Below, piece after piece: positions 1-55,245 of a DNA stretch of 55,245 nt (the first letter of the stretch is position 1; each line of letters starts with the position of its first letter). Source of the DNA: a bacterium (GTDB taxonomy: Bacteria; Elusimicrobiota; Elusimicrobia; Elusimicrobiales; UBA9959). The notes below the pieces were generated by a model. That model had not been told where the DNA came from. It saw only the letters and a program-made list of their open reading frames with translations, and made no database searches. The translations under genes and the position numbers were made by a program. The DNA is taken from assembly GCA_021847485.1 (NCBI GenBank), contig JAJZRA010000007.1, positions 1 to 55,245 on the forward strand, read 5' to 3'.

Positions 1-1634
1 CCGTCCAGGGCAGGCAGCGCCCCGCTGAGCTTGGAGGAGGTCACCGTCAGGATGGCCCCGTCGTAAACGGACCCCACGGCCACGGAGGACGCTATCACAT
101 TGGCGCCCAGCGAACCCGCGGTCACGTTAGAAGCCGGGATGGCGGAAGCCGTCACGCCCGTCAGCCCCGAGCCGTCGCCGAAGAAGCCGCCGCTCGTGGT
201 GATGGACGACTGGCTCACGATCTTGCCCGAGGCGCCGGTCAGGTTAAGATTGACGTTGTTCATCGTCAGCGCCCCGGTCATCGTGTCGCCGGCCAGGTGC
301 ACCACCGCGCTGTCGGCCGCCTTCGTGCCCAGGTCCGTCACGATCACCGCCGTCGAGGTTATCACGCCGGTCAGCGCGGACCCGTCCATGTTGGCGAAAT
401 AAGAGGCGCTTATCGCCGGGATCTTGCCGGTCGTATCGATTATGGCCACGTTGCCGGAACCGGCCGTGATGCCGCCGGACACCTTGAGGGCGTCCGCGGC
501 CGTACTGGTCATAGTGACCTTGTCGGCAGGCGCCACCAGCGAAACGGTGCCGGTACCGCCGCCGGTCCACGGGCTGGCGCCGCCTGAAGCCAGCGGATTC
601 CACGCCGAGCCGTTGGAGACGTACAGAGTGCCGGAGTTATTATAATACAGCGCGCCGGCGCCCAGGGAAGCCGCGTCGGGAGCGGAAGCGTAAGCCCCCA
701 CCTTCAGCTGGCCGTTGACGGCCACGTTGGTATCGATGAGGATAGCGCTCTCGGTGGTCGTCTTGAACGCCGGGGAGGCGTCCATGGTCAGGGCGCCGGT
801 CATCGTGTCGCCGGTCTTCAGCACCTTGTCCGTGGTGACGATGCCGGTCAGCGCGGAACCGTCGCCGTAGAACTTGTTGGCGCGGACCTCGCCGAGGCCG
901 TTCACGGTAAAGATATCTGCGGTACCGGTGGAGACCGCCATCAGGGTACCGGTCTCGCCGGCGCCGCTGGAGACCTGCAGCCTGTATGCGGGGCTGGCCG
1001 TGCCTACGCCGACCAGGTTGCTGTTATTGCCGAGGTAGACCAGGCCCGAGGCGGAGGACCACGGCGAGGCGCCGCCGGAAGAGAGCGGGCTCCAGGCGGT
1101 GCCGTTCCAGAAATTTATCTGCTTGCCGACGGAGTCATAGACTATGGCGCCCTCGCCGATGGCGCCGGGCAGGGTATTGAAATTACCCAGCTTCAGCTGG
1201 GAAGCGCTCATCACCGTATCCGTGGAGATGGTGGCCTGAGTGCCGGAGGAACCGAGGTTGGCGGTGTAGAGAGCGTAGGGGGTGGAGAGCAGGCGCGTGC
1301 GCGGGGACATCGGGGAATCGGAACCGATCTTTATTTCCAGGTACCGGGCGTCCGAGCTGAAGACGGAGGCGGGCAGCGGGGTCACGCCGCCGAGGCTCAC
1401 CGCGAAGATCCCGTTGTCGGGAGTGACGCTCTGGGTCTCGGACCAGAGCAGCGTCCCGCCGGAGGCGGCGTCGTAGACGCTGAAGAGGATGCTCTGCGCC
1501 CCGACAAGCGGGTTGCCGGTGGTATCCACCAGGCGGCCCTGGTAGTTTATCAGCAGCGGCGCGGCCGCGGCCAGAACGGGCAGCAGCAGCAAGGCCGCGA
1601 GCGTCCCGGCCAGCCTGGTCTTGAGCGTCTTCAT
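1..1634 (-). CDS. Secreted trimeric fibre/tail-fibre-like surface protein, partial (3' end beyond left edge)
   Basis: Minus strand read by hand line by line: ATG at 1634, GGAGG at 1639-1643, open to position 1. Starts MKTLKTRLAGTLAALLLLPVLAAAAPLLINYQGRLVDTTGNPLVG (signal peptide + INYQGRL motif), with repeats KFYGDGSALTGI, LKTGDTMTGALTM, GGFFGDGSGLTGV. Absent from the ORF track because it has no stop in the window. Confidence 0.85.
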   Translation of the reverse strand, partial: MKTLKTRLAGTLAALLLLPVLAAAAPLLINYQGRLVDTTGNPLVGAQSILFSVYDAASGGTLLWSETQSVTPDNGIFAVSLGGVTPLPASVFSSDARYLEIKIGSDSPMSPRTRLLSTPYALYTANLGSSGTQATISTDTVMSASQLKLGNFNTLPGAIGEGAIVYDSVGKQINFWNGTAWSPLSSGGASPWSSASGLVYLGNNSNLVGVGTASPAYRLQVSSGAGETGTLMAVSTGTADIFTVNGLGEVRANKFYGDGSALTGIVTTDKVLKTGDTMTGALTMDASPAFKTTTESAILIDTNVAVNGQLKVGAYASAPDAASLGAGALYYNNSGTLYVSNGSAWNPLASGGASPWTGGGTGTVSLVAPADKVTMTSTAADALKVSGGITAGSGNVAIIDTTGKIPAISASYFANMDGSALTGVITSTAVIVTDLGTKAADSAVVHLAGDTMTGALTMNNVNLNLTGASGKIVSQSSITTSGGFFGDGSGLTGVTASAIPASNVTAGSLGANVIASSVAVGSVYDGAILTVTSSKLSGALPALD

Positions 1635-1702
1635 AGTGCCTCCAACCGTCTCCGAAATAAGGAATAAAATTTTCATGTACAATATCTCCCAAAAGACTAC
1701 AT

Positions 1703-1718
1703 AGCAATGACTTTGCCA
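1703..1718 (-). promoter_or_regulatory. Candidate sigma-54 (-24/-12) promoter for the fibre-like gene
   Basis: Minus strand TGGCAAAGTCATTGCT against consensus TGGCACGNNNNTTGCW; exact GG-N10-GC spacing. Predicted +1 near 1692, about 58 nt upstream of the ATG. Confidence 0.75.
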
Positions 1719-1806
1719 AAGCCGTAATCTCTGAATCCGATTAAATTATAGGGAATCTACTGATAAGGAAAGAATACAAAAAAGTGAAATACTTGTTAAC
1801 TGCAAT

Positions 1807-1856
1807 TGTAGATAAAAGTCTACATTGTAGACATTTTTCTACATATTTAATGTAGA
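1807..1856. promoter_or_regulatory. Tandem upstream activator (enhancer) site array
   Basis: TGTAGA-taaaag-TCTACA (1807-1824), then TGTAGA-catttt-TCTACA (1826-1843), plus a fifth half-site TGTAGA (1851-1856). Located about 115-165 bp upstream of the predicted TSS. Confidence 0.65.
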
Positions 1857-1868
1857 CAAATATCCACA

Positions 1869-3236
1869 CTACTCTATAGAATAGGCCTTAATTTTATCGT
1901 AAAGGGCTTTACGATCTATACCGAGAAGCTTCGCCGCCTGCACCTTGTTGCCGCCGGACTTGGCCAGGGCGGCCTTGATAAGCCGCGTCTCCGTGAAAGC
2001 CCGCGCCTGCCGCAGGCCCTCCTTCATGTCCAGGTCCTGCGCGCCGGTATCGGCCGGGGCGGAAGCCGCCTGCGCCTCCCCTCCCAGCCCCAGATGGACC
2101 GGCAGGATCTCGCCGCCGCTCAGCAGCGCGGCGCGGGTGATGACGTTCTTCAGCTCGCGCACGTTGCCCGGCCACGGATAAACCATCAACGCGGCGAGGG
2201 CCGCGTCCGAGATGCTCTCCACTTTCTTGTTGACCAGCTTCTCCGCCTCCTTCAGGAAGAAGGCGGCGAGCGCGGGGATGTCCTCCTTGCGCTCGGCCAG
2301 CGACGGCACCTTGAGCGTGAACTGGTTGAGGCGGTGGTAGAGGTCCTCGCGGAAAGAGCCGTCCCTGATGCAGGCCTGCAGGTCCTTGTTGGCGGCGGCT
2401 ATCACGCGGGTGTCCACCGGGATGTCCTTCTTGCCGCCGAGGTGGCGGATGCGGCGCTCCTCCAGCACGCGCAGGAGCTTGGCCTGCGTGGCCGTGGTCA
2501 GGTTGGCGATCTCGTCGAGAAAGAGCGTGCCGCCGAAGGCCGTCTCGAAGAGGCCGGGCTTGCGCCGGTCGGCGCCGGTGAAGGCGCCGCGCTCGTAGCC
2601 GAACAGCTCGCTCTCGACGAGGTTCTCCGGCAGCGCGCCGCAGTCCAGCGCGACGAAGGGGCTGGCCGCGCGGGAGCTCAGGCGGTGGATCTCCCGGGCC
2701 CAGACCTCCTTGCCCGAGCCGGACGGCCCCGAGAGGATGACGGTCAGGTCGGTGGCGGCCACCTGCGCGGCCAGCGCCGCCGTGGCCTTGATCTCGCGGC
2801 TGGAGCCGAACACCGGCTCCGGGCCCTGCGCGCGCGCGACGTGGCTGCGCAGCGCGTCGAACTCGCGCCGCAGCCGGCGCTCCTTGACGGCCTTCTCGAT
2901 GATCAGCAGCAGCTCCTCGTTGCCGAAGGGCTTCACCAGGTAGTCCAGCGCGCCGAGCTTCATGGCCTTGACGGCGCTCTGCACGTCGGCGTGGCCGGTG
3001 AGGATGATCACGGGCAGGCCCGGGTCTTCGGTCTTGAGCTTCTCGAGGATGGAAAGGCCGTCCATGTCCCCCAGCACCATGTCCAGGATGACGGCGTCGA
3101 AGGTGAGGGCCTCGGCCAGGCCGAGCGCTTCGGCGCCGGAGGCCGCGGCGGCGCAGGCGTGGCGGGCGCTCTCCAGCGTCGCCTTCAGGATGAAGCGCGT
3201 GTCCTCGTCGTCCTCGGCTATCAGTATGTTGCCCAT
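1869..3236 (-). CDS. Sigma-54-dependent NtrC-family response regulator (REC-AAA+-Fis HTH)
   Basis: Receiver motifs (AEDDEDTR, VILDMVLGDMDG, LVKPFG), Walker A GPSGSGKE, GAFTGA motif (GYERGAFTGADRRKPGLFE), C-terminal Fis-type HTH. Confidence 0.95.
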   Translation of the reverse strand: MGNILIAEDDEDTRFILKATLESARHACAAAASGAEALGLAEALTFDAVILDMVLGDMDGLSILEKLKTEDPGLPVIILTGHADVQSAVKAMKLGALDYLVKPFGNEELLLIIEKAVKERRLRREFDALRSHVARAQGPEPVFGSSREIKATAALAAQVAATDLTVILSGPSGSGKEVWAREIHRLSSRAASPFVALDCGALPENLVESELFGYERGAFTGADRRKPGLFETAFGGTLFLDEIANLTTATQAKLLRVLEERRIRHLGGKKDIPVDTRVIAAANKDLQACIRDGSFREDLYHRLNQFTLKVPSLAERKEDIPALAAFFLKEAEKLVNKKVESISDAALAALMVYPWPGNVRELKNVITRAALLSGGEILPVHLGLGGEAQAASAPADTGAQDLDMKEGLRQARAFTETRLIKAALAKSGGNKVQAAKLLGIDRKALYDKIKAYSIE

Positions 3237-4345
3237 CAGACGGTCTTCCTGAAGCGCAGGCTCACCGAGGTCCCGCCGCCGGGCGGCGAGGAGACGGTTA
3301 TGCGCCCGCCGTGCTCGTCCATGATCTGGCGGGCGAGGTAGAGGCCGAGGCCGGTGCCGTTCTCCTTGGTGGTGAAGAAAGGCTGGAAGAGGTTCTCCAG
3401 CATGGCCGGCTCGAGCCCCGGGCCGTTGTCGCTGACGGTCAGGAAGACCTCTCCGTCGGCCTCGGACCAGCCGGAGCCGACCCTGATGGCCGCGTCCCTG
3501 GCGCCGGCCAGGGCCTGGGCGGCGTTATTGAGGATATTGTAGATGACGCTGTGCATGTAGTGCGGGTCCAGGAAGACCTTGGGCGTCTTGCCGAGGTCCC
3601 TGTCGAGGCGCACCTTGGCGGCCTTCAGCGCGCTGTCGATGAGGCCCAGCGAATATTCCGCGGCCTCGTTGACGTCGTACGGCTCCAGGCGGCACATGCC
3701 GCTGCGCGAGAAGTCCAGCAGCGTCTTGACGATCTTGGACGCGCGGCGGGCGTTGCGCTCTATCAGTTCGGCGCCGGAGCGCACCTGGTCCGGCTGGCCC
3801 TCCTGCGCGCGCAGCAGCTCCGACGTGGAGAGGATGACGTGCAGCGGGTTCTTGATGTCGTGCGCGAACATCGAGGTCAGCTGGCCTATGGAGGTCAGGC
3901 GGCCCAGCTTGCGGGCCGCGTTGCGGAAGACGTGCGGGTCCTTGAGCGCGGACCACTCGTCCGGCGAGACCGGCGACAGGTAGAGGCAGAAGCCGTTGAG
4001 CGCGCCGGCTTCGTCGTTGAGCGCCTGCACGGTCAGGAAGAGCCGCACGATGCTCCGGGAGGCGGTCTGCACGTAGAAGCGGTAGTTGCGCACGACGCCG
4101 TTCTTGGCGGCGAGGGCGGCGAGGTCGGAGAACTCCTTGAGGTCCTTGCCCAGCACGAGCGCCGAGAGGGGCCTGCCGGCCACGTCCTTCTCCTCCCAGC
4201 CGAGCAGCTTCAGTGCGCTCCGGTTCACCAGCAGCACGTCGAGCGCCGGTCCCAGGACGACCATGGGTTCCTGGGCGTTCACGAAAAGGGTGTTGCAGAG
4301 GCTGTGCTGCAGGGACGTCAGCCCCGCTTCGCGCTTGTCCGTCAT
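3236..4345 (-). CDS. PAS-domain sensor histidine kinase (NtrB-like, no obvious TM)
   Basis: PAS-like N-terminus, H-box FAHDIKNPLHVILS, N/G boxes NILNNAAQAL, DNGPGLEP, GTGLGLYLARQIMDEHGG. Overlaps the start of the response regulator. Confidence 0.93.
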   Translation of the reverse strand: MTDKREAGLTSLQHSLCNTLFVNAQEPMVVLGPALDVLLVNRSALKLLGWEEKDVAGRPLSALVLGKDLKEFSDLAALAAKNGVVRNYRFYVQTASRSIVRLFLTVQALNDEAGALNGFCLYLSPVSPDEWSALKDPHVFRNAARKLGRLTSIGQLTSMFAHDIKNPLHVILSTSELLRAQEGQPDQVRSGAELIERNARRASKIVKTLLDFSRSGMCRLEPYDVNEAAEYSLGLIDSALKAAKVRLDRDLGKTPKVFLDPHYMHSVIYNILNNAAQALAGARDAAIRVGSGWSEADGEVFLTVSDNGPGLEPAMLENLFQPFFTTKENGTGLGLYLARQIMDEHGGRITVSSPPGGGTSVSLRFRKTV

Positions 4346-5385
4346 AGCTTTTTCCTGTAAAGGTTAACGCTGCGCCTGGAGACCTTGAGGCCGTGCTCCG
4401 CTTTCAGCCGCGCCGCGACCTCGGCGTCGGTCAGGCGGCCGGCGCCCGCCCCCAGGATATCCCTTATTCTATCAATTACCAGCGCGCTTTTCCGGCTGAA
4501 AAGGTCCTTCAGGCGCAGTTCGTCCCCCCACGGCGCGGTTATGGTGCGCGAGGCCGCCAGGCGCGACACGGTGGCCGGGTCCAGGCCGACCTTCTCCGCG
4601 AGTTCGCGCTGCGTCAGCGGCTTGAGCGGGCCTTTGCCAAGCAGGAAGGCGCGCTGCTCCTCGAGCAGGGCCGTAAGCGTGCGGTGGAACCCCGCCTTGC
4701 GCCAGGAGATCCGTTGCGCGGCGGCGGCCAGCGCGCGGACCCGGGCGGCCTCCGCGCGGGTCAGCCCGCCGGACTTCAGCAGCCGGGCCAGGGCGGGCCC
4801 GTTGATGACGTAGGCGCCGCGCAGGTAGGCGGGGTGCGTGTAGGCCACCTGCAGCCTGCCGCCTTCCGCCCGCACCTCGGCGGCGCGGCGCAGCAGCGGC
4901 GCCGGCAGGGCCGCCGGCGGCACGCGCTCGTGCGCGGCCAGGAAGGCGTCGGTGAAGGACCTCAGCCGCGCGGCCTCGGCCGCGCTCAGGCCGCAGGCCG
5001 CGGCGGCGGCCGCCGCGTCGAACGGGGCGTCGGAGAGGAAATAGCGCTCGAAGGCCGCGGCGCCGGCGCGGCGCGCCAGCGCCAGCATAGCGGGGCGTTC
5101 CGCCAGCCATTCGCCGGCGCCGCAGCGCTCGGCGGCGGCGGCCAGCGCGGCGTCGCCGCAGGCGGCCGGGAAAGCGTAGGAGGCCCCCGGAAAGCGCCGC
5201 CGGGCCACCGGGGCCCCCTCCGGGCCGGCGGCGAGAAGCCTGGCGAAGAGCGGGTCGCCTTCCAGCTCGGCCGCGGCGGCCAGGAAATCGGCCTCCGGCC
5301 GCGCCAGCATGGCGAACAGCCGCAGGTCGTGCCGCAGCGCCGGGGATTGAGAGAGCCCGGCCTCCTGTCTTTTGCGCTTCTCCAT
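4342..5385 (-). CDS. Divergent RNA polymerase sigma-54 factor (RpoN-like)
   Basis: C-terminal core AFLLGKGPLKPLTQRELAEKVGLDPATVSRLAASRTITAPWGDELRLKDLFS and RpoN-box-like SRRSVNLYRKKL (canonical ARRTVAKYR). Region I-like N-terminus lacks the usual Gln richness. 4-nt overlap with the HK gene. Confidence 0.85.
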   Translation of the reverse strand: MEKRKRQEAGLSQSPALRHDLRLFAMLARPEADFLAAAAELEGDPLFARLLAAGPEGAPVARRRFPGASYAFPAACGDAALAAAAERCGAGEWLAERPAMLALARRAGAAAFERYFLSDAPFDAAAAAAACGLSAAEAARLRSFTDAFLAAHERVPPAALPAPLLRRAAEVRAEGGRLQVAYTHPAYLRGAYVINGPALARLLKSGGLTRAEAARVRALAAAAQRISWRKAGFHRTLTALLEEQRAFLLGKGPLKPLTQRELAEKVGLDPATVSRLAASRTITAPWGDELRLKDLFSRKSALVIDRIRDILGAGAGRLTDAEVAARLKAEHGLKVSRRSVNLYRKKL

Positions 5386-5459
5386 AGGTAAAAAACCCTC
5401 GCGGAATTATAACAATTTTGGCCCGCGGCGGCCCCCGGCCGGCGCCTACGACGGCGGAT

Positions 5460-5487
5460 TTGACAACGTTTCGGGGTATTGTATAGA
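5460..5487 (+). promoter_or_regulatory. Candidate sigma-70 promoter for nrdJ
   Basis: TTGACA (5460-5465), 16-bp spacer, TATAGA (5482-5487). Confidence 0.55.
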
Positions 5488-5622
5488 TTACCTGCGAGCC
5501 CAGCTTTTTAGCGCGCTGATCGAGACTAAAGCCCGGCCGCCGGACACGGGGTAAGCCCGGCGGGGCGCGGTCCTACCAGTTCCTGAAAGCCCGGTCCGAG
5601 ACTTTATACCGAGGCGAACCAG

Positions 5623-8133
5623 ATGAAGACCACGACGTCGGAGAAGAAGAAGATCCACCTTACCGAGAACCAGAGCAAGGTGATCGGCGACAAGTACCTG
5701 CGCGACGAGCGCACCCCCGAGGAGCTCTTCGAGCGGGTCGCGCACAACATCTCGCTGGCGGAGCTGATGTTCCACCCGGAGGCCGGCGCGTGGGGCCTCC
5801 TGGAAGGCGTGCGCTGCCGCGTTTCCGAGACCGCCTCCGACGGTTCCCCCTCCCGCACCGTGCTCTTCCACGACGGCCTGGCCGAGGCCTCGGAGCGCGA
5901 GGCCAACTTCATGAAGTTCCTCGCCAACCTCGAGCACGCCTACCGGACCGTCCCGGCCGCCCGCGAGGCGGCCGACCGCCGCCGGCTCGAGTTCTACAAC
6001 CTGATGGCCGGCTTCGATTTCCTGCCGAACTCCCCGACGCTGATGAACGCCGGGCGCGACCTGCAGCAGCTGTCCGCCTGCTACGTGCTGCCCGTGCCGG
6101 ACTCGATGGAGGGCATAGCCAAGGCGCTGACCGCGCAGAGCCTCATCCAGAAGTCAGGCGGCGGCACCGGGTTCTCCTTCTGCCGCGTGCGCCCGAAGGG
6201 CGACGTCGTCAAGAAGACCAACGGCGTGGCCTCCGGCGCGGTGTCGTTCATGAAGCTCTTCGACAAGCTGACCGACGTGGTCAAGCAGGGCGGCACCCGC
6301 CGGGGCGCCAACATGGGCATCATCCCGTACTGGCACCCGGAGATCAAGGAGTTCATCGCGATCAAGTCCCAGCAGGGCGTGCTGGAGAACTTCAACATCT
6401 CGATAGCGCTCGACGAGAAGTTCATGAAGGCCGTCGCGACCGACGGCACCTTCGACCTGGTCAACCCGCGCAGCCGCGAGGTGACCGGCACGCTGCGCGC
6501 CAAGGAGATCTTCGACATGCTGGTGGAGTCCGCGTGGGCCACCGGCGACCCCGGCATCGTCTTCATCGACCGCATCAACGAGACCAATTCCAACCCCACC
6601 CCCGCGCTGGGGCAGATCGAGAGCACCAATCCCTGCGGCGAGCAGCCGCTGCTCCCCTGGGAATCGTGCAACCTGGGCTCGATCAACCTGGCCAACTACG
6701 TGACCGGCGAGATGACCCGCGGCAAGGTGGATTGGGACGCCCTCGGCGCCACCGTGGACAAGGCGGTGCGCTTCCTCGACGACGTCATCGAGATCAACAA
6801 CTACCCGCTGTCCGAGATAGAGAAGATAGCCAAGGGCAACCGCAAGATAGGCCTGGGCGTGATGGGCTGGGCGGAGGCCGCGGTGAAGCTCGGCGTGGCC
6901 TACGACAGCCCCGAGGGCCTGGAGAAGGCGGAAGAGGTCATGAAGTTCGTGGACGAGCGCGCGCTGGCCGCCTCGGAGGAGCTCGCGAAGGAACGCGGCG
7001 TCTTCCCTAACTGGAAGAACTCCATCTACGACGCCGGCGGCGGGAATTCCCGCGGCGTCCCGGCCAGGCCGCGCAACGCGTCGCGCACGACGATAGCCCC
7101 CACCGGCACGATCGCGATAGCCGCCGGGCTGCAGGGCTCGGGCATAGAGCCGTTCTTCGCGATAGCCTACACGCGCTACAACGCCAGGGCCCTCGACGCC
7201 ATCAAGAACAACCGCGAGCCCGAGGCCAGGGACACCTTCTACGAGGTCAACACGCTGTTCAAGAACATAGCCAAGCACCACGGCTACTTCGGCCTGGACG
7301 AGAAGGCGCTGTGGAAGAAGATCGAGGCCAACCACAAGGCCGTGCGCGGCGTCCCCGAGATCCCGCGAGAGGTCCAGGACCTCTTCCCGACGGCGCACGA
7401 CGTCTCGATCGACGACCATATCCGCATCCAGGCGGCGTTCCAGAAACACACCGACAACGCCGTCTCCAAGACTATCAACATGCCCAATTCGGCGGGCGTG
7501 GAGGACGTCAGGAACTGCTACCTGCTGGCCCACAGGCTGGGCTGCAAGGGCCTGACCGTCTACCGCGACGGCTGCAAGGCGCAGCAGGTGCTCAACATAG
7601 GCTCCGGCCCGCAGCCGCAGGCCAAGACCAAGAAGAAGAAGGCCTCGTACCAGTCGTTCGGCGTCTCGTCGGAATATTTCCAGCTGAAGACCGGCTACGG
7701 CCCGCTGCACGTGCACATCAACTACAACGAGCACGGCCCGTACCAGGTGTTCACCAACATGCCGCCGCTCGGCACCGAGATCAGCGGCCTGACGTCGCTC
7801 ATCGGCATCCTGCTGTCGAAGTACCTCGAGGAGGGCGGCGACCCGGTCAAGATCATCAAGCACCTGAACTCGGTCAAGGGCGACCGGCCGGTGGGCCTGG
7901 GCGAGAACCGCGTCAACTCGGTGGCGCACGGCATCGCCGTGGCGCTCAGGAGCCACCTCAAGCGCACCGGCATCATCTCCGGCGATCAGGAACTGGGCGG
8001 CGGCGAGAAGCTGGAGCTGTGGGAGGCCTCGCGCACGCAGTACTGCCCGAAGTGCTATTCCTCCAACGTCAGCTACGAGTCGGGCTGCTCCGGCCCGACC
8101 TGCCACGACTGCGGCTACTCCGAGTGCTCCTGA
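5623..8133 (+). CDS. nrdJ: Adenosylcobalamin-dependent (class II) ribonucleoside-diphosphate reductase
   Basis: RNR barrel motifs (NSPTLMNAG, QKSGGGTGFSF, STNPCGEQPLLPWESCNLGSINL) and Cys-rich C-terminus GCSGPTCHDCGYSECS. Confidence 0.95.
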   Translation: MKTTTSEKKKIHLTENQSKVIGDKYLRDERTPEELFERVAHNISLAELMFHPEAGAWGLLEGVRCRVSETASDGSPSRTVLFHDGLAEASEREANFMKFLANLEHAYRTVPAAREAADRRRLEFYNLMAGFDFLPNSPTLMNAGRDLQQLSACYVLPVPDSMEGIAKALTAQSLIQKSGGGTGFSFCRVRPKGDVVKKTNGVASGAVSFMKLFDKLTDVVKQGGTRRGANMGIIPYWHPEIKEFIAIKSQQGVLENFNISIALDEKFMKAVATDGTFDLVNPRSREVTGTLRAKEIFDMLVESAWATGDPGIVFIDRINETNSNPTPALGQIESTNPCGEQPLLPWESCNLGSINLANYVTGEMTRGKVDWDALGATVDKAVRFLDDVIEINNYPLSEIEKIAKGNRKIGLGVMGWAEAAVKLGVAYDSPEGLEKAEEVMKFVDERALAASEELAKERGVFPNWKNSIYDAGGGNSRGVPARPRNASRTTIAPTGTIAIAAGLQGSGIEPFFAIAYTRYNARALDAIKNNREPEARDTFYEVNTLFKNIAKHHGYFGLDEKALWKKIEANHKAVRGVPEIPREVQDLFPTAHDVSIDDHIRIQAAFQKHTDNAVSKTINMPNSAGVEDVRNCYLLAHRLGCKGLTVYRDGCKAQQVLNIGSGPQPQAKTKKKKASYQSFGVSSEYFQLKTGYGPLHVHINYNEHGPYQVFTNMPPLGTEISGLTSLIGILLSKYLEEGGDPVKIIKHLNSVKGDRPVGLGENRVNSVAHGIAVALRSHLKRTGIISGDQELGGGEKLELWEASRTQYCPKCYSSNVSYESGCSGPTCHDCGYSECS

Positions 8134-8218
8134 CGGCGTGCCGCGCCCTTACCGGCCGGGCCGACCCCGGCGCCCCGGAGAAAGTGAAATCGCCGAGGGA
8201 CTCCGTCCGGAGTCCCGG

Positions 8219-8815
8219 CTATCTGTCGTCGTCCCCGATATCCCCGTCCCCGATATCGTCGTCCATGCCGTAGTCCAGGTAGCCGCCGTACCCGTAAAAG
8301 TAAGGCTCATACCAGAACCCCAGGCCTACCGGCGGGTAGTAGTAGTAAGGCTCCGGCGCCGCGTTCTCGCGCGGCCACAGGTACAACTGTTCCGGCTCCA
8401 GCACGGGATACGAATATTTCCGTTTGCCCAGCGGCCTGATCTGCTGCCCGGCCACCTTCCCCGCCACGGTGATCTTGCGGCCTTTGGTATATACGGCCGG
8501 GTCCAGGAATCCCCGGACGCGCGCCAGGAACCTGCCCCGCGAACTTTCAATGGCCTCCGGCTCGTCGGAGGAGTCCAGCGGAGTATCCACGATATTGAGC
8601 TCGGTGTACTCGCTGGAATCGAGCGCGCTCACGATGTAGCCGCCCCAGATGACGAGTTTCCCCGCGTACTCGGCCGGCGCCGCGGCGACGCGTTCGAAGG
8701 TCAGGTCTTTGCCCGCCTGCATGCGCAGGTCCTTTTTTATAGGGTTCCCAGCGCAGCCGGCCGCCAGGCAGCAGGCCGCCGCCAAGAGCGACCCGGTCAC
8801 GATCCTCGTAGTCAT
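8219..8815 (-). CDS. Slp-family outer-membrane lipoprotein
   Basis: Start trimmed to MTTRIVTGSLLAAACCLAAGC (lipobox LAAGC); Slp-like body; Tyr-rich then Asp-rich C-terminus. Confidence 0.75.
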   Translation of the reverse strand: MTTRIVTGSLLAAACCLAAGCAGNPIKKDLRMQAGKDLTFERVAAAPAEYAGKLVIWGGYIVSALDSSEYTELNIVDTPLDSSDEPEAIESSRGRFLARVRGFLDPAVYTKGRKITVAGKVAGQQIRPLGKRKYSYPVLEPEQLYLWPRENAAPEPYYYYPPVGLGFWYEPYFYGYGGYLDYGMDDDIGDGDIGDDDR

Positions 8816-8954
8816 TTTTCCCCCTTCTTTGCTTACCCCTGCTTTCCGCGCGGGCCGGGCCCGCGCCGTCCCGGCGCCGGCTTTCACCGGCCCAAAGGAA
8901 CTTGTACCATTTGGGCGGAACCTTGGCAAGCGGAGCTCAGGGCCGTCCCCGCGG

Positions 8955-8979
8955 AAAGCCCCCGCGCCGGGGCTTTTTT
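8955..8979 (+). terminator. Intrinsic-terminator-like hairpin upstream of glgP
   Basis: AAAGCCCC-cgcgcc-GGGGCTTTTTT. Confidence 0.5.
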
Positions 8980-9059
8980 ACAGCCTGTTGCGCGGGCGGG
9001 CCGCCTATTGTATCATAGGTCTGGGAAAACCGCGCCGAGCGCGGCCTGGAGGGCGTAAG

Positions 9060-11600
9060 ATGAGCGACAAGAACCGTTCCACTAACATTGTCAGGTCCCC
9101 GCTGCCCGGGGACTCCGCCGGCTTCGACGCGCTGGCGGAGCTGGCGCTCAACATGCGCTGGTCCTGGAACCACCGCGCCGACAAACTCTGGCGGCAGCTG
9201 GACCCGGCCCTCTGGGACCTGACCGGCAATCCCTGGGTGGTGCTGCAGACCGTCTCCCGGGAACGCGTCAAAGCCGCCCTGGCGGACCCGGACTTCCGGG
9301 GCAGGCTGGACAAGCTGCTCGCCGAGAAGAAGGCCGCGGAGGAGAGGCCGGGCTGGTTCCAGAAGGAGCACGCCGGGGCCCCGCTTACGCTGGCCGCCTA
9401 TTTCAGCATGGAGTTCATGCTCAGCGAGGCGCTGCCTATCTATTCCGGAGGCCTCGGCAACGTGGCCGGCGACCAGCTTAAGGCCGCGAGCGACCTCGGG
9501 GTGCCGGTGGCCGGCGTGGGCCTGCTCTACCAGCAGGGTTATTTCAGGCAGTCCATCGGCCGCGACGGGCGGCAGGAGGCCCTGTTCCCCTACAACGACC
9601 CCGGCCAGCTGCCGGTCACGCCGGTGCGCAAGCCCGACGGCGAATGGCTGCGCGTGGAGCTGGAGCTGCCCGGCAGGCCCGTGCAGCTGCGCGCCTGGCA
9701 GGTGGCGGTCGGGCGCGTGAAGCTCTACCTGCTCGACACCAACGACGCGGCCAACTTCCCCGCCCACCGCGGCATCGCGAGCGAGCTCTACGGCGGCGGC
9801 CCGGAGATGCGCCTCAAGCAGGAGCTGGTGCTGGGCATAGGCGGCTGGCGCCTGCTGAAGGCGCTGGGCCTGGCCCCCGAGGTCTGCCACCTCAACGAGG
9901 GCCACGCGGCCTTCACCGTGCTGGAGCGCGCGGCCGACTACATGAAGTCGGCCGGGGTGGACTTCGCCACGGCCCTGGCGGTCACCCGCGCGGGCAACCT
10001 CTTCACCACCCATACCCCGGTGCAGGCCGGCTTCGACAGGTTCCCGCCAGCGCTGGTGGAGCAGTACCTCGGCGCCTACGCGCGCGGGCGCCTGGGCATT
10101 CCGGTCAAAGAGCTGCTGGCGCTGGGGCGCCTGGACCCGGAGAACCGGAACGAAGAGTTCAACATGGCCTACCTCGCGCTGCGCGGCAGCGGCGCCGTCA
10201 ACGGCGTGAGCCGCCTGCACGGCGAGGTCAGCCGGCGCATCTTCCAGCCGCTGTTCCCGCGCTGGCCCGAGGCCGAGGTGCCCATAAGCCACGTGACCAA
10301 CGGCGTCCACGTGCCCAGCTGGGACTCCGCCGGCGCCGACGAGCTCTGGACCGCCGCCTGCGGCCAGGACCGCTGGACGGGCGACGCGGCGCGCCTCGAG
10401 GACCGCGTGCGCGGCATCCCCGACGCTGAACTCTGGAAGACCCGCTGCGCCGCCCGTGGGCGGCTGATCGAGTTCGCCCGCGCGCGGCTGGAGCGGCAGC
10501 TGACCGCGGCCGGCCTGCCCGCGGCCGAGGCGCAAAGGGCCAGGACGCTCTTCGACCCGGAAGTCCTGACGCTGGGCTTCGCGCGCCGCTTCGCCACCTA
10601 CAAGCGCCCGAACCTGCTGCTGCACGACCCGGCGCGCCTGCTCTCCATCCTCAACGACGCCCGGCGCCCGGTGCAGCTCATCATAGCGGGCAAGGCGCAC
10701 CCCTCCGATTACGGCGGCCAGGAAATGATCCGGCAGTGGATAGAGTTCATCCGCCGGCCGGAGGCGCGCGGCCGGGTGATGTTCCTGGCCGACTACGACA
10801 TGCAGCTCACCGAGCGGCTGGTGCAGGGCGTGGACGTGTGGCTGAACACTCCGCGCCGGCCGTGGGAGGCCAGCGGCACCAGCGGCATGAAGGTGCTGGT
10901 CAACGGCGGACTAAACCTGTCCGAGCTGGACGGCTGGTGGGTCGAGGCCTACACCCCCGACGTGGGCTGGGCGCTGGGCGACGGCAAGGAGCACGGCGAC
11001 GACCCCGCCTGGGACGCCGCCGAGGCGCGGCAGCTCTACGAGCTGCTCGAGCGGGAGGTGGCGCCGGAATTCTACGGCCGAGGCGCGGACGGCCTGCCGG
11101 CCGCGTGGATAGCGCGCATGCGCGAGAGCGCGGCCAGGCTGACGCCGCGCTTCTCGGCGGGCCGCGCCGTGCGCGAGTACGCCGAACTGCACTACCTGCC
11201 CGCCGCCGCCCGCTACCGCGCCCGCAGCGCCGAAGGCGGAGCCCTCGGCGCGCGCCTGGTGGCCTGGCGCCGGCGGCTGGACGCGGACTGGGGCAAGGCG
11301 CGCTTCGTGCGGGCCTCCTGCCGCACCGAGGGCGACCTGCACCTCTTCGAGGCCGAGGCCGACCTGGGAGGGCTGCCGCCCGACGCCGTGGCCGCCGAGC
11401 TCTACGCCGAGCCGCTGCTCGGCGGGAACCCGCTGCGCCGCCCGATGCGCTACGCGGGCCCCGGCCCCGGCGGCGCCGCGCTCTACCGCGGCGAAGTCCC
11501 GGCGGAGCTGCCGCCAGGGGACTACACCCCGCGCCTGGTCCCCGGCTTCGAGGGCGCGGCCGTGCCGCTCGAGGCGGCGCACATACTCTGGCAGAAGTGA
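9060..11600 (+). CDS. glgP: Alpha-glucan (glycogen/maltodextrin) phosphorylase, GT35
   Basis: Start trimmed to MSDKNRSTNIV at 9060. AYFSMEFMLSEALPIYSGGLGNVAGDQLKAASDLG, FARRFATYKRPNLL, RRPWEASGTSGMKVLVNGGLNLSELDGWW. Confidence 0.95.
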   Translation: MSDKNRSTNIVRSPLPGDSAGFDALAELALNMRWSWNHRADKLWRQLDPALWDLTGNPWVVLQTVSRERVKAALADPDFRGRLDKLLAEKKAAEERPGWFQKEHAGAPLTLAAYFSMEFMLSEALPIYSGGLGNVAGDQLKAASDLGVPVAGVGLLYQQGYFRQSIGRDGRQEALFPYNDPGQLPVTPVRKPDGEWLRVELELPGRPVQLRAWQVAVGRVKLYLLDTNDAANFPAHRGIASELYGGGPEMRLKQELVLGIGGWRLLKALGLAPEVCHLNEGHAAFTVLERAADYMKSAGVDFATALAVTRAGNLFTTHTPVQAGFDRFPPALVEQYLGAYARGRLGIPVKELLALGRLDPENRNEEFNMAYLALRGSGAVNGVSRLHGEVSRRIFQPLFPRWPEAEVPISHVTNGVHVPSWDSAGADELWTAACGQDRWTGDAARLEDRVRGIPDAELWKTRCAARGRLIEFARARLERQLTAAGLPAAEAQRARTLFDPEVLTLGFARRFATYKRPNLLLHDPARLLSILNDARRPVQLIIAGKAHPSDYGGQEMIRQWIEFIRRPEARGRVMFLADYDMQLTERLVQGVDVWLNTPRRPWEASGTSGMKVLVNGGLNLSELDGWWVEAYTPDVGWALGDGKEHGDDPAWDAAEARQLYELLEREVAPEFYGRGADGLPAAWIARMRESAARLTPRFSAGRAVREYAELHYLPAAARYRARSAEGGALGARLVAWRRRLDADWGKARFVRASCRTEGDLHLFEAEADLGGLPPDAVAAELYAEPLLGGNPLRRPMRYAGPGPGGAALYRGEVPAELPPGDYTPRLVPGFEGAAVPLEAAHILWQK

Positions 11601-11607
11601 GGACGTC

Positions 11608-13041
11608 ATGAGCGCTACCGAAGAAGGAAAATTCGAGATAGGGATGGCGGGGCTGGGCGTGATGGGCCGCAACCTGCTGCTGAACATCGCCGGGCGGGGC
11701 TTCCCGGCCGCCGGCTACGACAAGGACCCGGCCAAGCTGCGCGCCCTGGAAGCGGAAAGCTCCGGCCTGCCGGTCAGGGCGGCCGCCGGGCCGCGCGAGC
11801 TGGCGGCCCTGCTGCGCAGGCCGCGCGCCGTCATCATCCTGGTGCCGGCGGGAGCCCCGGTGGACGCCGTCATCGCCTCGCTGGAGCCTTTCCTGGAAAA
11901 AGGCGACCTGCTGATAGACGCGGGCAACTCCTACTACAAGGACACCGAGCGCCGGACCGCCGCGCTGGCCGCCAAAGGGCTGCGCTTCCTCGGCATGGGC
12001 GTCTCGGGCGGGGAGGAAGGCGCCCGCCGCGGCCCCAGCCTGATGCCCGGCGGCGACAGGGACGCCTACGAGCGCGTGCGCCCGGCGCTGGAAGCGGCGG
12101 CGGCGCGCGCCGGCGGCGAGCCCTGCGCGGCCTGGCTCGGGCCCGGCTCCGCCGGCCATTTCGTCAAGATGACGCACAACGGCATAGAGTACGCGCTGAT
12201 GCAGCTGATAGCCGAGAGCTACGACCTGCTCAAGCGGGGCCTGGGCCTGGACGACGACGCGCTGGCCGGCGTCTACTCCGGCTGGAACGAGGGAGAGCTG
12301 AACTCCTACCTGCTCGAGATAACCGCGCGCATCTTCGCGCGCCGCGACGAGCGCACCGGCGGCAGGCTGGTGGACGAGATCCTCGACGTGGCCAGGCAGA
12401 AGGGCACCGGCCTCTGGACCGTGCAGGCCGCGATGGAGCTGCAGGTGCCCGTGCCGACGATAGACGCTGCCGTGGCCATGCGCGACCTTTCCGCCTACGA
12501 GGCCTGGCGCGCGGCCGCGCCCGCCCTGCTCGGCGGCGCGCCGGGCCGCGCCCCGGGCCTTTCCGAAGGGACGCTGCGCCGCGCCCTGCGCTGCGCCTTC
12601 CTGCTGGCCTACGCCCAGGGGATGTCGCTGCTCTCGGCCGCCTCCCGGGCGCGCGGCTACGGGCTGGACCTCAAGGTAGTGGCCGGGATCTGGCGTGGCG
12701 GCTGCATCATCCGCGCGGCCGCGCTGGAGGACATCAGGGCCGCCTACGCCCGCAACCCGGCCCTGCCCAACCTGCTGCTGGACCCGGCTTTCGCCGCCGC
12801 GGTCTCGGCGGACCAGGCCGAACTGCGGGCCGCGGTCTCCGCGGCCGCGGCGGCAGGCCTGCCCGTCCCCGCGCTGATGTCGGCCCTGGCCTACTACGAC
12901 GCGCTGCGCGGCGGCTGGCTGCCGGCCAACCTCATCCAGGCGCAGCGCGACTACTTCGGCGCCCACGGCTACGAGCTGAAGGACGCCAAAGGCGTCTTCC
13001 ACACCGAATGGAGCGGCGCCGCCGCGGAGGCCGGGAAATGA
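11608..13041 (+). CDS. gnd: 6-phosphogluconate dehydrogenase (decarboxylating)
   Basis: [91 protein letters not shown]. Confidence 0.95.
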
Positions 13042-14558
13042 ACGAAGAAAGCGCCAAGAAAGTCTGCCTGCCGGAAGAGGAGGCCCCCCTCAGGCCTTTC
13101 TCGCTGGTGATCTTCGGCGGGGCCGGGGACCTGAGCCGCCGCATGATCCTGCCGGCCCTCTACCATCTCTGGGCCGAAGGCCTGCTGGCCGAGGATTTCT
13201 CCGTCACCGCGTTCGGCCTGCCGCGCCTGACGGACGGGGAGTACCGGGAGTTCGCGAGGGCCGCGATCGAGGAGTTCCTGCCGCGCAAGTACTCGGCCGG
13301 CGGCTTCGGCGGCTTCGCCTCCCGCCTGAACTGCCTGTCGTCGGCCTTCGACTCCGACGAAGGCTACGCCAGGCTCGCGGAGGCCCTGAAGGCCGCGGCC
13401 GCCGGGCGGCGCCGCACGGTGGTGCTCTACCTGGCCGTCCCCCCCGCCCTCACTCCGGTCATCGTGCGCAAGCTCGGCGAGCACGGCGTCGCCGGGCTGG
13501 GCCTGGACCTGAGGATCGTGGCGGAAAAACCCTTCGGCCGCGACCGCGCCGGGGCGGAAGCCCTCAACCGGGAACTTCAGGGCGTCTTCGCCGAGCGCGA
13601 GATCTACCGCATAGACCACTACCTGGGCAAGGAGACGGTGCAGAACATCCTCTTCTTCCGCTTCGCCAACGCCATCTTCGAGCCGCTCTGGAACGCGCGC
13701 TATATCGACAACGTGCAGATCACGGTGGCCGAGAGCCTCGGCGTCGCCCACCGCGGCGCCTTCTACGAGCAGGCCGGCGTGGTCCGCGACATCGTGCAGA
13801 ACCACATCCTGCAGCTGCTGGGCCTGGTGGCGATGGAGCCGCCGGCCGCCTTCACGCCGGAGCAGATCCGCGCCGAGAAGCAGAAGGTGCTGCACTCCAT
13901 CCGCCCCTTCTCCGGCGAGGACCTCCGCGGCGGCGTCGTGCTCGGCCAGTACGGCCCCGGCGTGGCCGGCGGCGAGGAGGTGCCGGGCTACCGCGCGGAG
14001 AAGGACGTCTCCCCCGCTTCGGCCGTACCCACCTTCATGGCGGCCAGGTTCCTGATAGACAACTGGCGCTGGGCCGGCGTGCCGTTCTACGTGCGCACCG
14101 GCAAGCGCCTTGCCAAACGGGCGACCGAGATCGCCATCCAGTTCAAGCAGCCGCCGCTGCGCCTCTTCAAGGGCACCTGCGACAGCCTCGAGCCGAACAT
14201 CCTGTTCCTCGGCATCGCGCCCCGCGAGAACATCTCGCTGCGCTTCGGGGTCAAGGCGCTCAACACCGTCAGCCGCGTAGAGCCGGTGGCCATGAACTAC
14301 GACTACGCGGGCGAGGCCGGCGAGACCTCCTACCCGACCTACCGCCGGCTGCTGCTGGACTGCCTCAAGGGCGACCCGATGCTCTTCGTCAGCCAGGACG
14401 GCGTCGAGACGATGTGGTCGGTGGTGGACCCGCTGATCAGGCACTGGGAGACCCATCCGCCGGCGGACTTCCCCAATTACGCCGCCGGCACCTGGGGGCC
14501 GGACGCCGCCGCGGCCCTGCCCGCCAGGGACGGCCGCGAATGGCTTAACGGAGAATAG
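13038..14558 (+). CDS. zwf: Glucose-6-phosphate 1-dehydrogenase
   Basis: Start trimmed to MNEESAKK (4-nt overlap with gnd). [39 protein letters not shown]. Confidence 0.95.
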
Positions 14559-14573
14559 CCGCCGCCGGGCGGG

Positions 14574-14616
14574 AGGCCGGGCCGCCGGGCGCTTGTAGCC
14601 CCGGCGGCCCGGCCTT
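14574..14616 (+). terminator. GC-rich hairpin after zwf
   Basis: AGGCCGGGCCGCCGGG...CCCCGGCGGCCCGGCCTTT. Confidence 0.55.
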
Positions 14617-14639
14617 TGCTATCATATAGTTATAACCAC

Positions 14640-15260
14640 ATGAAGAAAGGCGTTTTCATAGTCCTGGAAGGGCCGGACCGCTCCGGCAAGTCCACCCAGG
14701 CCGCCCTGCTCAAGGCGTGGCTGGAGGAGGAGCGCGGCCGGCGGGTGCTGGTCACCCGCGAGCCGGGCGGCACCTCCGTGGCCGAGAAGGTCCGCGGGAT
14801 CCTGCTCGACCCGAAGAGCGAGATAGCCCCGCTCACCGAGCTGTTCCTCTACGAGACCTCCCGCGCCCAGCACACCGTGGAACGCATCCTGCCCGCGCTC
14901 AGGGCCGGCAAGGTCGTCATCTGCGACCGCTACACACTTTCCACCACGGCCTACCAGGGCTACGGCCGCGGCCTGGACCTGAAGACCGTGGACACCCTGA
15001 ACCGCGTCGCGACGCTGGGCCTGAAGCCCGACCTGACGATAGTCTTCGACATGCCGGACCGCGTCTTCGGCCAGCGGGAGCGCCTGCGCGGCGGCCGCGA
15101 CCGCATCGAGCGCGCGCCCGACGCCTTCCGCCGGCGGGTGAACCGCGCCTACAAGCTGCTGTCCCGGCGGCCGGGCATGACCCGGGTGGACGCCGGCCGC
15201 CCGATAGAGGCCGTGCAGGCGGACATCCGCGGGCGGGTCGCGCGGCTGCTGGGGAAGTAA
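14640..15260 (+). CDS. tmk: Thymidylate kinase
   Basis: Start trimmed to MKKGVFIVLEGPDRSGKSTQ; TREPGGT; DRYTLSTTAYQGYGRGLD. Confidence 0.95.
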   Translation: MKKGVFIVLEGPDRSGKSTQAALLKAWLEEERGRRVLVTREPGGTSVAEKVRGILLDPKSEIAPLTELFLYETSRAQHTVERILPALRAGKVVICDRYTLSTTAYQGYGRGLDLKTVDTLNRVATLGLKPDLTIVFDMPDRVFGQRERLRGGRDRIERAPDAFRRRVNRAYKLLSRRPGMTRVDAGRPIEAVQADIRGRVARLLGK

Positions 15261-15262
15261 CG

Positions 15263-16339
15263 ATGTCCTTCGATTCCATCCTGGGCCAGGACAAGACCGT
15301 GCGGCGCCTGCGGGCGCTCGTCGAGACCGGCCGCGTCCCGCCGGCCATGATCTTCCACGGCCCGCCCGGCGTCGGCAAGTTCCCGGCCGCGCTGGAGTTC
15401 GCCAAGGCCGTCAACTGCTCCCACGCCGAGCACGTGGAGAAGAAGGCCCCGCCCCCGCCCCCCGACGAGAACGACCTGTTCGCGGCCGCGGCGCCCGCCC
15501 CGGAGCCCGAGGCCCCCGCCGCGCCGGCCCGCGTCCATTCCGACCTATCGGACTCCTGCGGGATGTGCCTCTCCTGCCTGCAGGCGGCCAGCGGCGCCCA
15601 CCCCGACATCCGCGTGGTGGACACCGCCTTCCAGGCCGCGCTGCTCGGCGAGGACGAGAGCGCCAACCTCAAGATCGACACGATGCGCGAAGTGACGCGC
15701 TGGGCCCAGCAGAAGCCGCTGCTCTCGCCGTGGAAGGTCTTCATCGTGCGCGACGCGGAAGCGCTGGTGACCCAGGCCCAGAACGCGCTGCTCAAGACCC
15801 TCGAGGAGCCGCCCCCCGGCACGCTGGTGGTGCTGACGGTCTCGCGCAAGACCTCGCTGCTCTCGACGATACTTTCCCGCTCCTGCCTGATAGAGTTCGG
15901 GGCGCTCCCGCAGGACGCCGTGCGGCGGGTCCTGGAGGCGCAGGGCGCCCCGGCCGCCGAGGCCGCCTCGCTCGCGGCGCTCAGCTCCGGCTCCCTGGAG
16001 AAGGCGGCGGAGGCCGCCGCCTTCCTCAAGCGCGTCTCGGCGCTGCGCCCCGGCGACCCCGCCAGGGCCTTCAAGTTCGCCGCCGGCCTGCCGCGCGACA
16101 GCCACAAGGCCCGCGAGGAAGTGAAGACCCTGCTGGACATGCTGCTGGCCCGCGCGCGCCTGGCCTGGCGCGCCGCCGAGGGGCCGGGCAAGGCGCGCCT
16201 GACGGCGCTGCTGCGCCGCACGCTGGACCTGCGCCGCATGGCGGACCGCAACGTTTCCTACCTGCTGCTGCTGGAGACCGCGCTGCTCGAGAGCGAACGC
16301 GCCGGGATAAAGCTGGAGGACCTGATAAGGACGACATGA
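15263..16339 (+). CDS. holB: DNA polymerase III delta' / clamp-loader subunit
   Basis: MSFDSILGQDKTVRRLRALVETGRVPPAMIFHGPPGVGK; Cys cluster C...CGMCLSC; NALLKTLEEPPPGTLVVLTV. Confidence 0.88.
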   Translation: MSFDSILGQDKTVRRLRALVETGRVPPAMIFHGPPGVGKFPAALEFAKAVNCSHAEHVEKKAPPPPPDENDLFAAAAPAPEPEAPAAPARVHSDLSDSCGMCLSCLQAASGAHPDIRVVDTAFQAALLGEDESANLKIDTMREVTRWAQQKPLLSPWKVFIVRDAEALVTQAQNALLKTLEEPPPGTLVVLTVSRKTSLLSTILSRSCLIEFGALPQDAVRRVLEAQGAPAAEAASLAALSSGSLEKAAEAAAFLKRVSALRPGDPARAFKFAAGLPRDSHKAREEVKTLLDMLLARARLAWRAAEGPGKARLTALLRRTLDLRRMADRNVSYLLLLETALLESERAGIKLEDLIRTT

Positions 16340-17850
16340 ACACGAAAAAATACTACATCACGACCCCGCTCTATTACGTCAACGACAAGCCGCACATCGG
16401 CCACGCCTACACGACGCTGGCCGCCGACGTGCTGGCCCGCCACCTGCGGTCGCGCGACATCCCGGTGCACTTCCAGACCGGCACCGACGAGCACGGCTCC
16501 AACATCGAGAAGATAGCGCGCGAGAAGGGCATAGAGCCGAAGGCCTGGTGCGACGGCATCTCGGCCGATTTCCGCGGGCTGTGGAAGACGCTCAACATCA
16601 AGTACGACCATTTCATCCGCACCACCGACCCGGCGCACGAGGCCGGCGTGCAGGCGGTGTTCGAGAAGCTGATCAAGAGCGGCGACGTCTACCTGGGCTC
16701 CTACGACGGGCTGTACTGCCGCTCGTGCGAGGCCTTCTACGACGAGAGCGAGCTGAAGGAGAAGAACTGCCCGGTCCACGGCAAGCCCGTGGAGCACGTC
16801 AGCGAGGAGACCTATTTCTTCAAGCTGTCCAAGTACGAAAAGGCCCTGCTCGAGCATTACGAGAAGCACCCCGGCTTCCTGTCCCCCCGCTACCGCGCCC
16901 AGGAGCTGATCAACTTCGTGAAGTCGGGCCTCAAGGACATCTCGATCTCGCGCACCAAGGTGGCCTGGGGCGTGCAGGTGAAGTCCAACCCGAAGCACAC
17001 CGTCTACGTCTGGTTCGACGCGCTGCTGAACTACGCCACCGGCGCCGGCTACAACCCCGACGGCGCGGGCCCGGACTTCGACACGCTGTGGCCCGCCGAC
17101 GTGCACCTGGTCGGCAAGGAGATCTTCCGCTTCCACGGCGTGATCTGGCCGGCGATGCTGATGGCGCTCGGCGTGGAGCTGCCGCGCAAGGTCTACGCGC
17201 ACGGCTGGTGGACGATCAACGGCGACAAGATGTCCAAGTCCCGCGGCAACTTCATCAAGGCCGAGGACGTAGTTCAGGAGTACGGCGTGGACGCGCTGCG
17301 CTACTTCATCTTCCGCGAGGTCCCGTTCGGCCAGGACGGCGACTTCTCTATGGAGGCCTTCAAGCGCCGCTACAACGCCGACCTCGCCAACGACCTCGGC
17401 AACCTGTTCTCGCGCCTGATGAACATGGCCGCCAAGTACCTGGAGCACCGCATGCCCGAGAAGCCCGAGGGCTCGGAGATCTTCAGCGAGCTCTCGTCGT
17501 GGACCCCGGGGATACAGCGCTCCATCGAGGAACTGCAGTTCGGCGACGCGCTGGAGCGCATCTGGCAGGCGGTGAGCCGCCTGAACCGCCTGGTCGACGA
17601 GCGGAAGCCGTGGGAGCTGGCCAAGAAGGACCCGGCCGCGCTGAAGCCGTTCCTCAACGAGATGGTCTGGTGCCTGCGGCTGATAGCCGGCTGGATAGAC
17701 CCCTTCATGCCGGACACGGCGAGCAAGATGCAGCTGCAGCTGGGCGTCGGCAAGACGCAGACCGCCGGCGCGGAGCCGCAGAAGGTGCCGCCGCTCTTCC
17801 CGCGCAAGCAGGAGGAGAAGGACAAGCCCAAGGACATCAGGACGAACTAG
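16336..17850 (+). CDS. metG: Methionyl-tRNA synthetase
   Basis: Start MNTKKYYITTPLYYVNDKPHIGHAYTT; KMSKSRGNFI; 4-nt overlap with holB. Confidence 0.96.
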   Translation: MNTKKYYITTPLYYVNDKPHIGHAYTTLAADVLARHLRSRDIPVHFQTGTDEHGSNIEKIAREKGIEPKAWCDGISADFRGLWKTLNIKYDHFIRTTDPAHEAGVQAVFEKLIKSGDVYLGSYDGLYCRSCEAFYDESELKEKNCPVHGKPVEHVSEETYFFKLSKYEKALLEHYEKHPGFLSPRYRAQELINFVKSGLKDISISRTKVAWGVQVKSNPKHTVYVWFDALLNYATGAGYNPDGAGPDFDTLWPADVHLVGKEIFRFHGVIWPAMLMALGVELPRKVYAHGWWTINGDKMSKSRGNFIKAEDVVQEYGVDALRYFIFREVPFGQDGDFSMEAFKRRYNADLANDLGNLFSRLMNMAAKYLEHRMPEKPEGSEIFSELSSWTPGIQRSIEELQFGDALERIWQAVSRLNRLVDERKPWELAKKDPAALKPFLNEMVWCLRLIAGWIDPFMPDTASKMQLQLGVGKTQTAGAEPQKVPPLFPRKQEEKDKPKDIRTN

Positions 17851-17864
17851 CCCCGGCGGGGCGC

Positions 17865-17897
17865 AAAAAAAGCCCGGGCGCGAGCCCGGGCTTTTTT
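17865..17897. terminator. Bidirectional intrinsic terminator between convergent metG and pssA
   Basis: AAAAAAAGCCCGGGC-GCGA-GCCCGGGCTTTTTT. Confidence 0.9.
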
Positions 17898-17917
17898 ACG
17901 CCTGGCGGCGGCCGCCT

Positions 17918-18721
17918 TCAGGCCTCGCCCTTCCGGCCCAGCGCCCTGAAGGCCCGGTAGATGCCGAAGATCACTCCGGAGACGGCGTACAGCGAGAAGA
18001 ACAGGAACAGCGCGTCCTGCGGGTAGATGACGATCATCGAGATGATCGCCGTGATCAGCAGGATGCCCTTGACCGAGGTCGGCTTGATCATGTCGCCCTT
18101 GAAGGCGGCGTAGGGCGCGCTCGAGACCATCAGCAGCGCGAGCGCTATCATGATGAACGGGATCGCCGCGTAGACCAGCGGCATCTGGTTCATGATCACC
18201 TGGATTCCGCGCTGCGCGCCCTCGCCCTCGAGCATGCTGTAGGCCAGCACGAAAGAGACCAGGATGCCGGCCGCGCCCGGGATCGGCAGGCCCTGGAAAT
18301 AATCCTTCGAGCTGCCGCCGAAGTGCGACTTCACGTTGTAGCGGGCCAGGCGCAGCGCGCCGCACAGCACGTACAGGAAGGCCACCGGGTAGCCCCACAG
18401 GCCGTAGTCCTTCAGCACGAACTTGTAGACCAGGTAGGCCGGCGCGATGCCGAACGACATCCAGTCGGACAGCGAGTCTATCTCCACGCCGAACGAGCTC
18501 TCGCCGTGCACGAGGCGCGCGATGCGCCCGTCGAGCATGTCCATCACGTAGGACAGCATGATGAACCAGGCCGCGAGCACGAAGTTGTTGTCCGAGGCGA
18601 AGAGGATGGCGAAGAAGCCGAACGCCATATTGGCGATCGTGAAGATGGACGGCAGCACGACGGCGCCGGTCTTCTTTAGCTTCGCTATGTCTATGCGTTT
18701 CTTATCCTGGATCTCGTCCAT
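17918..18721 (-). CDS. pssA: CDP-diacylglycerol-serine O-phosphatidyltransferase
   Basis: CDP-alcohol phosphatidyltransferase motif (DMLDGRIARLVHGESSFGVEIDSLSDWMSFGIAPAYL), multiple TM segments; next to psd. Confidence 0.9.
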   Translation of the reverse strand: MDEIQDKKRIDIAKLKKTGAVVLPSIFTIANMAFGFFAILFASDNNFVLAAWFIMLSYVMDMLDGRIARLVHGESSFGVEIDSLSDWMSFGIAPAYLVYKFVLKDYGLWGYPVAFLYVLCGALRLARYNVKSHFGGSSKDYFQGLPIPGAAGILVSFVLAYSMLEGEGAQRGIQVIMNQMPLVYAAIPFIMIALALLMVSSAPYAAFKGDMIKPTSVKGILLITAIISMIVIYPQDALFLFFSLYAVSGVIFGIYRAFRALGRKGEA

Positions 18722-18732
18722 GCGGGCCTCCC

Positions 18733-19359
18733 TTACCAGAGGCCGAGAACGGTCTCGGCGCCGGCCACCTTGTCGCCGGGTTTCACGAGGACCCTGGCGC
18801 TCTCCGGCAGGTAGACGGCCACCTGCGAGCCGAAATAGATCATGCCGACGCGCTCGCCGGTCTTAACGGCCTGGCCTTCCCCGACGTAGCAGGCGATGCG
18901 GCGGGCGATGGAGCCGGTTATCTGCTCCACCTCCACGGAACGGCCGTACTCGCCCTCGATGCGGATCAGGTTGCGCTCGTTGTCGGCCGCCTCGGGCTTG
19001 TAGGCGATGGCGAACTTGCCCTTGGTGTACTTGGTCTTCGTGACCTTGCCCTCCATCGGGGAGCGCTGGACGTGCACGTTGAGCACGGACAGGAAGATGC
19101 GCACCACGGTCACGCCCGGCGTGCCCTCGTTGCGCACGCTCATGACGGTGCCGTCGGCCGGGCAGGCGATCTCGCCGGGGGCGAAGACCTTGTCGCGCTC
19201 GGGGTCGCGGAAGAAGTAGGCGGAGAAGCCGGCGAAGAACAGGCCCAGGGCCAGCAGCGGCAGGCCGGCCCACCTGCACCACGCCATCAGCGCGCCGCCG
19301 ACGGCCGCGGCCACTACGCCGCCCACGATGAGTTTTATACCAGCAGGAGCGAATCCCAT
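18733..19359 (-). CDS. psd: Phosphatidylserine decarboxylase (short form)
   Basis: YFFRDPER, CPADGTVMSV, LNVHVQRSPMEG, GS cleavage motif in MIYFGSQVAVYLP. Confidence 0.93.
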   Translation of the reverse strand: MGFAPAGIKLIVGGVVAAAVGGALMAWCRWAGLPLLALGLFFAGFSAYFFRDPERDKVFAPGEIACPADGTVMSVRNEGTPGVTVVRIFLSVLNVHVQRSPMEGKVTKTKYTKGKFAIAYKPEAADNERNLIRIEGEYGRSVEVEQITGSIARRIACYVGEGQAVKTGERVGMIYFGSQVAVYLPESARVLVKPGDKVAGAETVLGLW

Positions 19360-19419
19360 AGTTCAGTGTTCCTCCGAATCAGATGTGTTCGAACGATCTT
19401 ACTTATCAAAAAAGAGCCG

Positions 19420-19504
19420 TGCCCGGGGCGGGACTCGAACCCGCACGGAGGAAACCTCCAGCTGATTTTAAGTCAGCTCTGGCTACCAGTTACAGCACCC
19501 GGGC
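19420..19504 (-). tRNA. tRNA-Leu(UAA)
   Basis: Minus strand GCCCGGGTGCTGTAACTGGTAGCCAGAGCTGACTTAAAATCAGCTGGAGGTTTCCTCCGTGCGGGTTCGAGTCCCGCCCCGGGCA: acceptor GCCCGGG/CCCGGGC, anticodon loop CTTAAAA (TAA), long variable arm, GGTTCGAGTCC T-loop. CCA not encoded. Confidence 0.95.
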
Positions 19505-19975
19505 CCTTTTGCGGCTGTTGCGTCCCCTGTGCGTCGGCTTAAGGCTGTGGCAGTTGGGGCACAGGATCCGCAGATTCTCCAGCCTGTTATCCGTGCTGTC
19601 GCCGTTCATGTGGTCCAGCTCCAGCGGCAGACGGCCGTCCGGGGACTTCCTGGCCCAGCCGCATTCCTCGCAGCGCTCCGGCTTCAGACCGGCGGTGAAC
19701 AGCCGCTGCTTAAGTTTATAACTCTGGAAAGAACTATTCTTGACCAGTATCTTCGCCAGAGGCACCCGGGGAATTCCGGTGAGTTTCAGCCCGCGGTTCC
19801 ACGTCCGCCCCGTAAAATGGCGCGTATCCACGCCGAATTCCTCGATGTACTTCTTCAACTGGGCATAATTACCCCCGGCCTCGCGCAGGCCCAGCTTAGC
19901 CAGGACCTGCCGGTAACTGGTGGAGGAAGCCGCGGCGGCGCGCAGTTGCCGCTCTGACCAGGTGCGCTTCTTCAT
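19490..19975 (-). CDS. HNH endonuclease, overlapping the 5' end of tRNA-Leu
   Basis: CEECGWARKSPDGRLPLELDHMNGDSTDNRLENLRILCPNCHSLKPTHRG (HNH with paired CxxC); TAA stop at 19490-19492 lies inside the tRNA. Confidence 0.88.
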   Translation of the reverse strand: MKKRTWSERQLRAAAASSTSYRQVLAKLGLREAGGNYAQLKKYIEEFGVDTRHFTGRTWNRGLKLTGIPRVPLAKILVKNSSFQSYKLKQRLFTAGLKPERCEECGWARKSPDGRLPLELDHMNGDSTDNRLENLRILCPNCHSLKPTHRGRNSRKRARVL

Positions 19976-20081
19976 CCGGGAAATACTACCCTATCGGCAC
20001 ACGCATGGTCAAGTTACCCACTCACGCGTCTTCCTTTTTCCGGCCCGGGGCGTTCAAAGAACTGTTTTCTATTCTACAAAT

Positions 20082-20507
20082 TTAGCGGCTCTCCTTGCGG
20101 AGCTCCGCGTCGGCCAGATACCGGAAGGTCTCGCAGGTCATGGTCTTGACGCCCTCGGCCGCGGCCCTGTCGCGCAGGCCGTTGTCCGAGGTCACGATCA
20201 CGGCCCGGATACCCTCGTTCTGCATGAAATAGCCTCGTTCCACCAGCATGTCGTCGGCCGGCTCCGACTCGGTATAGTGCACCGTTATCGACGGCCCCGC
20301 CGCGGCGGCGGGGCGGTAGGGCCCGTCGAAGACCACGCGGAAGCAGGACGCGCGCAGCGCCTCGGTGCGGGCGGCGGCCGCCAGCCAGTCCAGGAAGCCG
20401 CGTTCCAGCTCGTCGCGCCCGGCGCCGCCGGCGCGCTCCCAGAAGCGCAGCGAGAAATTGGAGCCGTCTATCAGGTAGACGGTCGGCTTGGAGGAGATCC
20501 TCTTCAT
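20082..20507 (-). CDS. NYN/PIN-like RNase domain protein (YacP-like)
   Basis: YLIDGSNFSLRFWE, RVVFDGPYRP, AVIVTSDNGLRDRAAAEG. Confidence 0.7.
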   Translation of the reverse strand: MKRISSKPTVYLIDGSNFSLRFWERAGGAGRDELERGFLDWLAAAARTEALRASCFRVVFDGPYRPAAAAGPSITVHYTESEPADDMLVERGYFMQNEGIRAVIVTSDNGLRDRAAAEGVKTMTCETFRYLADAELRKESR

Positions 20508-21667
20508 CTGCGCACCGTCACCACGCGTATCCTGCGGCGGGCCTTGGCGAGGCGCAGGCCCAGCGAGCTCCGCAGCCGCGCGTCCAGCGCGGCCGGGTCG
20601 CGGGTCTCGAAGACGAAAGAATAGGCCAGCGGCCCCTCCTCGCCGGTCTCGTCGAGCACCGGCCGGCCGAGGCGCTCGGCGAGCCTGGCGGCCAGCACGG
20701 CGAAAGACGCGCCGGCGGCCTTCAACGTGACCCCGTCGAAAGAGACGCCGGAGAAGTCCGCGGCCTTCCCGGCCGCGGAGGCGGCGCCCGGGACGCGGCG
20801 CAGGACGTAGACCTCCTCCTCGCGGCTGTCGGCCGCGACCTTGAGGCCGAGCGCGAACGCCAGCCCTTTGGAGAAGAGCTCCGGCTTGCGGTCCGGCCCG
20901 GAGGCCGGCGCGGCCAGGCGGATGTCGTAGACGCCGTCCACGAGGGCGGCCGTGCCGGGCCCCAGGTCCAGCCTGTCGGGCGACCCGAGCAGGAAGCCGA
21001 TGGCCTGCCGCAGCGTGACGGCGCCGGAACCGAAATAGTCCCGCCGGTACGTTACCGGCGCGGAGCCGGAGGACCGGGCGAGGTAGAACTCGGCCAGCAC
21101 GCCGGGCCCGGGCCCGGCGTCCTCGTCGGCGTGCCGCGCGGCTTCGGAACCCTCGTCGGGGCGCAGGCGGCCCGCCAGCAGCCTCTCCAGCGTGCCGGCT
21201 GTCAGCGCGGAAGGGGAGGTGAAGGCGGCGACGCGCCCGTCGCGGTCTATCAGCACGGTGTGGGGCCGCGAGTAGACCCGGAAGGCCTTGAAGACGGCCG
21301 GCCCCGCCTCGGGGGCGGCCCAGGCGTCCATCCGGTGCTCCCGCAGGAAGGCCCGCACTTCGGAAACGCTCTCGTCGGTGACGGCGATGAAGACCACGGG
21401 CTTGCCGCGGAAGGCCTCGGCCAGCCCGTTAAGGCGCGGCAGCGCGTCCACGCAGGGATCGCACCAGGTGGCCCAGAATTCCAGCACGACGGCCTTACCT
21501 TTGATGTCGCCCCAGCCGGAGAGGGACTTGAGCGGGGAGTTCAGCAGGACCGGCAGGAGGATCCCGGGGGCGGGCCGACCGGCGGAGGCCAGCCTGGGGC
21601 GCGCCTGCTCCGGTTTGGAGCAGGCCGTCAGCAGCGCCAGCGAAACTGCCAGCAGCAGGCGTCCCAT
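20504..21667 (-). CDS. TlpA-like thioredoxin-fold lipoprotein with C-terminal DUF3738/TIGR03435-like domain
   Basis: LALLTACSKP lipobox; VLEFWATWCDPCVDALPRLN; C-terminal FDGVTLKAAGASFAVLAARLAERLGRPVLDETG...YSFVFETRDPAALDARLRSSLGLRL. Confidence 0.75.
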   Translation of the reverse strand: MGRLLLAVSLALLTACSKPEQARPRLASAGRPAPGILLPVLLNSPLKSLSGWGDIKGKAVVLEFWATWCDPCVDALPRLNGLAEAFRGKPVVFIAVTDESVSEVRAFLREHRMDAWAAPEAGPAVFKAFRVYSRPHTVLIDRDGRVAAFTSPSALTAGTLERLLAGRLRPDEGSEAARHADEDAGPGPGVLAEFYLARSSGSAPVTYRRDYFGSGAVTLRQAIGFLLGSPDRLDLGPGTAALVDGVYDIRLAAPASGPDRKPELFSKGLAFALGLKVAADSREEEVYVLRRVPGAASAAGKAADFSGVSFDGVTLKAAGASFAVLAARLAERLGRPVLDETGEEGPLAYSFVFETRDPAALDARLRSSLGLRLAKARRRIRVVTVRR

Positions 21668-21669
21668 CG

Positions 21670-22347
21670 TCAGGCCTTTATCCCCAGCGCCAGCCCCTCG
21701 CCGGTGGGCAGGAGCGAGGCGCAGGCGAAGCGGTCGGCGTCGAAGAGGATGTGGAAGAACTCGCGCATGGCGCGCGCGGCGGCGCCGTCGGCCTGCCCTT
21801 CGGAGCAGATGCCGCCCTTCAGGAAGGCGTGGTCGGCCAGCACGAGGCCGCCGGGCCTGAGGTTGGCGGCCGCCCAGCGCAGGTAGGCGGGGTAGCTCCC
21901 GGCGTCGGCGTCGATGAAACAGAGGTCGAAAGGCGCCAGCTTGGCAAGGGTCTTGAGGCCGTCGGCGGCGGGGCCTTCCATCACGGTCACCTTGCGGGAG
22001 AGGCCGGAAGCCTCCACCGCGTCCTTGGCGGCGTTGACGCAGGCCGGGTCCTTCTCGAGGGAATAGAGGCGCGCGCCGTCCTGCAGGCCGCGCGCCAGCC
22101 AGTGGGCGGAATAGCCGTAGAGCGTGCCTATCTCCACCGCCTTGCGCGCCGAGGAGAGCCGCGCGAAGGACTCGAGCAGCCGGCCCTCCAGCGGCGAGAC
22201 GGCCTGGCCCCTGACGCCGGCCTTGTCCATGGCCTCCAGCACGTGGGCGGCGTAGCCCTCGTCGGCGGCGGTCAGGGCGGCGAAATAGCCGGCCGTGTCC
22301 GCGGTTATGTAGCGGCGCGAAAAGACGTCCCTTTTTTCTTTGGTCAT
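21670..22347 (-). CDS. SAM-dependent O-methyltransferase (caffeoyl-CoA OMT-like)
   Basis: AVEIGTLYGYSAHWLARGL, FDLCFIDADAGSYPAYLRWAAANLRPGGLVLADHAF. Confidence 0.9.
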   Translation of the reverse strand: MTKEKRDVFSRRYITADTAGYFAALTAADEGYAAHVLEAMDKAGVRGQAVSPLEGRLLESFARLSSARKAVEIGTLYGYSAHWLARGLQDGARLYSLEKDPACVNAAKDAVEASGLSRKVTVMEGPAADGLKTLAKLAPFDLCFIDADAGSYPAYLRWAAANLRPGGLVLADHAFLKGGICSEGQADGAAARAMREFFHILFDADRFACASLLPTGEGLALGIKA

Positions 22348-22352
22348 GCGTG

Positions 22353-22820
22353 TCAGAGGGGCTTGCGGTGGAAGGTGAGGCCGAAGCGGCGCCCGGCCTG
22401 GCCGACCCCGGCGCAGGTCAGCACCGGGAACGGCAGGAAATCCTCCAGGTTCAGCGCGGCGGAGCAGAAGGCCCCGGCCGGCCCGGAGAGGACGGCCTGC
22501 GCCTGGAAATAGCGGCCGGCGCAGGTCCCCGGCGCGCCGCCGTACGGGCAGACCGCGTAGAAGCTCAGCTCCGCCTTCAGCTCGCCGTCCGCCCCGAGGG
22601 ACAGGACCCGGGAGGAATGGGCGGCGGCGGCCTGGCCGGGCGAGGACGGCTCGCCCAGGGCCAGCGTCACCGGCAGGTTCCGCTGGCCGGGAACGGGCAG
22701 GGCGCAGGAGGCGCCGGAGCAGTCCTGGGTCCAGGCCGAGACGTAGCCGGAGAGTTCCAGGGCCTCCGCGCGGCCCGCGGCGGCCGGCAAGGCCAGCATC
22801 AGCAGAAGGGCGGTCTTCAT
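22353..22820 (-). CDS. Hypothetical secreted protein
   Basis: Signal peptide-like MKTALLLMLALPAAAGRAEA; several Cys; no recognised family. Confidence 0.55.
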   Translation of the reverse strand: MKTALLLMLALPAAAGRAEALELSGYVSAWTQDCSGASCALPVPGQRNLPVTLALGEPSSPGQAAAAHSSRVLSLGADGELKAELSFYAVCPYGGAPGTCAGRYFQAQAVLSGPAGAFCSAALNLEDFLPFPVLTCAGVGQAGRRFGLTFHRKPL

Positions 22821-22904
22821 CGGGACGTATATTTTACTAAATATTGGGGCCGCCCCCGCCGGCCTTTGCTTTCAGCCGGTCTCTTTTGCTATATTTCAAG
22901 GACT

Positions 22905-24404
22905 ATGGCGACCCCCCCTATCAAGTTCGGCACCTCCGGATGGAGGGCCGTTATTGCCGAAGATTTCAACGTTTCCACCCTTCGCCGCGTGGCGCACGCG
23001 GCGGCCGAGCACGTGCGCGAACACCGCGAGTACGGCTACAAGGGCGAGGAGTACCTGCTGAGCCTCAGGAAGGCCGGCAAGCCCGCGCCCAAGACCGCCA
23101 GGATCATAGTGGGCTACGATACCCGCTACATGTCCGAGGATTTCGCGAAGAACGCCGCCGAGGCCATCGCGGCCGAGGGCATCACCGCCGTCTATTCCGC
23201 CGCCGAGGCCCCTACGCCGGTGGTGGCCTGGGAGGTGCTGCGGCACGAGGCCTCCGGCGGCTTCATGCTGACCGCCAGCCATAACGCCCCTTTCTACAAC
23301 GGCGTGAAGTGGACCCCCTACTGGGGCGGAGCCGCGCTGCCCGAGATCACCGCCGACCTCGAGGCGCGCGTGCAGTCGCTTACCATCGCCGAGGTGGAGA
23401 AGATCATCCCGTTCGACCACGGCGTGACCGCCGGCATCATCAAGGTCGAGGATTTCCGCGAGGATTATTTCCGGCACCTGGAGTCGCTGCTGGACCTGGG
23501 CGCCATAAAGAAGGCGGGCCTCAAGATAGCCGCCGACGCCGTCAACGGCGCCGCGCGCGGCTACCTGCGGCCGATGCTGGAGCGGGCCGGCGCGAAGGTG
23601 ACCGGCCTGCGCGAGGAGCGCGACGTGCTCTTCGGCGGGCGCGCGCCCGACACCGGCGAGGAGAACCTCAAGGTCCTGCGGGAAGCCGTGGTCAAGGGCA
23701 AGCTGCACCTGGGCCTGGCCTGCGACGGCGACGCCGACCGCTTCGGCGTGATAGATTCCGACGGGACCTGGATCTCTCCCAACCTGGTGCTGGGCCTCGC
23801 GCTCGAGCACCTGGTCAAGAACCGCGGGCTCAAAGGCAAGGTGGCCCGCTCGGTCATGACCTCCCATTTCACCGACGCGATAGCCCGCAGCCACGGGCTC
23901 GAGGTGCGCGAGACCGCCGTCGGCTTCAAGCACGTCGGCAACCTGATGCGCACCGGGCAGTACCTGCTCGGCGGCGAGGAATCCGGCGGCCTGACCATCA
24001 TGAACCACGTGCCGGAGAAGGACGGCATCCTGGCCTGCCTGCTGATGGCGGAACTGGTGGCCTACGAGCGCAAGCCGATAAAGAAGATCCTCGCCGAGCT
24101 GGCGAAGAAGGTCGGCACGTTCACCAACACGCGCCTGACGCTGCAGCTCGACAAGAGCATGCACATGGAAGGCCTAGTCGAGAAGCTCAAGCTGAACCCG
24201 CCGCTGTCGCTCGGCGGCGTGCCGGTCTGGCGCATCGACCGGACCGACGGCTTCAAGTTCATCATGAAGGACGGCAGCTGGCTGGGCCTGCGCCCCGCGG
24301 GCCTCGCCGACCCGACGGTGCGCCTCTACGCCGAGGCCGCCGACCAGAAGAAGATCGCCGCCCTCTGCGAGGCCGGCCGCAGGATCGTCAGCGGCAAATT
24401 TTAA
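22905..24404 (+). CDS. Phosphoglucomutase/phosphomannomutase family protein
   Basis: Start trimmed to MATPPIKFGTSGWRAVIAEDF; LTASHNAPFYNGVK; CDGDADRFGVID. Confidence 0.93.
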   Translation: MATPPIKFGTSGWRAVIAEDFNVSTLRRVAHAAAEHVREHREYGYKGEEYLLSLRKAGKPAPKTARIIVGYDTRYMSEDFAKNAAEAIAAEGITAVYSAAEAPTPVVAWEVLRHEASGGFMLTASHNAPFYNGVKWTPYWGGAALPEITADLEARVQSLTIAEVEKIIPFDHGVTAGIIKVEDFREDYFRHLESLLDLGAIKKAGLKIAADAVNGAARGYLRPMLERAGAKVTGLREERDVLFGGRAPDTGEENLKVLREAVVKGKLHLGLACDGDADRFGVIDSDGTWISPNLVLGLALEHLVKNRGLKGKVARSVMTSHFTDAIARSHGLEVRETAVGFKHVGNLMRTGQYLLGGEESGGLTIMNHVPEKDGILACLLMAELVAYERKPIKKILAELAKKVGTFTNTRLTLQLDKSMHMEGLVEKLKLNPPLSLGGVPVWRIDRTDGFKFIMKDGSWLGLRPAGLADPTVRLYAEAADQKKIAALCEAGRRIVSGKF

Positions 24405-24452
24405 CGTCCGCACGCCGCCTAAGGCGCCGGACCTGACCCAGGAGAAAACACA

Positions 24453-25736
24453 ATGGAAGCCAAAATAAAGAAAGTCATCGCCCGCGAGATACTCGATTCG
24501 CGCGGTTTCCCCACCGTGGAAGCCGACGTCACCCTCACCGACGGTTCGTTCGGCCGCGCGGCCGTTCCGAGCGGCGCGTCCACCGGCACCCATGAGGCGC
24601 TCGAAATGCGCGACGGCGGCAAGCGCTACCTCGGCAAGGGCGTGACCAAGGCCGTGGAGAACGTCAACAAGGCCATCGCCGGCGAGATCACCGGGCTGAA
24701 GGCCGACCAGATCAAGATCGACGAGATGATGCTGGAGCTCGACGGCACCCAGATGAAGAACAAGCTGGGCGCGAACGCGATCCTTTCCGTGTCCATGGCG
24801 CTCGCCCGCGCCGGCGCCGCCTCGGCCAAGCTGCCGCTCTACGCCTACATCCGCAAGGCCTACGGCCTCAAGCACAAGGACTTCGTGATCCCCGCCCCGA
24901 TGATGAACATCGTCAACGGCGGCAAGCACGCGGACTCCGGCATCAACATCCAGGAGTTCATGATCGTGCCGACCGGCGCGCCGCAGTTCACCGACGCGAT
25001 CCGCATGGGCTGCGAGATCTACCACACGCTGAAGAAGATCCTCGCGAAGGCCGGCTACACCACGGCCGTAGGCGACGAGGGCGGCTTCGCCCCGAAGATC
25101 TTCACGCACGAGGCGGTGCTCGAGACCATCTGCAACGCCATCAAGGACGCCGGCTACACCTTCAAGGAGGTCCAGATAGCGCTGGACTCCGCCGCCAGCG
25201 AGTTCTTCCAGAACGACCGCTACGTCTTCGAGGGCTCCAACCTGACCGCCCAGGAAATGACCGCGAAGTACGCCGAGTGGAAGAAGCACTTCCCGATCAT
25301 CTCCTACGAGGACCCGCTCGCCGAGGACGACTGGGAAGGCTGGGACCACCTGTCGAAGAACCTCTGCAAGAAGGCCCGCGTGGTGGGCGACGACCTGTTC
25401 GTCACCAACCCCGAGCGCCTGAAGAAGGGCATAGAGGAGGGCGTAGCCAACGCCATCCTGATCAAGCTCAACCAGATCGGCTCGCTGACCGAGACCGTGC
25501 GCGTCATAGAGATGGCCCACAAGGCCGGCTACGCCACCGTGATCAGCCACCGCTCTGGCGAGACCGAGGACGCCTTCATCGCGGACCTCGCCGTCGCGAC
25601 CAACGCCGGCGCCATCAAGACCGGCGCGCCGTGCCGCAGCGAGCGCCTCTGCAAGTACAACCAGCTCATCCGCATCGAGGAGGAGCTGGGCAAGAAGTCG
25701 CGCTACGCCAAGGACTCGGTCTTCAAGTTCAAGTAA
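24453..25736 (+). CDS. eno: Enolase
   Basis: [75 protein letters not shown]. Confidence 0.98.
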
Positions 25737-25752
25737 GCCGCGTCCCCGGAAG

Positions 25753-25785
25753 GCCCCGCCCGCGACCTGAACGGGCGGGGCTTTT
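25753..25785 (+). terminator. Intrinsic terminator after eno
   Basis: GCCCCGCCCG-cgacctgaa-CGGGCGGGGCTTTT. Confidence 0.85.
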
Positions 25786-25827
25786 CACACCGCAGGAGCC
25801 GTCCCGCCCGGGACGGGAGCCCCACGG

Positions 25828-26118
25828 ATGAAAAAGCTCAAACTGAAGTTCGGTCTCAAATACCTCGTCGTGCTGCTGCTGGCGGCCGTGCTGCTGGGCA
25901 ACAGGGGCTTCCGCAGCCTCGTGCGCAACTACCTGGAATACCGGAACCTGAAAGCGGAGAAGGCCCGCCTGGAGGGCCAGCGCCTGGACCTGCAGAAGCA
26001 GCTCAGGGAGGTCGGCGAGAAGCCGGCGATAGAGCAGGCGGCCCGCACCGGGCTGGGCCTGATCAGGCCCGACGAGATAGAGTACCGGTTCCCCCCCCCG
26101 AAGGAAGGCGACAGATGA
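25828..26118 (+). CDS. FtsB/DivIC-like septum formation initiator protein
   Basis: Short single-TM plus coiled-coil protein ending IEQAARTGLGLIRPDEIEYRF. Confidence 0.7.
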   Translation: MKKLKLKFGLKYLVVLLLAAVLLGNRGFRSLVRNYLEYRNLKAEKARLEGQRLDLQKQLREVGEKPAIEQAARTGLGLIRPDEIEYRFPPPKEGDR

Positions 26119-26747
26119 AGAGCAGGCAGTTCAAGCTGGGCCCGATGGACAACCTCTCCTACCTCGTCTGGGACGAGGGCACGAAGGACGCCGCCGTGAT
26201 AGACCCGGCCTGGGAGCCGGAGAAGCTGCGGGAGTTCATCCTCGCCGAAAAGCTGCAGCCGCGCTGCGTGCTGCTGACGCACGCCCACCCCGACCACGTC
26301 AACGGCGTGGGCTATTTCGCCGCGGCCTACAAGGACATCCCGGTCTACCTGCACGAGGCCGACCATTTCATGCTGGACCCGCTGCCGCCGGGGCTGAAGC
26401 CCGCCGTCGGCGGCGAGAAGATCGAGGCCGGCGCGCTGAAGCTGGAAGTGCTGCACACCCCCGGCCACACGCCGGGCTCGGTCTGCTACCTGGCCGGCGG
26501 CGACGTCTTCACCGGCGACACCCTCTTCATAGGCGAGTGCGGCCGCGTCGACCTGCCGGGCTCCAGCGCGGAGGCCCTCTACGACAGCTTCGTGAAGCTG
26601 GCCGCCCTGCCCGACGGCGCCGCGGTCCGGCCGGGCCACTCCTACAACGGGGACAGCTCCACGTTCGCCGTGCAGAAGGAGTACAACCTCTACCTGAAAC
26701 TGGCCCGCCAGGGCCGCCGGGCCGACTTCCTGAAGGCGGTGTCGTGA
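26115..26747 (+). CDS. MBL-fold metallo-hydrolase (glyoxalase II-like)
   Basis: LTHAHPDHVNGVG, HTPGHTPGSVCYL, FTGDTLF, RPGHSYNGDSSTFAVQKEYN. Confidence 0.92.
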   Translation: MKSRQFKLGPMDNLSYLVWDEGTKDAAVIDPAWEPEKLREFILAEKLQPRCVLLTHAHPDHVNGVGYFAAAYKDIPVYLHEADHFMLDPLPPGLKPAVGGEKIEAGALKLEVLHTPGHTPGSVCYLAGGDVFTGDTLFIGECGRVDLPGSSAEALYDSFVKLAALPDGAAVRPGHSYNGDSSTFAVQKEYNLYLKLARQGRRADFLKAVS

Positions 26748-27382
26748 GGAAAGGGCCCTGGGCCGCCGTCTCCGATTTCGACGGCACGATAACGCTGCGC
26801 GACGTGGGCGACCACCTGCTGCTGCACTACGGCTTCGCCGACCGCAGGACGATAGAGGAATCCTACTCGCTCAAGGTGCGCGTGGAGGACTTCATGAAGC
26901 GCGCCTTCGCCGGCGCGGCCCTGAGCGAGCGCACCATAGCCGATTTCGTCAGGAAGAAGGTCCGGGCCAGGGCCGGCTTCCGGGAGTTCGCGGTCTTCTG
27001 CGAGCGCAGCGGCGTGCCGTTCGAGATAGCAAGCGGCGGGGTGGACCTCTACGCCGACCCGTTCTTCCGCAAGCACGGCGTCCGCGTCCGCTCCTTCTTC
27101 GGCCGGGCCCGGGTGGTGAAAGGCGGCATCCGGGTCAGCTATCCCTTCCTGCGGCGCTCCGCGCTGAGCGATTTCAAGGCCTCGCGGGTGGCGCGCTTCA
27201 GGAAAGCCGGCCGCCGCGTGGTCTTCTTCGGCGACGGCCCGAACGACTTCAAGGCCGCCCGCCTGGCCGACAAGGTCTACGCCGCCGGCCGCCTGTACAG
27301 GCTCTGCCGCGAGCGCGGCGTGCCGGCCTCCCGCCTGACCGACTTCGGCAGGGCGGCCGCTTTCATCGAAAGGAACCCGTAA
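26744..27382 (+). CDS. HAD-superfamily phosphatase (MtnX/SerB-like), GTG start
   Basis: VSDFDGTITLRDVGDHLL, FFGDGPNDFKAARLADKVYA; GTG overlaps the upstream TGA. Confidence 0.82.
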   Translation: MRKGPWAAVSDFDGTITLRDVGDHLLLHYGFADRRTIEESYSLKVRVEDFMKRAFAGAALSERTIADFVRKKVRARAGFREFAVFCERSGVPFEIASGGVDLYADPFFRKHGVRVRSFFGRARVVKGGIRVSYPFLRRSALSDFKASRVARFRKAGRRVVFFGDGPNDFKAARLADKVYAAGRLYRLCRERGVPASRLTDFGRAAAFIERNP

Positions 27383-27395
27383 CGGAGGCCAGAAC

Positions 27396-28172
27396 ATGCA
27401 CCCCGTGATCTTCCAGCTAGGCTCTTTCAGGCTGCCCGCCTACGGGCTCATGGTGGCGCTGGGCTACCTGGCCGCCATCCTCTACCTCACGCGCTCGGCC
27501 GGGAAGGCCCAGCTCCGCAAGGACGACCTCGCCGACCTGATCTTCTACCCGGTCCTGGCCGGCATCCTGGGCGCCAAGCTCTTCTACGCCGTCACCTACT
27601 GGGACCAGTTCGGCCCCGACTTCGCGGCGCGCGCGGCCGCCGTGCTGCGCACCTTCCAGTACGGCTTCGTCTTCTACGGCGGGCTGATCTTCGGCGGGGC
27701 GGCCTTCTTCCTGGTCTGCCGGCGCAAGGGCGTGCAGCCGCTGCGCGCGGCCGACCTGTTCGCCCCGGCGCTCGCGCTGGGGCACGCCTTCGGGCGCGTG
27801 GGCTGCTTCCTGGCCGGCTGCTGCCACGGCAGCCCCACCTCCTGCCCGGTCAGCGTGGTCTTCACCGACCCGGCCTCCGAGGTGAACCCGCTCTACCTGG
27901 GCGTGCCGCTGCACCCGACGCAGCTCTACGAGTCCGCCGGCAACCTGCTGATCTTCTGGCTGCTGCACCGCGCCCTCGCGCGGCGGTACCGGCCGGGCGC
28001 GGTGCTGGCGCTCTACGCCGCCCTCTACTCCGCGCTGCGCTTCTCGGTGGAGTTCCTGCGCGGCGACGACCGCGGCGCCATGCACCTGGGGCTCTCGCCG
28101 GCCCAGCTGATCTCGGCGGCCGTCTTCGCGGCCGCGGCCGCGCTGTTCTACAGGCTGAGGCGGCAGGCATGA
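27396..28172 (+). CDS. lgt: Prolipoprotein diacylglyceryl transferase
   Basis: GSFRLPAYGLMVALGYL, HAFGRVGCFLAGCCHG, HPTQLYES, FSVEFLRGDDRG. Confidence 0.95.
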   Translation: MHPVIFQLGSFRLPAYGLMVALGYLAAILYLTRSAGKAQLRKDDLADLIFYPVLAGILGAKLFYAVTYWDQFGPDFAARAAAVLRTFQYGFVFYGGLIFGGAAFFLVCRRKGVQPLRAADLFAPALALGHAFGRVGCFLAGCCHGSPTSCPVSVVFTDPASEVNPLYLGVPLHPTQLYESAGNLLIFWLLHRALARRYRPGAVLALYAALYSALRFSVEFLRGDDRGAMHLGLSPAQLISAAVFAAAAALFYRLRRQA

Positions 28173-29074
28173 AAAAAGAAAGGATCGTCTACTCCGGCGC
28201 GCCGGTCCGCTTCGACGTGTTCCTCGCGGGGTCCGTGGAGGGCTTCTCCCGCCCGTACGCGCGGCGCGTCATCGAAGGCGGCTACGCCAGCGTGAACGGC
28301 TCCCCCAGGAAGCCCGGCTACGTGCTCTCCGACGGCGACGTCGTGGAGATCGCGCCGCCCGGCGCCGGAGAGGAGCAGCGCGGTTTCGAGGACCTGGTCC
28401 TTTACGAGGACGGGGCCCTGCTCGCGCTGGCCAAGCCGGCCGGCCTCGCCGTCCACCCCAATTCCCCCCAGTGGGAGGCCAGCCCCGCGGCCGCGCTGAT
28501 AGGCGAGCCCACGCTGGTCTCGATGCTCTTCTCCGCCAGGCCGGCGCTCGCCGGGGCGGGCCTGGAGCGCCTCGGCCTGGTGCACCGCCTGGACCGCGAC
28601 ACCAGCGGCCTGATGCTGGTGGCGAAGACGCCCGAAGCGCAGGAAGCGCTGAAGGGAGGCTTCCGCGAGCGCCTGATGGAGAAGACCTACATAGGGGCCG
28701 TGGCCGGCGTGCCGCCGAAGGCGGGCGTCATCGACGAGCCGATCGGCCGCGCCAGCGGCTACAAGAAGATCAAGGTCTGGGAGTACGGCCGCGAGGCGCT
28801 GACCGAGTACGTCCTGAGGGAGAAGGGAAGGCACTGCGCGCTGCTGGAGATCCACCCGCGGACGGGCCGCACCAACCAGATCCGCATCCACCTGGCCCAT
28901 ATCGGCCACCCGATCGTGGGCGACAAGCTCTACGGCGGGCCGCCCGCCGCCCGCATGCTGCTGCATTCCCTCAGCCTGCTCTTCGCGCACCCTTCCACCG
29001 GCAAGCCCACCCTGCTGGAAGCCCCCCTCCCCCCAGACTTCAAATCCGCCTGGAAAGCCTTCAAAATAAAATAG
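28169..29074 (+). CDS. RluA-family pseudouridine synthase
   Basis: S4-like N-terminus; GLVHRLDRDTSGLMLVAKTPEAQEAL; HPRTGRTNQIRIHLAHIGHPIVGDKLYGG. Confidence 0.93.
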   Translation: MKKERIVYSGAPVRFDVFLAGSVEGFSRPYARRVIEGGYASVNGSPRKPGYVLSDGDVVEIAPPGAGEEQRGFEDLVLYEDGALLALAKPAGLAVHPNSPQWEASPAAALIGEPTLVSMLFSARPALAGAGLERLGLVHRLDRDTSGLMLVAKTPEAQEALKGGFRERLMEKTYIGAVAGVPPKAGVIDEPIGRASGYKKIKVWEYGREALTEYVLREKGRHCALLEIHPRTGRTNQIRIHLAHIGHPIVGDKLYGGPPAARMLLHSLSLLFAHPSTGKPTLLEAPLPPDFKSAWKAFKIK

Positions 29075-29153
29075 GGACAGACACCTATTTTAGGCGCTCT
29101 TCAATTGATATCTATATTAGGAGAGGCTGAAAACAGGTGTCTGTCCCTATTTT
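29068..29153. repeat. MITE/REP-like inverted-repeat element (24-bp arms, 38-bp interior)
   Basis: Left arm AAAATAGGGACAGACACCTATTTT (29068-29091); right arm AAAACAGGTGTCTGTCCCTATTTT (29130-29153); arms match 23/24 as reverse complements. Confidence 0.85.
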
Positions 29154-29154
29154 A

Positions 29155-29191
29155 ATGTCCCTGTTTTAATAGGGCGCTGTCCTTATTTTAG
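29155..29191. repeat. Two degenerate partial copies of the element terminus
   Basis: TGTCCCTGTTTTAA and TGTCCTTATTTTAG follow TGTCCCTATTTTAA directly. Confidence 0.55.
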
Positions 29192-30795
29192 AACTTGGAG
29201 ACGGAGGAGAAGACTTTGAAGTCTAGCCTCGGGAAGAGGCTGTTCTGCTGCTCCAGGGCGAGCAGGGCCTGCTCGTCCACGCGCTTCTCTATGACCTCGC
29301 CGAGCAGCTTGAGCGCGTTGGCGGCGTGGTCCTCCAGCCGCCCTTTGGCGTAGGCGGCGTGCGAGCCGATATAGAGCAGGAAGGCCCAGTCGGAGGACTG
29401 GGCGAGCAGCGTCTCGCGGGCGGCCTGGTTGAGCGCGCGCGTGTTGAGGCTGTTGAGGTCCTGGTTGCGGAAACGGTTGGCCGTCGCTATCATCTTGTCG
29501 GTAGCGGCGTAGACGGCCGGGTAGATGAAATCGTTGGTCTCGTTGACCCACGGGTCGAAGTAGCCGTTCTCGCCCCACGAGGAGATGCCGGCGGACAGCT
29601 CCTGCGGCTCCTGGCAGGAGTTCAGATATTCGGTGGGCGTGACGAACTGCAGCGGCAGGCGCTCGGCCCTGATCTTGCGGATGACGGCCTCGAGGAAGGC
29701 CGGGCCCTCGAACCACCAGTGGCCGAACAGCTCGGCGTCGTAGCAGCTCACTATCAGCGGGCGCACGCCGCGCGCGGCGTAGAAATCGTCGGTCTGCTTC
29801 ACGCGCCTGGCCAGGAAGTCGGAGGCGTGAGCGTCCACGCGGGCCAGGGCCGCCTCCGGGTCGTAGTACTGCTTGGCGGCGAGGTCGGCGTGCGGGCCGG
29901 TGATGCGGTGGTACTTCAGGCCCAGCGGGCGGCGGGCCCCGTCCTCGCCGAGGTAGGGCCTCACGTACTCGTAGTCCCCGTCGTAGCCCAGGTCGCGGTA
30001 GAACTCGCGGTAGGCGGGGTCGCCGGGGTAGCCGAACCTGGAGCTCCAGACCTCGCGCGAGCTCGCCGCGTCGCGGGCGAACAGGCCGAGGCCGTTGGAG
30101 GTGCGGTACGGGGAATAGACCCCGTTGGGCGCCGCGGAGCCGGCCAGCTCTACGGCGTGGGACTCGGTGAAAGTGTAGTTGAAGCCGGAAAGCTTGATGT
30201 AGGAGTTCAGGCGCGGCTCGTAGGCGCATTCCGGCAGCCAGAAGCCGGCCGGCTTGCGGTTGAAGCGGTCCAGGTAGTCCTCGGCGGCCACGGCCAGCTG
30301 GGCGCGCACGGCCTCGGGCCTAGCCAGCAGCGGCAGCACGGCGTGCGTGGCCGCCGTCGTGATGATCTCTATCTGCCCGGCGTGCTGCAGCGCCTTGAGC
30401 GGCGTTATCAGGTCGCCGCTGTACTTGTGCAGCAGCGCGGCGGCCTCCTCGTAGAGCTTCTTATAGAGCAGGACGCTCTTCAGCAGCGCCGGGTCGTCCT
30501 TGGCGCGCTCGAGCTCGCGGCCTATCAGGTCGAGCCGCGACTCCACGTAGTCCTGCAGCTTGGCCTCGAGGGCCTCGTTCTCGAGCATCGCGCCCAGCGT
30601 AGGCGAGATGGAAACGGAGACGCCGGGGCGGATGCCTTCGGCGGCCAGGCGCTCAAGCGCCGAGATCAGCGGCACGTAGGTCTCCACGACCGCCTCGAAG
30701 AACCAGTTCTCCTCGAGGAAGCTGGATTCGCGCGGGTGATTGACGTACGGCAGGTGCGCGTGCAGCAGGAACATCAGGGAGCCGCGGGAGCTCAT
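29188..30795 (-). CDS. Glycoside hydrolase family 57 (1,4-alpha-glucan branching enzyme-like)
   Basis: LMFLLHAHLPYVNHP, PAGFWLPECAYEPRLNSYIK, IVSCYDAELFGHWWFEGPAFLEAVI. Confidence 0.9.
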   Translation of the reverse strand: MSSRGSLMFLLHAHLPYVNHPRESSFLEENWFFEAVVETYVPLISALERLAAEGIRPGVSVSISPTLGAMLENEALEAKLQDYVESRLDLIGRELERAKDDPALLKSVLLYKKLYEEAAALLHKYSGDLITPLKALQHAGQIEIITTAATHAVLPLLARPEAVRAQLAVAAEDYLDRFNRKPAGFWLPECAYEPRLNSYIKLSGFNYTFTESHAVELAGSAAPNGVYSPYRTSNGLGLFARDAASSREVWSSRFGYPGDPAYREFYRDLGYDGDYEYVRPYLGEDGARRPLGLKYHRITGPHADLAAKQYYDPEAALARVDAHASDFLARRVKQTDDFYAARGVRPLIVSCYDAELFGHWWFEGPAFLEAVIRKIRAERLPLQFVTPTEYLNSCQEPQELSAGISSWGENGYFDPWVNETNDFIYPAVYAATDKMIATANRFRNQDLNSLNTRALNQAARETLLAQSSDWAFLLYIGSHAAYAKGRLEDHAANALKLLGEVIEKRVDEQALLALEQQNSLFPRLDFKVFSSVSKF

Positions 30796-31181
30796 GGCGA
30801 CACCCGCTTATGGAACTCCAGGCTGGCGTAGGCGCGCTCTTCGGCGGCGCCGGCCGCCGACGGGGCGGCGGCCTGGTTGGATTCGAGCAGTTTCTCCCAG
30901 GCGCCGGCGCGCTGCGCGTAGAGCGCGGCCTCGTAGACGCGGCCCTGCGCCGGCACCGGCACGTAGGCGCGGGCGGCCTGCCAATCGGCCCGGTAGGAGG
31001 AGGCCTGGGTCCTGTCTTCGGAATAGACCAGCCGCAGCTCTACCTCGGGAGCGAAGGCCCCGGCCCGGAAAGCGTCGGAGCGCCCGCCGGCGAACTGCCA
31101 GAAGACGAAGAACGCGCCAGGGTTCTTCGGCAGCAGCACGAGGCGGTCCTCGGCGGGCAGGGGTCTGGAAAGTTCGGGCAT
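30792..31181 (-). CDS. DUF4912-like protein
   Basis: LVLLPKNPGAFFVFWQF...EVELRLVYSEDRTQASSYRADWQAARAYVPVPAQGRVYEAALYAQ; coupled to the GH57 gene. Confidence 0.65.
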   Translation of the reverse strand: MPELSRPLPAEDRLVLLPKNPGAFFVFWQFAGGRSDAFRAGAFAPEVELRLVYSEDRTQASSYRADWQAARAYVPVPAQGRVYEAALYAQRAGAWEKLLESNQAAAPSAAGAAEERAYASLEFHKRVSP

Positions 31182-31301
31182 CGCAGTTATAATTTACCAA
31201 ATTTCCCGGGAGTTTAAGAACGTTTTTCTCCGGGCCTTCTTTTTTTATATCATAAAACTGCGGGGACGGCCCCGGCATCGGCAGTCTCAAGGAGCCATTT
31301 C

Positions 31302-32336
31302 ATGAAAGCCATCGTAAAGACCTCCAGGGCGCGAGGCGCCAGCTACCGCGACGCGGAAGTCCCGGCCATAGCCAAGGACGAGCTGCTGGTCCGCGTGACC
31401 GCCGCCTCCATAAGCCCCGGCGACCTCGCCATCCACAACCATTCCGGCCCGGACTTCGCCACGCCGACGCTGCCTTTCATCTTCGGCGAGGAGTTCTGCG
31501 GCGAGGTGGTGGAGATAGGCTCGCAGGCCAAGGGCTTCGACAAGGGCGACTTCGTCTCGGTGGAGTCCCACGTCTTCTGCGGCGTCTGCGGCCAGTGCCG
31601 CAACGACCAGCGCCACATCTGCCAGAACCTGCGCGTGATCGGCCGCGACCTGCCCGGCGGCTTCGCCGAGTACGCCGCGGTGCCGGCCCGCTGCGCGTGG
31701 AAGCACACCGACGACTCGCTCAAGGATATCGGGGCCGTCATGGCCCCCTTCGGCAGCGCCGTCCACGCCGTGCTCGACGAGGACCTCGTAGGGCGCGCGG
31801 TGGTGGTCTCGGGCTGCTCGCCGCAGGGCCTTTTCGCCGCGGCCATAGCCAGGGCCGGCGGCGCCAAGAAGGTGGTCGCGCTGGACCCCTCCGACTACCG
31901 GCGCAGGCTGGCCTTGAAGATGGGCGCCGACACGGCCCTCAACCCGTCCGAGGCCGGCTGCCTCCAGCGGATAACCCGGCTCTGCGGCGAGGAGGGCGCC
32001 GACGCCGTCATAGAGATGAGCGGCGGGCCCAAGGCGATCTCGCTCGGTCTCAAGGCGCTGCGGCCCGGCGGCCGGTTCGTGGCGTTCGGTTTGCCCGTGC
32101 AGGACCTGAGCCTCGACTACGCCGGCGACATCGTCCGGAGGGGCATCCGCCTGGAGGGCGTCTCCGGCCGCGAGATCTTCCGCAGCTGGTACAAGATGGA
32201 AAGCCTGCTGAAGTCGGGCGCGGTGGACCCGCGGCCCGCCGTCACGCACAGGTTCCAGTTCAAGGATTTCAAGAAGGCCTTCGCGCTGATAAACTCGAAG
32301 GAGAAGAAGTGCGGCAAGATAGTGCTGGTGCCCTGA
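31302..32336 (+). CDS. tdh: Zn-dependent medium-chain dehydrogenase (threonine 3-dehydrogenase-like)
   Basis: GEEFCGEVVEIG, CGVCGQCRNDQRHIC, VVVSGCSPQGLFAAAIARAGGAKKVVALD; followed by kbl. Confidence 0.82.
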   Translation: MKAIVKTSRARGASYRDAEVPAIAKDELLVRVTAASISPGDLAIHNHSGPDFATPTLPFIFGEEFCGEVVEIGSQAKGFDKGDFVSVESHVFCGVCGQCRNDQRHICQNLRVIGRDLPGGFAEYAAVPARCAWKHTDDSLKDIGAVMAPFGSAVHAVLDEDLVGRAVVVSGCSPQGLFAAAIARAGGAKKVVALDPSDYRRRLALKMGADTALNPSEAGCLQRITRLCGEEGADAVIEMSGGPKAISLGLKALRPGGRFVAFGLPVQDLSLDYAGDIVRRGIRLEGVSGREIFRSWYKMESLLKSGAVDPRPAVTHRFQFKDFKKAFALINSKEKKCGKIVLVP

Positions 32337-32352
32337 CGACACGGAGGAAAAG

Positions 32353-33543
32353 ATGAAATTCGACACGCTGAAGTTCGCGGACGAGGAAGTGGCTGTGCTG
32401 AAGAACGAGAACCGTTTCCTGCAGCCCCGGGTGCTGCAGTCCGCGCAGGAGCCGGTCTCGGTCATAGACGGCAGGAAGGTCGTCAACCTGACCTCCAACA
32501 ATTACCTGGCGCTCGCCAACGACCCCAAGGTCAAGAAGGCGGCGATCGAGGCCATCGAGAAGTACGGCGTCGGCTCGGCCGCGGTCCGCACGATCATCGG
32601 CACGATGACGCTGCACACCGAGCTCGAGGAGAAGTTCGCCGCGTTCAAGCACGCCGAGGCCTCGATCCTGTTCCAGAGCGGCTTCACCTCCAACGTCGCG
32701 GTCTGCCAGTCGCTGATGTCCAGCGAGGACGACCTGCTGATCTCCGACGAGCTCAACCACGCCTCCATCATAGACGGCGCGCGCCTGGCCAAGGCCCCGC
32801 GCAAGATCTACCGCCACAAGGACATCCGGCACCTGACCGAGATCCTCGAGAGCCCCGAGGCCCGCAAGGCCCGCCGCAAGATGGTCGTGACCGACGGCGT
32901 GTTCTCGATGGACGGCGACGTCGCCAACCTCGACGAGGTGGTGGCCGTAGCCCACAAGTACGGCGCGTTCGTCATGGTGGACGACGCGCACGCCAGCGGC
33001 GTCATCGGCAAGGAAGGCCGCGGCACGGTCAGCCACTTCGGCCTGGACGGCAAGGTGGAGATCCAGATCGGCACGCTGTCGAAGGCTTTCGCCGCGGTGG
33101 GCGGCTACGCCGCCACGACGAAGAACCTGCGCGACTACCTGGGCTCGGTGGCGCGCCCCTTCCTGTTCTCCAGCTCGCAGCCGCCGTCGGTGGCGGCCTC
33201 GTGCCTGGCCGTGCTCGACATCCTGCTGCACGAGCCCCAGTACCTCAAGCGCCTCTGGGACAACACCAACTTCTTCAAGGAAGAGATGAAGAAGGCCGGC
33301 TTCAACACCGGCGACTCGGTGACGCCCATCACGCCCGTCATGATAGGGGACCCGGTAAAGGCTAAGGCGCTCTCGAACAAGCTCTTCGACGAGGGCGTCT
33401 TCGCGCTGCCGCTCGGCTTCCCGACGGTGCCGAAGGGCAAGGAGCGCCTGCGCACCATAGTGACCGCCGGCCACACGGTGAAGGACCTGGAATTCGCCGT
33501 GGAGAAGTTCAGGAAGGCCGGCAAGGAACTCAACATAATCTGA
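32353..33543 (+). CDS. kbl: Glycine C-acetyltransferase (2-amino-3-ketobutyrate CoA ligase)
   Basis: AOS-family PLP enzyme: NLTSNNYLALANDPKVKKAA, GSAAVRTIIGTMTLHTELEEKFAAF, VDDAHASGVIGKEGRGT, GTLSKAFAAVGGY. Confidence 0.9.
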   Translation: MKFDTLKFADEEVAVLKNENRFLQPRVLQSAQEPVSVIDGRKVVNLTSNNYLALANDPKVKKAAIEAIEKYGVGSAAVRTIIGTMTLHTELEEKFAAFKHAEASILFQSGFTSNVAVCQSLMSSEDDLLISDELNHASIIDGARLAKAPRKIYRHKDIRHLTEILESPEARKARRKMVVTDGVFSMDGDVANLDEVVAVAHKYGAFVMVDDAHASGVIGKEGRGTVSHFGLDGKVEIQIGTLSKAFAAVGGYAATTKNLRDYLGSVARPFLFSSSQPPSVAASCLAVLDILLHEPQYLKRLWDNTNFFKEEMKKAGFNTGDSVTPITPVMIGDPVKAKALSNKLFDEGVFALPLGFPTVPKGKERLRTIVTAGHTVKDLEFAVEKFRKAGKELNII

Positions 33544-33554
33544 GACCGGAGGGC

Positions 33555-33585
33555 GGGGCCGCGGCGCGGGCCGCGGCCCCTTTTT
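33555..33585 (+). terminator. Terminator-like hairpin ending directly at the next gene's ATG
   Basis: GGGGCCGCGGC-GCG-GGCCGCGGCCCC-TTTTT followed at once by ATG (33586). Confidence 0.75.
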
Positions 33586-34962
33586 ATGCCTTTAGGGACC
33601 CTGACGCTGCTGCTGCTGACGGCCGCCACCGCGGCCCCCGCCCGGGCCGAGCCGCCGGCGAAGGTCATAGAGCGGGCCAAGAGCTGCGTGGTCGGCATAG
33701 AGCGCACCACGCTGCTGCCCATCAACGGAGAGAAGGCCGGCCGGGCGCGCGCCACCGGCTTCATAGCCGACCTGAAGGCCGGCATCGTCGCCACCAACCG
33801 GCACGTGACCGGCACCAGCCCCGCCAGGTACAAGGTCTCGTTCAGGGACGGCTCCACCGCCACGGCCAGGCTGCTCTACTACGACCCCTTCGACGACTTC
33901 GCCTTCCTGAAGGTCTCCACCGCCGCCTTCGGCCCCGGTCTCTCGCAGGCCGTCTTCGCCGCGCAGGGCCTGCTGGCCGAAGGCTCGGAGGTCTTCCTCG
34001 TAGGCAGCAACGAAGGCTACGAATATTCGGTCAAGACCGGCAGAGTGGTCAACCTGGCCGTCCATAAGCCGCCGCGGCATACGCTCGAGATCCAGACCTC
34101 CTTCGACAGGACCGGCGGCTCCAGCGGCAGCCCCGTCTTCGACGGGAAGGGCCGCGTGGTCGCGCTGCACAGCCTCGGCTCCGACACCTCAAGTTTCGAG
34201 ATCCCCGCCGCCTACCTGCAGGACGCCCTCTACATGCTGCGTTCGGGCCGCCAGCCCAAGCGCGGAGAACCCTGGTTCAAGGCCAAGCCGGTACGCCTCC
34301 AGGAAGCCCTGAAGGAACTGAAGCTGCCGCCGGAAGCCGCCGGCAGGATACTGCGGGCCAGGCCGGGCACGAAGCGCCTGCTCATGGTCGAGAAGGCCCT
34401 GCCGCCTTCCGGCCTGCGGACCGGCGACGTCATCATAACGGCCGGAGGCGCCCCGGTAGGCGACGATTCCTACCTGCTGGACAAGATCCTCGACGGGGCC
34501 GCCGGCGGGGAAGCGGAGCTGGAGGTCCTGCGCGCCGGAAAACTGCTGACCGTCAAGACCGCCGTAGCCGACGCGCAGGCGCTGAAGGTGACCCGCTTCC
34601 TGGTCTTCAGCGGCGGCGTCTTCGAACCGGTCACCCCGGAGCTGCGTTTGGAGACCGGGGCCGGAGGAGCCGGCGCGGTCATGCTGCGGGCGGAGCGCGG
34701 CTCCCCCCTCTACAGGCCGAAAAGCGGGCGGCTGCTGTTCACCGAGCTGAACGGCGCCCCGATCCCGGACCTGGCCGCTTTCGAAAAAGCCGCCCTCGCG
34801 GCGCGGGACGGGAGCACCGTCCGTTACGTGGCGCTGGGGCTGGACGGCCGCGACCGCTCGCCGGCGGCCGGCTGGTTCACGGCGGACCTGAAGTTCTGGC
34901 CGCTGAAGGCCTACGCCTGGTCGCAGGCCGCGCTCGACTGGGAAGTGACGCCGCTGCCCTGA
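33586..34962 (+). CDS. Secreted trypsin-like S1C-type serine protease with PDZ domain
   Basis: Signal peptide; His motif ATNRHVTG, Asp motif DDFAFLKV, Ser motif GGSSGSPVF; PDZ-like GLRTGDVIITAGGAPVGDDSYLLDKIL. Confidence 0.82.
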   Translation: MPLGTLTLLLLTAATAAPARAEPPAKVIERAKSCVVGIERTTLLPINGEKAGRARATGFIADLKAGIVATNRHVTGTSPARYKVSFRDGSTATARLLYYDPFDDFAFLKVSTAAFGPGLSQAVFAAQGLLAEGSEVFLVGSNEGYEYSVKTGRVVNLAVHKPPRHTLEIQTSFDRTGGSSGSPVFDGKGRVVALHSLGSDTSSFEIPAAYLQDALYMLRSGRQPKRGEPWFKAKPVRLQEALKELKLPPEAAGRILRARPGTKRLLMVEKALPPSGLRTGDVIITAGGAPVGDDSYLLDKILDGAAGGEAELEVLRAGKLLTVKTAVADAQALKVTRFLVFSGGVFEPVTPELRLETGAGGAGAVMLRAERGSPLYRPKSGRLLFTELNGAPIPDLAAFEKAALAARDGSTVRYVALGLDGRDRSPAAGWFTADLKFWPLKAYAWSQAALDWEVTPLP

Positions 34963-34970
34963 CGTTTTAT

Positions 34971-35567
34971 ATGATCCCCTTCATGAGCGATAACACCGCG
35001 GTTTACACTGTCATGGCGCTCGCGGCGGCAGCGGCGGCCTTAGCGGCCCGCCAACTGCTGCGCGGCGCCCCGGCGGACAGCGCTCCGGCCGGCGGGAGGG
35101 CGCGGGAGAAGTTCGGCCCGAACGTGCGCCTGCGGGACCTCTACCGCCTGGCCGTGAAGCTGGAGGAGGACGGCGCCGCCTTCTACCTGCGGCTGGCGGA
35201 AAAGGCCAGGGACCCGGAGGCCGGGAAGCTCTGCGCCCGCCTGGCCGAAGCCGAGACGGGGCACCGCGCCCTTTTCCTGGCCAGGCTGGAACGCTGGCGC
35301 GACCTGCCGCCGAACAGGGCGGAGTGGCCGGCCCTCCTGGCGAAGGCCAGGGCGGAGGGCTTCTTCGCCGACCCGCCCGCCGACGGGGCCGCGGAAGAGG
35401 AAATGGCCGCCTACGCCATAAGGCAGGAGCGCCTCAGCGCGGATTTCTACCGGATGTTCGAGGAAGCCTTCCCGGACGCGTGGAAGAAAGAGAAGCTGCG
35501 GGACCTGGCGGACCAGGAGCTCGCGCACGAGTCCCAGCTCCGCGCCGCCTACCCCGGAGTAAAATAG
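34971..35567 (+). CDS. Membrane-anchored ferritin-like/rubrerythrin-like protein
   Basis: N-terminal TM; LAVKLEEDGAAFYLRLAEKA...EAETGHRALFLARLE...LADQELAHESQL. Confidence 0.75.
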   Translation: MIPFMSDNTAVYTVMALAAAAAALAARQLLRGAPADSAPAGGRAREKFGPNVRLRDLYRLAVKLEEDGAAFYLRLAEKARDPEAGKLCARLAEAETGHRALFLARLERWRDLPPNRAEWPALLAKARAEGFFADPPADGAAEEEMAAYAIRQERLSADFYRMFEEAFPDAWKKEKLRDLADQELAHESQLRAAYPGVK

Positions 35568-37067
35568 CTAGTGCCGGAAGTGCCTGATCCCGGCGAAGAG
35601 CATCGCCGCGCCGCGCGCGTCGCACAGCGCGGCGCATTCGGCGTCGTCCTGCCAGCCGCCGGGCTGGATGACGGCCGTTACCCCGCCCGCCAGCGCCGCC
35701 TGCAGGCTCTTCAGCGGCAGGGCCGCGTCGGCGGCCATCACCAGCGGGCCTCGCCCGCCGAGCACCGATCTCCGCTCCTTCATCTTCCAGACGGCGCCGC
35801 GCACGGCGTCGTAGGTGGAGCTTTCCGCCGCGCTTACCGCGACGACCGTGCCGCCCTCGGCCAGCGCCGCGCAGTAGGTCTTGGCGTACTTGGCGGTCTT
35901 CCAGGCCAGCAGGAGCGAGCGCGCCTCGTCGTCGGTGGGCCGGCGGCGGGTGACGCAGGCCGGCTCGCCGGAGAGCGGCAGGTTGTCCTTGGCCTCTATC
36001 AGCACGCCGCCCGCCACCGAACGCAGCTCCACCTCGCGCGGGGACAGCACCGGCGCGCCCAGTTCCAGCAGCCGCAGCCCTTCCTTGGCGCGCAGCAGGC
36101 GCAGCGCCTCCGGCGCGTAGGCGGGGGCCACCACGGTCTCGATGAAGGCGCCGGCCAGCAGGGCGGCCGCCGCGGCGTCCACCTGCCTGTTGAAGGCGGC
36201 GGTCCCGCCCACCGCGCCGTACGGGTCGGCGGCGAGCGCGCCGCGCAGGCATTCGGCCGGCGAGCCGGCCAGGCAGACGCCGGCCGGGCGCGCGTGCTTG
36301 ACCACCGCGCAGACCGGCTCCTCGAACTCCAGCGCCAGCTCGAAGGCGGCGTCGAGGTCGAGGTAATGGTTCAGGTTGAAGCCCCCGCCGGCCAGGACGC
36401 GGGCGGCGTTGAGGCCGCGCGGCCGGGCGCCGGCGAGGGCGTAGAAGGCGGCCTTCTGATGGCGGTTCTCGCCGTATTCCAGGTCGGAGACCTTGCGCAG
36501 GCTCATGACGACCTCGTCGCCGAGCAGCGCCCCGGTCTCGGAAAGGTACTGGGCCACGGTGGCGTCGTAGGCGGCCAGGTACTGCCAGGCCTTGGCGGCG
36601 AGCCGGCGCTTCACGGCCGGCTCCAGGCCGCCGGCGTCCCGGAGCGCGGCGAGCACGGGAGCGTAGTCGTCCGGGGAACGGACGGAGATCACGTTCTCGA
36701 AGTCCCGGGCGGCGGCGCGCAGGACGGCGGAGTTGGCCTGGTCCAGGTAGCCCGAGAGTTCCGCGGGCGAAAAATCCTCTTGAGCGACGAGGCGGGCTAT
36801 GGGGTAGAGGTCGGCGGCTACGACGAGGAACCGCGGCAGCTCCACGCCGTTCTCGGAGACCGCGGGGAAGCGTCCGGAAAGGGCCTTCAGTACCGCCGAA
36901 GGCACGGGAGGAGAGAAGCGCACCTCCTCGGCCTCGATGCCGGCCTCGGCCAGCAGCTTCCAGGTGGAGCCCGAAGCGTAGAGCTCGAAGCCGAGCTCTT
37001 CCAGACCGCGGGCGAAGTCCTCGATCCCGGTCTTGTCGTGAACGCTTAAATAGGCGGTCTTGTCCAT
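35568..37067 (-). CDS. purH: Bifunctional AICAR transformylase/IMP cyclohydrolase (divergent)
   Basis: YLSVHDKTGIEDFARGLEELGFELYASGSTWKLL, DLYPIARLVAQED, LRKVSDLEYGENRHQKAAFY, AVVKHARPAG. Confidence 0.9.
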   Translation of the reverse strand: MDKTAYLSVHDKTGIEDFARGLEELGFELYASGSTWKLLAEAGIEAEEVRFSPPVPSAVLKALSGRFPAVSENGVELPRFLVVAADLYPIARLVAQEDFSPAELSGYLDQANSAVLRAAARDFENVISVRSPDDYAPVLAALRDAGGLEPAVKRRLAAKAWQYLAAYDATVAQYLSETGALLGDEVVMSLRKVSDLEYGENRHQKAAFYALAGARPRGLNAARVLAGGGFNLNHYLDLDAAFELALEFEEPVCAVVKHARPAGVCLAGSPAECLRGALAADPYGAVGGTAAFNRQVDAAAAALLAGAFIETVVAPAYAPEALRLLRAKEGLRLLELGAPVLSPREVELRSVAGGVLIEAKDNLPLSGEPACVTRRRPTDDEARSLLLAWKTAKYAKTYCAALAEGGTVVAVSAAESSTYDAVRGAVWKMKERRSVLGGRGPLVMAADAALPLKSLQAALAGGVTAVIQPGGWQDDAECAALCDARGAAMLFAGIRHFRH

Positions 37068-37078
37068 TAGTTAGTATT

Positions 37079-37168
37079 ATGGTGACACACAACTTAATTC
37101 ACCAATTAAGTTGTGTGTCACCATAAATACGTAATTCACCAATTAAGTTGTGTGTCACCATAAATACG
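37079..37168. repeat. REP-like perfect palindrome with adjacent tandem direct repeat
   Basis: ATGGTGACACACAACTTAATT-CACC-AATTAAGTTGTGTGTCACCAT (37079-37124, 21-bp perfect arms). The 37-bp TAATTCACCAATTAAGTTGTGTGTCACCATAAATACG occurs twice back-to-back (37095-37131, 37132-37168). Confidence 0.92.
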
Positions 37169-37255
37169 CCCGCGGCCCCCCTCCACCGCCTTCGGCGGCG
37201 GAGCCTCCCCTCCCCAACGGGCGCTCGGGGGTCCTCCCCCCGGCGCGCCACGGGC

Positions 37256-39669
<2,414 letters not shown>

Positions 39670-39809
39670 AAGTTCAAGGACCTTGGGCTATATAATACTA
39701 TATTTGACGACGGGTCGGGAACGCGGCGCCCGCCGCGTTGCCTTGCCCCCGTTTCTTTGGTAGACTCTAGGCAGGGACCGGCCCCCCGGGCCGGAATGGA
39801 GGCAGAACA

Positions 39810-40559
39810 ATGAGCATGGTACCGCTGATAATCATCGCAGTCATAGTCCTTTTCGCGAGCATCAAAGTGCTCAACGAATACGAGCGCGGCGTGGTGCTGA
39901 CGCTGGGCCGCTTCAGCGGGGTCAAGGGCCCCGGCCTGATAATCCTGATCCCGGGCATCCAGCAGATGTTCCGCATCAGCACGCGCGTCGTGGTGCTGGA
40001 CGTCCCGCCGCAGGACATCATCACCCGCGACAACATCTCGGTCAAGGTCAACGCGGTGGTCTACTTCCGCGTCGTCAACCCGCAGTCCGCGATCCTGAAC
40101 GTCGAGAACTTCATGTACGCGACCTCGCAGCTCTCGCAGACCACGCTCCGGAGCGTGCTCGGCCAGCAGGAGCTCGACGACCTCCTCTCCAACCGCGACA
40201 AGATCAACCAGAACCTGCAGCAGATCCTGGACCTGCACACCGAGCCGTGGGGCATCAAGGTGTCCAGCGTCGAGGTGAAGAACGTGGACATCCCCTCCGA
40301 CATGCAGCGCGCGATAGCGCGCCAGGCCGAGGCCGAGCGCGAGCGCCGCGCCAAGATCATCCACGCGGACGGCGAGTTCCAGGCCTCGCAGAAGCTGGCC
40401 GACGCCGCCGAGATCATCGGCAAGCAGCCCGCGGCCATCCAGCTGCGCTACCTGCAGACGCTCACCGAGATAGCCACCGAGAAGAACTCCACCACGATCT
40501 TCCCGGTGCCTATAGACCTGATCCAGATGTTCATGAAGAAGAACCAGCCCCAGGCCTGA
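39810..40559 (+). CDS. SPFH/Band 7 slipin
   Basis: N-terminal [55 protein letters not shown]. Confidence 0.93.
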
Positions 40560-40576
40560 CGCCTGCCGGCAGGAAC

Positions 40577-40609
40577 GACGGGGACGGCCGGGCCGTCCCC
40601 GTCCTTTTT
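40577..40609 (+). terminator. Intrinsic terminator between slipin and hemW
   Basis: GACGGGGACGGC-cgg-GCCGTCCCCGTC-C-TTTTT. Confidence 0.85.
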
Positions 40610-40623
40610 CCGCCGGCCGCCCT

Positions 40624-41715
40624 ATGCGCGGTCTCTACGTACACGTCCCCTTCTGCCGCTCCAAGTGCGGCTACTGCGACTTCGCCTCAGAGGCGGGGCG
40701 CGGGGAGCTCGTCCCCGCCTACCTCGACGCCCTGGCCGCCGAGGCCGGCCGCTACCGCGCCCTCGAAGGAGGTTTCGATACGCTCTACGTCGGGGGCGGC
40801 ACCCCCTCCCTGCTCTCCCCGGCGCAGCTGGAAAGGCTGGTCTCGGTCATCTCCGGGCTGACCGGCCCCGTCGCCGACCTGAAGGAGGCCACTTTCGAGG
40901 CCAACCCGGAAAGCCTCACCTCCGAAAAAGCCGTCCTGCTGCGCAAGGCCGGTTTCGGCCGCGCCAGCCTGGGCCTGCAGGCCTGCCAGGACCGGCTGCT
41001 GGAGGCGCTCGGGCGTCCGCACCGCTGCGCCGACTTCCTGCGCGCCTACGGGGCCCTGCGGGAGGCCGGCTTCGACAACGTCAGCGCGGACCTGATGACC
41101 GGCCTGCCGGGACAGACCGCCGAGGATTTCGACGATTCGCTGCGGACCCTGCTGGAGCTGCGTCCCGAGCACGTCTCGTTCTACGCGCTTGAGGTGCACG
41201 AGGGCACCGCCTTCGGCGCGGCGGGCGTGAAGGAGGCCCCGGACGAAGCGGCGGAGATGTACGAGCGCGGCTCCGCGGCGCTGGAAGCCGCGGGGCTGGC
41301 GCGCTACGAGATCTCGAATTTCGCCAGGCCGGGCAGGGAGTCGCTGCACAACCTGAATTACTGGGACCAGGGCGAATATCTCGGCCTGGGCCCGGCGGCG
41401 GCCTCCTACCTGGACGGCGAGCGCCGAGCGAACGCCCCCGGCCTGGACGCTTACCTGGCGGCCGCCGCCGCAGGCGCCCCGCTCCCACCGCAGTACTCGG
41501 AAAGGCTGGAAGGCCGGGCCGCGAAGGCGGAGCGGATCATGCTCGGCCTGCGCAAGTCCGCAGGAATTGAACTCTCTGACGATATATTTATAGAATTTGG
41601 CGGTGAGATAGGCCGCCTCCTCGAGGCGGGCCTGGTCGAGAAGGAGGCCGGCCGCCTGAGAATAAGGCCGGAGAAGCTTTACCTGGCCAACGCCGTTTTC
41701 CGGGAATTCGTCTGA
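40624..41715 (+). CDS. hemW: HemW-like radical SAM protein
   Basis: YVHVPFCRSKCGYCDF, LYVGGGTPSLLSP, ANPESLTSEKAVLLRKAGFGRASLGLQ, ADLMTGLPGQT. Confidence 0.92.
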   Translation: MRGLYVHVPFCRSKCGYCDFASEAGRGELVPAYLDALAAEAGRYRALEGGFDTLYVGGGTPSLLSPAQLERLVSVISGLTGPVADLKEATFEANPESLTSEKAVLLRKAGFGRASLGLQACQDRLLEALGRPHRCADFLRAYGALREAGFDNVSADLMTGLPGQTAEDFDDSLRTLLELRPEHVSFYALEVHEGTAFGAAGVKEAPDEAAEMYERGSAALEAAGLARYEISNFARPGRESLHNLNYWDQGEYLGLGPAAASYLDGERRANAPGLDAYLAAAAAGAPLPPQYSERLEGRAAKAERIMLGLRKSAGIELSDDIFIEFGGEIGRLLEAGLVEKEAGRLRIRPEKLYLANAVFREFV

Positions 41716-41722
41716 ACTAAAA

Positions 41723-42013
41723 ATGCCGGTCCCAAGATTCTGGATAAGAAAGGACAGGGAGCAGTACTTCCTGATGGGCGTGATCATAACCTGCGCCATA
41801 GGCGGCTTCGTCTCCTCCTACTGGCACTTCTCGGACCGCCTCAACGTCCGCAAGGACATAAAGATAAACGTCAAGCTTTCCACCGAGCAGCAGCAGAAGA
41901 CCCTGCGCGAGACGCAGTACGCCGCCCCCAAGCTCAGGGTCGGGTCCACGGTCTACTACCGCATAGGCGAGGAGACGCGGCCTTCCGTGCCGCGGCTGGG
42001 CGAGGATGAATAA
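41723..42013 (+). CDS. Hypothetical small membrane protein
   Basis: Single TM (FLMGVIITCAIGGFVSSYW); overlaps the next gene. Confidence 0.6.
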   Translation: MPVPRFWIRKDREQYFLMGVIITCAIGGFVSSYWHFSDRLNVRKDIKINVKLSTEQQQKTLRETQYAAPKLRVGSTVYYRIGEETRPSVPRLGEDE

Positions 42014-42635
42014 GGCCCTGGCCGCCCTGCTGCTGGCCCTGGCCTGCGCCGCGCCGCTGGCCGGAACGGCCCGCGCCCAGGCCGACACGCCGCGCGAGGA
42101 GCAGTCCTTCGACTATTCCCCCCGCTCCGGCGAGGCGGTCCCCGTCCTGCCGAAGGCCGTGGCCGAGACCACCTACGAGGACGCGGAGATCATAAACCAC
42201 CCGGTCTACGGGACGATAATGCTCTCCAAGTCCCGCTGGAAGAACTGGGTAGGCCGCGCCGTCTACCTCGTCATCGTCAACGTGGCCCTGCTGGTGGTCA
42301 TCCTCTCCTTTTCCAAGACGGAAGAATACAACCTGGTGATAGACTACGTGCTTTGCGGCGCCAGCATGACGGTGTCCTTCTGGACGCTCCTCTGCGCGGT
42401 GCTGCTGATGCAGCTGCGTTCCTACGCCTGGGCCTACGTCGCCCCGGCGGGGCTGGCCACCTGGGCGGTAGGCCACCTCGTGCTGATGAAGGTAAAGAAG
42501 TACGACGTCTCGCTGACGGAGCTGAAGGAATCCTACCAGAAGCTGCGCGCCGCCCCCCGGGAGGACGCGCGCCTGGCCTCGGTCGACGGCTCGCCCGGCG
42601 ACTGGCCGAACGAGGACTTCATCCGCAGACGCTGA
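42006..42635 (+). CDS. Hypothetical membrane protein
   Basis: Signal peptide, ~3 TM segments, cytoplasmic tail; no recognised family. Confidence 0.65.
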   Translation: MNKALAALLLALACAAPLAGTARAQADTPREEQSFDYSPRSGEAVPVLPKAVAETTYEDAEIINHPVYGTIMLSKSRWKNWVGRAVYLVIVNVALLVVILSFSKTEEYNLVIDYVLCGASMTVSFWTLLCAVLLMQLRSYAWAYVAPAGLATWAVGHLVLMKVKKYDVSLTELKESYQKLRAAPREDARLASVDGSPGDWPNEDFIRRR

Positions 42636-42638
42636 AAA

Positions 42639-42674
42639 AAAGAGTAAGGGCCGCACGAGCGGCCCTTACTCTTT
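42639..42674. terminator. Bidirectional terminator between convergent transcripts
   Basis: AAAGAGTAAGGGCCGC-ACGA-GCGGCCCTTACTCTTT. Confidence 0.88.
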
Positions 42675-42693
42675 CCCGGCCCGCGCGGCCGGT

Positions 42694-43623
42694 TCAAAAC
42701 TGCATCCAGAAACCGAAGCGGTGCACGCTGCCCAGGTCCCCGAAGGGCAGGAAGGCGTAGTCCACCCCCAGCCCCGACACCTTCACCCCGAAGCCCAGGC
42801 TCAGGCCCACCGCCGCGCCCAGGTTGGCCGTGTCGTAGCCGGACTTGTAGCCGCCGCGCAGCGCGAAGGCCTTGCGGAACCAGTACTCCGCGCCCACCGA
42901 CGGGTAGAACTTCTCGTCCTGCAGGTATTCGCTCACTTCCGCCGTCAGGTTGAGCTGCGGCGAGGCCTTATAGAGCGCGCCGGTGCGGATATTGAGCGGC
43001 AGCGGGTCGGCCTCCTCGTCGAACTTCATTTTGGTCCCGAGGTTCTGCACCGCCAGCGAAAGGCGAAGCTTCCCGGTGGCGCGGTAGATAGCGCCGGCGT
43101 CCACGGCCGCCGCGAAAGCGGTCTTATCGTCGATAGCAGACCGGATGAACTTCACCGAGAAGCCGCCGTCCAGCCGCGGCAGCGACTCCGGCATGACGTC
43201 GGCCTTGGCTACGGCCAGCGTCAGGGCCAGGTCGCTGGAGCCGAAAGTGCCAAGCTCCGGCACGGCGCCGGCGTAGTCGTTCAGGCCCCGCCTGCCTATG
43301 CCGCCTACCGTCATGAAGGTCAGCCCGAGGCCCACGCGGCGCCCCCCGGCGTACCCGGCGTAGGACACGTTGCCGGTCTTAGCGTCCTGCAGGTAGGTGC
43401 TGAAGTCGGCCGCCGCCTCCTGCGCGTCGAACTGCGCGAGGCCGGCCGGGTTCACGAAGACCGCGCCGGAATCGTCGGCCAGGGCGCTGAAGGCGCCGCC
43501 CATGGCGACCGCCCGCGGGCTCATGGCCGCCTTCAGGAACGGAGCCGCCGTGGTGCCGGCCCCCGAAGCCCAGGCCGCGGCCGGCAGGGCCAGCGCCAGG
43601 AAGGTGATAAGTGTTCTCTTCAT
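42694..43623 (-). CDS. PorV/PorQ (UPF0164)-like outer-membrane protein
   Basis: Start trimmed to MKRTLITFLALALPAAAWASG; TTAAPFLKAAMSPRAVAMGGAFSALADDSGAVFVNPAGLAQ, GLTFMTVGGIG, C-terminal FGFWMQF. Confidence 0.8.
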   Translation of the reverse strand: MKRTLITFLALALPAAAWASGAGTTAAPFLKAAMSPRAVAMGGAFSALADDSGAVFVNPAGLAQFDAQEAAADFSTYLQDAKTGNVSYAGYAGGRRVGLGLTFMTVGGIGRRGLNDYAGAVPELGTFGSSDLALTLAVAKADVMPESLPRLDGGFSVKFIRSAIDDKTAFAAAVDAGAIYRATGKLRLSLAVQNLGTKMKFDEEADPLPLNIRTGALYKASPQLNLTAEVSEYLQDEKFYPSVGAEYWFRKAFALRGGYKSGYDTANLGAAVGLSLGFGVKVSGLGVDYAFLPFGDLGSVHRFGFWMQF

Positions 43624-43649
43624 AATTCGCCTCTTTGCTCCGCTCCGGG

Positions 43650-46600
43650 CTACTTGATAACGGCCATCTTGTGCGCCTTGCGGCCCAGCTTCTTGCCGTC
43701 CAGGTAGGTCAGCATGAAGTAGACGCCGGAGGCGCATTCCTGGTTGTTGTCGTTGCGGCCGTCCCATTCCGAGTAGTAGACCTGGTTCCCGTCGCGGTGC
43801 CCCTCGTCGATCGTGCGCACCTTCTCGCCGACCAGGTTATAGATGACGAACTTCAGGTCGCCCGACTTGCCTGCGGGCAGGTTGTACTTTATCAGCGTGC
43901 CCGGCGTCTGGTAGGAGGCGCCCAGCAAGGTCTGGCCGTCCGAACTGATGTTCACGGTCTTGGCCTTCAGGTTGAACGGGTTCGGCAGGTTGTAGACCTC
44001 GAACGCCGAGCTGTAGGCCGCGGTGCCGGTAGGGGGCTTGGCCGTGAAGACGGCGAACTTGCCGGTCTGGGCGGCCGGGGCCGCGGCGCTCGGCACGTAG
44101 CGGCCGTCGCGGACCGCGCTCATCCTGAAGCGCTTGCGCGCCAGCGGCGTGGTGGTCCCGCCGCCGCTCCCCTCGTAGGCCAGCTCCAGGCTGGAAACGT
44201 CCACGCTGACCACGCCGGTCATCGGGTCCACGGTGTAGTTGCCGGGGATCTCCTTCCAGGCGCCGGAGGCCTCGTCGTACTGGCAGATGCGCAGGCCGCC
44301 GGTGTTCAGCGCTTTCTCCTTGTCGTACTTGAGCGTCAGCGTGAACGGCTTGTTGGGCTGCGCGTTGGAGAGGTCCAGGTTGTAGACCTCCGAGGCCATC
44401 AGGTCCTTTATGGCCGATTCCAGCGTAACGTTGCCCTTGGCGGTCTTGACGGTGCGCACCGAAGGCAGCGCGCTGAAGAACCCGCCCACCAGGTTCTGGA
44501 AGTCGGCCGTGTTCGAAGAGACCGTGAGCGCGCCGGCGTCCAGCTCGATGCCGGAATATTCCTCCGTCTCCTGGTCCATCATGACCTCGCCGCCGGCTAT
44601 GGCGGCGTCCTGGATGTACTGCTCCGTCTTCGCGTCGTTGGTCTGATCGTAGGGGATGGTCTTCTCCATCCTGTTGTCGCCGTCGCCGGCGGCCACGTAG
44701 ACGGTATAGAACCGCTGGCTGGAGGACACCGTGAACTGCCCCGTATAGGTATTGTTGGCGCCGGGCACGAGGGCCAGGCTGACCGCCGAGGTGGCCTCGA
44801 AGACGTCGCCGGGGTTGTAGCTGCAGGAAGGCGTGGTGACCAGCGCCTTAGGGCTGGTGATGACCACGTCGACCTTGCTGGCCGAGTCCGGGGACTTCCG
44901 CACCTTCACGGTGACCTGCGGCGGGATGTCGCGCAGCACGATGTCGTCGACGACGGTGTCGCCGTTGAGCGCCGCCACCTCTATGGTCTGCGGCAGCTTG
45001 CCCTCCATGAAAGCCGAGACCTTGTACAGGTGGCCCCTTACTATGCCGGCCAGCTCGTAGGAGCCGTCCTCGGCCGTCTGGGCCTCTATCGTGGGCAGGT
45101 AGGCCGCCGGGGACTCGACGTTCATGGTCTCGTCGTAGGCCACCAGCCGGACGCCCTGCCTGGTGACGGGCGACGGGAACTTGCCCAGGTAGACCTTGCC
45201 GGTTATCCTGGACTCGGTCGGGACCAGCGCGAAGCGGAAAGAGGCGGAGTCGTTGCCGGCCAGGCCGGTCTTCTGGCCGGCCTTGACGAAGCCTTCTTTG
45301 CTGACCTCCAGCCTGTAGATGCCGGGCGGCAGGTTGCCGAAGGCGAAGGCGCCGGAAGAATCCGTCACGGCGAACTTCTCCACGGTCCTGTGCCTCAGGT
45401 GCACCTGCGCGTTGTCCACGGCCTCGCCGGTAGCGGAACTGACCACCACGCCGGAGATGGCGCCCACCACCAGCGTCTGCGCGCCGAAGTCGAAGTCGTA
45501 GCTCTCGTCGTCCGGCAGCACGACCTCCTTGGGCACGGGCGGGTAGTTGGGATTAACGAACACCGCGGTATAGCGGCCCGGGGGCAGGCCCCAGACCAGG
45601 TAGCGCAGCGGGTTCGCCGCCAGCGCGTCGAGGACCATGGTCTTGCTCTTCTGCTTTATGCCGTCCTCGAAGCCGACTATGGCGGTCTCGTCCGGCAGCG
45701 CGTGGCCGAAGCCCTTGAGGTCGCCGGCCGTATCGTAGAGCATCACGGCCGGGATCAGCGGCATGATCTCGGTGTCGAAGTTGGAGAAGATCTTCTCGAA
45801 GTCGGCGTCGGAGAAGATGCCCCCGCCCTTTATCCGCCCGGTCATGCTGCCCTGGCCTACCGAGCCCAGGATGTTCAGCGGGATGGGCTGGTCCAGCGTC
45901 CCGAAGTTGGGATTGGTATCCGACTTCTTCACGGGAACGCCGCGCTGCTGGCCTATGAAGTTGGCGAACTGGTAGTAGCTTTGCGGCTTATACTGGTCCC
46001 CGCCGCCGGGGTTGTAGCTCACCCCGACCACCAGGTAGAAGTCGTACTGCCCGGGCACCATGTACTTCTTGTCCCAGGAAGCCGTCGCGGTGCTGTAGTT
46101 GAAGAAGTACTGCGGCTCCTCGAAGAACATCTCGGTGATGTTGCGCTGGTTCATCTGGAAGCCGGAAGGCACTCCCAGCACCGTATAGTTCCAGGTGGGC
46201 GTGGAGAGCGCCGGCAGGCCGAAGATCTGAGGCTGGACGACCAGCCCGTCCTGCAGCTTCAGTTTGACCTCGGCGGTGTTGCCCACGCTCACGCTCACCC
46301 CGTCCAGTTCCGCCGGCGGCCAACGGAACTCGCTGCCGCGCGGCTTCAGGTAAACGTCATAGGTGCCGGCCGGCACGTTCGGGAACTCGAAGGCGCCGTA
46401 CTCGTCCAGGCCGGTGCCGTCGCTGAACTGCACGCTCTGCCCGCGCAGCTCTATATCGGCGCCGTAGAGGCAGGCGCCTCCGGAGCAATCGGGCCTGAAG
46501 TTGGAGCCGTCCGGGAGCTTGACCTGGCCGCGGAGCCTGCCGGCCCGCGTCAGCGTGAAGTCCATCCTGACGGTGTCGGTGGAGGAGAAGTCGGCGTTGT

Positions 46601-49600
46601 TGTTGAACGAGGAGAGCATGCCCCAGTCCGGGCCGTAGATCTTGACCCAGTAGGCCGCGCCCGAGGACAGCGTCACGGCGTAGGAGGTGGTGTTGGAGGT
46701 CAGCGTGCCGGAGAGAGAAGCGAAGCCGAGCTGCCTGGCCTGGCAGTCCCCGTCGCAGTTCTGCATGGCCATCACCACCACCGGCGAAGAGGCCGGTATC
46801 TCGAGCGGGCTCTGCGCCGAGACCGTGTAGGTCGTCACGAAGGTCAGGCTGCCGTAGAGCGTTCCGAGCGAATTGGCGCCCGGGGCGGACAGGTTGAACA
46901 GCAGGTTGTCTGCCCCCAGGCATTCGCCCTGGTAGTCCAGCACCCAGGTCCTGCCGGGCAGGCAGGGGTTGCCCGCCGGGAGGGAGGGTCCCCGCGCGCC
47001 GGAGGAGGAGATCGTGATGCGCAGGTCGTCGGAGACGTCGGTGTTGTTGCCGGAGTTCAGGTCCTGCCAGTTGCCCATGAACGAGGCGGTCAGCCTGGCG
47101 TTGCCGTCGGTAAGACCGCTTATGGAGAAGGTCCCGTCCGCCCCGGTCACGGCCTTGGCGTCGTTGCGTATGCCGCCGACGCCCGTGTTGGCGTAGGAGT
47201 CGCCGCCGGTCGCCCACTGGTAGTCCCCGTTCACCATGATCGCCGCGTTCGGCAGGGGTACCCCGTTGTATTTCACTACGCCGGTAAGGGTGTACGTCGC
47301 CAGCGTGAGCATGAAATCTCCGGAGAGGGTGTAGGCCGTAGTGGTTATACAAACGCCGTAGGCGCCCGGCATAGTGCAGTCGGCGTTGGGATAAGCCGAC
47401 ATGGAATAGTTGCCGTAGCCCTGCTTCCTGATCTCCAGGTTATAGGCGGCCGTGGAGAGCGGCACGGCGTTGAAGACGGCGCGGCCGTTGACGTCGGTAA
47501 GGTTCTCGTAGATGGCGGTCTTCTGCCAGCAGGGGTCGTAACCGCCGCAGCTGGCGGGGATATTGGCGCTCTGGGACAGTTCGACGCGGACGCCGTCCAG
47601 AGGCGCGCCCCAGGTGGAGCGGACCACCGCCTGGAAGGAAGGCGGTTCGACGGAATCCCCGGCGGCGAAGCCCACGGCCGCCACCGCGCTGGTCATATCC
47701 ACGGCGTAGGCCCGCGTTTCGGGGAAGGCGGCCGGCAGGTAGAGCGTCACGCCTTTGTTCTTGCCGGGCACGTTTACGTTAACGCCGTAAACGCCGCCGG
47801 CAGCGGGCGGCAAGTTATGGATCAGCAGCTCCGAAACGAAGGAGGTGGACCTGGCTATGCCGTAGGCCGCCTTGTCGCCGTTCTTGGAGTAGAAGACCTC
47901 GCCCACCAGGTAGTCCCCGGAGACGAGGCCGGAGGAGACGTCCACCTTGAGCGTGTAGCCGGGCTCGTAGGAGGTCTTGGAATAGAGCCGGTACTGGCGG
48001 GTAGCGTCGCCGGTAAGGCTTACCATGAAGGAGCCGTAAGGGTCCATCAGCTGGTCTTTCATGGTGGGTTTGTAGCCCGGAGTGGAGATGCCGACGAAGT
48101 ACTGGAAGCCGGCGGGCAGGCGCGCGCCGTAATAGCCGGAGGCGCTGGCGCTGCCTATTATCATCAGCTCCGGGTTGACGCCGCCGTTCTGGTCGAACGG
48201 CATGATCACTATCGGCACGCCGCCGGCGGGCGCGCCGGCCGTGCCGGAAGTGACGTAGACCGAGAGCATCGGGTTGTTGGCGGAGAAGATAAGCTGGCGG
48301 TACCGGTAGACGCCGAAGCCGCCGTTCATCTCGCCGGTAACGGAAACATAGCCGACGCTGTCCACGTGCACGTCCCAGCCGCGCTCGTAGGAGGAGCCGC
48401 CGCTGTTGAAGGAGCGGGTCCAGATCACGTCCCCGCCGGAAGAGAACTTCCGCAGGAAAAGGTCCTCGGCCTGGTTTATGTCCCAGCGCGACTCCGAGCC
48501 GGTCACGTAGACCGAGCCCTGCGAGTCCACCGAGGCCCGGCCGGCGCTGTCGTAGCTGTTGCCCGGGTCGTTATAGACCCGGGTCCAGACCTCGGCGAGG
48601 CTGGGCAGGGAGAGCTTGCGCAGCCAGATGTCGGAGCCGGTCTCCATCCCGCCGTAGACCGAAGCCGCGGCGTAGACGGCGCCGCCGCCGTCGGCGGCTA
48701 TGTCGGCGGCTATGCCGCCCGCCTGGTCCCAGTAGTTCCCGTCGCCGGTCATCACGGCGGTGGAGGTTACCAGGGCCGGGTCCAGCGAGGACGGGACCCG
48801 CACCACCTCGGCGTCCCCGCCCGTAACGGCGTTATAGAAATTACCGGCGGCGTACAGCACCGAGTTGGTGCTGTCGTATACCAGGTCCACGATCTCATGG
48901 CCCCAGGCGCCGCCGTCCCCGGAGAGCAGGAGCTCCGCCAGCTTGGCGCCGGCCGGGGAGAGCTTGGCTATGTAGGCGGCGCTGCCGGAATTATTCTGCG
49001 CGCTGCCTCCCAGGTAGATATTCCCCGCGTCGTCCGCGGCGGCGGCGTAGCCGTAGTCGTAATTATGGTCGTAGTCGTAACTGCGGCTCCAGAGCAGTTC
49101 GCCGGAGGGCGAGTATTTCAAGGCCAGCAGGTCGTAGCGGGTGGAGCTGTCCCACGCGCCGCGCGAGCCGGCCACTATGATATCGCCGGCCTTGTCGAGG
49201 GTCACCGCGTAGGCGTCGAGGTACTCCCCCGGCCGCCCCGCGAAGAACTTGGTCCATTCCGTGGTCATGTCGGGACGGTACTTGCGCAGCACGAAGATCC
49301 CGCTCCCGGCTCCGGCCGCGTTGTTGGCCCAGTAGTTGGAGACGACGTAGAGATAGCCGGCGGGGTCTACCGCGGACTTATTGCGCCAGCCGTAGGCATT
49401 GGTGAGGCTCCAGACCTTGCTGTCCGGGTAGGTGACGGCGGTGGTCTGCACGTCCGGGGTATTGGCGTAGGCGGTGGCCGTCCCGGAAAGCGGGACCGCG
49501 GCCGAGCCGTCGTAAGACCAGGCCCTGAAATAATAGGCGGGCGAGGTAACGGCGCCGGAGCCGTCGCGGCTGGCGTCCAGGCCGCCGGCCGTTACGCTCT

Positions 49601-52600
49601 GGTACATACCGGAGAGCACCGGCACGGTGGTATAGAGGACCGTCTGCGAGTCGAGGTAATTGTCGGTGAGAGCCGCCGGGGAAAGGGCGGCCTGGATGTA
49701 ATAGGAGGAGCCCACGCTCAGGTCGGCCGGCGCCGTCCAGAAAAGGTCTACGGTGCCGGGATAGAGGCCCGTCTTGCCGCCTATGACCACGGAAGGGGCC
49801 GAGAAGTAATAGACGCCTGGCCTGCCGTCGACGGAGACGCCGGCAAAGACCCCGGACCCGTACGGCATCACGTCCTTGGACATCTCATTGGCGCCGCTGC
49901 CGGCGTCGAAGGATTTGACCCAGACCTGGCCCAGGGTGTTCGTGTCGTACTTGGCCACGCGGATGTCGTCGTAGGAGCAATAGGTGCCGGCCAGGCAGCT
50001 GCGGAAATCGTAGCCGGCGGCGTAAACGTAGCCGCCGTAATAGGCCACCCCGTTGTAGGCCTGCATCATGTTGAGCGGGCTGGTATAGGTGGAAGCGACC
50101 ACCGGCTGCAGCGCGCCGCCGGCGTGGTCTACGAACTTGCCCAGCCAGGCCTCGTCCTGGCCGGTGTTGAGCCTGCCGGCCACGTAAACGTCGGAAGCGG
50201 GCCCGGCGGCCACGCCGTAGGCGCCGCTGTAGGCCGGGCTGGAGACCGCCGTCTGGGACAGGACGGCGCCGGTCGCCGTGCTGAGCTTGACCAGCCAGAT
50301 ATCGTCCTCGGTCGAGGTAACGCCCTTGACGCCGGCCGCGTAAACGGCGGCGGTGGTGACGGCCAGCGAGTTGAAGCGGTTGCCTATGCTGCCGGACGCC
50401 GCGTCGATGGTCGAGGACCAGAGCTCGTAGCCCGTGGACGGAGAGAACTTCTTCAGCACGGCCGCCATGTCGCTGCCGGAGGTCTTCATCTGGCCGCCGA
50501 GGTAGATGTTGCTGGAACCGTCCAGGGCCAGGGCATTGGCCTGGTCTATCCCCATGGACAGGCCGGGGATGACCTTTTCCCACAGCATATGGCCGTCGGG
50601 GTGTATGGCCGCCAGGTAGATATCCTGGCTATTGACCGGGTCCGCGTAGACGGAACCGGCCACGTAGGCCACCCCCCTTTCGGATATGGCCAGGGCTTTG
50701 ATGTCGAACCAGGGTGAGGCGTTGACGGAAGGAACGGAAAGGTTGTAGAACCGCGTCGAGAGGAAGCGGGCGCTGCGGGGATCGTACGCGCGCAGGGCCC
50801 AGCCGCCCTGCATATTGACGCCGGAGCTCAGGGCGAAAGCCTGGAAAACATTGCCGGCCACGTCCATGGCGGTGGCGTAGCTCATGGGATAAGCTTCGGC
50901 GTAGGTCAGACGGCCCTGCGGATAGAGGCCGATCCTGTCGGAGATGACCGGCGTGCGGGGCTGGGCGGAGACGGGCGCCCCCATAGGCGTACTGCCCACC
51001 CAGGCCATGAAATACAGCGTCGGCGTAGTGGAGTTGCCCGCGCCGTCCTGGGAGGCGGGCAGGTTGCGCACCACGAAGGAATCGGAGACCGAGGCCGGGA
51101 CCGCTATGGTGGAGAAGTTGATCTGGGCCGCGGCGTAGTTCCAGGCGTAGGCGGCGGCGGTCGCTATCTGGATATGGATCTGGGTGCCGGCGGTCACGGC
51201 CGCCGGGTACTGCCAGTTCAGGTTCACGCTGGCGGTGTACTCGCCGGAGTAGGCCTTCAGCTGCCAGGAGGAGGACGGCGCCGCCTGCGGCGCGTAATAA
51301 CCGAAGGAATTCTGCCCGCTGAAGAAGCCGTCCAGGAAGGGAGCGCCGGCGCTGCTGACGGCCACGCCGTAGAACATGTCGCTGCCGGCGGCGGCGTAGG
51401 TGAAAGTTGAGACCAGCTGGCCGTCGGAGGTGTAGCGCGCGTAGAGCGCGTTATAGCCCTGGCCCAGGTCCTGGCGGTACTCGTAGCCGGCGGCATGGAC
51501 TACGCCGAACTTGTCCACCGCGCAGCCGTAGAAGGTCTCGTACTTGCTGTAGGTGGTATACGGGTTGTCGTAGCTGCGGGTCCAGAGCGCGTTCCCGGAG
51601 CCGTCGTATTTGCGCAGAAAGGCGTTGGGGCCCTGCACGGAGTCGTAATTGGAACCGCACAGGTAGGGGTTGCCGGACTGGTCCACGGTCACGCCGTAGC
51701 CGTAATCGCCGCCGGAACCGGAATACATGGAGGTCCAGAGCATGGCCCCGGAAGGAGAATATTTCCCCAGCCACATATCCGTGGAATTAGGCGAGTTGTC
51801 GACATAGCCGGCCACGTAGACGTTACCGGCCGGATCAAGCGCCACCGACCTGCCGTAGTCGTAAGGGTAGGAGACCGGGGCGGTGCTGTTGTAGGTCCGC
51901 TCCCAGAGCTCGTTGCCGTAGACGTCGTACTTGGCCAGCCAGATATCGGTGGAGCGGTTGCTGGTGGAGGAGTATACCGCGTAACCCGCGGCGTAGAGGT
52001 TCTTGGCGGCGTTATCGAAAGCCAGCGCTGAGACGCCGTCATAGGCGTTGTAGACCGCGCCCGGGCGCTCCCTGAACCAGATCAGGTCTCCGGAAGCGTT
52101 ATACTTCGCGACGAAGATGTCGCTGCCTGAAGCGGTGGAGAAACTGCCGCCGATGTAGACGTCCTGCGTCGCCTCGTCCACGGCCACCCCGCGGGCGTAA
52201 TTATTGGCGTACTGCGCGGACGAAGTCAGGAAGCGCACCCAGACCAGGCGGCCCGCGGCGTCGTACTTGCGCGCGGCGACGGCGTAGCCGTAGCCTCCGA
52301 CATAGTAAGGGCTGGCCAGGTAGACGTTGCCCTTGGCGTCCACCGCGGGCTGAGGGTTGCCGCCCGCGCTGAGGTTGTATTCGAGCACGAGCATGCCTCC
52401 GGCATAGGCCATGGTGCTGACAGGCACGAAAACCGGCGTAGGCGGAGTGGCGGCGGCAGTATTGGAGACAGGGGAAAGCAGGCCGGAAGCCTCTATCCAG
52501 ACGCGGAAGGTATAAGCCGGCGTCTGGACGGCGCCGAGGCCGTCCCGGCCGGCGTTCAGGGCGCCTATGACCTGCGTGACGGCGGTGCCGGAGGGGATGG

Positions 52601-52862
52601 CGGTATTGGTGGTGACGACCACCTGGGCGTTGCCGGGGCTCCAGACCGTGGTGGCTACGTTGGTGGAATACTGGATGTAGAACTTGTCCCCGGAGACGAG
52701 GTTGTCGTTCACCGTCCAGGTGAACTGCACCGTGCCCGGGTAGGGCCCCGCCGCGGCGGAGACCAGCGTCGCCGGGTTGGTGGCCGCGGCCCAGCGCGCG
52801 CCGGCCCCCCACAGGGCGGCCGCGGCCGCCAGCGTCAGAACGATCCTTTTTATCTTCGGCAT
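43650..52862 (-). CDS. Giant secreted surface protein (~3070 aa): three FN3-like/SBBP-propeller units, multiple carboxypeptidase-regulatory-like domains, C-terminal FlgD-Ig/T9SS-type-A-like domain
   Basis: Start trimmed to MPKIKRIVLTLAAAAALWGAG at 52862. Repeats such as DIWLAKYDVYGNELWERTYNS, GNVYVAGYVDNSPNSTDMWLGKYSPSGAMLWT; C-term YNLPNPFNL...IYNLVGEKVRTIDEG...YSEWDGRNDNNQECASGVYFMLTYLDGKKLGRKAHKMAVIK. Confidence 0.88.
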   Translation of the reverse strand: MPKIKRIVLTLAAAAALWGAGARWAAATNPATLVSAAAGPYPGTVQFTWTVNDNLVSGDKFYIQYSTNVATTVWSPGNAQVVVTTNTAIPSGTAVTQVIGALNAGRDGLGAVQTPAYTFRVWIEASGLLSPVSNTAAATPPTPVFVPVSTMAYAGGMLVLEYNLSAGGNPQPAVDAKGNVYLASPYYVGGYGYAVAARKYDAAGRLVWVRFLTSSAQYANNYARGVAVDEATQDVYIGGSFSTASGSDIFVAKYNASGDLIWFRERPGAVYNAYDGVSALAFDNAAKNLYAAGYAVYSSTSNRSTDIWLAKYDVYGNELWERTYNSTAPVSYPYDYGRSVALDPAGNVYVAGYVDNSPNSTDMWLGKYSPSGAMLWTSMYSGSGGDYGYGVTVDQSGNPYLCGSNYDSVQGPNAFLRKYDGSGNALWTRSYDNPYTTYSKYETFYGCAVDKFGVVHAAGYEYRQDLGQGYNALYARYTSDGQLVSTFTYAAAGSDMFYGVAVSSAGAPFLDGFFSGQNSFGYYAPQAAPSSSWQLKAYSGEYTASVNLNWQYPAAVTAGTQIHIQIATAAAYAWNYAAAQINFSTIAVPASVSDSFVVRNLPASQDGAGNSTTPTLYFMAWVGSTPMGAPVSAQPRTPVISDRIGLYPQGRLTYAEAYPMSYATAMDVAGNVFQAFALSSGVNMQGGWALRAYDPRSARFLSTRFYNLSVPSVNASPWFDIKALAISERGVAYVAGSVYADPVNSQDIYLAAIHPDGHMLWEKVIPGLSMGIDQANALALDGSSNIYLGGQMKTSGSDMAAVLKKFSPSTGYELWSSTIDAASGSIGNRFNSLAVTTAAVYAAGVKGVTSTEDDIWLVKLSTATGAVLSQTAVSSPAYSGAYGVAAGPASDVYVAGRLNTGQDEAWLGKFVDHAGGALQPVVASTYTSPLNMMQAYNGVAYYGGYVYAAGYDFRSCLAGTYCSYDDIRVAKYDTNTLGQVWVKSFDAGSGANEMSKDVMPYGSGVFAGVSVDGRPGVYYFSAPSVVIGGKTGLYPGTVDLFWTAPADLSVGSSYYIQAALSPAALTDNYLDSQTVLYTTVPVLSGMYQSVTAGGLDASRDGSGAVTSPAYYFRAWSYDGSAAVPLSGTATAYANTPDVQTTAVTYPDSKVWSLTNAYGWRNKSAVDPAGYLYVVSNYWANNAAGAGSGIFVLRKYRPDMTTEWTKFFAGRPGEYLDAYAVTLDKAGDIIVAGSRGAWDSSTRYDLLALKYSPSGELLWSRSYDYDHNYDYGYAAAADDAGNIYLGGSAQNNSGSAAYIAKLSPAGAKLAELLLSGDGGAWGHEIVDLVYDSTNSVLYAAGNFYNAVTGGDAEVVRVPSSLDPALVTSTAVMTGDGNYWDQAGGIAADIAADGGGAVYAAASVYGGMETGSDIWLRKLSLPSLAEVWTRVYNDPGNSYDSAGRASVDSQGSVYVTGSESRWDINQAEDLFLRKFSSGGDVIWTRSFNSGGSSYERGWDVHVDSVGYVSVTGEMNGGFGVYRYRQLIFSANNPMLSVYVTSGTAGAPAGGVPIVIMPFDQNGGVNPELMIIGSASASGYYGARLPAGFQYFVGISTPGYKPTMKDQLMDPYGSFMVSLTGDATRQYRLYSKTSYEPGYTLKVDVSSGLVSGDYLVGEVFYSKNGDKAAYGIARSTSFVSELLIHNLPPAAGGVYGVNVNVPGKNKGVTLYLPAAFPETRAYAVDMTSAVAAVGFAAGDSVEPPSFQAVVRSTWGAPLDGVRVELSQSANIPASCGGYDPCWQKTAIYENLTDVNGRAVFNAVPLSTAAYNLEIRKQGYGNYSMSAYPNADCTMPGAYGVCITTTAYTLSGDFMLTLATYTLTGVVKYNGVPLPNAAIMVNGDYQWATGGDSYANTGVGGIRNDAKAVTGADGTFSISGLTDGNARLTASFMGNWQDLNSGNNTDVSDDLRITISSSGARGPSLPAGNPCLPGRTWVLDYQGECLGADNLLFNLSAPGANSLGTLYGSLTFVTTYTVSAQSPLEIPASSPVVVMAMQNCDGDCQARQLGFASLSGTLTSNTTSYAVTLSSGAAYWVKIYGPDWGMLSSFNNNADFSSTDTVRMDFTLTRAGRLRGQVKLPDGSNFRPDCSGGACLYGADIELRGQSVQFSDGTGLDEYGAFEFPNVPAGTYDVYLKPRGSEFRWPPAELDGVSVSVGNTAEVKLKLQDGLVVQPQIFGLPALSTPTWNYTVLGVPSGFQMNQRNITEMFFEEPQYFFNYSTATASWDKKYMVPGQYDFYLVVGVSYNPGGGDQYKPQSYYQFANFIGQQRGVPVKKSDTNPNFGTLDQPIPLNILGSVGQGSMTGRIKGGGIFSDADFEKIFSNFDTEIMPLIPAVMLYDTAGDLKGFGHALPDETAIVGFEDGIKQKSKTMVLDALAANPLRYLVWGLPPGRYTAVFVNPNYPPVPKEVVLPDDESYDFDFGAQTLVVGAISGVVVSSATGEAVDNAQVHLRHRTVEKFAVTDSSGAFAFGNLPPGIYRLEVSKEGFVKAGQKTGLAGNDSASFRFALVPTESRITGKVYLGKFPSPVTRQGVRLVAYDETMNVESPAAYLPTIEAQTAEDGSYELAGIVRGHLYKVSAFMEGKLPQTIEVAALNGDTVVDDIVLRDIPPQVTVKVRKSPDSASKVDVVITSPKALVTTPSCSYNPGDVFEATSAVSLALVPGANNTYTGQFTVSSSQRFYTVYVAAGDGDNRMEKTIPYDQTNDAKTEQYIQDAAIAGGEVMMDQETEEYSGIELDAGALTVSSNTADFQNLVGGFFSALPSVRTVKTAKGNVTLESAIKDLMASEVYNLDLSNAQPNKPFTLTLKYDKEKALNTGGLRICQYDEASGAWKEIPGNYTVDPMTGVVSVDVSSLELAYEGSGGGTTTPLARKRFRMSAVRDGRYVPSAAAPAAQTGKFAVFTAKPPTGTAAYSSAFEVYNLPNPFNLKAKTVNISSDGQTLLGASYQTPGTLIKYNLPAGKSGDLKFVIYNLVGEKVRTIDEGHRDGNQVYYSEWDGRNDNNQECASGVYFMLTYLDGKKLGRKAHKMAVIK

Positions 52863-52903
52863 AAGTTCTCCTGGAACGAAAACCGCGCGCCCCGCCGGCG
52901 CCC

Positions 52904-54115
52904 TTAGAACTCCCACTCCAGACCGGCCAGGTAGGTGCTGGCGCGGTAGTTGTACCTGTAGTCGGCCTCGTAGCGCATGTTCGACGACGAGACCTGGTAA
53001 TTGTAGGCCGCCTTGGCGTAGACCTTCCCGTAGACCGGGTAACGGGCCGCGACCGACGTCAGCCAGAAGGTCTGGTTGATCTTGGAGGCGCCGTAGTTGC
53101 CGGCGGCGTCCTGCTTGAGGCGGCCGAGGTAGTAGAGGCGCCGCCAGTCCAGCCCGAAGGAGAACTGCGTGCCGTTCTTCAGCAGGAAGCTGACCGCCGG
53201 GTTCAGCTCGAAGTCGACGTAGCTGTAGTAGTTCCCGATGTACTTGGTGCGGGCCGAGTCGTAGGAGTTCTGGTTGGAGTTCAGCCAGCCGGCGCGCGCG
53301 CCGACGGACATGAAGACGGGCTTGATGGCTCGCGAGACCCGGCAGGTCCAGTTCTGCACCAGGTCGGTGCGCTTGTCGCTCTTGAAGTAAGGCTGCCCGG
53401 TGGCCGGCCTGGAGATGACGGCCTGGTCGCCGTAGCGCCGGTAGGTAAAGTCGTAGCCGGCCTTCATGACGGCCGGCTCCGGGTACCACGTGTAGCCGAA
53501 GGCCAGGCGGTGGTTGGCGTTGTCGAGCGTGTTGGTGCCGGCGTTGGCGGAGAGCTCGTTGAAGGTGGTGGTGTCTATCACCGTGCCCGCCTCGGAGAGC
53601 AGCGTGGCGTAATTCGGGTATTTGACGCTGTAGAAGTCGTAGGACTCGGTGAACGTGCCGTAGGGCCGCTCCTGCTCGGCCTCGAAGCCGGCGGACAGCG
53701 TGTTATAGTCGAACAGCCCGTCCCCCCACTTCTCGTCCTTGGTCTCCTGCACCAGCGCCTTCGACCAGGAGACGCGCGGCTTGTACTTGTCGAACTCGTC
53801 GGTGTAGACGTACTTGAGCGAGAGCGTGTGCGTCTGGCGCTTGCGGGTCAGCACGCCGCCGCCGGCCAGCTCCTGGATGTCCTGCGTGCCGGAGTAGTTG
53901 CCGGAATAGACCGGGATCAGCTCGTGGCCCTCGCCCAGCTGCAGCGCCGGGGAGAAGAAGGCGTCGAAGCGCCCCTGGAAGGAGGCCGCGTCGGAGTCCA
54001 GGTAGTACTTGCCGCCCAGCAGCGAGACGTCGGCGGCGGGCAGCAGGCGGACCTGGGCCGCGGCCGAAGGCGCCAGGCAGGGCAGCAGCAGGAAAGCGAA
54101 GAGGCTCTTTTTCAT
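52904..54115 (-). CDS. Outer-membrane beta-barrel protein
   Basis: Signal peptide MKKSLFAFLLLPCLAPSAAAQ; alternating Tyr/aromatic beta-strand pattern; terminal aromatic (AGLEWEF). Confidence 0.75.
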   Translation of the reverse strand: MKKSLFAFLLLPCLAPSAAAQVRLLPAADVSLLGGKYYLDSDAASFQGRFDAFFSPALQLGEGHELIPVYSGNYSGTQDIQELAGGGVLTRKRQTHTLSLKYVYTDEFDKYKPRVSWSKALVQETKDEKWGDGLFDYNTLSAGFEAEQERPYGTFTESYDFYSVKYPNYATLLSEAGTVIDTTTFNELSANAGTNTLDNANHRLAFGYTWYPEPAVMKAGYDFTYRRYGDQAVISRPATGQPYFKSDKRTDLVQNWTCRVSRAIKPVFMSVGARAGWLNSNQNSYDSARTKYIGNYYSYVDFELNPAVSFLLKNGTQFSFGLDWRRLYYLGRLKQDAAGNYGASKINQTFWLTSVAARYPVYGKVYAKAAYNYQVSSSNMRYEADYRYNYRASTYLAGLEWEF

Positions 54116-54124
54116 TTCAGGTCC

Positions 54125-55245
54125 TTAAAAGCGCAGCAGGCCGGCGTCCTTGAGGAGCTTGGCCGAGAACTCCAGGTCGATCTTGCGCCCGCCGAACAGC
54201 GAGCTGGTGTAGACCCGCTCGAAGTTGAGCTTGTCGGTGGCCTTGTCCATGTCGCTCCCCAGCGAAGGGGACAGCGACGAGGAGGAGAGGAGCTTGCCGT
54301 CGTCGAAAAGCACGTAGTCCGAGGCCGTGATCCAGGTGTCGTCGGCGTGGTGGCCGGAGGCGTCCGTGGCGCCGGTGCCGTCGTAATACTTGTTCGTGGT
54401 TACGCTGGAGAAGACGTCGGGGCCGTCCGGGTAGGTCACCGAGCCGGAAGGGGCGGAGCCGCCCAGGAAGGCGAACTCGCCGCTCTGCATCACGTTGTCG
54501 GAGTTGGCGTCGGAGTAGGACCACAGCAGCCTGCCCAGGCCGCCGTTCTCGGCCGCCTGGTCGGGGCCGGCCGCGTAGACCGCGTAGTTGGAGAAGAAAT
54601 GAGTCCAGACGGTGGGGTTGGCCGCGTTGTCGGGCACCATCTTGCCGCCGGAGGCGTCCTCGGTCACCTTGTCGAGGGTGTTGGACATGACGCTGTTCAG
54701 GTAGGTCAGCTGCCACTGCGGCTTAGAGGCGCCGTCGGCCGTCAGCATATTGCGCGTGGCCAGCGACAGGTCGGACGGCAGCGCGTTGTCGAAGGTGAAA
54801 AGGATCTTGCCGAAGTCGAAGCGGTCGGCCCGGGTATTGAGGACGACGTACTTGAACTGGTTGGCGGCCGGGCGCATGACGTACTCCTCCATGCGCACGC
54901 GGTTGCCGAAAGCGTCGATGGCGACCTTGCGGTTCTGGTACTCGGCCGACTGGATCTCCTCCTGGGCGCGGGCGACCACGTCGGCCTTTGACAGTTCTCC
55001 GTAGATCTCGCTGCGGGCCTGCTGCGACGGGGCGCCGGCGGCCGAGTTCATGTCGCCGGGCGGCTCCGGGTTGCGCTCGGGCTGGGCCAGCGCGCCGCCG
55101 GCCCTCACCACCGCGAACTGCCCGCCGCGCACCAGCGCCGAATTGCCCTTCGCGTCCCCGGTCAGCACCGAGCCGTCGTAGACCTCCACGCGGCTGTTGC
55201 CTTCCTCGTCCGCGGAGACCATGAAGTCCGTGCCGCGCACGGCGC
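54125..55245 (-). CDS. FecR-domain secreted protein, partial (5' end beyond right edge)
   Basis: AVRGTDFMVSADEEGNSRVEVYDGSV...VRGGQFAVVRAGG (FecR). The track's first residue is an internal GTG and the frame stays open to the edge. Includes DANSDNVMQSGEF, resembling a Ca-binding loop. Confidence 0.78.
   Translation of the reverse strand, partial: AVRGTDFMVSADEEGNSRVEVYDGSVLTGDAKGNSALVRGGQFAVVRAGGALAQPERNPEPPGDMNSAAGAPSQQARSEIYGELSKADVVARAQEEIQSAEYQNRKVAIDAFGNRVRMEEYVMRPAANQFKYVVLNTRADRFDFGKILFTFDNALPSDLSLATRNMLTADGASKPQWQLTYLNSVMSNTLDKVTEDASGGKMVPDNAANPTVWTHFFSNYAVYAAGPDQAAENGGLGRLLWSYSDANSDNVMQSGEFAFLGGSAPSGSVTYPDGPDVFSSVTTNKYYDGTGATDASGHHADDTWITASDYVLFDDGKLLSSSSLSPSLGSDMDKATDKLNFERVYTSSLFGGRKIDLEFSAKLLKDAGLLRF

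What the first reader, a model, noticed from the sequence alone, without database searches (positions are those of the whole stretch)
1..5385. Self-contained sigma-54 cassette: divergent RpoN + HK + NtrC-type activator next to a sigma-54 promoter driving a fibre-like surface gene
Seen: three minus-strand genes with overlapping ends (5385->4342 sigma-54-like, 4345->3236 PAS-HK, 3236->1869 REC-AAA+-HTH with GAFTGA), then a 234-bp AT-rich intergenic region with palindrome array and -24/-12 element, then a secreted fibre-like gene. Known: NtrC-family activators bind inverted repeats about 100-200 bp upstream of sigma-54 promoters and contact sigma-54 through GAFTGA. Inference: a dedicated, possibly orthogonal sigma-54 circuit controls one surface fibre or a fibre operon continuing past the left edge. 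A sigma factor co-operonic with its own kinase, activator and target would be unusual.
Basis: partly seen in the sequence, partly recalled or inferred. Interest (0 to 1): 0.85.

Follow-up and report, generated by a model that had tools for sequence, protein, structure and literature searches.

The report
Private sigma-54 circuit for surface fibre
In a group of uncultured groundwater bacteria (Elusimicrobiota), a streamlined sigma-54 transcription factor, its own sensor kinase and its own activator appear to form a private switch for one surface-fibre operon, whereas in most bacteria a single sigma-54 serves many activators and many genes.

Summary
The order sigma-54-like (S54A), PAS histidine kinase, NtrC-type activator (EBP), fibre is conserved across one genus and four other genera of an Elusimicrobiota family: 26 loci reach the EBP, and 25 of them carry the same -24/-12 promoter at the fibre. 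Three palindromes (TGTRGA-N6-TCYACA) follow the activator gene at 24 of the 26; the promoter (TTGGCAAAGTCGTTGCTA) lies 88-206 bp further on. In 12 genomes searched whole, strict palindrome matches occur only there, and the strong promoter occurs once per genome. The one genome without the cassette has neither. Each genome holds 4-10 fibre paralogues, but only one has this promoter.

The genome has no detectable canonical RpoN. It has a second short sigma-54 (S54B), divergent from its own EBP, with a different promoter and palindrome. Sigma-54 and strong-EBP counts match in 9 of 12 genomes.

The target operon continues on another contig of the same genome: fibre end, CHU_C/FlgD-like protein, outer-membrane LysM protein, coiled coil, kinase, response regulator.

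The closest precedent is Cereibacter RpoN/bEBP pairs. New here: self-contained cassettes, apparently a single promoter, and no canonical RpoN. Promoter specificity and lack of cross-talk are inferred, not shown.

The parts
4342..5385 (-). S54A: short (347 aa) divergent sigma-54; HTH and RpoN-box-like motif SRRSVNLYR
   Evidence: Pfam Sigma54_DBD 62.8 bits; HMM match to PDB sigma-54 chains, E 1.8e-27; AlphaFold pLDDT 86; Foldseek top 27 hits all sigma-54
3236..4345 (-). PAS-HisKA-HATPase_c histidine kinase, 369 aa
   Evidence: Pfam; conserved next to S54A in 28 loci
1869..3236 (-). NtrC-type response regulator / sigma-54 activator (REC, AAA+ with GAFTGA, Fis-type HTH), 455 aa
   Evidence: Pfam; GAFTGA in all orthologues
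1851..1868 (.). palindrome 1, TGTGGATATTTGTCTACA on the - strand; proposed activator site
   Evidence: 12/12 match to TGTRGA-N6-TCYACA; conserved array
1826..1843 (.). palindrome 2, TGTAGAAAAATGTCTACA on the - strand
1807..1824 (.). palindrome 3, TGTAGACTTTTATCTACA on the - strand
1745..1750 (-). TATAAT box at a fixed distance from the palindromes in genus g1 (function unknown; possible sigma-70 promoter)
   Evidence: 20 of 23 intergenic regions
1702..1719 (-). -24/-12 promoter TTGGCAAAGTCATTGCTA (GG-N10-GC)
   Evidence: conserved in 25 of 26 loci that reach the activator; once per genome at no more than 1 mismatch in nine of the 12 genomes searched
3..1634 (-). secreted repeat-rich fibre gene, MAT-like N-terminus, first gene of the target operon; continues on G000:C60 (L241:3-986)

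Best explanation
It is a self-contained sigma-54 regulatory module. The cytoplasmic PAS kinase senses an unknown signal and phosphorylates the NtrC-type regulator. The regulator binds three tandem palindromes just after its own gene and loops over about 90-210 bp to RNA polymerase carrying S54A, held in a closed complex at the single -24/-12 promoter. ATP hydrolysis, coupled through its GAFTGA loop, opens the complex and switches on the surface operon: fibre, CHU_C/FlgD-like exported protein, outer-membrane LysM protein, coiled coil, a very long kinase, response regulator. S54A acts as a dedicated sigma for this one promoter. The paralogue S54B, with its own activator, TTTTCA-NN-TGAAAA palindromes and TGGCATNAAAATTGYT promoters, runs a separate regulon of mostly exported proteins plus its own gene. 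Shown by sequence: gene order, motif conservation, uniqueness, pairing. Inferred: signal flow, binding, promoter specificity, lack of cross-talk.
For: Conserved order in five genera. S54A has the sigma-54 fold and DNA-binding domain. GAFTGA, Walker A and Walker B in the EBP. Palindrome array plus invariant TGGCAA...TTGC at 88-206 bp, typical for an enhancer. Strict palindromes only at this promoter in 12 genomes, control 0; strong promoter once per genome. G010 (99% complete) lacks cassette, array and promoter together. Distinct promoter and palindrome class for S54B. Strong EBP number equals sigma-54 number in 9 of 12 genomes, and 23 of 27 strong EBPs share a contig with a sigma-54. Sigma-54 and EBP distances correlate, r 0.92 over 76 pairs and 0.80 over 28 pairs outside A and B. 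S54A is a monophyletic clade, support 100/98. 4-10 fibre paralogues per genome but one promoter. Operon continuation found.
Against: No expression, binding or TSS data. The region I (AID) Pfam model is not matched in this genome, so activator contact by S54A rests on a residual pattern and the predicted fold. Both paralogues' promoters share GG-N10-GC, so cross-recognition is possible. A conserved TATAAT box between array and promoter suggests a second promoter. Sites with 2-3 mismatches cannot be told from background. One locus (L037) has lost array, promoter and fibre; in L061 a transposase-like gene separates EBP and promoter. Genomes are incomplete MAGs (own 83%), so unseen sigma-54s or EBPs are possible. 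The co-evolution test does not remove shared species ancestry.
Confidence: 0.72

Rival explanations
1. S54A and S54B are interchangeable sigma-54s. Only the activators and their binding sites give specificity; linkage of each sigma-54 to an EBP is historical and the sigma itself is not dedicated.
For: Both promoter classes share TGGCA-N6-TTGY spacing, and both proteins keep the RR(S/T)V--YR RpoN-box pattern. In well-studied bacteria one sigma-54 serves many EBPs (own knowledge; PMC3162934 gives EBP counts).
Against: The -24/-12 spacers and flanks differ consistently (AAAGTCG/TATA against TNAAAA/TCT), A and B are deep separate clades at about 26% identity, and A is gained or lost together with its promoter. 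Keeping a sigma-54 in the same operon as its activator across five genera needs a reason if it is exchangeable.
Confidence: 0.19
2. The fibre operon is driven mainly by a sigma-70-type promoter (TATAAT at 1745-1750), with the response regulator acting at a fixed distance; the -24/-12 element is a minor or second promoter.
For: TATAAT sits at a constant distance from the palindromes in 20 of 23 intergenic regions while the distance to -24/-12 varies.
Against: No good -35 hexamer pairs with it. The box is absent in three of the four other genera, while -24/-12 is present in all four. The regulator keeps GAFTGA.
Confidence: 0.06
3. S54A is no longer a sigma factor but a DNA-binding protein derived from one (for example a competitor or antagonist of another sigma-54).
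For: No match to the AID model; well below the TIGR02395 equivalog cut-off (64 against 277 bits).
Against: A full-length, confidently folded sigma-54-like protein is predicted and its only good structural matches are sigma-54. A region-I-like pattern is retained in the alignment. No other canonical sigma-54 was found for the EBPs to use.
Confidence: 0.03

Closest known systems
Cereibacter (Rhodobacter) sphaeroides RpoN1/NifA, RpoN2/FleQ, RpoN3/AprX (PMC11999139, PMC7277832)
   Same: Several RpoN paralogues per genome, each studied one with a cognate bEBP and its own gene set; rpoN2 lies inside its target fla1 locus; RpoN1/RpoN2 specificity partly from promoter position -11.
   Different: Those are RpoN paralogues of a proteobacterium, and RpoN1 and RpoN2 serve whole gene sets. 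Here the sigma-54 is short and divergent, sits in one operon with kinase and EBP beside the target, and the predicted regulon is one operon.
RpoN / PrsK-PrsR control of PEP-CTERM surface proteins (Aquincola RpoN1-pepA, PMC9850573)
   Same: A sigma-54 paralogue (one of four), with a kinase plus NtrC-type regulator implicated, controls an exported surface protein through a -24/-12 promoter.
   Different: HK and RR fall well below the PrsK/PrsR model cut-offs. The target is a fibre operon, and the sigma-54 is co-operonic with its two-component system.
Sigma-54 as controller of the bacterial exterior (Francke 2011, PMC3162934)
   Same: Fits the theme: both circuits mainly control exported or surface proteins.
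   Different: That survey lists Elusimicrobium minutum as lacking sigma-54. The short paralogues of other Elusimicrobiota do not appear in the passages read there.
Bdellovibrio MAT fibres (Caulton 2024, PMC10769870)
   Same: Exported, conserved N-terminal domain, variable repeat-rich remainder; several paralogues per genome.
   Different: Scores 32-48 bits against a cut-off of 60; trimer and function not tested.
Short sigma-54 downstream of an EBP in Margulisbacteria (L188, L189)
   Same: EBP gene overlapping a 369-370 aa sigma-54 gene.
   Different: EBP loop is GAFTDA; in the tree they fall outside the A and B clades.

Membership tests
Sigma-54 (RpoN) family | C-terminal sigma-54 DNA-binding domain with HTH and RpoN box | tested here: met
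   PF04552 62.8 bits, cut-off 22.8; RpoN box SRRSVNLYR in place of the canonical ARRTVAKYR
Sigma-54 (RpoN) family | Overall sigma-54 fold | tested here: met
   AlphaFold pLDDT 86, Foldseek top 27 hits all sigma-54; TM-scores are low (about 0.3), so domain arrangement was not compared
Sigma-54 (RpoN) family | Region I activator-interacting domain (PF00309) | tested here: not met
   No match in the own genome; only a residual region-I-like pattern near residues 11-50
Sigma-54 (RpoN) family | NCBI equivalog model TIGR02395 (general RpoN) | tested here: not met
   64 bits against a cut-off of 277: a divergent relative, not the general RpoN
Sigma-54 (RpoN) family | Holoenzyme that stays closed until an EBP hydrolyses ATP | not testable with these tools
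   needs biochemistry
NtrC-family response regulator (bEBP) | REC, AAA+ with GAFTGA and Walker motifs, Fis-type HTH | tested here: met
   Pfam; GAFTGA in all orthologues
PEP-CTERM PrsK/PrsR two-component system | Scores above the TIGR02916 and TIGR02915 cut-offs | tested here: not met
   HK 74 against 300 bits; RR 381 against 502 bits
MAT fibre family | NF053851 N-terminal domain above the curated cut-off | tested here: not met
   31.9-48 bits over 8 fibres, cut-off 60: related-looking, not filed as a member
MAT fibre family | Trimeric beta-prism fibre with adhesive tip | not testable with these tools
   needs structure or microscopy
Cereibacter-type dedicated RpoN/bEBP pair | A given RpoN works with its own bEBP and not with others | tested here: inconclusive
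   Linkage, count matching, motif classes and correlated distances agree but there is no functional test

The most novel reading that the evidence does not exclude
In much of Elusimicrobiota no general RpoN was detected. Several short sigma-54s are each wired to one activator, giving insulated 'one sigma-54, one activator' circuits. The fibre circuit is the extreme case: one sigma-54, one activator, one promoter per genome.
Probability: 0.45. Interest if true: 0.87.

Novelty: new variant of a known kind. Interest (0 to 1): 0.77.

Why it matters
Sigma-54 is textbook as one general factor read by many activators; Cereibacter was called exceptional for having cognate pairs. A phylum in which short sigma-54s come packaged with their own activator, and in one case apparently with a single promoter, would show how sigma-54 specificity evolves. 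The natural S54A/S54B pair, with sharply different promoter classes and separate activators, makes the question of what sets sigma-54 promoter and activator specificity directly testable. It also offers parts for ATP-gated, tightly off, orthogonal expression, and points to a regulated surface-fibre machine in uncultured groundwater bacteria.

Tried and rejected
The idea that the TATAAT box pairs with a sigma-70 -35 was checked: only a weak 9/12 pair that does not use this box was found. The idea that S54B promoters are really sigma-70 promoters (TTGYTC-N17/18-TATAAT at the S54B gene) was dropped, because the other S54B-class sites lack TATAAT. Palindromes as a terminator of the regulator operon: one 6-pair hairpin was found, but three AT-centred 18-mers with fixed spacing do not look like a terminator. 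G107's canonical RpoN (171 bits) is the one exception in the phylum sample; it has no adjacent EBP and the genome has no strong EBP, so it was set aside as an outlier or a binning error. Allowing 3 mismatches in the promoter adds only background: 18 control hits in 12 genomes. A literature search for Elusimicrobia with sigma-54 found two papers, neither describing this as far as read; the library is open-access only.
Full report
WHAT IS THERE. The three minus-strand genes and the fibre gene are at the stated coordinates. Pfam gives Sigma54_DBD for 4342-5385, PAS/HisKA/HATPase_c for 3236-4345, and REC/Sigma54_activat/Fis-HTH for 1869-3236. The window is a complete contig (G000:C119), so the fibre gene is cut by the contig end. 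Loci found by sequence are Elusimicrobia / Elusimicrobiales MAGs, several from groundwater.

NOT THE GENERAL RPON. The genome (83% complete) has two short sigma-54s, S54A here and S54B on contig C36, plus a 106-residue fragment 96% identical to S54B. No match to the region I model was found, and S54A scores 64 bits against a 277-bit equivalog cut-off. In 61 relatives the best DNA-binding-domain score is 74.8 bits. In 295 genomes of the phylum 113 have a match over the cut-off, and only one (G107, 171 bits) looks canonical. S54A is nevertheless a sigma-54 by fold: AlphaFold pLDDT 86 and the first 27 Foldseek hits in the PDB are all sigma-54, although TM-scores are low, perhaps because domain arrangement differs. 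An HMM from the family matches Aquifex sigma-N at E 1.8e-27.

CONSERVED ORDER. S54A-HK is present in 28 loci. In 26 the contig reaches the NtrC-type regulator (EBP), and in 24 of these a fibre with the same N-terminus follows. Of the other two, L056 ends within the fibre start with promoter and palindromes present, and L037 is followed by an unrelated gene with palindromes and promoter gone. In L061 a transposase-like gene lies between the EBP and the still-present promoter. Five genera of one family are covered. The S54A clade is monophyletic (100/98).

PROMOTER AND ENHANCER. In 23 intergenic regions, three 18-bp palindromes TGTRGA-N6-TCYACA begin within a few bases of the EBP stop in most of the genus (further downstream in the other genera), usually spaced near 24 and 19 bp. 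The promoter TTGGCAAAGTCGTTGCTAT lies 88-206 bp further on, and TGGCAA and TTGC are invariant. GG and GC are 10 bases apart, the canonical sigma-54 spacing (own knowledge). The flexible distance fits activation by looping.

UNIQUENESS. In 12 genomes searched whole, the strict palindrome occurs only in this promoter (19 sites, control 0), and tandem pairs likewise. In G000 and G018 the strict AT-centred form misses slightly variant copies; the looser tandem search finds those of G000, at the fibre. The promoter at no more than one mismatch occurs once per genome in nine genomes, always at the fibre; hits at 3 mismatches are at background level. G034 and G035, from other genera, have diverged S54A (34 and 32% identity) and diverged promoters. 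G010, 99% complete, has no S54A, no array and no promoter. The 12 genomes hold 78 matches to this fibre N-terminus, 4-10 each, so only one of several fibres is under this control.

THE SECOND CIRCUIT. S54B is divergent from its own EBP. Its intergenic region has TTTTCA-NN-TGAAAA palindromes and a different promoter, TTGGCATNAAAATTGYTC. That promoter class occurs 1-7 times in 11 of the 12 genomes, mostly before small exported proteins and before S54B itself, often with the palindrome about 100 bp upstream.

ONE SIGMA-54, ONE ACTIVATOR. The 12 genomes have 27 strong EBPs (over 180 bits); 23 lie on a contig that also carries a sigma-54, and in 9 genomes the two counts are equal. Across the phylum, about 29 of 38 further short sigma-54 loci have an EBP, whole or cut, next to them. 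Sigma-54 and EBP distances correlate at r = 0.92 (76 pairs) and 0.80 outside A and B (28 pairs), above all 999 permutations; this does not exclude shared species history. Two Margulisbacteria loci show an EBP overlapping a 370-aa sigma-54.

THE TARGET OPERON. In complete loci the fibre is followed by a CHU_C/FlgD-like exported protein, an outer-membrane-like protein with LysM, a coiled-coil protein of about 900-1300 aa, a kinase of about 1000-1300 aa and a REC protein. In the own genome these genes lie on contig C60, whose first frame repeats the last residues of the window's fibre (TKAADSAVVHLAGDTMTGALTMNNVNLNLTGASGKIVSQSS...), so C60 is very likely the continuation of the window.

MECHANISM. 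The chain from PAS kinase to phosphorylated EBP, palindromes, looping, S54A closed complex and ATP-driven opening is inferred from the established mechanism of NtrC-type activators. The conserved TATAAT box at a fixed distance from the palindromes (20 of 23) is not explained and could be a second promoter.

KNOWN OR NEW. Cereibacter RpoN/bEBP pairs (PMC11999139, PMC7277832) are the closest precedent and RpoN1-pepA in Aquincola (PMC9850573) is a functional analogue. Neither, as far as read, has a streamlined sigma-54 in one operon with kinase and activator beside a single predicted target, in a genome without a general RpoN. I rate it a new variant of a known kind.

Noticed in passing
window 1745-1750 (-): TATAAT box conserved at a fixed distance from the palindrome array in genus g1 but not from the -24/-12 promoter; possibly a second promoter.
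   Followed up: partly
L188:5924-8366 and L189:219-2703: In Margulisbacteria (Termititenax, Marinamargulisbacteria) an EBP with GAFTDA overlaps a 369-370 aa sigma-54: the same kind of pair in another phylum.
   Followed up: partly
L085, L087: EBPs in two loci with further divergent sigma-54s carry GAFTDA instead of GAFTGA in the sigma-54-contact loop.
   Followed up: no
L232:4998-16843, L241:993-11872: Conserved operon behind the fibre: CHU_C/FlgD-like protein, LysM outer-membrane protein, long coiled coil, very long kinase, REC protein; no known system recognised.
   Followed up: partly
L190 (G107): The only canonical-looking RpoN in the phylum sample, in a genome with no strong EBP; misbinning or an unusual case.
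   Followed up: partly
L086:2-322 (G000:C63): Fragment at a contig end, 96% identical to the C-terminus of S54B; second copy or strain variant.
   Followed up: no
window 43650-53489 (-): 3279-aa predicted protein with CarboxypepD_reg repeats, SBBP and FlgD_ig-like domains.
   Followed up: no
contig ends at the fibre gene in many MAGs (e.g. G000:C119, G028:C54): Assemblies break inside the repetitive fibre gene, which hides the operon from contig-level surveys.
   Followed up: yes
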